From IMG/VR virus record IMGVR_UViG_3300031566_000283, positions 1 through 28,659 of that record: a stretch of DNA of 28,659 nucleotides; one strand, written 5' to 3'. Origin of the DNA: a virus. Position 1 is the stretch's first letter. Each line of letters opens with the position of its first letter. Of this stretch, positions 1-28,659 are shown one piece after another. The notes under the pieces were generated by a model. The model was not told the DNA's origin. It saw nothing but the letters and a program-made list of their open reading frames with translations, and did not search any database. Position numbers and translations under genes: made by a program.

Positions 1-1
1 C

Positions 2-541
2 TCGGGATTTAGCGTTGGTAATAGTGGGTTTCCGTTAATGTATTCAAATGATGGTGCAACGCTAACTTTTCCTATAGGAATAGGAACACATAATGATGAG
101 GACTTTATAAGAGTAAACGACGGAATAGCAAAAATAATTCCTACCATTGAAATATGGCACGGCTCATTGGTTCTGGCTTCTGCTTGGGATGAGGACGCAG
201 AGTGGCCTCTGATGTGGCTTCACGCTGATAGATACCCTTCAGGCATAGTGATAACTAAATGGTATGTGCAGTGCAATGCTGCCGACCCTGTCACTGAACT
301 GACAGGAGACCTTAAGTATTGTGATGATAACGGAGCAGGGGCTTTCCCTGGAGGTAATGCTGTATTGATTGACGCATTAGACACTACGACAGGCAACTCA
401 TCCGAAACAAATATGGCGGCCAGTGATTTAGGAAGCGGCATAATACCAGCAGGGAAGAAAGTTTACATTTCCTTAGACGCCGACCCTGCTGATGCTGATG
501 TTTACTACGAACTAACGATTTTAGGTTACATACCAGAATAG
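2..541 (+). CDS. Phage structural (tail-type) protein, C-terminal part
   Basis: The reading frame is open to the left edge of the window, so this is the 3' end of a longer gene; the first internal ATG is at 38. The visible 180 or so residues are rich in G, D, T and A with beta-strand-like alternation, contain no membrane segment, and end in a compact aromatic/hydrophobic strand (ELTILGYIPE). Such composition is usual for tail, baseplate or fibre proteins and for small virion beta-sandwich proteins. The next gene starts 8 bases after the stop with a good GGAGG site. No catalytic motif is visible. The structural role is inferred from composition and from lying at the edge of a lysis cassette. 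Confidence 0.55.
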   Translation, partial: SGFSVGNSGFPLMYSNDGATLTFPIGIGTHNDEDFIRVNDGIAKIIPTIEIWHGSLVLASAWDEDAEWPLMWLHADRYPSGIVITKWYVQCNAADPVTELTGDLKYCDDNGAGAFPGGNAVLIDALDTTTGNSSETNMAASDLGSGIIPAGKKVYISLDADPADADVYYELTILGYIPE

Positions 542-549
542 GAGGTTTT

Positions 550-1086
550 ATGAGATACTTCTGGATATTCCTTTTGATTTGTGGAGTTTGTTCTGCCGAA
601 ACTATCAATGAGAAATATGACAAGCCTACTAATGTTAAATACTCTAATCAAGGTTTTCCTTATCACGATGTATCCTTCAAAGATATAGACCCGAAAGAAT
701 TTAACAATACTATAATCAGAGGCTCCTGTTTTTACCAAGAATGGGTTGAGGGTGAAGTTGCAAAGGATATATTCCCCGACGGAATGACAGGAGTTGTTTT
801 TGACGGGTGCAATTTAGACAACATTTATGTAGATGAAATTAAAAACACTATTATCAAAGACACAATTACAAGATGTAATAATCGTAAGATAAAAGTCCAG
901 AATGACTGGGAGGATTGGGAACTTAATGTTGACTTAACGCCTAAAGAACCTTTGAACAAAGAACAAAGATTAAAAGCAGGTGTAAGCATTGACCCTAAAG
1001 GTATACCTGAAAAGAAATTTACAAAAGAGGAGCGAGAAAACTTTGAAAAAACTCTTAATAATATTACTGCTATTCCTATTCCCTAA
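550..1086 (+). CDS. Secreted protein of unknown function
   Basis: A 178-residue protein with an N-terminal Sec signal peptide: hydrophobic core WIFLLICGVCSAE with likely cleavage after CSA. ATG follows an AGGAGG site. The mature part is charged, with one stretch (VVFDGCNLDNIYVDEI, about residues 93-108) recalling one or two coils of a pentapeptide-type repeat, and a lysine/glutamate-rich helical C-terminal third. Its 3' end overlaps the start of the next gene by 44 bases, suggesting coupled translation with the secreted beta-helix protein. I do not recognise a family. It may be an envelope-directed or virion accessory factor. Confidence 0.6.
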   Translation: MRYFWIFLLICGVCSAETINEKYDKPTNVKYSNQGFPYHDVSFKDIDPKEFNNTIIRGSCFYQEWVEGEVAKDIFPDGMTGVVFDGCNLDNIYVDEIKNTIIKDTITRCNNRKIKVQNDWEDWELNVDLTPKEPLNKEQRLKAGVSIDPKGIPEKKFTKEERENFEKTLNNITAIPIP

Positions 1087-2479
1087 AGTTTGTTTTGCTG
1101 CTTTAGACGCAGCGATACTTTGGGAAATTCGAACGACGGGGCAATCTTCCTCTGCCTCTATGAATAACGGCGGTGGATTTACGGCAGGGGCAGCAGGGAC
1201 AGATTATTCTCACGCTTCGTTACCCGCTAATGGTGCACCTATACTTACTCTTACCGACTTAGCCTGTCTTGATACTGCTACTAACCTAACTTCTGTAACA
1301 GGTGGATTTACCGAGGCGATGATAGGCAATGTTATTCATATCGTATCAGGAACACAAGCTACAGTCGGGTGGTATGAGATAACTGCTTATACTAACGGAA
1401 ACACCGTAGTTATAGACCGCACCTGTGCTGTTGGTGGACAGAATATGACTGCCGCAACGGGTAATGTCGGTGGGTGTCTTGCTTTAGGTAGTGCTTTAGA
1501 TGATGACTTTTTTGAAGCCTTAACAGCAGGAAATACAGTCTACATCAGCGGTGGTGGAGCAGGAAATACACACACTATAGGAGAAAGTATTTCCAATACC
1601 CAAACAGGAACTGCTGTAGCTCCTTTTTTTGTTGATGGGTATGACTCCACAAGAGGGGATAATCCAACGGGAACGGATAGACCTTTAATTGAGGCAGGGG
1701 CAAATTTATTTGATTTTTACCGATACTGGATAGTTGAAAATCTAAGAGTAAATTCAACTGAATATGACGGTTTGAATATGGGTTATTATGGATATTTCAA
1801 AAACTGCTATGGTTATAATAGTAGTGAAAGCGCTGGCCGTTCTGGTATTTTTGCTTATAACTGTTTAATAATAGATTGTGAAGGCGTATCTACTAATGGT
1901 GTTGCTCTTGAACCGACTGGAAGTATGTCTGTTATATCTTGTTATGCTCACGACTCAACTACTGGGATAGGAGGAGGTTTCGCTACAACAGCCCTTATCA
2001 ATAATATCATTGATACTTGCACGACTGGAATAGACGTAATAGCTCAGGCTGGAGGAGTATTTGTAAATAATACTATATACAACTGCACTACAGGAATATC
2101 AGGAACTACGGGAGAACACATTAGGGTAATTAACAATATTATAGAAGGTTGTACAACAGAAGCCTCTTGGGATACTGAACAAAATAATAGTTATTTTGAC
2201 CACAACTGCTGGGGTGGAGCAACGCCGACGAGGACTAATGTAACTGCTGGGGCTAATAAGGTTGACGCAAGTGCGACTATGACCGACCCCTCTGCGGCTA
2301 CGCCTGATTTCACTTTACTGGCTGGAAGCCCCTGTTTAGACGCAGGACTACAATTTGGAAATGTTCTTGCGGCAGGAAATATGACAGGAGATTACAAAAT
2401 AAACATCGGAGCAGACCAAGATGATGTTACGGCGGCAGGAGCAGGTGGAGGAGCATTCGGATGGTTCGGAAAACAATAA
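1043..2479 (+). CDS. Secreted right-handed beta-helix protein (tail spike or surface protein type)
   Basis: I chose the TTG at 1043 because it lies about 9 bases after GAGGAG and directly begins a signal peptide (MKKLLIILLLFLFPKVCFA, cleavage before ALDAA). The mature region of about 460 residues is rich in G, T, N and S. From about residue 225 it shows repeated coils of the type NNIIDTCTTGIDV, NNTIYNCTTGISG and NNIIEGCTTEAS, typical of pectate-lyase-like parallel beta-helices used by phage tail spikes and by surface polysaccharide-binding proteins. A GGGAFGWFGKQ tail ends the protein. A catalytic triad cannot be assigned by eye. The Sec signal is odd for a virion spike and may mean the protein is exported to the host surface. 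Confidence 0.7.
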   Translation: MKKLLIILLLFLFPKVCFAALDAAILWEIRTTGQSSSASMNNGGGFTAGAAGTDYSHASLPANGAPILTLTDLACLDTATNLTSVTGGFTEAMIGNVIHIVSGTQATVGWYEITAYTNGNTVVIDRTCAVGGQNMTAATGNVGGCLALGSALDDDFFEALTAGNTVYISGGGAGNTHTIGESISNTQTGTAVAPFFVDGYDSTRGDNPTGTDRPLIEAGANLFDFYRYWIVENLRVNSTEYDGLNMGYYGYFKNCYGYNSSESAGRSGIFAYNCLIIDCEGVSTNGVALEPTGSMSVISCYAHDSTTGIGGGFATTALINNIIDTCTTGIDVIAQAGGVFVNNTIYNCTTGISGTTGEHIRVINNIIEGCTTEASWDTEQNNSYFDHNCWGGATPTRTNVTAGANKVDASATMTDPSAATPDFTLLAGSPCLDAGLQFGNVLAAGNMTGDYKINIGADQDDVTAAGAGGGAFGWFGKQ

Positions 2480-2697
2480 TGAAAACAATCCTAATCTCAA
2501 TACTATTATTCTTATGTTTTATATTCTACGCCCAAGCAAATATGGCTTGGAAGATTATATCTATCCCCACCTATCCTGAAGTATGGGTAACTGATAAAGA
2601 TATAGTTATAGAAGGCAGGATGTCTGCGTGGGGAGGCGGGCTGGGAACAGTTGTGAAAGTGATTATTTCCAAAGGTGCAAAGGTTTATTTTAAGTAA
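2479..2697 (+). CDS. Small secreted protein
   Basis: The ATG at 2479 overlaps the stop of the beta-helix gene (TAATG), giving a 72-residue product. It starts with a clear signal peptide (MKTILISILLFLCFIFYAQA) followed by about 50 residues with a short beta-rich glycine-containing segment (MSAWGGGLGTVVKVII). An in-frame ATG 18 bases upstream is possible but would place basic residues before the signal. No family recognised. Position between the beta-helix protein and the lysis-type membrane genes suggests an envelope-located accessory. Confidence 0.55.
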   Translation: MKTILISILLFLCFIFYAQANMAWKIISIPTYPEVWVTDKDIVIEGRMSAWGGGLGTVVKVIISKGAKVYFK

Positions 2698-2709
2698 AGG
2701 AGTATTATC

Positions 2710-2922
2710 GTGAATGAAAAGATTGAGTTAACATCGCAGGAATTAGACGATTTGAAGGATGAAATAAAGTTTCGCACCACAGTAGTTATGCAATTAAAAT
2801 CCCTTAACGGTATACCCAAAAAAGTTACTATTCTGGAAACAAAGATAAATCTTCATTTCTGGCTTGTTGGATTGATTGTGTCTGGGATATTAGCTTTAGC
2901 ATTTAGAGTGATGGCAAAATGA
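2710..2922 (+). CDS. Small coiled-coil protein with C-terminal membrane segment, XhlA/holin-like
   Basis: GTG start with AAGGAG 8 bases upstream; 70 residues. The N-terminal about 45 residues are charged and helical. One membrane segment follows (FWLVGLIVSGILALAFRVM, about residues 49-67). A coiled coil followed by one C-terminal membrane helix is the layout of XhlA-type haemolysin/holin accessory proteins and of small tail-proximal membrane proteins. The stop overlaps the next ATG by 4 bases. Holin-like role is an inference from size, topology and the adjacent hydrolase gene. Confidence 0.55.
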   Translation: MNEKIELTSQELDDLKDEIKFRTTVVMQLKSLNGIPKKVTILETKINLHFWLVGLIVSGILALAFRVMAK

Positions 2923-3170
2923 CCGACAAACAATATAAGAATATATTCGAGCAGAGAAAAGAGCATCTTGAAAATTGGGAAGATGTCAACAAAAATCTGC
3001 TCAGGCAAGACGGAATAATAAATAGAATCTGTAAGGTAAAACGAGGCGCTAATACTAAAATTGACGAATACTTAACTCAACTGATGCTCTGCAAGGTCAA
3101 CTTGAAAGAATTGCTTGATGAGCACCACAAGAAGGATATGCAAATAAGAAAAGGGGACAGGACGCGTTGA
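2919..3170 (+). CDS. Small charged helical protein
   Basis: 83 residues, very rich in K, E, D, R, N and Q with helical periodicity and no membrane segment or signal peptide. It starts in an ATGA overlap with the membrane protein upstream. Its stop overlaps a TTG that begins a 30-residue membrane peptide, so the three genes look like one translationally coupled set. Function unknown. Confidence 0.5.
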   Translation: MTDKQYKNIFEQRKEHLENWEDVNKNLLRQDGIINRICKVKRGANTKIDEYLTQLMLCKVNLKELLDEHHKKDMQIRKGDRTR

Positions 3171-3259
3171 TAACTTTCTGGATAGTAATAGGTTTGCTGA
3201 TACTTGCGGGGATAGTTTGTGTTTACTTAAATGATAAAGTAAAGAGGCAAAAGAATTGA
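3167..3259 (+). CDS. 30-residue single-span membrane peptide
   Basis: TTG start overlapping the previous stop (TTGA), with AGGGGACAGG just upstream. The product has one hydrophobic span (FWIVIGLLILAGIVCVYL) and a basic tail (NDKVKRQKN). Its stop overlaps the TTG start of the hydrolase gene. Size and topology fit a minimal holin, holin-accessory or spanin-like peptide. It is too short for homology to settle this. Confidence 0.5.
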   Translation: MITFWIVIGLLILAGIVCVYLNDKVKRQKN

Positions 3260-3753
3260 ATAATTTAAGGGCTGGAGACATACTTCTTTTTAAAGGAGAA
3301 AGAGGCTTTTCTAAACTCATTGCTTGGGGAACAGGTTCTGAGTATACCCACGTTGCAATTTGTGTGTCTCCCAAGATGAGACTGGCTATCGAAGCAATGT
3401 CTGGCTATGGAGTAAGAGCGCGGGATATTCAAGAGATAAAAACTTCTTTTGATATATACAGGATTAAAGCGGAATACATCTATGATTTAGATGGGACTAT
3501 CAGCTATCTGGTAAGCAAGTTAAACATGAAGTATGATTATCTCGGAGTTGTTTATTTGGGATTGCTTAAATTATTCAGACTAAAGCAAAAGGCAAATAAG
3601 TGGCAGAGGAATAAAGATTACTTTTGCTTTGAGCTGACGAAGAAGGCTTTTCTTGTTGGTGGCAAATTAGATATTGTGCCCCAAGTAGAAGCTGGTATTA
3701 CTTCCGGAAAGGATTTGAGTGAAAGCAAAGTATTAGAAAAGGAGGTGGATTAG
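3256..3753 (+). CDS. YiiX-like permuted NlpC/P60 papain-fold hydrolase
   Basis: A 165-residue protein from a TTG start that overlaps the preceding stop. Visible motifs: GDILLF near residue 7, histidine in the THVAI strand (H32), a glutamate in IEAMSG (E46) and cysteine in YFCFELTKKAF (C124). This H...E...C order and the GDILLF opening are characteristic of the permuted NlpC/P60 (YiiX/YebB, DUF830-like) cysteine hydrolases, which act on amide bonds in peptidoglycan peptides or lipids. Location just after two small membrane proteins fits a role in cell-wall degradation during lysis or entry. The fold call is fairly safe; the substrate is inferred. Confidence 0.7.
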   Translation: MNNLRAGDILLFKGERGFSKLIAWGTGSEYTHVAICVSPKMRLAIEAMSGYGVRARDIQEIKTSFDIYRIKAEYIYDLDGTISYLVSKLNMKYDYLGVVYLGLLKLFRLKQKANKWQRNKDYFCFELTKKAFLVGGKLDIVPQVEAGITSGKDLSESKVLEKEVD

Positions 3754-3754
3754 A

Positions 3755-4060
3755 ATGAGATTGATATTAGCGTTAATGTTACTGGTAGGAGTATTGGCCA
3801 TATCCCTGCCTGCGTTTGCTGAAGAAGAGTCTTGGTGTGATGAATGGGCAGATACGATCTCCGGCAGAAACGATGCCGTGCCTATGAATTTCCGAGTTGA
3901 ATTGTTGAAGGAGTTTAAGACCTCAGCAGTTCCTGTGTTAAATATAATTCCTATAATAAAGGAAGGAAGAATGCAGATAGGGATTGCTGGACTTACCCCA
4001 ATGGGTGAAATGTTTACAAAAGAAGGAAGTGGCGAGATAATCACAAGGTTAATATTCTAA
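3755..4060 (+). CDS. Small secreted protein
   Basis: 101 residues, preceded by AAGGAGGTG at a good distance. Signal peptide MRLILALMLLVGVLAISLPA with cleavage after AFA. The mature part of about 80 residues is acidic at first (EEESWCDEWAD), then amphipathic, and ends in a short hydrophobic strand. One cysteine in the mature region. No family recognised. It closes the envelope/lysis group before a structured intergenic region. Confidence 0.55.
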   Translation: MRLILALMLLVGVLAISLPAFAEEESWCDEWADTISGRNDAVPMNFRVELLKEFKTSAVPVLNIIPIIKEGRMQIGIAGLTPMGEMFTKEGSGEIITRLIF

Positions 4061-4072
4061 TATAAAGGAAGG

Positions 4073-4144
4073 GGGCAATTACATATTACTGGCCTCAAGT
4101 TCCTGTGAATTTGAGACAATTCATCCCAGTAAGCGTAGTTGCCC
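4073..4144 (+). repeat. Long imperfect hairpin upstream of the VRR-NUC gene
   Basis: Nested complementarity: 4073-4082 (GGGCAATTAC) with 4135-4144 (GTAGTTGCCC, one G-U), then 4086-4092 (TTACTGG) with 4126-4132 (CCAGTAA), plus a weaker inner CTCAA/TTTGAG stem. The two main stems are in register, separated only by 3 and 2 unpaired bases. It sits just before the chosen ATG of the nuclease gene, so it could be an mRNA structure controlling that gene or a DNA-level site. No U-tract follows, so it is not an intrinsic terminator. Confidence 0.5.
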
Positions 4145-4153
4145 TTCTTGATC

Positions 4154-4525
4154 ATGGCAATAAGCCCGTATTTAAGTAAAGCATACAGATACAACCGGCC
4201 TAAGAAAAAGGACAATCCGGAAACCCATCTGCGCAGGCAAGCCCTTATCTATTTAAGGAGTAAAGGCCATATTGCCGGTAAGGTAAATGTAATTGGAACG
4301 CCTTTAAAAGGTGGCGGATTTATCGCCTCTCCCGATTTAATGCGAGGCCTGCCAGACATTTTCTCTTTTGCGTCTGATAAGACAATGTATGGTTGGGAAT
4401 GCAAAGTAGGTAAAAATCCATTGTCGGATTATCAGAAAGCCTTTAGGGAAAATTTCCATTTGCCGCCTTTCAGAGTTTATTGTATAATTAGAAGTTTAGA
4501 AGATATCCAAAAAATAATTAAATAG
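4154..4525 (+). CDS. VRR-NUC type PD-(D/E)XK nuclease
   Basis: From the ATG at 4154 the product is 123 residues; a TTG at 4139 would add five residues. Motifs: GLPDIF (D68), then WECKVG (E82-x-K84), then the helix SDYQKAF (Q94). Spacing D...ExK...Q is that of the small stand-alone VRR-NUC domain, a virus-type replication/repair nuclease with a restriction-endonuclease fold. The N-terminal ETHLRRQALIYLRSKG helix also fits. VRR-NUC proteins of phages are thought to process branched or flap DNA. No clear ribosome site is seen, and the gene lies directly behind a long hairpin. Confidence 0.75.
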   Translation: MAISPYLSKAYRYNRPKKKDNPETHLRRQALIYLRSKGHIAGKVNVIGTPLKGGGFIASPDLMRGLPDIFSFASDKTMYGWECKVGKNPLSDYQKAFRENFHLPPFRVYCIIRSLEDIQKIIK

Positions 4526-4526
4526 T

Positions 4527-4555
4527 TTGACTTTTCGTCTTTTCTATGATATATT
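4527..4555 (+). promoter_or_regulatory. Sigma-70 type promoter (copy A)
   Basis: TTGACT at 4527-4532 and TATATT at 4550-4555 with a 17-base spacer. The predicted start falls at about 4562, right where the first pairing arm of the structured leader begins. It is expected to drive the leader and the first HNH gene. Confidence 0.6.
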
Positions 4556-4562
4556 TATATTG

Positions 4563-4658
4563 TCCAAAGGAGAGCGGATTTTTTATTGTTAAAATTGGGC
4601 GACTGGATGGTTGGAGAACTTAACCGTTTTCCTTTGGATACCTGAAGGTTGCCCTTTA
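4563..4658 (+). ncRNA. Pseudoknot leader RNA, copy A
   Basis: P1: 4563-4571 (TCCAAAGGA) pairs with 4630-4638 (TCCTTTGGA). P2: 4597-4604 (GGGCGACT) pairs with 4647-4654 (GGTTGCCC). The order P1a-P2a-P1b-P2b makes an H-type pseudoknot. The first loop contains TTTTTTATTGTT (4579-4590), shared with the other copies; the second loop contains a small hairpin (GGTT 4609-4612 / AACC 4622-4625). A short T-rich run follows P2b. The RNA begins at the predicted transcription start and ends about 15 bases before the HNH start codon. Family unknown. Confidence 0.65.
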
Positions 4659-4672
4659 ATTTGGAAAATAAA

Positions 4673-5281
4673 ATGAAATATAGTCGTGGGAAACATCCTA
4701 ATAGCCATCAAGAACAATGTGGATTTCAAAAAGGACATATTACTTGGCTTGCAGGAAAAAAGGGATATACTAATTCTGGTAGTATAAGAAAAAGACAACA
4801 TCATTCTCCTGCTACCGAATTTAAGAAGGGGCAACCTAAAGAAAAACATCCTAATTGGAAAGGAGGATTGCCTGATTGCTTAAATTGTGGTAAACAATTA
4901 AGTCGAAGAAAATATAAAAGGTGCAAAAAATGTTCAAGGAAAGGAATTTTAAATTGGAAATATAGAGGATATCCTCGTTCATATTATAATAAAATAGCAA
5001 GATTACGAAAAAGAAAAGCAGGAAAATTAGATTTAAAGACAATCCAATTAGTCTATGAGGATAATATAAAACAATATGGAGCTCTTACTTGCTATCTTTG
5101 TTTAAAACCTATTGAATTTAGACAAGATTGCTTAGAACATAAGATACCTCTCATTCGTGGTGGAACTAATAATTATAATAATTTAGCGATTGCTCATAGA
5201 AGTTGCAATGCTAAAAAGAAAGATAAAACTTACAAGGAGTATTTAGCAATAGAAGAAATAGAAAAAATCCTACCTAAATAA
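4673..5281 (+). CDS. HNH homing-type endonuclease 1
   Basis: I start it at ATG 4673, just after the leader RNA (202 residues). The N-terminal half is very basic and carries motifs of the kind found in homing nucleases (GFQKGH, FKKGQPKEKHPNWKGGLP) and a zinc-ribbon-like pair (CLNC...CKKC). The C-terminal HNH domain has CYLCLKPIEF, then DCLEHKIPLIRGGTNNYNNL and AHRSCNAKK: the CxxC pairs, the EH in place of HH, and the N/H helix are all visible. It is a clear paralogue of the second HNH protein in its last 85 residues. Codon use is more A+T-rich than the neighbouring genes, as expected of a mobile element. Confidence 0.8.
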   Translation: MKYSRGKHPNSHQEQCGFQKGHITWLAGKKGYTNSGSIRKRQHHSPATEFKKGQPKEKHPNWKGGLPDCLNCGKQLSRRKYKRCKKCSRKGILNWKYRGYPRSYYNKIARLRKRKAGKLDLKTIQLVYEDNIKQYGALTCYLCLKPIEFRQDCLEHKIPLIRGGTNNYNNLAIAHRSCNAKKKDKTYKEYLAIEEIEKILPK

Positions 5282-5316
5282 TCCTTCCGACGCTATGTTA
5301 AGAAAACAAAAGTTAG

Positions 5317-5344
5317 TTGACAAACTATTTCAATATGGTATAAT
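5317..5344 (+). promoter_or_regulatory. Consensus sigma-70 promoter for the RHH / Y RNA / Ro60 unit
   Basis: TTGACA (5317-5322), a 16-base spacer and TATAAT (5339-5344): both hexamers are perfect. It lies 20 bases before the ribbon-helix-helix start codon. No terminator is visible between it and the Ro60 gene, so one transcript probably carries the small regulator, the three Y-like modules and ro60. This promoter lacks the pseudoknot leader seen at the other strong promoters. Confidence 0.75.
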
Positions 5345-5364
5345 TAGTCATTAAGAGGAACGAA

Positions 5365-5505
5365 ATGGAAAAGGTTAGAATTGCACTAAGGGTAAAAAAA
5401 GAAATTGACAAGCGGATGCAAGAACTTGCTATAATTGAAAAATGGTCTAAAAGCAAGATTGCAGAAGTTGCTGTTGAATTTTATTTGAATGCAAGAAAGG
5501 TATAA
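5365..5505 (+). CDS. Small ribbon-helix-helix (CopG/Arc-type) DNA-binding protein
   Basis: 46 residues. It opens with a short strand (EKVRIALRVKK), followed by helix EIDKRMQELAIIE, a turn, and a second helix SKSKIAEVAVEFYLNA. The pattern of a basic N-terminal strand plus two helices with S-x-S-x-I at the second helix cap is that of ribbon-helix-helix repressors. AGAGG lies before the ATG. It sits immediately after a perfect sigma-70 promoter and 6 bases before the first Y-like RNA module. It is therefore a candidate autoregulator of the Ro60/Y RNA transcription unit. The operator is not identified. Confidence 0.7.
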   Translation: MEKVRIALRVKKEIDKRMQELAIIEKWSKSKIAEVAVEFYLNARKV

Positions 5506-5511
5506 AAATAT

Positions 5512-5574
5512 GCAGTGGCGAAGATTGGAGATACTTCTCTATGAAAGAAAAAACTCCAATCGTTTGTTCCCTGC
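5512..5574 (+). ncRNA. Y-RNA-like Ro60-binding module 1
   Basis: Outer pair GCAG (5512-5515) / CTGC (5571-5574); Ro60-site 5' strand GGCGAAG (5517-5523); stem GATTGGAG (5523-5530) / CTCCAATC (5554-5561); conserved ATACTTCT directly after the stem (5531-5538); 3' strand CGTTTGTTC (5561-5569). Known vertebrate Y RNAs have a CCGA element on the 5' strand opposite CUUGAC on the 3' strand at the same place next to a long helix. The position just upstream of a Ro60 gene supports the call. Confidence 0.75.
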
Positions 5575-5584
5575 TCAATTATTT

Positions 5585-5669
5585 GGGGTAGCGAAGATAA
5601 GAGATACTTCTATTGGCGAACGGACGCAGCCGAAAGGCGTGCACGGCTCTCTTATCGCTTGTTCTCCCC
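5585..5669 (+). ncRNA. Y-RNA-like Ro60-binding module 2, with extra hairpin
   Basis: Outer pair GGGG (5585-5588) / CCCC (5666-5669); 5' strand AGCGAAG (5590-5596); stem GATAAGAG (5596-5603) / CTCTTATC (5649-5656); ATACTTCT (5604-5611); 3' strand CGCTTGTTC (5656-5664). This module has a longer distal part with a GNRA-capped hairpin: GCAGCC (5626-5631), GAAA, GGC-G-TGC (5636-5642). It may be the effector end, comparable to the variable or tRNA-like distal part of bacterial Y RNAs. The stem differs from modules 1 and 3 while the flanks are kept, which is compensatory evidence for an RNA structure. Confidence 0.8.
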
Positions 5670-5677
5670 TTAATTTT

Positions 5678-5741
5678 TCTGGTGGCGAAGGTCAAGGATA
5701 CTTCTGCTAAAAGTTAACCCTTGAACCACTTGTTCCCCAGA
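5678..5741 (+). ncRNA. Y-RNA-like Ro60-binding module 3
   Basis: Outer pair TCTGG (5678-5682) / CCAGA (5737-5741); 5' strand GGCGAAG (5684-5690); stem GGTCAAGG (5690-5697) / CCTTGAACC (5719-5727, one bulged A); ATACTTCT (5698-5705); 3' strand CACTTGTTC (5727-5735). It ends 20 bases before the Ro60 start codon, just ahead of the AAGGAGG ribosome site. Ro60 bound here could affect translation of its own message. Confidence 0.75.
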
Positions 5742-5761
5742 TAACTAAAAGGAGGTTGTAA

Positions 5762-7093
5762 ATGGCACGAGTAAACATTAAGACGCAATCACAAGTTAAA
5801 ACTTTTGAAGGTGGCAGAGCTGTCAATTTATCCCCTGAAAAAGAACTTACCCGTGCTGTTATGACCTGCCTTTTATTTGAGAATACCTTTTATGAGAAAG
5901 GCTCTGATATGGCAGAAAGAATTAAAGAACTCTGCCAAAAAGTCAAACCTGAGTTTATCTCCGAACTTGCCATTAAAACCCGCAATGATATGCACCTTCG
6001 CTCTGTTCCCCTGTTTCTTACCCGTGAACTTGCCCGTCTAACTAAAGGAAGAATAGTTAGTAATACCTTATGCAATATTATCCAAAGACCAGATGAACTC
6101 TCTGAATTTTTAGCTATGTATTGGCTTGATGGTAGATGTCCTTTGTCTGCTCAGGTGAAAAAAGGTTTGGCTCGTGCATTTGTTAAATTTTCTGCTTATG
6201 CTTTGGCGAAATACAACCGAGATAATACTACTGTAAAGTTAAGGGATGTTCTATTTCTATGCCACGCAAAACCTAAAGACAAAGAACAAGAGGCCATTTG
6301 GAAGAAACTTATTGATGGCACTTTGGAAAGCCCCGATACTTGGGAAGTTAAACTATCCGCAGGCAAAGATAAAAAAGAAACCTTTGAACGATTGATTAAA
6401 GAAAACAAACTTGGTTATATGGCTTTACTTCGTAATCTGCGAAATATGGAAGAAGCAGGTTGCGATATTGAATTAATCTGCAATGCTTTGCTTAATAGTG
6501 AAAATATTACTAAGTCAAAAGTCCTTCCTTTTAGATTTATTGCTGCCGAGCAAAATGTATCTACTGGAAAAATAAAACAAGCAATAAATCAAGCCTTTTT
6601 GCTTTCTATCAAAAATCTTCCCAAACTTGAAGGAGTAACTATTATTTTGGTAGATGTTAGTGGCTCAATGGACGGCCAATTATCAGCCAAAAGTGATATG
6701 CGAAGATTAGAGGCTGCTTCTGCTCTGGCAGCAATTCTAAAAGAGAGTTCTCAAACTATGGTTTACTCTTTTTCTGAACATTTAATCAAAGTTACTTCTA
6801 CCAAACGAGGAATGGCTTTTATAGATGATGTGATAAATAGTCAACCTCAAGATGGCACATATTTAGGTGATGCTTTGAGACGAGTAAATGGCGACCCTTG
6901 CCAAAGAGTAATTGTTATTACTGACGAGCAAGCCCACGATGAAATTATACCTTGTTGGGCTAAATATGGCTATATTGTCAACATTGCTGGATACAAACCC
7001 TCAATCTTATATCAATCTGGTTGGGAAATGATAGCAGGATGGTCAGATAAGATTGTCAATTATATTTATGAGATAGAAAAAGTAGAGGTATAA
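5762..7093 (+). CDS. rsr: Ro60 / Rsr orthologue (TROVE domain plus von Willebrand A domain)
   Basis: 443 residues, a little shorter than animal Ro60 (about 540). AAGGAGG lies upstream of the ATG. Residues about 10-290 are an all-helical TROVE (HEAT-like ring) region, with stretches such as SELAIKTRNDMHLRSVPLFL (64-83) and NKLGYMALLRNLRNMEEAG (215-233) recognisable from the family. Residues about 290-440 form a vWA domain with an intact metal site: DVSGS (298-302), the threonine in DGTYLGDAL (T366) and ITDE (D388). Ro60 binds Y RNAs on the ring's outer surface and single-stranded ends of misfolded RNAs in its cavity. In bacteria the Y RNA tethers it to PNPase for RNA decay. Three Y-like modules lie directly upstream and a terminator-like hairpin downstream, so it forms a self-contained RNP unit. 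Confidence 0.9.
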   Translation: MARVNIKTQSQVKTFEGGRAVNLSPEKELTRAVMTCLLFENTFYEKGSDMAERIKELCQKVKPEFISELAIKTRNDMHLRSVPLFLTRELARLTKGRIVSNTLCNIIQRPDELSEFLAMYWLDGRCPLSAQVKKGLARAFVKFSAYALAKYNRDNTTVKLRDVLFLCHAKPKDKEQEAIWKKLIDGTLESPDTWEVKLSAGKDKKETFERLIKENKLGYMALLRNLRNMEEAGCDIELICNALLNSENITKSKVLPFRFIAAEQNVSTGKIKQAINQAFLLSIKNLPKLEGVTIILVDVSGSMDGQLSAKSDMRRLEAASALAAILKESSQTMVYSFSEHLIKVTSTKRGMAFIDDVINSQPQDGTYLGDALRRVNGDPCQRVIVITDEQAHDEIIPCWAKYGYIVNIAGYKPSILYQSGWEMIAGWSDKIVNYIYEIEKVEV

Positions 7094-7225
7094 ATGAATA
7101 TGCAAGGCCACGATAAAAACCTAAAACAAAACCGGGCAGGAAAGACTCCTGAAAAGGATGTGGCGACCATAAGCAGAAAACTTATGGTTTCTTTTTTGTC
7201 CGGTCAAATTTTAGGAGGTAAATAA
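7094..7225 (+). CDS. Possible 43-residue protein overlapping a terminator
   Basis: Starts right after the Ro60 stop with AGAGG 6 bases upstream and ends in a TAATG overlap with the next gene. The product is polar and basic at first (GHDKNLKQNRAGKTPEKD) and shows no domain. A strong terminator-like hairpin lies inside its frame. Either it is a real short peptide whose translation modulates that terminator, or it is a chance frame. Confidence 0.35.
   Translation: MNMQGHDKNLKQNRAGKTPEKDVATISRKLMVSFLSGQILGGK
7166..7198 (+). terminator. Intrinsic terminator downstream of Ro60
   Basis: Perfect 8-bp stem ACCATAAG (7166-7173) / CTTATGGT (7181-7188) with a 7-base A-rich loop, followed by TTCTTTTTT. 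It would end the RHH / Y RNA / Ro60 transcript. It lies inside a short possible frame, so ribosome passage could allow read-through to the nuclease genes. Confidence 0.75.
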
Positions 7226-7401
7226 TGCGCACATATATTCGTTGTACAAAAATCCACCCTGCCAAACGAGAATGCTGGAAATGTACTCACCTTTGTGCTA
7301 TTCGGACAACAAAATTTATTGATTTCAACGAGGAACACGCAATAGAGGATCACCAAGAAGATATAAAGGACTTAGCAGAAATAACAGAAGGAGGGAATTA
7401 A
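7225..7401 (+). CDS. Small cysteine-containing protein
   Basis: 58 residues with a strong AGGAGG site. Cysteines at RCTK, ECWKCTHLCA suggest one small metal site (CxxCxxxC plus the first Cys). The C-terminal half is acidic and helical (EEHAIEDHQEDIKDLAEI). It lies one base before the RecB-like nuclease gene, in the same run. No family recognised. Confidence 0.55.
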   Translation: MRTYIRCTKIHPAKRECWKCTHLCAIRTTKFIDFNEEHAIEDHQEDIKDLAEITEGGN

Positions 7402-7402
7402 G

Positions 7403-8212
7403 ATGAAGATAAAAGAAATCCACGCAGGGTTAAGCGGAGTTATTCCAATCGCAAGTTACGAAAATCTTAAACCTTCCTTTGATATAACAGCCGAGCCAGA
7501 GGAAGGCGAAAGCGTAGAGGAGTGCTTTACAAGGCTCAAGCAAGCCTTACACTTCCAATTTGATATGACCGCCAACCAAGCCAAGATTGACCTAATAGAA
7601 AAACAGTATCAGAATATCCGCTTTAGAGAAAAGAATGGTAAGAAATATCCTTCCGTTACTTCTATTCTTTCTTGGAATAAAGACTGGAAGATATCCGATG
7701 ATGAATTAAGGCAATATGCAAGTCGGGGAACGATTGTCCATAGATTAGTAGAAGAATATATTAAAAACGGTAAGTGGCTTGAGCCTGTGGATATGCCAGA
7801 ACTAAAAGGAGATTTAATTATTGTTACCACAGGTTCGCTTAACTTGTCTTGGAAAGATTGCTCATATAAGAAGTTTTTTGAGCAATTTGGTAAAGACTTT
7901 GAATTTATCAAAACAGAAGTAGAGGTTTTCAATGACGAGGTTTGTTATTCTGGCCGTTTTGACGCATTGGTTAAATATAAAGGAAAACTGGCAATAGCAG
8001 ATTGGAAAACAGGGAGTAGCTTTTCTCATCTTCAAACTGCTGCTTATGCTGTTGCTTATAAAGAAAAAGTGGATAATTTGATAATCTGTCCTATTGGTAA
8101 ATGCCCCAATAAGACAGGGTGTTTTAAACCTAATATAACGGAAGATGTAAAAGGTAATTATCAGAATTTCTTAAGGACGCGAGCAAAATTTAGAGAGAGA
8201 TTTGGAATTTAG
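7403..8212 (+). CDS. RecB/Cas4-like PD-(D/E)XK nuclease
   Basis: 269 residues with GGAGGG upstream. The C-terminal two thirds carries the RecB-family nuclease signature in order: histidine in IVHRLVEEY (H113), a glutamate strand (EVEVF, about 172), GRFDAL (D187), ADWKTG (D200, K202) and the Q-x3-Y motif LQTAAYAVAY (Q211, Y215). A late cysteine group (CPIGKCPNKTGC) recalls the Fe-S cysteines of some Cas4/AddB relatives, but I cannot show a cluster. Likely a phage exonuclease for recombination or end processing, consistent with the SSB-like gene downstream. Confidence 0.8.
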   Translation: MKIKEIHAGLSGVIPIASYENLKPSFDITAEPEEGESVEECFTRLKQALHFQFDMTANQAKIDLIEKQYQNIRFREKNGKKYPSVTSILSWNKDWKISDDELRQYASRGTIVHRLVEEYIKNGKWLEPVDMPELKGDLIIVTTGSLNLSWKDCSYKKFFEQFGKDFEFIKTEVEVFNDEVCYSGRFDALVKYKGKLAIADWKTGSSFSHLQTAAYAVAYKEKVDNLIICPIGKCPNKTGCFKPNITEDVKGNYQNFLRTRAKFRERFGI

Positions 8213-8224
8213 AAAGGAGAATCA

Positions 8225-8578
8225 ATGAAACTTATTGCCAAAGTTATAGAGGATAAGATAAAACTTCTTGAAAGGGGCAGGGCAAGACTTGAGAAAGACG
8301 GTTTTGAAAAAGCAGAGCAGTTGGCTCTTTATGAAAAAGCATTAGCAGGGACTATAATCAAACTCAAGAACGGCCAAGAAATGGAACTTGACGGCAATAA
8401 GATACAGAATCCGCCTGCTACCCTTGTTGAGAAAATTGCAAGAGGAATTTGCTACCAAGAGAAACTTAATGCTGATTTAGCAGACTCAACATATCGTAGT
8501 ACCATAGTCAAAATAAATACTATTTGCCAAGAACTTAATGCCTATCAATCGCTTTTTCGTTCACAAATAGAGTTATAA
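8225..8578 (+). CDS. Helical protein of unknown function
   Basis: 117 residues, preceded by AAAGGAG. Mostly long charged helices (KLLERGRARLEKDGFEKAEQ) with a short central segment containing KNGQEMELDGNKIQNPP. No catalytic motif, signal or membrane segment. It follows the RecB-like nuclease by 12 bases and ends just before promoter B. A partner of the nuclease is possible from context only. Confidence 0.55.
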   Translation: MKLIAKVIEDKIKLLERGRARLEKDGFEKAEQLALYEKALAGTIIKLKNGQEMELDGNKIQNPPATLVEKIARGICYQEKLNADLADSTYRSTIVKINTICQELNAYQSLFRSQIEL

Positions 8579-8586
8579 TTATTATG

Positions 8587-8615
8587 TTGACAAATGCTCC
8601 AATAAATGATATACT
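8587..8615 (+). promoter_or_regulatory. Sigma-70 promoter (copy B)
   Basis: TTGACA (8587-8592), 17-base spacer, TATACT (8610-8615). The predicted start is about 8622, the first base of the pairing arm of leader copy B. Confidence 0.75.
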
Positions 8616-8621
8616 TTTAAT

Positions 8622-8720
8622 ATCAGCGAGGAGAGGGCTTTTTTATTGTCCAAAACTGGCGCAAAGTAGGTTGGGAAGACTTAGCCGTTTTCTCGCTGAT
8701 GACCGAAATGCGCCTTTTTT
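8622..8720 (+). ncRNA. Pseudoknot leader RNA, copy B
   Basis: P1: ATCAGCGAG (8622-8630) pairs with CTCGCTGAT (8692-8700). P2: GGCGCA (8658-8663) pairs with TGCGCC (8709-8714), followed by six T (8715-8720). Loop 1 holds TTTTTTATTGTCC (8639-8651); loop 2 holds a hairpin GGTT (8669-8672) / AGCC (8683-8686), then CGTTTT, as in copy A. The stem sequences are unrelated to those of the other copies but remain complementary, i.e. covariation. The T6 after P2b means P2, when formed, could also act as a terminator. Confidence 0.7.
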
Positions 8721-8733
8721 ATTGGAGAAGATA

Positions 8734-9330
8734 ATGGATTGGCGTAAACTACCTCGACCCTATAGAAAAACTGGAAAATTTAGGAATTGTTTACAGTGTA
8801 AAAAAAGTTTTTATGTATTTAAATCAAGATTATCAGAAAAAAAGTATTGCTCAAGAAAATGTAAACATCTTGCTCAAAAACAAACTATGGCAGGAAAAAA
8901 TAATCATTTTTATGGTAAAAAACACACTAAAAGAACTAAAGAATTAATTAGTTTAAAACATATGGGAAATCATCATTCTTCTCAAACTGAATTTAAAACT
9001 GGTAAAAACCATTTTAATTGGAAAGGAGGAATATCTTCAACAAAAGAATATAAAAAATTACATTGTACCAAAAGACATACACTTGCAGGAAATCTGTCTA
9101 TTAAACAAATTCAAATGCTTTATGAGGATAACATCAAGTACTTTGGCACATTGACTTGCTACCTTTGTTTAGAACCCATTGAATTTGGACAAGATTGTAT
9201 TGAGCATAAGATACCCATTAGTCGAGGAGGTACGAATAAATATAAGAATTTAGCAATTGCTCATAGAAGTTGTAATGCTAAAAAGAGAAGTAAAACAGAA
9301 AAAGAATATAGAAAGGAAATAGTAAAATGA
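8734..9330 (+). CDS. HNH homing-type endonuclease 2
   Basis: ATG 8734 has GGAGAAG upstream (198 residues). The N-terminus has a zinc-finger-like unit (CLQCKKSFYVFKSRLSEKKY followed by CSRKC). A NUMOD3-like helix follows (KKHTKRTKELISLKH), then a linker ending HFNWKGGIS. The C-terminal HNH (CYLCLEPIEF, CIEHKIPISRGGTNKYKNL, AHRSCNAKK) closely matches HNH protein 1, while the N-termini differ, so the two look like a domain-shuffled paralogous pair. The gene runs into the SSB-like gene by a 4-base overlap. Markedly A+T-rich codon use suggests mobility. Confidence 0.85.
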   Translation: MDWRKLPRPYRKTGKFRNCLQCKKSFYVFKSRLSEKKYCSRKCKHLAQKQTMAGKNNHFYGKKHTKRTKELISLKHMGNHHSSQTEFKTGKNHFNWKGGISSTKEYKKLHCTKRHTLAGNLSIKQIQMLYEDNIKYFGTLTCYLCLEPIEFGQDCIEHKIPISRGGTNKYKNLAIAHRSCNAKKRSKTEKEYRKEIVK

Positions 9331-9716
9331 AACTCAATAAAGGTGGACAATGGTTGTCGGCGAAGAACTGCACAGAGGGTTCTGTTGTAGAGTTTTTGGA
9401 TGAAGGGGAATGGAGAAATTCCCAAAAATTTACTTACGATGATGGAACGAGTGTCCGTCAACTTGTCTTCAGGGTAAAGCACGAAAATGAGGAGAAACAA
9501 TTAACTATTATTAAGCCTTCAAGATTAGCATTGATTGAAGCGTGGGGCGATGATACTTTAGAATGGGTAGGCAAAAAGGCCACTATCAAACTAGCATTAA
9601 ACACTCAAGGCGGCAAGAGTATAATCTTACAACCTATAGCTGCAGTGCCAGTAAGTTTTCAAGCAAAGCCCGAAGAAGAAACACCAGAAGAAGAACAGGA
9701 AACTTTACCATTTTAA
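9327..9716 (+). CDS. Single-stranded DNA-binding-like protein with acidic ETLPF tail
   Basis: 129 residues. The body (about residues 15-110) alternates short strands as in an OB fold, with DGTSVRQLVFRVKHENEEKQ and a DTLEWVGKKATIKLAL strand pair. The last 18 residues are acidic and end in ETLPF, closely similar to the DDIPF tip by which bacterial SSB recruits partners. The acidic tail plus hydrophobic tip is strong evidence for an SSB-type role at the phage fork. It is translationally coupled (ATGA) to HNH 2. Alternative: another OB-fold replication accessory. Confidence 0.65.
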   Translation: MKLNKGGQWLSAKNCTEGSVVEFLDEGEWRNSQKFTYDDGTSVRQLVFRVKHENEEKQLTIIKPSRLALIEAWGDDTLEWVGKKATIKLALNTQGGKSIILQPIAAVPVSFQAKPEEETPEEEQETLPF

Positions 9717-9720
9717 CATC

Positions 9721-9791
9721 ACCCCGTCTGTCCCGGATTGGCGATAGGTACCACCCTCAAACTGTTTCAGCCTATCGTCCCGGGCGGGGGT
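9721..9791 (+). ncRNA. Long interrupted hairpin, candidate structured RNA
   Basis: Three stacked stems in register: ACCCC (9721-9725) / GGGGT (9787-9791), CCCGG (9732-9736) / CCGGG (9780-9784), CGATAGG (9742-9748) / CCTATCG (9771-9777), with a 22-base loop. It starts just after the SSB-like stop and ends 15 bases before the next small gene. It is much more G+C-rich than its surroundings. No T-tract follows, so simple termination is unlikely. No known family recognised. Confidence 0.5.
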
Positions 9792-9806
9792 GTAAATGGA
9801 GGGGAT

Positions 9807-9911
9807 ATGAACATTCTAATTCTAATACTCGCCTGTTTACCGTTCCTAATGTTAGTAATCGCACCGTATTTAATTCCGTTGTGTAGGAGGTATGAGAGGA
9901 GGAAGAAATGA
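9807..9911 (+). CDS. 34-residue membrane peptide
   Basis: ATG after GGAGGGG, product with one hydrophobic span (ILILILACLPFLMLVIAPYL) and a strongly basic tail (RRYERRKK). Its stop overlaps the next start (ATGA), so it is translationally coupled to the conserved unknown gene behind it. Role unknown; topology predicts N-out, C-in by the positive-inside rule. Confidence 0.5.
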   Translation: MNILILILACLPFLMLVIAPYLIPLCRRYERRKK

Positions 9912-10597
9912 GTAATATGGTAATGATGATGAGTAGAGAATTAAAACGAGTGCCTTTAGATTTTGATTATCCACTTAATAAAGTTTGGTCGGGTTATCTT
10001 AATTCATATTATAAAGAATGTCCCCAGTGTCAAAATGGAGAAACACCCGCAAGGAAGAGATTGACAGAGTTAGTTCTTTTACTTATGCTTTCTGGCACTG
10101 ATAGTTTAAAAGGTAAAAATCACCCTTATTTTCAAGATGGCTATTTTGATTTTTTTAATATTCCTTCAAAAGAAATGAACGAATTAACTTGTGGTCTTGC
10201 TGGGAGAAAAAGTGATTTAAGTTTTGGACACGATGCTTGCGATAGATGGGAAGCAACAAAAAAGATAATTCAAGTTGCGGGTTTAAATGCTGACGAATGG
10301 GGTATATGTAAGCATTGTAAAGGTGAAGCAATAGACCCAGCCATAAAAGAACAATATAATAAATGGCAATCTACAGAACCACTTATAGGAGAAGGTTATC
10401 AATGTTGGGAGACAGTAAGCGAAGGTAGTCCCATTTCTCCCGTTTTCAAAACTCTTGAAGATTTATCTCAATGGTTGGCGGATAATCCAAAAGGTGTTAC
10501 CAGTAAATTATCTAAAGAAGATTGGTCAGAAGCATTACAAGAGAAATGTCCTGCAACAGATATAATTACAGGGCAAAAAATACATTCTAAAAAATAA
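9908..10597 (+). CDS. Conserved phage protein of unknown function with zinc-type cysteine pairs
   Basis: 229 residues. The opening RVPLDFDYPLNKVWSGYLN and the segment WQSTEPLIGEGYQCWETVSE followed by PISPVF resemble a protein often seen in phage genomes, for which I know no function. Two CxxC pairs (CPQCQNG near 38 and CKHCKG near 134) suggest a zinc site, and a central acidic/aromatic region lies between them. No catalytic motif is visible. Translationally coupled to a small membrane peptide. G+C content is lower than in flanking genes. Confidence 0.6.
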   Translation: MSNMVMMMSRELKRVPLDFDYPLNKVWSGYLNSYYKECPQCQNGETPARKRLTELVLLLMLSGTDSLKGKNHPYFQDGYFDFFNIPSKEMNELTCGLAGRKSDLSFGHDACDRWEATKKIIQVAGLNADEWGICKHCKGEAIDPAIKEQYNKWQSTEPLIGEGYQCWETVSEGSPISPVFKTLEDLSQWLADNPKGVTSKLSKEDWSEALQEKCPATDIITGQKIHSKK

Positions 10598-10606
10598 GGA
10601 ACCCCT

Positions 10607-10873
10607 ATGGTTACTGATTTGTTTATGACCGCATCTGATAAATTCTGGATTTGGTGTAAACAGAAAAAGTTATTTAACAGCGTTGACATCAGCCGGTACG
10701 GGTTGACTTTTTATTATCTGCGCGCCAATAGGAGTTGCCGCGAATGGTGCGAGGGCGAGCATCCGAGATTAAGACGGCTTGATAGAGAAGAAAAATTGCG
10801 TCGCGGACTTTGGGATGGGAAAAATGCTAATATTGCAATCTACGAGGTAATTAACAATGCCCGAGCAGTTTAA
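10607..10873 (+). CDS. Small basic protein of unknown function
   Basis: 88 residues with AAGGA upstream of the ATG. Contains an aromatic N-terminus (DKFWIWCKQKKLF) and a central arginine-rich helix (EHPRLRRLDREEKLRRGLWD) that could bind nucleic acid. Overlaps the next gene by 17 bases. No family recognised. Confidence 0.5.
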   Translation: MVTDLFMTASDKFWIWCKQKKLFNSVDISRYGLTFYYLRANRSCREWCEGEHPRLRRLDREEKLRRGLWDGKNANIAIYEVINNARAV

Positions 10874-11039
10874 TCTGAAGGAATGCGCAGATTGTAGGTG
10901 GTTTCAACCGATAAATGCCTCTCATTTATGTGAACAGGGGACTTGCTACAAAAATAAAGATGCCCCAAGAATGACCGATAGATACAATTATTGCAGCAAC
11001 TTTTTGCCGATAGAGGGGGAATTTGATGACCAAACTTAA
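10857..11039 (+). CDS. Small cysteine-rich (zinc-binding-like) protein
   Basis: 60 residues with cysteines at ECADCRWF, LCEQGTC and YCSNF, a spacing typical of small phage or plasmid zinc-binding proteins. Overlaps both neighbours by about 15 bases, indicating an operon. No function known. Confidence 0.55.
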   Translation: MPEQFNLKECADCRWFQPINASHLCEQGTCYKNKDAPRMTDRYNYCSNFLPIEGEFDDQT

Positions 11040-11223
11040 TGATTTAGAAATAGTAGAGGCGTTGAAGCAGGCATTAAGAGAAACAGTAGCGGAAAAGGAT
11101 ATTGTCTGCGGATTTCTGTCCAGAACTAATGAAGTTTTATTCGATAAGCTGGCACAGATTAAAGCATTGAGGATGGAGAACGATGCGTTGAAGAGTTTGA
11201 TTTTCTGGGGGAAGAGGAATTGA
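11026..11223 (+). CDS. Small coiled-coil protein
   Basis: I use the ATG at 11026, seven bases after AGGGGG. 65 residues with leucine-heptad character throughout (VEALKQALRETVAEKDI, LAQIKALRMENDALKSLIF). It may dimerise. Ends just before the multi-branched RNA candidate. Function unknown. Confidence 0.5.
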   Translation: MTKLNDLEIVEALKQALRETVAEKDIVCGFLSRTNEVLFDKLAQIKALRMENDALKSLIFWGKRN

Positions 11224-11229
11224 ATTAAT

Positions 11230-11397
11230 GAGCTGGTTCGTGGCGGAATTAGACGCACAAAGTGGGTAATGTCTGTAAGTCCTACTTTGATTTTGGTTGT
11301 GAGCGCTCCCAAACTCCGACTTTCTGTTTCGTAGTGCAGACTCTGAAACAGATACCAGGGGAGCAAATGCAGGTAACCATTCCTGCCGAGCCAGCTC
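11230..11397 (+). ncRNA. Multi-branched RNA candidate with tRNA-like outline
   Basis: An 11-bp closing stem pairs 11230-11240 (GAGCTGGTTCG) with 11387-11397 (CGAGCCAGCTC, one G-U). Inside are: a D-arm-like hairpin GCG (11243-11245) / CGC (11254-11256) with loop GAATTAGA; stem 11259-11266 / 11281-11288; GCTCCC (11305-11310) / GGGAGC (11359-11364) enclosing a perfect TCTGTTTC (11323-11330) / GAAACAGA (11345-11352); and a T-arm-like hairpin GCAGG (11369-11373) / CCTGC (11382-11386) stacked on the closing stem. No gene of reasonable length uses this 345-base gap. The GCGGAATTAGACGC run resembles the D-arm of leucine tRNAs, but no anticodon arm or CCA end is present. Family unknown. Confidence 0.55.
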
Positions 11398-11419
11398 TTA
11401 AAATAATTAAAATGAGTTC

Positions 11420-11448
11420 TTGACAAACATATTGAAGGGGTGTAAGAT
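11420..11448 (+). promoter_or_regulatory. Sigma-70 promoter (copy C)
   Basis: TTGACA (11420-11425), 17-base spacer, TAAGAT (11443-11448). Predicted start near 11455, the first base of leader copy C. Confidence 0.7.
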
Positions 11449-11454
11449 ATAAGG

Positions 11455-11554
11455 GACAAACAGGAGGCGGGTTTTTTATGTTAGAACAATGGGTAGTTGG
11501 ATGGCTCGAAACGCTTAACCGCGCTTCTGTTTGTCGCCTGAAGGCTACCCTTTT
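11455..11554 (+). ncRNA. Pseudoknot leader RNA, copy C
   Basis: P1: GACAAACAG (11455-11463) with CTGTTTGTC (11527-11535). P2: GGGTAGTT (11491-11498) with GGCTACCC (11543-11550), followed by TTTT. Loop 1 has GGG-TTTTTTATGTT (from 11469); loop 2 has CTTAACCG (11513-11520) as in copy A. Seven bases separate P1b and P2b. A competing mini-hairpin GCCTGAAGGC (11536-11545) mirrors ACCTGAAGGT in copy A and could exclude P2. HNH 3 starts 15 bases after the T-run. Confidence 0.7.
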
Positions 11555-11568
11555 ATATGGAGGATAAA

Positions 11569-11913
11569 ATGCACAATAAACCTCATACAAAAGAAGCAAA
11601 AGAAAAAATAAGAGGCACTCTTAAAAAATGGAAAAATTACTTTAGTAAAATTAAAAAAGGTAAATTAAATCCTAACTGGCGTGGTGGAATTGCTGAATAT
11701 TTTAATCACGCTTTTATGAAGAAACAACGACTTATTATTTTAATGCAAAATCCTAAATGTGAAGTTTGTGGAAAAGTAGCTACTGAAATTCATCATATAG
11801 ATAAAACCAAATCTAATCATAAGTTATCAAATTTAATGGCAGTATGTCATAAATGTAATATAAATTTTCATTATGATGTAATTGGCAGACCAAAAAATAA
11901 AAAGAACATTTGA
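11569..11913 (+). CDS. HNH homing-type endonuclease 3
   Basis: ATG 11569 follows GGAGGA closely (114 residues). Begins with a NUMOD3-like helix (KPHTKEAKEKIRGTLKKW), then a GKLNPNWRGGI linker of the kind found in HNH 1 and 2. A compact HNH domain follows: CEVCGKVATEIHHIDKTKSN, then LMAVCHKCNINFH, with the HH pair, the CxxC knuckles and the last N/H visible. It is a minimal relative of the other two, and likewise sits behind promoter plus pseudoknot leader. The stop codon lies inside the -35 box of the next promoter. Confidence 0.85.
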   Translation: MHNKPHTKEAKEKIRGTLKKWKNYFSKIKKGKLNPNWRGGIAEYFNHAFMKKQRLIILMQNPKCEVCGKVATEIHHIDKTKSNHKLSNLMAVCHKCNINFHYDVIGRPKNKKNI

Positions 11914-11938
11914 CAAGGTTTAGATTTTATGTTATGCT
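11910..11938 (+). promoter_or_regulatory. Sigma-70 promoter (copy D)
   Basis: TTGACA (11910-11915) overlapping the HNH 3 stop, 17-base spacer, TATGCT (11933-11938). It drives leader copy D and the replication gene. Confidence 0.65.
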
Positions 11939-11950
11939 ATGATTACAAAA

Positions 11951-12084
11951 GGGGAGGCAAGAAATGAACAAGCAAAGAGTAGTTAATTTTACGACGGAGA
12001 ATTGTAGCCGTCGTTTTTTATTGTCCGGTAGGTCTGCCTCCCAAGACAGAGTAAAGAACGCTTGTTCGCCTATCGGACATTTTT
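11951..12084 (+). ncRNA. Pseudoknot leader RNA, copy D (variant)
   Basis: P1: GAACAAGC (11966-11973) with GCTTGTTC (12060-12067). P2: GTCCGGTAGG (12023-12032) with CCTATCGGAC (12069-12078, one G-U), followed by TTTTT. Loop 1 is longer (49 bases) and contains its own hairpin ACGACGG (11991-11997) / CCGTCGT (12008-12014), then the shared TTTTTTATTGT core (12014-12024). An extra complementarity GGGAGGCA (11952-11959) / TGCCTCCC (12035-12042) crosses the other stems and is probably an alternative fold. A 42-codon frame with an excellent ribosome site starts at ATG 11964 inside the element, so it may be a leader peptide. Confidence 0.6.
11991..12019 (+). terminator. Terminator-like hairpin inside leader D
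   Basis: ACGACGG / CCGTCGT 7-bp stem, 10-base loop and a run of six T (12014-12019). As drawn it could stop transcription about 60 bases after the start unless the pseudoknot or a translated leader interferes. Alternatively it is only a structural arm. Confidence 0.5.
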
Positions 12085-12098
12085 ATTTATGAGGGATA

Positions 12099-12440
12099 AT
12101 GGCAAAAAAACCAAAAGCACCGCCTTTTGTAATGCTGCGGAGAGATTTATTGAAGGATCTAGGGTGGAAAAAATTACCAAGTTCAGCAAAAGTTCTCTAT
12201 ATTTATATGCGGGCAAAGTTTAACTATAAAACTCAAGCTGAAATTAGTCTATCATACGCAGAAATGAAAGATATATTGAGCCCGGCCACAATGAATAGAG
12301 CACTTAAAGAGCTTCTTAAGAACGATTGGATAAAAAAAACTAAGCAAGGAGGCCTTTTTGGAGGTCTTTGTACTTATCAATTCAATGGTCAGTTTAAAGA
12401 CTTCTATTTTGGCAAGAGAAGCAATCTACTTTATGAGTAG
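12099..12440 (+). CDS. Winged-helix replication initiator candidate
   Basis: 113 residues, GAGGG before the ATG. Residues about 10-95 form a winged helix-turn-helix: VMLRRDLLKDLGW, SSAKVLYIYMRAKF, SLSYAEMKDI, SPATMNRALKELLKNDWI, then a glycine-rich wing (KQGGLFGGLCTYQF). This is the arrangement of the N-terminal DNA-binding domain of phage and plasmid replication initiators and replisome organisers. A tandem array of iterons begins about 30 bases after its stop, which strongly supports origin binding. It is preceded by promoter D and pseudoknot leader D. It lacks a C-terminal helicase-loader domain; the next gene may supply it. Confidence 0.65.
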   Translation: MAKKPKAPPFVMLRRDLLKDLGWKKLPSSAKVLYIYMRAKFNYKTQAEISLSYAEMKDILSPATMNRALKELLKNDWIKKTKQGGLFGGLCTYQFNGQFKDFYFGKRSNLLYE

Positions 12441-12444
12441 ATAC

Positions 12445-12453
12445 TGGTATAAT
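12445..12453 (+). promoter_or_regulatory. Extended -10 promoter within the origin region
   Basis: TGGTATAAT: perfect TATAAT (12448-12453) with the TGn extension and no good -35. It points into the iterons and the downstream gene and could provide origin transcription. Confidence 0.45.
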
Positions 12454-12466
12454 ATATATGTTTATA

Positions 12467-12620
12467 GTTTTGAGCAATCTCCAAAAAACAATTTTGTGCT
12501 TAAGTTTAATCAAAATGAGCAATCTCTTAAAATCGATTAATCAAAACTGAAGCGAGGATTAATCAAAATGAGCAATCGATTAATCAAAACTATAGTTGGG
12601 TTTAATCAAAATGAGCAATC
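12467..12620 (+). repeat. Iteron array, probable replication origin
   Basis: TTAATCAAAATGAGCAATC occurs at 12506-12524, 12559-12577 and 12602-12620. TTAATCAAAACT occurs at 12537-12548 and 12580-12591. A related TTTTGAGCAATCT lies at 12468-12480. Starts of the TTAATCAAAA cores are 31, 22, 21 and 22 bases apart, so most lie on one face of the helix two turns apart. The flanking DNA is very A+T-rich. Such iterons beside a winged-helix gene are the standard form of an initiator-bound origin. Confidence 0.75.
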
Positions 12621-12934
12621 TAATATCAAGTAAATTAGAAACTAAATTGGCTTCTGTTTATAAACAAGGATTTAATATCTACAACCTTATAGCTAAAGTC
12701 AAAAAACTAATCGGTCAGCCCAAAGATTGGCAGTTCCCGGAAGAAGTGTTGCTACGGGTGTGTGAGGCCTACGAACGCGACAAGGCGAAGATAGATAAGC
12801 CCTGGCCGTGGTTCATTAAGGTGCTTAGGGTCGAAAGCGGACTATGGCACGCCCAACAGCAGATAAATAAGAACGACAAGCAGGGTAAGTGGGCGTTTAG
12901 TATAAAAGATTTACTAACGAAAGGATCCCAATGA
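12611..12934 (+). CDS. Replication-associated protein (initiator C-terminal / loader-like candidate)
   Basis: The ATG at 12611 lies inside the last iteron; 107 residues. N-terminal helix (SSKLETKLASVYKQGFNIYN), then a segment KDWQFPEEVLLRVCEAYERD followed by KPWPWFIKVLRVES, which has the look of the C-terminal helical region of phage replisome-organiser proteins. No ATP-binding motif. Its stop overlaps the transglycosylase start. With the winged-helix gene it may reconstitute a lambda-O-like initiator whose two halves flank the origin. No good ribosome site is visible, so translation could depend on upstream reading or iteron occupancy. Confidence 0.5.
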   Translation: MSNLISSKLETKLASVYKQGFNIYNLIAKVKKLIGQPKDWQFPEEVLLRVCEAYERDKAKIDKPWPWFIKVLRVESGLWHAQQQINKNDKQGKWAFSIKDLLTKGSQ

Positions 12935-13470
12935 AAACCATCTGGTTATTTTTTTTAGGAGCATTATTGCTTATTTTTATGTGCGTTTGGATGCAAGGTT
13001 TGAGTTGGGGGGCGGAGATAGATGACCTTGTGCCGTTTGTTATTCAAGTTGAAAGTTCAGGGAACTCTAATGCTATTTCTAAAGCAGGATGTATTGGTTT
13101 AATGCAAATAAGTGCGATTGTGTTGAAAGAATATAACCAAGAACAGTTAAAGAAAAAAGAAGAAGATATGTATTATGTGGGAGTGACTTTTACTTATGGA
13201 AATAACCACGAGTGGGATTTATGCACTTATGAAAATTATCATCTTTTCGTTCCTGAAATAAATAAACAAATTGGCACTTGGTATCTCCGAAGGCTTAAAG
13301 AACATTATCTTAAAGACGACTATACGATAGAACGAATGTTAGTAAGTTATAATGGGGGTATAACAAGAATGCGCCGGTTATTACGAGAAGGCAAGGATTG
13401 GCAGGATATGCCCCGCGAAAGCGTCAATTATGTAAAGAAAGTGCTTAAACTCTATCAGAGACAAAAATGA
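12931..13470 (+). CDS. Membrane-anchored or secreted SLT-type lytic transglycosylase
   Basis: 179 residues. The N-terminus is one long hydrophobic segment (IWLFFLGALLLIFMCVWMQG) then SWGAE, a signal peptide or signal-anchor. The lysozyme-like domain has the catalytic glutamate in VIQVESSGN (E41), GCIGLMQIS (54-61), LVSYNGG and VNYVKKVLKLY near the C-terminus, all typical of soluble lytic transglycosylases (GH23). It cleaves the MurNAc-GlcNAc bond of peptidoglycan. A 35-residue insertion rich in Y, E and K lies after the GLMQIS motif. The signal means it could reach the periplasm without a holin. Coupled to the small zinc-ribbon gene by ATGA. Confidence 0.8.
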   Translation: MKTIWLFFLGALLLIFMCVWMQGLSWGAEIDDLVPFVIQVESSGNSNAISKAGCIGLMQISAIVLKEYNQEQLKKKEEDMYYVGVTFTYGNNHEWDLCTYENYHLFVPEINKQIGTWYLRRLKEHYLKDDYTIERMLVSYNGGITRMRRLLREGKDWQDMPRESVNYVKKVLKLYQRQK

Positions 13471-13553
13471 GCTGTTGTTACTGCGGAAATAATTTTGAGC
13501 CAGAAGATTTAAGCCATATTTGTCCGCACTGCAAAGAGGAATTGGAGTTATGA
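13467..13553 (+). CDS. 28-residue zinc-ribbon peptide
   Basis: Starts and stops in 4-base overlaps with the neighbouring genes. Sequence has CCYCGNNF followed by HICPHCKEE, two CxxC knuckles 13 residues apart, sufficient for one zinc ion. The overlaps on both sides argue for real translation. Function unknown. Confidence 0.5.
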   Translation: MSCCYCGNNFEPEDLSHICPHCKEELEL

Positions 13554-13825
13554 AAGGCTTTCCCGACGAAGTTAAACGAGATATATTCGAGTGCCAAAAT
13601 GGAATATGCCGAGTATTGAACTGCTATGAGCCGATCGTAGATTTTCACCATAAATTATCTCAAAGCAAGGTAAATAAGAGATTATACCCTTTGTTTATAA
13701 ATAGTCCCTTTAACTGCGTAGGTTTATGTCGGGATTGCCATACAAACCGAAGCCACCTATTCAGGGTTACGGAGAAAGAGGCTGAAATATACGAGCGATT
13801 TTTAAATCAAAACAAGAATGATTAA
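13550..13825 (+). CDS. HNH-like protein 4
   Basis: From ATG 13550 (GGAG just upstream) the product has 91 residues. HNH-type features: FECQNGICRVLNCYE, the DFHHKLSQ pair of histidines, and FNCVGLCRDCHTNRSHLF with a CxxC knuckle and the final histidine. It has no leader RNA and no NUMOD-type N-terminus, so it is a different lineage from HNH 1-3. Small HNH proteins of this sort may be structure-specific nucleases or assist packaging. Confidence 0.7.
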   Translation: MKGFPDEVKRDIFECQNGICRVLNCYEPIVDFHHKLSQSKVNKRLYPLFINSPFNCVGLCRDCHTNRSHLFRVTEKEAEIYERFLNQNKND

Positions 13826-13839
13826 AGGAGATTAAGCAA

Positions 13840-13932
13840 ATGTGGATAGATGAACAAGAGTTAAAAAAAATAAAGGAAAGATTAGATGAAATAGAGAAAA
13901 GGATATGCAAGTTAGAAACGATTAAGCGTTAA
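13840..13932 (+). CDS. 30-residue coiled-coil peptide
   Basis: AAAGGAG upstream of ATG; sequence EQELKKIKERLDEIEKRICK is a near-ideal heptad pattern. Too short for family assignment. Confidence 0.4.
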   Translation: MWIDEQELKKIKERLDEIEKRICKLETIKR

Positions 13933-13982
13933 TCTTATTAAAGAAAACTTTAATAGCGGAAAGTAAAGACAAGGAGTGAGAG

Positions 13983-14213
13983 ATGAAACAGATAATCTTA
14001 GCTTTGATGTTGTGTTTAATTACACCCTTTGCTTGGGGGGAAGAAGGAGTAGTTGATATAAATATGGCAAGTGGGAGGTTCAAGATTAAAGACAACGCTA
14101 CGCTTAAAGATATTATATGGGTGCTTAATGAAGTGGGTGTATTCTGTTTTGATGAAGTAACCGTACAGAAGTTAAAAGATAGAGGGTGTTTTGAAATTAA
14201 GGAGGAGAGATGA
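13983..14213 (+). CDS. Small secreted protein
   Basis: 76 residues with signal peptide MKQIILALMLCLITPFAWGE (cleavage near AWG). The mature part has DINMASGRFKIKDNATLKDI and then VLNEVGVFCFDEVTVQKLKD, a compact alpha/beta pattern with two cysteines that could form a disulphide in the periplasm. The stop overlaps the next start. Function unknown. Confidence 0.55.
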   Translation: MKQIILALMLCLITPFAWGEEGVVDINMASGRFKIKDNATLKDIIWVLNEVGVFCFDEVTVQKLKDRGCFEIKEER

Positions 14214-14479
14214 ACGAGATTTATAAATACCATCACCTCACCGAACGCATATTCGCCAAATGTGGAGTGTACTTTATTCCCAAGCATAAGAAACAGGCTA
14301 AATTTGAGATAGATAACCTTATAGTGAAGTTTTTGCCGAGTGAAGAGGAGATAAATAATATTTTGCGGACTATTCCTGGGAGTGAATGTTGGGTAGCAAT
14401 GATAGAAGATAATAGAATAGCCAAAGCAATCCACCAACAAGCCCTTAAAAACTTAGGAGTGAAAAATGAAACTGAATGA
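14210..14479 (+). CDS. Unknown protein with C-terminal NLG(V/I)K motif
   Basis: 89 residues starting in ATGA overlap. Mixed alpha/beta (GVYFIPKHKKQAKFEIDNLI) and a C-terminal helix ending ALKNLGVKNETE. That last helix resembles the end of the next protein and of other small frames downstream, see the repeated-tail finding. Overlaps the next gene by 14 bases. Confidence 0.5.
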   Translation: MNEIYKYHHLTERIFAKCGVYFIPKHKKQAKFEIDNLIVKFLPSEEEINNILRTIPGSECWVAMIEDNRIAKAIHQQALKNLGVKNETE

Positions 14480-14687
14480 GATATTGACAAAGTTAACCAT
14501 TGCTATGGATGCACGAAATATAGATATTTATGGTGATGAAAGAAATAGAGCCATTGGCCAAGCTCACTCCGCCATCTTCAAATGGATAGAGAAGCAATTC
14601 CCCAAAATAGAAGGCTACTCCCCAGAAGTAACAGAGATACTTAAGAGGTATCGTAAACAGATATTTGAAAACTTAGGGATAAAATGA
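14466..14687 (+). CDS. Unknown helical protein ending ILKRYRKQIFENLGIK
   Basis: 73 residues, all-helical (AIGQAHSAIFKWIEKQFPKI), with a C-terminal amphipathic helix that reappears almost unchanged in the 20-residue frame at 15334 and in degraded form further on. Coupled to the DUF5131 gene by a 4-base overlap. Function unknown. Confidence 0.5.
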   Translation: MKLNEILTKLTIAMDARNIDIYGDERNRAIGQAHSAIFKWIEKQFPKIEGYSPEVTEILKRYRKQIFENLGIK

Positions 14688-15337
14688 ATAAAACCAAAAT
14701 TGAGTGGACAGATTATACAATAAATCCCCTTAAGGGGCTATGTAAAGGTGGTTGTTGGTATTGCTATGCCCGGCGGATGTATAAGCGATTTAAGTGGAAT
14801 GAAACAATCAGATTAGAACCCAATGAGTTTTCAAGAATTAGCAAAATCAAAAAGCCTTCCCGAGTATTTGTCGGCTCAACCCACGATATTTTTGGAGATT
14901 GGATACCTGATGAATTTATAAATTATATTATAAGAGCAGTGGGCAATATACCGCAACATACTTTTCAGTTTCTTACCAAAAATTACAAGGGTTATACTTC
15001 TGTTAGATTTTCTGATAATTGCTGGTTGGGCATAACTGTTACAAGTTGGAAAAATAAACAAAGACAAGGACTTTTACCTCCTGCTATATTTGGAAACAAT
15101 TTAAGATTTCTTTCTTGTGAGCCATTGTTGGGAGAAATTTATCTTGATAATAATTATTCTTTTGGTTGGATAATCATTGGTGCTATGACAGGACAGAGTA
15201 GCAAAGAATATCAACCAAAAGCTGATTGGATAGCAAATATACTTAGGCAAGCAGATTTTGCTAATATCCCAGTCTTTATGAAAAATAATCTCAAGAAAGT
15301 TTGGAAAGGCAAATTAAGACAGGAGTTTCCAGAATGA
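14684..15337 (+). CDS. DUF5131 (phage Gp37/Gp68-like) protein
   Basis: 217 residues. Begins IEWTDYTINPLKGLCKGGCW, with the cysteine cluster CKGGCWYCYA (20-29) characteristic of this radical-SAM-like phage family. Then come SRVFVGSTHDIFGDWIP, FQFLTKNYKG, WLGITV, RFLSCEPLLGEI and GWIIIGAMTG at the usual spacing. The CxxxCxxC arrangement and the TIM-barrel-like strand order suggest an Fe-S enzyme, but the reaction is not known to me. Found widely in phages among small accessory genes, as here. Confidence 0.8.
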   Translation: MNKTKIEWTDYTINPLKGLCKGGCWYCYARRMYKRFKWNETIRLEPNEFSRISKIKKPSRVFVGSTHDIFGDWIPDEFINYIIRAVGNIPQHTFQFLTKNYKGYTSVRFSDNCWLGITVTSWKNKQRQGLLPPAIFGNNLRFLSCEPLLGEIYLDNNYSFGWIIIGAMTGQSSKEYQPKADWIANILRQADFANIPVFMKNNLKKVWKGKLRQEFPE

Positions 15338-15396
15338 CAGAGATACTTAAACGATATCAAGAGGAGATTTTTATTAACTTAGGAATAAAAGAATGA
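15334..15396 (+). CDS. 20-residue frame repeating the C-terminal helix of the 14466 protein
   Basis: ATG overlaps the DUF5131 stop. The product (MTEILKRYQEEIFINLGIKE) copies the last 17 residues of the protein ending at 14687. It may be a remnant of gene duplication around the DUF5131 insertion or a real micropeptide. Confidence 0.35.
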   Translation: MTEILKRYQEEIFINLGIKE

Positions 15397-15406
15397 GGAG
15401 GAGGAA

Positions 15407-15643
15407 ATGTTCAATAGAATTTTAGACGACCAAAGAGAAATAAAACGTATTACTTTTCCAGTTTTAGGAGGAGATGAATGTTTTTACGAAATAGGAATGA
15501 ATATTGGTGATAAAAAGATAACTAAAATTTTACCTTACGAGGAAAATGGCGAAATGGCTTCTATTATTTGGTTTGCAATTTATGTTGGTGACGAAATACT
15601 TTACCGAGTAAATAGTAAATATATAGATACAGTTCAATACTAA
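15407..15643 (+). CDS. Small beta-rich protein of unknown function
   Basis: 78 residues with GAGGAGG upstream. Alternating strands (KRITFPVLGGDECFYEIGMN, IWFAIYVGDEILYRVNSKYI), no cysteine motif, no signal. Followed by about 100 bases that hold only a degraded copy of the LKRYQEEI tail (about 15650-15702). Confidence 0.5.
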   Translation: MFNRILDDQREIKRITFPVLGGDECFYEIGMNIGDKKITKILPYEENGEMASIIWFAIYVGDEILYRVNSKYIDTVQY

Positions 15644-15747
15644 AATAATCTTCCTTAAACGATACCAAGAGGAGATTTTGAGGAATATGAAAATAGAATG
15701 AATGCCTTGCTGTTTGGAAAATATAATAAATTGAAAGGGGGTGAATT

Positions 15748-15993
15748 ATGAGAGATATGAAAAATCTTAATCAAGAACAGGCCGAGAAAAATGGCTGGAA
15801 CATTTTAGTTCCTTTCGTTCCTGATTGTGAGGTAATAGGTAAAGCAGTTTACGAAGATGACAATATGCGTATAATGAAATCTACCAAGCGTTTTAAGGTT
15901 AATGGTGGATGGATTTATAATACTTCTACAGAGATACACGAAGGCGATGACATAGCAATTGCTGAAGCATTAGCATTTGTTCCTGAAAAGTAA
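15748..15993 (+). CDS. Small protein of unknown function
   Basis: 81 residues; AAAGGGGGTG supports the ATG at 15748. Contains NGWNILVPFVPDCEVIGKAV and GDDIAIAEALAFVPE, suggesting a small alpha/beta domain. Followed by a third degraded tail copy (GKYRKETLEGLGIEEER, about 16021-16070). Confidence 0.5.
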   Translation: MRDMKNLNQEQAEKNGWNILVPFVPDCEVIGKAVYEDDNMRIMKSTKRFKVNGGWIYNTSTEIHEGDDIAIAEALAFVPEK

Positions 15994-16070
15994 ATAAAAT
16001 TTAGTCTTACCAGACGGCAAGGTAAATACCGCAAGGAAACGCTTGAGGGATTGGGGATAGAGGAGGAGAG

Positions 16071-16211
16071 ATGAGTAAAGATGAAGAGTTTTTTGATTTG
16101 AGAAGTAGACTATTAAATGTAATGTTGAAATTTAAGCAGATGTGTAGTGAAGACGATAGAAATTTCAAAGTAGAGATTGATGAAGTATTTTATGAGGCTG
16201 ACAACGAATAA
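16071..16211 (+). CDS. 46-residue acidic helical protein
   Basis: GAGGAGGAG immediately upstream. Sequence begins SKDEEFFDLRSRLLNVMLKF and is acidic toward the end. No family recognised. The following 127 bases contain only a weak possible TTG frame (starting near 16252, product ending AQLDEAYKQK). Confidence 0.45.
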   Translation: MSKDEEFFDLRSRLLNVMLKFKQMCSEDDRNFKVEIDEVFYEADNE

Positions 16212-16338
16212 GACCACAGAGAGAGAAGAATGATAAGGCGAGGAAGATATTGCAAGATTTTACTACAGAGTGTTGCGGAACACAAATTTATTGTGATGAT
16301 GTTATCGCCCAGCTCGATGAAGCTTATAAGCAAAAGTG

Positions 16339-16509
16339 ATGATGAAAGTAAACCATTTCGCAAGAGATATACTTGCCCAGACTAATGAGGGCTTTTCTTG
16401 GATTGATAACCACGCTTGGATACTTTGGATAATAGCGGTTACAGGAGTGGTGATTTGGATAATATTTGACTTATCAAGAAGAGATTATAGAAAAGGAGGG
16501 AAGGAATGA
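16339..16509 (+). CDS. 56-residue single-span membrane protein
   Basis: Two adjacent ATG codons at 16339 and 16342. A short polar N-terminus is followed by HAWILWIIAVTGVVIWIIF and a basic tail (RRDYRKGGKE). Its stop overlaps the next gene, which also starts with a membrane segment. The pair might be holin or spanin-like, but evidence is only topology. Confidence 0.5.
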   Translation: MMKVNHFARDILAQTNEGFSWIDNHAWILWIIAVTGVVIWIIFDLSRRDYRKGGKE

Positions 16510-16793
16510 AGAATGTTATTATCTGCGTTGCGTTGTTTCTGGCTGGTATGTGGATTGGCACATTGAAAAAGCCCGAAACAATAGTAGTAACAAAACAAGT
16601 AGAATATCTTGACTTTACCGCACCTGATTTGAGGCATAGGCTGGAGGTTTATGCCAATGCTTTAGGGATGACATTTGAGGATAAAAGCGAGATAAATAGG
16701 ATTTATGATGATCGCAAAGATGAGGTAGAAAAGTTAAGACATCAAATTTGGCAAGCAGGTTATAAAGATGGGTATCGAGAAGGGAGGAAATGA
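16506..16793 (+). CDS. N-terminally anchored coiled protein, spanin-like topology
   Basis: 95 residues: hydrophobic anchor (VIICVALFLAGMWIGTL, residues 4-20), then a charged helical domain (DLRHRLEVYANALGMTF, RKDEVEKLRHQIWQAGYKDG). An N-terminal anchor with a periplasmic helical part is the topology of i-spanins and of some small inner-membrane phage proteins. No lipoprotein partner was seen overlapping it. Couplings on both sides are 4 bases. Confidence 0.5.
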   Translation: MKNVIICVALFLAGMWIGTLKKPETIVVTKQVEYLDFTAPDLRHRLEVYANALGMTFEDKSEINRIYDDRKDEVEKLRHQIWQAGYKDGYREGRK

Positions 16794-17005
16794 AAAGACA
16801 ATCCATTGAACCAAAACTCCTGCCCAAGCTCTGTGTATTCGTAAGAGTTCCCAGACAGTATCTCCTGCGCCGTTTGTTCAGGCCGGTTCAGCTCACTCAG
16901 AAGGAAACAACCAGGCTTAAGGGTAAACTGGGACAAGTGAAGAAGGCGATAACATATTTAAGGCACTTACAATCTATTATTTCGAGGATATTGGAGAAAC
17001 AGTAA
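16790..17005 (+). CDS. Small very basic helical protein
   Basis: 71 residues, rich in R and K (VRVPRQYLLRRLFRPVQL), with a leucine-rich C-terminal helix (LGQVKKAITYLRHLQSIISR). It starts in an ATGA overlap. Could bind nucleic acid; no family recognised. It ends the accessory block before an A+T-rich intergenic region. Confidence 0.45.
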   Translation: MKRQSIEPKLLPKLCVFVRVPRQYLLRRLFRPVQLTQKETTRLKGKLGQVKKAITYLRHLQSIISRILEKQ

Positions 17006-17079
17006 TCCCACCATACAAAAGTGTTTCACTTTCACCCCACCATTTAAATATATCTCTCGTCGGAGTGTAAAATAATCCT

Positions 17080-17107
17080 TTGGTATGATGTAATAAAGTG
17101 CTATACT
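17080..17107 (+). promoter_or_regulatory. Possible promoter ahead of the packaging/head module
   Basis: TTGGTA (17080-17085), 16-base spacer, TATACT (17102-17107), within a 155-base A+T-rich gap (17006-17160) that separates the accessory block from the packaging genes. The -35 is weak compared with the early promoters. No pseudoknot leader follows. Confidence 0.35.
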
Positions 17108-17160
17108 TAATATATATATATCAGAGATTATATTTGAAATAAATAAAAATAAATTATTTT

Positions 17161-17313
17161 ATGGAAAATCTTCCCCAAGTATTAAGCGCAGAAGAACTAA
17201 GAACCCTGGATGTCGCAGGCCTGATCAAACAGCTTGCCCTGGCGCATAATAGCAATAAATACCTTGAAAGGCTTAAGGTCTTGAAAACAATGATTCGTGC
17301 GGAGAAGGAATAA
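17161..17313 (+). CDS. 50-residue helical protein
   Basis: ATG at 17161 lacks an obvious purine-rich ribosome site. Sequence SAEELRTLDVAGLIKQLALA followed by YLERLKVLKTMIRAEKE is helical. It directly abuts the next gene (stop TAA then ATG), supporting it as real. First gene of the packaging module; function unknown. Confidence 0.5.
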   Translation: MENLPQVLSAEELRTLDVAGLIKQLALAHNSNKYLERLKVLKTMIRAEKE

Positions 17314-17505
17314 ATGAAGAAACTAACCCCCTTAAAAGCTATAAGAGCAAACTGTTTGGCTTGCTCCGCTGGCGTAAGATATGAAGTAATACATTGTCCT
17401 ATGACAGATTGCCCTTTATATTACTATAGGCAAGGTCGTTCTAAGTCCTATCCTAGACAGGCTCAAAGCGTAGAGTTAAGGGAAAGCTCAATAAGCACGA
17501 AGTAG
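17314..17505 (+). CDS. Small zinc-binding phage protein
   Basis: 63 residues. KAIRANCLACSAG followed by VIHCPMTDCPLYYYRQGR has two CxxC-like pairs in the order found in a small protein common just before terminase genes in phages of many bacteria; its function is unknown to me. After the CPLY motif the sequence becomes less typical. A different frame continues with GKLNKHEVGKAWLSPKQF to a stop at 17556-17558, so a frameshift or a separate gene remnant is possible. Confidence 0.6.
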   Translation: MKKLTPLKAIRANCLACSAGVRYEVIHCPMTDCPLYYYRQGRSKSYPRQAQSVELRESSISTK

Positions 17506-17633
17506 GTAAGGCTTGGCTATCACCCAAGCAATTTAAATGGCTCTACGGTCAAATATGAAGGGATTTTTAAGTGAGTCGGCTGGAAAAAGGCAAAATCGAG
17601 TAAAACGACTTCCAAAATAGAAGGACAATTAAA

Positions 17634-18113
17634 ATGGGAAGCGAAGGAAGGAAAAGTAAATATCCCTTAATAATCATAGAGAATGAGTTTGTCAAGCAAC
17701 GAATGAAGTTTACGGAAATTATGGATAAGTATGGAATATCAAAAGGTTTATTATCTTATTATGCTAAGCGAAGGGATTGGCATAATAAAAGAGAGAAGTA
17801 CTATTCACAGGTTGAAACTATAGTTGCAAGCAATGGAGTTGAAGAAGGGGTAAAGGAGCAGAAATCACTCATAGATAGGTTGCAATATCTATTAGACCTG
17901 AAGCTGGCCGCTGAAACAAAAGTGTTTTCCACTTCTCAAGATACCGTCAACAAAGAATTAATGCACCTCATCAATAAATCCAAAGACCCCGTCGGAGAAC
18001 TGACTAAAATCATTGAGCTATTGAAAGGCAACGCCACTGGCCGGGTTGAGATAAACGAGAAAGAAAAGGCCGCCAAATATAACCGGATGAAAGAATATAT
18101 GACAGCGGGCTAA
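17634..18113 (+). CDS. Terminase small subunit candidate
   Basis: 159 residues with AAGGA upstream. N-terminal helix-turn-helix (KFTEIMDKYGISKGLLSYYA, about residues 23-42, followed by KRRDWHNKREKYY), then a central oligomerisation-type helical region and a charged C-terminus (EINEKEKAAKYNRMKEYM). An HTH followed by W..kr.k. is usual in small terminase subunits that recognise the packaging site. The large subunit follows after 377 bases. Assignment rests on architecture and position. Confidence 0.6.
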   Translation: MGSEGRKSKYPLIIIENEFVKQRMKFTEIMDKYGISKGLLSYYAKRRDWHNKREKYYSQVETIVASNGVEEGVKEQKSLIDRLQYLLDLKLAAETKVFSTSQDTVNKELMHLINKSKDPVGELTKIIELLKGNATGRVEINEKEKAAKYNRMKEYMTAG

Positions 18114-18352
18114 ACCACAAGATGTTGGGGAACTTGTCCATTAGCGATTGTAGTTAACACATCAACATATGGTATACAGCAGTTAAGCATAGACATAACA
18201 AGCACTTGCAACAGGACGATAGCGACATAAGATTTATTATGCGAAGTTGTGTACGATAATGACAATATGAAGAGGGGGGGGGAGGGGGACACGAAGAAAT
18301 CCCCGTTTATTTAAATATCCCCCACCTGACCTCCCACAGTTTTTCAAACTCT
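18114..18352 (+). other. Intergenic region between TerS and TerL genes
   Basis: No convincing gene on either strand. It contains a guanine tract (nine G, A, five G at 18274-18288) followed by C-rich stretches (18301-18335). A packaging or regulatory site could lie here, but no inverted repeat or cohesive end can be demonstrated. Confidence 0.4.
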
Positions 18353-18487
18353 ATGAACAACTTGAAAATTATCATAGACTGTTATAACCCCAGAATAGAT
18401 ATGCCGCAGAATTTACAACACTTGCTTAAATACCGTTTCTATATTTATGAATTAGATAATAAATGGTATCTTCATACTATGGAATAA
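18353..18487 (+). CDS. Possible 44-residue protein
   Basis: Frame from ATG 18353 ends 3 bases before the terminase start. Product LKIIIDCYNPRIDMPQNLQH then YRFYIYELDNKWYLHTME has an alternating strand-like pattern. No clear ribosome site. Kept because it fills the gap directly before TerL. Confidence 0.35.
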   Translation: MNNLKIIIDCYNPRIDMPQNLQHLLKYRFYIYELDNKWYLHTME

Positions 18488-18490
18488 ACT

Positions 18491-20170
18491 ATGCCAACTA
18501 CCCTTGAACCCCCAAAAATGACTACAAAGGAGCTTTTCGAGGCCGAGAAGCTCGTTGCCGAGAAAACCCCCCTGTTCCTCGTGGAAAAGGAATTCCTCAC
18601 TATCAAGACCAAATCCGGCCAGTTGATACATTTCAAACTTAATTCCGTTCAGGTGATAATCCTGAAGAAAATCAAGGAAATGCTGAAATCGGGCAAGCCA
18701 GTGCGCCTTTGGGTGCTTAAGGCTCGCCAGGCAGGGGTTTCTACGCTTATAGAGGCCATTCTGTACGCTTATACCTCACAAGGGGAAGGCGTGAACTCAA
18801 GCGTCATCTCCCACGATTTAGACAGCTCAAATTACCTGTTTGAGATGCAGAAGCTCTATCACGAAAGAATGGATGAGCACCTAAAGCCCAAAATCAAGCA
18901 CTCCAACGAGAAGAAGCTGGAATTTGACCGGATACATTCCCAAATACTCATAGATACCGCTGATAACAAGAAAGCTGGCAGGTCGTATACATTTAGGATG
19001 GTTCATTTATCGGAGTGCGCGTATTTCCCGGACTTGCAGGCTCTGCTTACCGGCCTTAACCAATCCGTGCCTAATTTGCCGGGAACTATCGTAATCGGGG
19101 AAACAACGGCCAACGGCATAGGCAACCAGTTCTACGATGAGTGGGTGCAGTGCATTAACGGGCAGTCCGACTGGCAGACGCTGTTTATTCCGTGGTTCCA
19201 GATTGCCGAATATACGCTTCCCCTGGCTAACGGCCTTTACCCCATAGAGGCGATTGAGTTCTCTACGCCAACAGAGCGGGGCAAGTTCCTTGAGGAGGAG
19301 GAAAAGCTGAAAATAAAATACAACCTTACCTCGGGGCAGATTAACTGGCGCAGGTGGTGCATTGTCAACAACTGCAACCGTAAGGTGATGACATTCAATC
19401 AGGAATACCCGGACTGTGATACGACGGCGTTTATTTCAACGGGGGATTTATTCTTTGATAAGACCGCGCTCAAGGAGCAGGATATCAAGAAACCCTTTGC
19501 GATAGGCAATATCGTCAAGGAAGAGGGCAAGTTCGTGTTCAGGCAAGACCCTACGGGTTCATTTAAGATTTATGAACTTCCCTTAAGGCTTGATCAATAC
19601 GCCATAGGGGGCGACCCGGCCGAGGGTCTGGCTCACGGGGACAAGAGCGCTGGGGTTGTTTTGAACAAGCGCACTAATAAAACCGCTTGTGTTTATAACC
19701 ATAACACCGCTCCTGACAGGTTCGCTGAGGATTTGATGAAAATGGGGCATTACTACAATGACGCCCTAATTGCTTGTGAAAACAAGGGCTATGGCTACTC
19801 CGTCAATCAGGACTTATACAAAAAGTATGGCAGGGTTTACCGCAAGGTCAAGAAAAAGAAAGGCTTTACCGAGCCCACGCTTGAGCTGGGTTGGAACACT
19901 AATTTAGTTACCCGCCCTCAGATGCTCTCGCAGTTGGGTGAGGAGATTTTTGACGGATCAACGGATTTGGTTGATAAGGACTTAATTCAGCAATGCTGGA
20001 CATTCATCAACAACCCCAAGAAAAAACACCCGGAGGCCGAGCAGGGCAAATGTGATGATGTGGTGTTTGCAAGGGCGATAGCGGGACAGGTGAGGATTGA
20101 GCAACCATATAAGGACAAGACATTCCACAAGAAGAAGAAACCGAGATATCGGGGATTGGCGGGGTATTGA
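18491..20170 (+). CDS. terL: Terminase large subunit (packaging ATPase and nuclease)
   Basis: 559 residues, full length for the family. ATPase: Walker A variant KARQAGVST (77-85), Walker B VHLSECAYF (171-179, with catalytic E following S), coupling motif GETTANGIG (203-211). RNase-H-like nuclease: AIGGDPAEG (D375), LIACENKGYG (E430) and KCDDVVFA (D522/D523). It cuts concatemeric DNA and drives it into the prohead through the portal. G+C content is visibly higher than in surrounding genes (many C/G third positions), hinting at a different origin or recent exchange. The next gene overlaps by one base (TGATG). Confidence 0.95.
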   Translation: MPTTLEPPKMTTKELFEAEKLVAEKTPLFLVEKEFLTIKTKSGQLIHFKLNSVQVIILKKIKEMLKSGKPVRLWVLKARQAGVSTLIEAILYAYTSQGEGVNSSVISHDLDSSNYLFEMQKLYHERMDEHLKPKIKHSNEKKLEFDRIHSQILIDTADNKKAGRSYTFRMVHLSECAYFPDLQALLTGLNQSVPNLPGTIVIGETTANGIGNQFYDEWVQCINGQSDWQTLFIPWFQIAEYTLPLANGLYPIEAIEFSTPTERGKFLEEEEKLKIKYNLTSGQINWRRWCIVNNCNRKVMTFNQEYPDCDTTAFISTGDLFFDKTALKEQDIKKPFAIGNIVKEEGKFVFRQDPTGSFKIYELPLRLDQYAIGGDPAEGLAHGDKSAGVVLNKRTNKTACVYNHNTAPDRFAEDLMKMGHYYNDALIACENKGYGYSVNQDLYKKYGRVYRKVKKKKGFTEPTLELGWNTNLVTRPQMLSQLGEEIFDGSTDLVDKDLIQQCWTFINNPKKKHPEAEQGKCDDVVFARAIAGQVRIEQPYKDKTFHKKKKPRYRGLAGY

Positions 20171-20358
20171 TGAAACTTAGAAGAGATAGAAAAAAGGCTA
20201 ATAGATTTTGGTTTGGGAAAAAAGATTTTCAATGGGTTGATATAGAATTCCCCATTAGAAGAATTGTTAAAAATATTATTTTTACAATAGGAGGAAATTA
20301 TAAAGTATCATTTGACCCATTAACTGAAATATGCGTAGAAAGGATTTCCTATGCCTGA
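20170..20358 (+). CDS. Small basic protein of unknown function
   Basis: 62 residues from ATG 20170, overlapping the TerL stop. Begins KLRRDRKKANRFWFGKKDFQ, then a beta-rich part (IIFTIGGNYKVSF). A+T-rich compared with terL. Overlaps the next gene by 8 bases. No family recognised. Confidence 0.5.
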   Translation: MKLRRDRKKANRFWFGKKDFQWVDIEFPIRRIVKNIIFTIGGNYKVSFDPLTEICVERISYA

Positions 20359-20752
20359 CGAAATAAAAGAAGAAGGTAATGGTAGATTGATTTCCATTGA
20401 AGCCAGAATTAAAGAATTAGAACCCCAAAAAGACAACAAGGATGTTCGAAAAGAATTAAGTAGCTTATATGCAGAAAAAATAAAACTTACGCAACCAGAA
20501 CAACCCAAAGATTTCAAGATAGCCGAGATATGGATTAAGAACGACACCGTTGCCCTTGATGCTTCTCCGAATTTCTGGCTTGATAAACTGCGGGCTATCG
20601 GTATTCTTCATTACTGCGAGAAAATAGTTGATGACTTTAACCCACAGGATAAAAATAGAAAAATTATTAGCGGAGGAATTGCCAGCCAAACTATGAATAA
20701 AATCAATCGGATAAAAAATAGAATTGGCGGAGCATTTGGAGGGAAAAAGTGA
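20351..20752 (+). CDS. Unknown protein between terminase and portal
   Basis: 133 residues. N-terminal coiled coil (ISIEARIKELEPQKDNKDVR), central IWIKNDTVALDASPNFWLDK, C-terminal basic glycine-rich end (RIGGAFGGKK). Located among head genes, so a packaging or head accessory is plausible. No motif recognised. Confidence 0.5.
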   Translation: MPDEIKEEGNGRLISIEARIKELEPQKDNKDVRKELSSLYAEKIKLTQPEQPKDFKIAEIWIKNDTVALDASPNFWLDKLRAIGILHYCEKIVDDFNPQDKNRKIISGGIASQTMNKINRIKNRIGGAFGGKK

Positions 20753-20934
20753 GTCCCGTAAAGGTGAGAAAAGTTGATGGATACAGAGTTTCTCACGACG
20801 GCAAAGTATCGGCTAAAAAAACTACGAAGGTGAAAGCAGAACGCCAGCGCAGATTATTGGAAGGCGTAAGAAGGGGTTGGGAGCCTACAGGGAAACCTGC
20901 TCTCGGCGAAACCAAGAATATCCGAAAGAAATAA
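20749..20934 (+). CDS. Small basic protein ending NIRKK
   Basis: GTG start in a 4-base overlap; 61 residues. N-terminal VRKVDGYRVSHDGKVSAKKT is a short beta unit with high charge. The C-terminal tail GKPALGETKNIRKK is echoed by the protein ending at 21221. Function unknown. Confidence 0.5.
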   Translation: MSPVKVRKVDGYRVSHDGKVSAKKTTKVKAERQRRLLEGVRRGWEPTGKPALGETKNIRKK

Positions 20935-20935
20935 T

Positions 20936-21076
20936 ATGAGGAAAAAGATAGAGGATATGCTTAAGGCTACCAAAAAAAATTGCAGATTTAAACAGGCTTG
21001 GATACCTAAAGATTTTACTTGTGTTCATATAAAAACTTTCGCCAAAGAATTGGCAAAAAAATTAGGGGAAAAATAA
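20936..21076 (+). CDS. 46-residue basic protein
   Basis: Starts at ATG 20936, just after the previous stop. Sequence RKKIEDMLKATKKNCRFKQA then TCVHIKTFAKELAKKLGEK. No motif. Kept because of tight spacing on both sides. Confidence 0.45.
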   Translation: MRKKIEDMLKATKKNCRFKQAWIPKDFTCVHIKTFAKELAKKLGEK

Positions 21077-21077
21077 A

Positions 21078-21221
21078 ATGGCATTTGATTATCGTAAATA
21101 TGGTAAACCCCGCACAAATGAGGAACGCAGAAAAAGGCATAAAAGATTATATGGAACTTCTAAACTTCCACCCAGAGGCACAGGAATTTTAGGCAATATA
21201 AAAAACATAAGGAAAAAATAA
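21078..21221 (+). CDS. 47-residue basic protein ending NIRKK
   Basis: ATG at 21078, stop directly before the portal ATG. Very basic (TNEERRKRHKRLYG) with a tail GTGILGNIKNIRKK like the 20749 protein. Perhaps a small virion or DNA-binding peptide. Confidence 0.45.
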   Translation: MAFDYRKYGKPRTNEERRKRHKRLYGTSKLPPRGTGILGNIKNIRKK

Positions 21222-23231
21222 ATGCCAGAGCCTACTAAAACAAAATTGGCAAAGTTTGACGAAGTAAAGTTAAAAGACGATGTAGTCAAATGGGTCAATG
21301 ACTCCAAGCGTTATTATTATAAACGCCTTGCCGATGTTGATGAGTATGTCAGTCGCTATGAGGCCAAGCGTTCCATATCAGGGCTTATGGGTTGGGGGGA
21401 AGATCCGAAAGCTAACCCGAAAAACTTTCCGTGGGATAATGCCTCCGACATTGGTATTCCCATAGAAGCCTTTACCATTGAGGGATTACTGCCGAGATTT
21501 TTAAAAGTCTGTTATGGGGCAAAACCTATTGTCTGGGTTAAAGGTCATAGCGAGGATGACTTTGCCCAAGCCCCCACAGTGCAAGATGCCCTTAATTTCC
21601 AAGTTGACAAAGTAATGAAAATCTATCGCAGGATGAAAACTTGTTTTAAGAATGTAGTAATGTCTGGGGATGCGATAGTAAAATGCGTCTGGGAAGAAAC
21701 TTATAAAATTATAAACAGAACTGTTTACTATGCCATTGATGGATTAACAGGAGAACCTCTTGTTAATCAACCGGTAGAAGGTCAAGAACCCACAGGATCA
21801 GAGGGAAAACCGATTGAGTTTAAGAAAGATGAAGAAATACCTGCGGTAAATCCATTGACAGGGGGGCCGTTATTCAAGAGCAAGCAGATATTGTCCGAGG
21901 AGAAAAAGGTTTATGACAGTCCCAAGATTTATACCCGCAACATAAAGCAAATAGTTATTCCCAAAGACGCAGATACCCCAGAAATAGAAGAACTTGACTG
22001 GATTGCCGACCAGTATGAGAGAACACTTGACTGGCTAAAGCGCAGGATAGGTGATATTGAGGATGGGCTATTTGATGAGAAAGCGGTTAAAGAAATTGAG
22101 CAGGATTTATTAAGTGCTCCTGCCGATCCATCCAATACCAATCACAATTTCAAAAAAATTCTCATAAGCGAATGGCACGGAAAATATGATGTCAATAACG
22201 ACGGACTTGATGAGGAGGTAGTGGTTTTTATCGCCACCAAAGACCTAACCGCCAACATAGACAATACGATAGCAGTTCAAAATAGCAAACTTTTGGGCTG
22301 GATGATTACCCCTTATCCCAAGAGACCGTTCTTCCATTACCAGATTATCCCTATGGATGGTTCTTTCTACGGTAAAGGAGTTCCTGAGTTTCTTATTGGA
22401 ATACGCAATTTAATAGACGCTATATTTAATCAGGCAATAGACAGAGGTTCTATCAATAACAACCCGCCTGTAATTACACCTGCTAACCACGACCCTGACG
22501 AAAATCCTTTTGGCCCGGGTGCTAATTGGACGAATGATAATCCCGCCGCCTTCAAAGTGCTTGAACTTCCTAAATCCGAGCAAATGGAATTCGTAAAGAT
22601 AGAGTTTCTACTTGCTCTGGTGCAAAAGTTATTCGGTGTAACAGACTATTCTTTAGGGACTGAAAGCACTATTGCCTCAAACAGAACCGCTACTGGAATA
22701 ATGACGATAGTGGGCGAGGGAAATATAAAGTTTGATGATTTTATACGGGCTTTGCAGGATGTCAACGAGGATTTGTATGATTTTATAGTCCAGTTAAATG
22801 CCGAGTTTTTAGAAGATGAGTTAGTTTATCGCTTAACAGGAAAAGAAAATCCTTTTAGAAAAATAGGCAAACAGGGATTTCTCGGAAACTTTGATTTTGA
22901 GGCGGCAGGAAACTCCATAAACATCAACCGTCAAATAGAGCAAGAGAGGGCAAATGCAGCCTATCAGACATCTATGAACTCTTATGGGAAAAATCCTGTT
23001 ATTACCGATGAGGTAATGTATACAATTACGGATAATTATTTCAAGGCAATAGATATGCGCAATGTAAAACTTCCCACTTTAGAGGAATTGCAACAAAGAA
23101 GAATACAGGATACAGCGCAAGCAATACAGTTACTTCAACAACAACAGGCAGAGGAGCAGGCAAAACTGGCAAAGCAAGGAGGTGGGCAAGGTGGTCAACC
23201 CGCAGGTATCCCAGCAGTCGTCGGACAGTAA
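21222..23231 (+). CDS. Portal protein
   Basis: 669 residues. Typical features of the long podovirus/P22-like portals: an N-terminal helical region (SKRYYYKRLADVDEYVSRYE), the phrase FPWDNASDIGIPIEAFTIEG near residue 66, a middle stretch (IPMDGSFYGKGVPEFLIGIR, then RGSINNNPPVI) and a TATGIMTI segment in the stem/crown. The C-terminus is a long Q/A-rich helix (QAIQLLQQQQAEEQAKLA) as in portal barrels, then a glycine-rich end. It forms the dodecameric DNA entry ring. The length and position after TerL support the call strongly. Confidence 0.9.
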   Translation: MPEPTKTKLAKFDEVKLKDDVVKWVNDSKRYYYKRLADVDEYVSRYEAKRSISGLMGWGEDPKANPKNFPWDNASDIGIPIEAFTIEGLLPRFLKVCYGAKPIVWVKGHSEDDFAQAPTVQDALNFQVDKVMKIYRRMKTCFKNVVMSGDAIVKCVWEETYKIINRTVYYAIDGLTGEPLVNQPVEGQEPTGSEGKPIEFKKDEEIPAVNPLTGGPLFKSKQILSEEKKVYDSPKIYTRNIKQIVIPKDADTPEIEELDWIADQYERTLDWLKRRIGDIEDGLFDEKAVKEIEQDLLSAPADPSNTNHNFKKILISEWHGKYDVNNDGLDEEVVVFIATKDLTANIDNTIAVQNSKLLGWMITPYPKRPFFHYQIIPMDGSFYGKGVPEFLIGIRNLIDAIFNQAIDRGSINNNPPVITPANHDPDENPFGPGANWTNDNPAAFKVLELPKSEQMEFVKIEFLLALVQKLFGVTDYSLGTESTIASNRTATGIMTIVGEGNIKFDDFIRALQDVNEDLYDFIVQLNAEFLEDELVYRLTGKENPFRKIGKQGFLGNFDFEAAGNSININRQIEQERANAAYQTSMNSYGKNPVITDEVMYTITDNYFKAIDMRNVKLPTLEELQQRRIQDTAQAIQLLQQQQAEEQAKLAKQGGGQGGQPAGIPAVVGQ

Positions 23232-23511
23232 AAGTATTACCGAATACACTAATTGGCTTGCTGTATCAAAACATAATGGTTGGTTAGTTTATGAACAACA
23301 TCTCAATCGATTGATAGACGAATATACCGCATATATGGATAATCTTCAAGCCCCTGCGGAATTGCTTAAACATTATCAGCTTATTAAAAAGGGACTAAAG
23401 ATGGCATTAAATATACCTAAAATTTTAGAGATAAAAGCCAAGACAGTAAGGAAAAACGAACAGAAAAAAAGACCTTCCCGAATTGATAACTTTTTCAGGG
23501 TGGGAAAATAG
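23191..23511 (+). CDS. Small head-module protein
   Basis: I prefer GTG 23191, seven bases after AAGGAGGTG, over GTG 23182. 106 residues, overlapping the portal 3' end in another frame. Helical (NWLAVSKHNGWLVYEQHLNR, LLKHYQLIKKGLKMALNIPK) with a basic C-terminus. A helical protein of this length between portal and scaffold is common in podovirus-like phages; function unknown. Confidence 0.55.
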   Translation: MVNPQVSQQSSDSKSITEYTNWLAVSKHNGWLVYEQHLNRLIDEYTAYMDNLQAPAELLKHYQLIKKGLKMALNIPKILEIKAKTVRKNEQKKRPSRIDNFFRVGK

Positions 23512-23520
23512 GAGGATATT

Positions 23521-23682
23521 ATGCCTGATGAACTAAATCAAATAAATAAAAAACTTGATGCTATTATGAGTCATCTTGGAGTTGGCAAAATTTCAGAAGA
23601 TGATTATATGAATAAATCCGACGAAGAAAAAGACGAAATTGACGCAAAGGATTTAGAGGAAAAGAAACCAAAAGAAGAATGA
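23521..23682 (+). CDS. 53-residue acidic protein
   Basis: AGGAGG upstream of ATG. N-terminal coiled part (LNQINKKLDAIMSHLGVG) then a strongly charged tail (EEKDEIDAKDLEEKKPKEE). Overlaps next gene by 4 bases. It could be a scaffold-associated peptide. Confidence 0.5.
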   Translation: MPDELNQINKKLDAIMSHLGVGKISEDDYMNKSDEEKDEIDAKDLEEKKPKEE

Positions 23683-23831
23683 TTGATTGGTTGAAAAGTT
23701 TTGAGGAAAAATTTCAGGAAGATAAAAATTTAAAAGAATTAAAAGAAGAGAAGTTTCACGGTTATATTAAAATAAACTTTTCGTCTGGGGAGGTGATAGA
23801 CGTAAACAAATATCAGACAATTAGGAAGTAA
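23679..23831 (+). CDS. 50-residue protein
   Basis: Starts in ATGA overlap. Helical first half (IDWLKSFEEKFQEDKNLKEL) and a beta hairpin-like end (GYIKINFSSGEVIDVNKYQ). Followed by a strong terminator-like hairpin. Function unknown. Confidence 0.5.
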   Translation: MIDWLKSFEEKFQEDKNLKELKEEKFHGYIKINFSSGEVIDVNKYQTIRK

Positions 23832-23853
23832 TTACAGTAGCTTAGAAAATAAG

Positions 23854-23902
23854 AGCTGTATTAGTAACCCTGAATGTTTCAGGAACTGATACGGCTTTTT
23901 TT
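23854..23902 (+). terminator. Strong intrinsic terminator before the scaffold gene
   Basis: Outer stem AGCTGTATTAGT (23854-23865) / ACTGATACGGCT (two G-U pairs), inner stem CCTGAA / TTCAGG, then seven T (23896-23902). It separates packaging/portal genes from scaffold and capsid, where higher expression is expected, though no clear promoter is visible right after it. Confidence 0.8.
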
Positions 23903-23918
23903 ATAAGGAGGAAGTAAA

Positions 23919-24680
23919 ATGGTAGTAGAAAAAGTGGTAACGCCGATTAACCCCGAAGAGGAAAATTTGGCCCCACCAGTAGTAGAACAGCCCGAGGGAA
24001 CTGAGGTAACACCTCAAGTAACCCCGATAGCAGAAGAGGAAAAACTGTATGCCGGAAAGTATAAGACGCCGGAAGAACTTGAGGCCGGATACGAGAACTC
24101 TAATAGAGAAGCAACTCGTATGGCTCAGGAAATTAAGCGTCTTACGGGAATGGTGCAATCAGCACTAACTCCCGGTGAGAAAAAGGAAGTGGAGGATAAG
24201 GTTACTGACCTTACCAAGCATTTTGACGGTGAGACCGCAAGGGTATTAAGTAATTATTTTAATAATCTTGTGGAACAGAGATTCGCTAAGAACAGTCAGG
24301 AAACGCAAGCACAAAGCGATTTCAAAACTCAAGTGTCAGAAAATTGGGAAGAAACCAAGAAACTTTATCCTGACGTCGCTAACCCTAAAAGTAAGTTGTA
24401 TCTTCGCGCAAATGAAATCCTGTTTGAGCGAAAACTTGCTACTCAAGACGCATCCGGGACTGTGCAACTATTAACCCCTTTTGCTTATAGGATAGCTGTT
24501 GAAGCCGCATCGTTGGAGTTAAGTAGGCAGACTTCACCGAGTGCGAGTAAAGGTAGGGTAGGTGCTATTGCCGGTAGGGGTTCTAAGCCAGCAACTCAGG
24601 GCAAACTTACTTATGAGCAATATATGGCACTACCTTCCGATGATGCAAGAGATGCTTACGATAAATCACAGACGCAATAA
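23919..24680 (+). CDS. Scaffolding protein
   Basis: 253 residues with AAGGAGG upstream, directly before the major capsid gene. Composition is typical of scaffold: acidic, proline-rich N-terminus (NPEEENLAPPVVEQPEGTEV), then EEKLYAGKYKTPEELEAGYE as seen in many phage scaffolds, long charged helices, and a C-terminus with KLTYEQYMALPSDDARDAYD. It is expected to guide prohead assembly and be lost before packaging. Confidence 0.85.
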   Translation: MVVEKVVTPINPEEENLAPPVVEQPEGTEVTPQVTPIAEEEKLYAGKYKTPEELEAGYENSNREATRMAQEIKRLTGMVQSALTPGEKKEVEDKVTDLTKHFDGETARVLSNYFNNLVEQRFAKNSQETQAQSDFKTQVSENWEETKKLYPDVANPKSKLYLRANEILFERKLATQDASGTVQLLTPFAYRIAVEAASLELSRQTSPSASKGRVGAIAGRGSKPATQGKLTYEQYMALPSDDARDAYDKSQTQ

Positions 24681-24689
24681 GGAGATACT

Positions 24690-26003
24690 ATGTGGAAGTA
24701 TTTATTTAATCTCCTAAGAAATAATCGAGGCGTAACGCTCAGTATGCACACCTATGATGCTGGTGTTGCTGGTACTGGGGAATTTGATAAGGCAGTCCCA
24801 GAGTTTTGGTCGAAAAGGCTTTTTGACGACGGTATGCGTAAAGCCTTTTGGGGTGCAAAATTTGAGGGACGTGAAGGTTCATCCAAGCCCATCATCACCA
24901 AAGATGATTTTACTAAAGGGCCTGGAGACATCATTCACTTTCAAGTTATGTCCCAACTTATTTCTTCAGGAGTAACAGGCGAAACTATCTTAGAGGGTAG
25001 TGAAGATAAACTGTCAATGGGTCAGTTTGATCTGACAGTTGATTGGATACGCAATGCTGTGGCATTTACCGAGAACTTAGAGAGACGAGTTAATTTCTCC
25101 ATAGTTCAGGTAGCACGGCAAAGATTATCCAACTGGGTTGCCCGTCATATTGATGGGAGTATGTTTATTCAGTTAATCACAACCGAAACGGATGCGGAAG
25201 TTCTTTATGCCGGTGATGCCGCAAATGAAGCAGCCTTAGGTGTCAACGATACATTCGGGACTGAGGAAATAGACCGCATCAAACTTGCGTTACAACGCAA
25301 GGGGGCAATTCCTATATCAACCAAGATGAGTAATGGCGAGGAATTAGATACTTATGGTATCGTTATTTCCGAGCTTGACGAGTATTGGTTGAAGGGAGAT
25401 CCAGTATGGCAGCAGGCACAGCGAGATGCAGGCATTAGAGGTGAAACGAATAGGATATTTACTGGTGCACTTGGAATATGCAATGGTTGTATTTTGTATG
25501 TTCACCGTTCAGTAAAGTCTGGTCTTAATGTTCAGGGTTCACCTTTGAGACCTGAAGCTCGGTTATCTGCCGATATGACTGATATTTCTACTAATCCAAC
25601 AGTAGGCAGTAACACCAAAGCTAATTACTTAAGGTTTTTCCCTACAGAGGGGACTTTGAGGATTGACAACGAGGAAATGACCTATACTGCAAAGGCAAAC
25701 TCTTACACTTTTACAGTTGCTCTTGGTGGAAGAGGTGCGAATGGGACAACCGCAGCAGCTCACACGGCAGGCGCGTTAATAACTCTTCGCAATGTGTCAA
25801 CTCAGATTGGCTTTGGGGCGGAAGTTGCAGTTCGTGGCTGGGGGATGAAACCGACACCCATAACCCAAACCTACGATTATGGATTTGAGAATGGTATCGG
25901 CGTGAAAGCGATTTTTGGGCAGGTGGCAGTCAAGGATACTAATTCTGTTCCTAAGAATTATCTCCTGGCTAAATCCTACGCAAAGAACCCAGGAACCATT
26001 TAA
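24690..26003 (+). CDS. Major capsid protein, N4-gp56 / DUF4043-like
   Basis: 437 residues, AAGGAGA before the ATG. The central part is recognisable: EFWSKRLFDDGMRKAFWGAK, then ITKDDFTKGPGDIIHFQVMS, VDWIRNAVAFTENLERRVNF and RQRLSNWVARHIDGSMF, the pattern of N4-gp56-type HK97-fold capsid proteins. Residues about 282-368 look like an inserted beta domain (TEGTLRIDNEEMTYTA, GGRGANGTTAAAHTAGALIT) before the fold resumes with GFGAEVAVRGWGMKPTP. The first 18 residues (WKYLFNLLRNNRGVTLS) are unlike the rest, and an internal ATG at 24744 would remove them. Confidence 0.88.
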   Translation: MWKYLFNLLRNNRGVTLSMHTYDAGVAGTGEFDKAVPEFWSKRLFDDGMRKAFWGAKFEGREGSSKPIITKDDFTKGPGDIIHFQVMSQLISSGVTGETILEGSEDKLSMGQFDLTVDWIRNAVAFTENLERRVNFSIVQVARQRLSNWVARHIDGSMFIQLITTETDAEVLYAGDAANEAALGVNDTFGTEEIDRIKLALQRKGAIPISTKMSNGEELDTYGIVISELDEYWLKGDPVWQQAQRDAGIRGETNRIFTGALGICNGCILYVHRSVKSGLNVQGSPLRPEARLSADMTDISTNPTVGSNTKANYLRFFPTEGTLRIDNEEMTYTAKANSYTFTVALGGRGANGTTAAAHTAGALITLRNVSTQIGFGAEVAVRGWGMKPTPITQTYDYGFENGIGVKAIFGQVAVKDTNSVPKNYLLAKSYAKNPGTI

Positions 26004-26016
26004 GGAGGAGGAAACT

Positions 26017-26385
26017 ATGAAAAAGTTACTATCTTTCTTATTGGTTATTGGCTTGGTTGTTGGATTATGCTCTTCTGCTTGCGCAGATAGCAGTAGAACG
26101 AGCCCATTAAAGACTTCCGGTGCACTAACATCTAATCAACTTGTTGCAGGACACGGCATAGATATCTATCGCATTATGGTCAACAATACAGCGGGTAGTT
26201 TAACATTTGGATTATATGATACAGCAACTCTTGGAGCGGAAACAGTTGCCAGATGCGAGATAGAAATCTATGAAGCAACCGACGGCGAAGGTCATTATAT
26301 TGACTTCGGCGAAAATCCTCTCAAGTTTGATACAGGATGTTCACTGGTAGTAACTAATGGTGCGATTGTTCTTCATTACCGATAA
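26017..26385 (+). CDS. Secreted small beta protein, paralogue 1 of 3
   Basis: ATG 26017 (GGAGGAGG upstream), 122 residues. Signal peptide MKKLLSFLLVIGLVVGLCSS, cleavage after CSSACA. The mature domain is a beta-sandwich-like unit: HGIDIYRIMVNNTAGSLTFG, then CEIEIYEATDGEGHYIDFGE and VVTNGAIVLHYR. The same phrases recur in the next protein (NIYRIFVTGTAGTSAIGIYD, EIYEATTGKGYYIDFG, AVIHYR). Similar domains without signals occur among small virion proteins after capsid genes. The Sec signal makes export to the periplasm or surface likely. Confidence 0.65.
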   Translation: MKKLLSFLLVIGLVVGLCSSACADSSRTSPLKTSGALTSNQLVAGHGIDIYRIMVNNTAGSLTFGLYDTATLGAETVARCEIEIYEATDGEGHYIDFGENPLKFDTGCSLVVTNGAIVLHYR

Positions 26386-26394
26386 GGAGATACT

Positions 26395-26820
26395 ATGAAA
26401 CGATTACTACTCCTCTTGGTAGTGGGTTTAATCGCAACTCTTTCAACTGTTGCTTTTGCCGATGATGATTTTGTAATCACCAGAGACAAAGCAGCCCCAG
26501 GAGAGCGACATCAACCGTTAAAGCACACAGATATATTGTTGGCGAGTACGAATGTCATCGCATCTATATCTGAACCTGTGAACATTTACCGGATATTCGT
26601 AACGGGGACAGCAGGAACATCAGCAATAGGAATATATGATGCTGGAAGTATGGGAGGGACTGCTGCCTCTACGTGTGTCTTTGAAATTTATGAAGCGACA
26701 ACCGGTAAAGGTTATTACATTGATTTCGGAGACGACCCGATTCGTTTAACAACAGGTTTTTCTGTGATTTTGACGGATGCCTATGCTGTAATCCACTACC
26801 GAGGACAAGAACCAGATTAA
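26395..26820 (+). CDS. Secreted small beta protein, paralogue 2 of 3
   Basis: 141 residues with AAGGAGA upstream. Signal peptide MKRLLLLLVVGLIATLSTVA, cleavage after FAD region. The mature part shares the YRI-V-TAG--GIYDA, EIYEAT-GKGYYIDFG and IHYR pattern of paralogue 1, with an extra 25-residue N-terminal polar stretch. Followed by a strong terminator. Probable tandem duplication. Confidence 0.65.
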   Translation: MKRLLLLLVVGLIATLSTVAFADDDFVITRDKAAPGERHQPLKHTDILLASTNVIASISEPVNIYRIFVTGTAGTSAIGIYDAGSMGGTAASTCVFEIYEATTGKGYYIDFGDDPIRLTTGFSVILTDAYAVIHYRGQEPD

Positions 26821-26825
26821 AGATA

Positions 26826-26857
26826 AGCGGGAGTCTTTTGTGGGCTCCCGCTTTTTT
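26826..26857 (+). terminator. Intrinsic terminator
   Basis: AGCGGGAG (26826-26833) / CTCCCGCT (26845-26852) 8-bp perfect stem, 11-base loop, and T-run (26852-26857). It ends the capsid transcript after paralogue 2. Confidence 0.9.
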
Positions 26858-26873
26858 CTAACAAGGAGAAGGA

Positions 26874-27242
26874 ATGAAAAGAATACTTTGTCTATTTTTG
26901 ATACTGCTGTTTATATTGCCGATAATAGCAGAAGCTCGTATGGAACCAGATCATATCGGGAAGTCCAAAGCAGTAGGTACGGACAATAGTGTGCAAATAG
27001 TCAGGGGCGATGCAAGAATATGGGCGGTAAGTTTAATAAATCACGACGCAATCGGAGCCTTCTTGACTCTTTACGATGAATATGAGCCGTCTTTGGATGA
27101 GGAAAATATAATACTGGAGATTGAGGTTGCTACTGCCGGGAATAGCGAAACTATTATTTTGGAATACCCGATTGAAGTTTCTAATGGGCTGTATGTTTGG
27201 AAAAGTATTGCCAGCGGAACATATCTGATTCTTTATGAATAG
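26874..27242 (+). CDS. Secreted small beta protein, paralogue 3 of 3 (divergent)
   Basis: 122 residues with AAGGAGAAGG upstream. Signal peptide MKRILCLFLILLFILPIIAE. The mature part keeps the overall strand plan (RIWAVSLINHDAIGAFLTLY, ILEIEVATAGNSETIILEYP, GTYLILYE) but few identities with paralogues 1 and 2. Its last 8 bases overlap the start of the membrane protein gene, suggesting coupling between the two. Confidence 0.6.
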   Translation: MKRILCLFLILLFILPIIAEARMEPDHIGKSKAVGTDNSVQIVRGDARIWAVSLINHDAIGAFLTLYDEYEPSLDEENIILEIEVATAGNSETIILEYPIEVSNGLYVWKSIASGTYLILYE

Positions 27243-28338
27243 TTTTGACTTTGTGTTAAAGGTCTTTCTATTTCTTGCCCCTATTTTTTATTGGGGAAAT
27301 TTACCTTTGGCGCAAACACAGCTTCAATTCTTTCAACTTGGGGTGATATTCCTTTTCTTTGTGGCTCTTTCTCAAAAGAAGCAGAGAGACCTGAAAGACA
27401 AGACGTTATTTGCACTGGGTTTTGTTTGTTTCTTGAATATCTTTATCGCTCCGACGCCTTACAGCCGGATGGCATTGGTAAACATAGTCTTTTTGCTGTT
27501 GCTTTATTACCTGATTGTCTGTTATGCCAAGAATGTCCGGTGTATTCTAAAGACTTTGGTTTTACTTTCAGCAATAAATGCCATCTTAGGTCTTTCTCAG
27601 AGGTTCGGACTTGATTTTGTGTATGATACTTCTTCTGGATCCTGTGCTTTTATGGGAACTTCGGCGTTTCACGGGGATTTTCAGGCGATAATTTTTCCCA
27701 TAGCACTCTATCTGCACCCGTTGATGGCGATTTTTCCTGTTATGGGCTTGGTTCTTTCAAAATCCGCTACCGCTGGAATGGCTACGGTGGTAGGTTTGGC
27801 GTTTATTGCTGCAAAAAAAAGGTTTGGCTCGATTCATTTTTTGGCGATACTTTCCGGAATGACTATTTTTATCGTCCACTTCCGCGACCAGCTTCTTCGC
27901 AAGTTAATAATGCGGACTACGATTTGGAAAAAGGCATTGGAATTGATATTTGATAAGCCGCTTCAAGGTTGGGGTTTTGGAAGCATATTCGGTATGACAG
28001 ATGAATTCTGCTGGCCTCAATATGGCACGGCAGATCGTCTGTATAATGATTATTTGGAATTTGGACTTTGCGTGGGGATTGTTGGATGTATATTTTTATT
28101 TATATTTTTCTGCAATAAAGTCAAAAGATATAGGAGGGCGGACAAAACTCTCCTTTTAAATACCGTTTTTGCGGGTTGTATTGTTGCATCCGCAATTTGT
28201 TTGTCCCATTCGCCGATGGCTCCGATATTCTCAGGGATTGGGCAGTCTCCGAGAATCGCTATCGTTATTATAACAATGTTTGCACTATTGGAAATCCAAT
28301 TACAAGGAGGAGGAGGAGAAAAAAGATGGAAAGTATAA
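27235..28338 (+). CDS. O-antigen ligase/polymerase-like (Wzy_C) membrane protein
   Basis: 367 residues with about ten hydrophobic segments spread over the length. Near the C-terminus the sequence LRKLIMRTTIWKKALELIFD then KPLQGWGFGSIFG and DRLYNDYLEFGLCVGIVGCI matches the Wzy_C/WaaL signature (R..-W..A...I..-P..G.G.G, then a histidine or tyrosine/asparagine loop). In this family such proteins join or polymerise O-antigen units at the periplasmic face of the inner membrane. In phages they can alter the host surface to block other phages. A place amid virion genes is unusual. Activity here is inferred. Confidence 0.7.
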   Translation: MNSFDFVLKVFLFLAPIFYWGNLPLAQTQLQFFQLGVIFLFFVALSQKKQRDLKDKTLFALGFVCFLNIFIAPTPYSRMALVNIVFLLLLYYLIVCYAKNVRCILKTLVLLSAINAILGLSQRFGLDFVYDTSSGSCAFMGTSAFHGDFQAIIFPIALYLHPLMAIFPVMGLVLSKSATAGMATVVGLAFIAAKKRFGSIHFLAILSGMTIFIVHFRDQLLRKLIMRTTIWKKALELIFDKPLQGWGFGSIFGMTDEFCWPQYGTADRLYNDYLEFGLCVGIVGCIFLFIFFCNKVKRYRRADKTLLLNTVFAGCIVASAICLSHSPMAPIFSGIGQSPRIAIVIITMFALLEIQLQGGGGEKRWKV

Positions 28339-28655
28339 TAATTCGTTACACAGGAGGGAAATCATTATCTAAACTTTACTTCAATAGAGTCAGGTATGTT
28401 TTTAACAAAGAGAATAACTTTACTGCATCTGTTCCACTCGGGGCGTGGTATTTCGTTAAGCAGACGAATGAGTTTATTCCTGCGCCGATTTTAGAAAAGT
28501 CAGAAATGACTATGACTACTGTGATACATACGAAACCAGAAGAACCCAAACCAAAAGAAAAATCTACTAAGGTTATCTGTGATATATGCAGATTTAAGGC
28601 GAGGAGTCCTTATGGCCTTATTGTGCACTCACGGAAACATAAGGGGGGAAAATGA
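28326..28655 (+). CDS. Small protein with C-terminal C2H2 zinc finger
   Basis: ATG 28326 follows GGAGGAGGAG (109 residues), overlapping the membrane protein gene by 13 bases. The N-terminal half (IIIRYTGGKSLSKLYFNRVR, FNKENNFTASVPLGAWYFV) looks like a small phage head/neck-type beta domain. A linker of P, K and E follows, and then CDICRFKARSPYGLIVHSRK with a final H: C-x2-C-x12-H-x3-H, an exact classic zinc finger. Its stop overlaps the ATG (28652) of a further gene cut by the window edge. Confidence 0.65.
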   Translation: MESIIIRYTGGKSLSKLYFNRVRYVFNKENNFTASVPLGAWYFVKQTNEFIPAPILEKSEMTMTTVIHTKPEEPKPKEKSTKVICDICRFKARSPYGLIVHSRKHKGGK

Positions 28656-28659
28656 CCAC

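Follow-up and report, generated by a model that had tools for sequence, protein, structure and literature searches.

A covarying pseudoknot leader RNA ahead of HNH nuclease and replication genes of phages

Results

The locus and its leaders

The window, meaning the whole stretch of DNA that was analysed, corresponds to a virus record 28,659 bases long. Its positions 8622-8720 carry a leader (leader B), situated between a promoter and a gene for an HNH endonuclease, at the place given for it in an earlier, sequence-only reading. The parts of the locus are:

8587..8615, + strand: promoter of leader B, TTGACA-17-TATACT, 11/12 consensus positions
8622..8638, + strand: P1a, at the predicted transcription start; P1 covariation
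8639..8644, + strand: first U-run, conserved UUUUUUAU 3' of P1a; from the alignments
8658..8663, + strand: P2a, GGCGCA, complementary to 8709-8714; P2 covariation
8664..8683, + strand: conserved joint, GUAGG...GACUUA, with a weak candidate helix (P3) inside; from the alignments
8684..8700, + strand: P1b, pairing with P1a (8622-8638); covariation
8701..8708, + strand: L3, GACCGAAA, conserved, family consensus CCYGAA
8709..8714, + strand: P2b, whose partner is P2a in the P1 loop; covariation
8715..8720, + strand: U-tract (TTTTTT) 3' of P2b, followed by the Shine-Dalgarno sequence TTGGAGAAG
8734..9330, + strand: HNH endonuclease with NUMOD3, the gene of leader B; PF01844 (E 3.4e-8) and PF07460 (E 1.2e-5)

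Helices P1 and P2 cross, P2a sitting inside the P1 loop, and so form a pseudoknot. Two other leaders of the window, A and C, follow the same plan as B, each ahead of a different HNH gene, and a fourth, leader D, precedes a gene for a replication-initiation-like protein:

4527..4675, + strand: leader A with its promoter; covariance model match at 4559-4660 (E 5e-18), A being in the training set
4561-4577, 4597-4604, 4624-4640, 4641-4646 and 4647-4654, + strand: P1a, P2a, P1b, L3 and P2b of leader A
4673..5281, + strand: HNH endonuclease, the gene of leader A; PF01844 (E 5e-8)
11420..11571, + strand: leader C with its promoter; covariance model match (E 1.7e-13), C being in the training set
11455-11470, 11491-11498, 11519-11535, 11536-11542 and 11543-11550, + strand: P1a, P2a, P1b, L3 and P2b of leader C
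11569..11913, + strand: HNH-like gene of leader C; PF13392 and PF01844 (E ~1e-3, below the curated cut-offs)
11910..12101, + strand: leader D (subtype II) with its promoter; P1 can pair in two ways and is assigned tentatively
11952-11959, 11964 and 11991-12014, + strand: P1a, start of a short ORF, and hairpin with T-run of leader D
12022-12032, 12035-12042 and 12069-12079, + strand: P2a, P1b and P2b of leader D, the last followed by T5
12099..12440, + strand: gene D, a replication-initiation-like winged-helix protein; phrog_186 DnaD-like helicase loader (E 2e-5)

Leader D did not match the covariance model of the type I leaders (those of the A, B and C plan) and is a related yet distinct subtype with an additional hairpin 5' of its first U-run. 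Subtype II leaders were seen at 11945-12101 of the window and on three other contigs (L039:1605, L282:2640-2830 and L099:2137). In D, L039 and L282, a terminator-like hairpin with T5-T7 lies within the leader and is followed by P2a, P1b and P2b. At P1a, an ATG with a Shine-Dalgarno sequence is found in D, L099 and L282, and one without it in L039. Directly after gene D, at 12506-12626, there are repeated TTAATCAAAATGAGCAATC units, possibly the iterons of an origin.

Position relative to the promoter and the start codon

The promoters of the window's leaders, beginning at 4527 (A), 8587 (B), 11420 (C) and 11910 (D), are sigma-70-like and close to consensus, A, C and D matching at 10/12 positions each, and the promoter-then-leader layout of B is common to all 25 type I copies collected (see below). 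P1 begins 4-7 nt past the -10 box in 24 of these; in the remaining one, L256, the helix had been extended too far, and an earlier scan places its P1 at +4. On this spacing the transcript would begin with the first base of P1, in agreement with the earlier proposal that each leader is the first thing transcribed. The window has one more strong promoter, a 12/12 sigma-70 consensus at 5317-5344 (TTGACA-16-TATAAT) ahead of a small gene, and no pseudoknot leader was noticed downstream of it.

Downstream spacing is equally regular. From the end of P2b to the start codon there are 16-21 nt in 17/17 copies measured, and the Shine-Dalgarno sequence lies 7-10 nt 3' of P2b, outside both helices, rather than being buried in a stem as in mobE. 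P1a and P2a are mostly 12-25 nt apart. In 20/25 type I copies a start codon (ATG, TTG or GTG) lies close to the first U-run, no more than a few bases away, and the corresponding regions of the window are 4579-4588, 8639-8648 and 11472-11480.

A family of leaders in phages

The initial pattern scans returned only a sibling phage with copy A. Further copies were obtained through relatives of the terminase and HNH proteins, with a structural descriptor run over their DNA, and by two scans with a query consisting only of the promoter and a short sequence motif; because these latter scans ignored the helices, the helices of the copies they added are a largely independent check. A covariance model, trained on 16 copies and containing P1 only, recovered the untrained copies F (E 2.6e-4) and I (E 1.7e-5) and added seven new ones (E 2e-15 to 9e-11). 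In all, 25 type I copies from ~16 phages were assembled, most of them on contigs that are fragments. Since the scans of IMG/VR contigs were motif-based, they will have missed members of the family and favoured copies with the GAAACUUAACYG core.

All share one order of parts: a sigma-70 promoter, P1 (~15 bp), a U-run, P2a, the GUAGG...GAAACUUAA joint, P1b, CCYGAA, P2b, the U-tract and the start codon, with the element itself being ~95 nt long. A record carries up to four copies: the window has three plus leader D, G029 has four, G027 three, and G021, G024 and G028 two each.

A scan by sequence only (T-run plus CTTARCCG) gave nothing other than chance matches outside the sibling phage, and a BLAST search against cultivated phages did not find the leader. 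Among the matches listed from a cellular genome collection, none of 118 stretches had the leader layout, and hence no cellular host was identified. Searches of Rfam 15 with the whole window and with leaders L270, L279 and B gave chance-level matches, nothing scoring above the gathering threshold. The leaders form a genuine RNA family of phages that had not been catalogued before.

Evidence for the fold

Across the 25-copy alignment, standard pairs fill 91.9% of cells compared to 69.7 +/- 1.4% when the 3' letters were shuffled, P1 pairing being partly favoured by the covariance model behind the alignment, and sliding the partners by 1-3 columns lowered the paired fraction to 42-59%. Two-sided changes were present at 19 of 20 pairs and in 132 cells (38.5 +/- 6.4 after shuffling), and the covariation score was 0.713 against 0.285 +/- 0.021. 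For P2, which is absent from the alignment's model, 83% of cells are paired and 6/7 pairs have two-sided changes. The letters of its strands differ between copies, such as GGACGCA/TGCGTCC in E and GGCAGC/GCTGCC in G. A hand-set alignment of 18 copies gave 214/216 paired cells for the outer 12 pairs of P1 (129 with strands exchanged between copies) and 90/90 for P2 (49 swapped), figures that are partly built in because some of these copies were selected by their helices.

The conserved unpaired parts are AUUUUUUAU 3' of P1a, GUAGG...GAAACUUAA 5' of P1b, and CCYGAA in L3. A third helix within the joint (P3, UAGGU/ACUUA, with A-U, G-U and G-C variants) is plausible in many copies, broken in several, and is not claimed. 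The leader was also considered as coding sequence, and rejected: only part of B and E is in frame with the HNH ORF, stops or different frames occur in the other copies, and the reading frame shifts from copy to copy.

Genes behind the leader

Most copies lie 5' of HNH-type nuclease genes, an association beyond the sight of the sequence-only reading. The nucleases are of several Pfam kinds (PF01844, PF13392, NUMOD3), and a few have HNH-like motifs recognized by eye without a Pfam match. Copy F precedes a Cro-like regulator (Cro/HTH_3) and copy I a phage replication protein (Phg_2220_C, PF09524, E 3e-21). On L270, a type I leader stands ahead of an ortholog of gene D (a clear resemblance on side-by-side reading), while a relative of gene D in L282 (59% identical) belongs to an operon with a subtype II-like leader at its 5' side. 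Some HNH relatives, on L034 and L035, have no leader. Inheritance with a single HNH family can be set aside, as different HNH families and non-HNH genes carry the leader, so that the element goes with a range of functions rather than with one protein family. At L260:1906-2040, an intact leader and promoter have no nuclease ORF behind them; this is either a remnant or a sign of an RNA that acts alone.

It had been proposed that several early units share one control. The sharing is supported by the multi-copy use within single phages and by the presence of the leader before several nuclease kinds, Cro-like and replication genes and the gene D ortholog; the word 'early' was read from the promoters only.

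The U-tract

The T-runs directly 3' of P2b number three in A (TTTAATTT), six in B, four in C and five in D, the last three as reported earlier. The first 8 nt 3' of P2b hold 6.24 T, and 87.5% of leaders, as against 6% of 1014 other genes of the same phages, have at least five T at positions 11-18 nt upstream of the start codon. The mean terminator U-score of the leaders was 3.45, that of hairpin terminators of the same contigs, which were chosen for TTT, was 3.60, and the background had a mean of 0.77 and a 99th percentile of 3.10, both exceeded by the leader mean. P2b is followed by a T-run, as the sequence-only reading had it, this U-rich tract is of terminator grade, and P2a is GC-rich (57% compared to 39% for the window), giving the GC-rich stem plus U-tract of an intrinsic terminator. 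The short-loop, local hairpin of such terminators is, however, missing, as the two strands of P2 have the 3' strand of P1 between them. Taken together, the U-tract lends the terminator idea circumstantial support.

In six copies (A, F, N, L256, L259 and L279) the 3' U-tract is short or broken, with three T and then A or C. That of E starts GTTTTT, and two copies start with A at full P2 length. A similarly conserved U-run follows P1a, and in type I leaders no stem or hairpin precedes it, so that U-runs in these leaders can have a role other than termination. Conserved unpaired bases would be superfluous in a bare terminator and point to a binding partner or a tertiary fold.

A competing mini-hairpin, CCTGAAGG, had been put forward as a switch. 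It is present in A and C, where it consists of L3 and the first bases of P2b, and the only local hairpin at that site, CCNNNNGG, is kept in just 5/25 copies, which speaks against a switch common to the family.

Discussion

Comparison with known leader RNAs

The closest parallel in position is the leader of gene 32 in T4 and RB69, also a phage mRNA pseudoknot 5' of the ribosome-binding site of a replication-linked gene. That element is ~28 nt long, lies 67 nt before the start codon and is bound by gp32 (PMC3014915, PMC535899), and in a 2010 review of T4 control was described as perhaps the sole viral pseudoknot in translational autoregulation (PMC3014915). The present leader differs in being ~95 nt long and ending 16-21 nt from the start codon, in having conserved loops and a U-tract, and in serving several unrelated genes per phage instead of one. 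Structured leaders on homing endonuclease genes are known from I-TevI and mobE, where a role in limiting nuclease synthesis is demonstrated or presumed (PMC3014915, PMC535899). Those hairpins contain the ribosome-binding site, whereas here the site is outside the crossing pseudoknot; furthermore, the promoter adjoins the leader, and one fold serves unrelated nucleases as well as replication genes. No precedent in these two sources (PMC3014915, PMC535899) has this architecture or its spread over several units.

The putL and putR RNAs of HK022 (~70 nt, two stem-loops) act on the zinc-binding domain of the polymerase (PMC9378689), located in beta', and through it suppress pausing and termination. 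They resemble the leader in being cis-acting RNAs near the start of phage transcripts that are repeated within a genome. The fold is different, a crossing P1/P2 pseudoknot in place of two consecutive stem-loops of ~70 nt (PMC9378689), and action of the leader on polymerase is hypothetical; the put interpretation offered earlier for the leader thus loses its structural basis.

No Rfam riboswitch model matched near its gathering score. Among riboswitches, SAM-II and preQ1-II are compact H-type pseudoknots with conserved loops adjoining the expression platform. The leader shares this H-type arrangement, with conserved loops next to an expression platform, and departs from it in its long, variable P1 and phage nuclease context. 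HEARO (IscB omega-RNA) is an HNH-associated structured RNA located directly 5' of the gene for the HNH protein. The leader, unlike HEARO, has no Rfam match and is found with small NUMOD3/HNH proteins of several families and with some non-nuclease genes. HDV-like ribozymes have the strand order P1a-P2a-P1b-P2b, a 7-bp P1 and a short J1/2. The strand order of the leader is the same, its P1 is longer, P1a and P2a are mostly separated by 12-25 nt, and again Rfam gave no match.

How the leader might act

The leader probably throttles the genes downstream of it. We tentatively favour conditional attenuation at P2b and the U-tract, with a translational operator as the next candidate. Host RNA polymerase would start at the strong promoter, exactly at P1; in the nascent leader P1 would fold first, and the loop strand P2a would then pair with P2b, closing the pseudoknot round the conserved unpaired bases (the U-run, GUAGG...GAAACUUAA and CCYGAA). 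Closure of P2 at the U-tract may make the polymerase pause and partially terminate, and the result would be a limited, adjustable supply of HNH nuclease or replication initiator from a strong constitutive promoter. The conserved core probably binds something, and its unpaired bases are a putative site where a factor or small molecule could bind and thereby stabilise or open the pseudoknot. We further propose that the harm done by an unregulated nuclease would have led unrelated HNH genes to gain or retain the module. Termination, a bound factor and this benefit are inferred, set against a fold, a position at the predicted start, a U-tract, a gene context and a multi-copy use that are observed.

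That P2 is a conditional stop at the U-tract is a reading which falls somewhat short of an even chance. It accounts for a U-tract of terminator grade and for the internal terminator-like hairpin with T5-T7 of subtype II, yet P2 is a long-range helix of a pseudoknot, with the entire 3' strand of P1 between its two strands, instead of a simple hairpin, and the conserved unpaired bases, the stemless U-run after P1a and the many broken 3' U-tracts fit it poorly. The distance of 16-21 nt from P2b to the start codon suits translational control equally well. A phage or host protein on the pseudoknot and loops might block or help 30S loading at the Shine-Dalgarno sequence, for which this spacing, the conserved unpaired bases and the precedents of T4 gene 32 and homing-endonuclease hairpins such as that of mobE (PMC3014915, PMC535899) can be cited. 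We nevertheless consider such an operator unlikely, although a serious candidate, as the Shine-Dalgarno sequence is outside P2, and the U-tract next to P2b is left unexplained. A version in which P1b hides the Shine-Dalgarno sequence was rejected, because the pairing of P1b is as strong with the Shine-Dalgarno regions of other copies as with its own (-5.65 vs -5.65 kcal/mol). A short upstream ORF may take part in subtype II leaders. If a ribosome at an AUG or UUG 3' of the first U-run opened or blocked P1 and P2, or, in subtype II, began at the SD-AUG in P1a, the start codons near the first U-run (20/25 type I) and the SD plus ATG of D, L099 and L282 would be explained; five copies have no such start codon, the peptides are in different frames with no conserved sequence, several ORFs stop in 2-8 codons, and the type I spacing from SD to start is long, so that both versions taken together seem very improbable.

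Other explanations place the effect on the RNA itself or on the polymerase. P1 is blunt at the predicted +1 and freely variable in sequence among the copies found, as would be expected if it shielded the transcript from 5'-dependent decay and raised the yield of nuclease or replication mRNA; a simple terminal hairpin would be enough for this, and conservation of P2, L3 and the joint would be unneeded, which makes the idea improbable. A put-like leader, binding the elongating polymerase in cis and conferring resistance to downstream terminators, would suit an RNA that is the first product of strong promoters, occurs several times per phage and has unpaired bases conserved across phages. It is given very little weight here, considering that the crossing ~95-nt pseudoknot is unlike the ~70-nt pair of stem-loops of put (PMC9378689), and that most copies precede a single small gene, with no evident need to pass distant terminators. 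Least probable of all is a stand-alone small RNA, for which most transcripts would have to stop at the U-tract, the ~95-nt knotted RNA with its U-tail being the product and acting in trans: a 5' helix, together with a 3' helix and U-tail, does bound a tidy transcript, and L260 has no nuclease ORF, but in almost every copy a gene follows at a fixed distance, in most cases with a ribosome-binding site, and a phage may have several copies of the one fold.

What has been found is a covarying pseudoknot family, in up to four copies per phage record, before mobile nucleases and replication initiators. It is possible, with odds leaning somewhat against, that the leader represents a new RNA class with a sensing or machinery-binding role at the starts of several units, a shared module for unrelated HNH nucleases and replication genes. 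Were it a switch, it would be a compact regulatory part and would show how free-standing homing nucleases are restrained and coupled to phage replication. The 25 natural variants, with one fold built from different stems, make a direct test possible.

Other features of the window

A long hairpin (~12 bp by eye) with T7 at 23846-23907 ends at the Shine-Dalgarno sequence of the ORF at 23919; it is an ordinary terminator with a placement like that of P2b. A Ro60-like gene was found at 5489-7093 (TROVE PF05731, E 1.5e-25, plus VWA), and directly 5' of it are three tandem hairpin-like repeats (GCGAAG...GATACTTCT...TTGTTCCC) that resemble a Y-RNA array.
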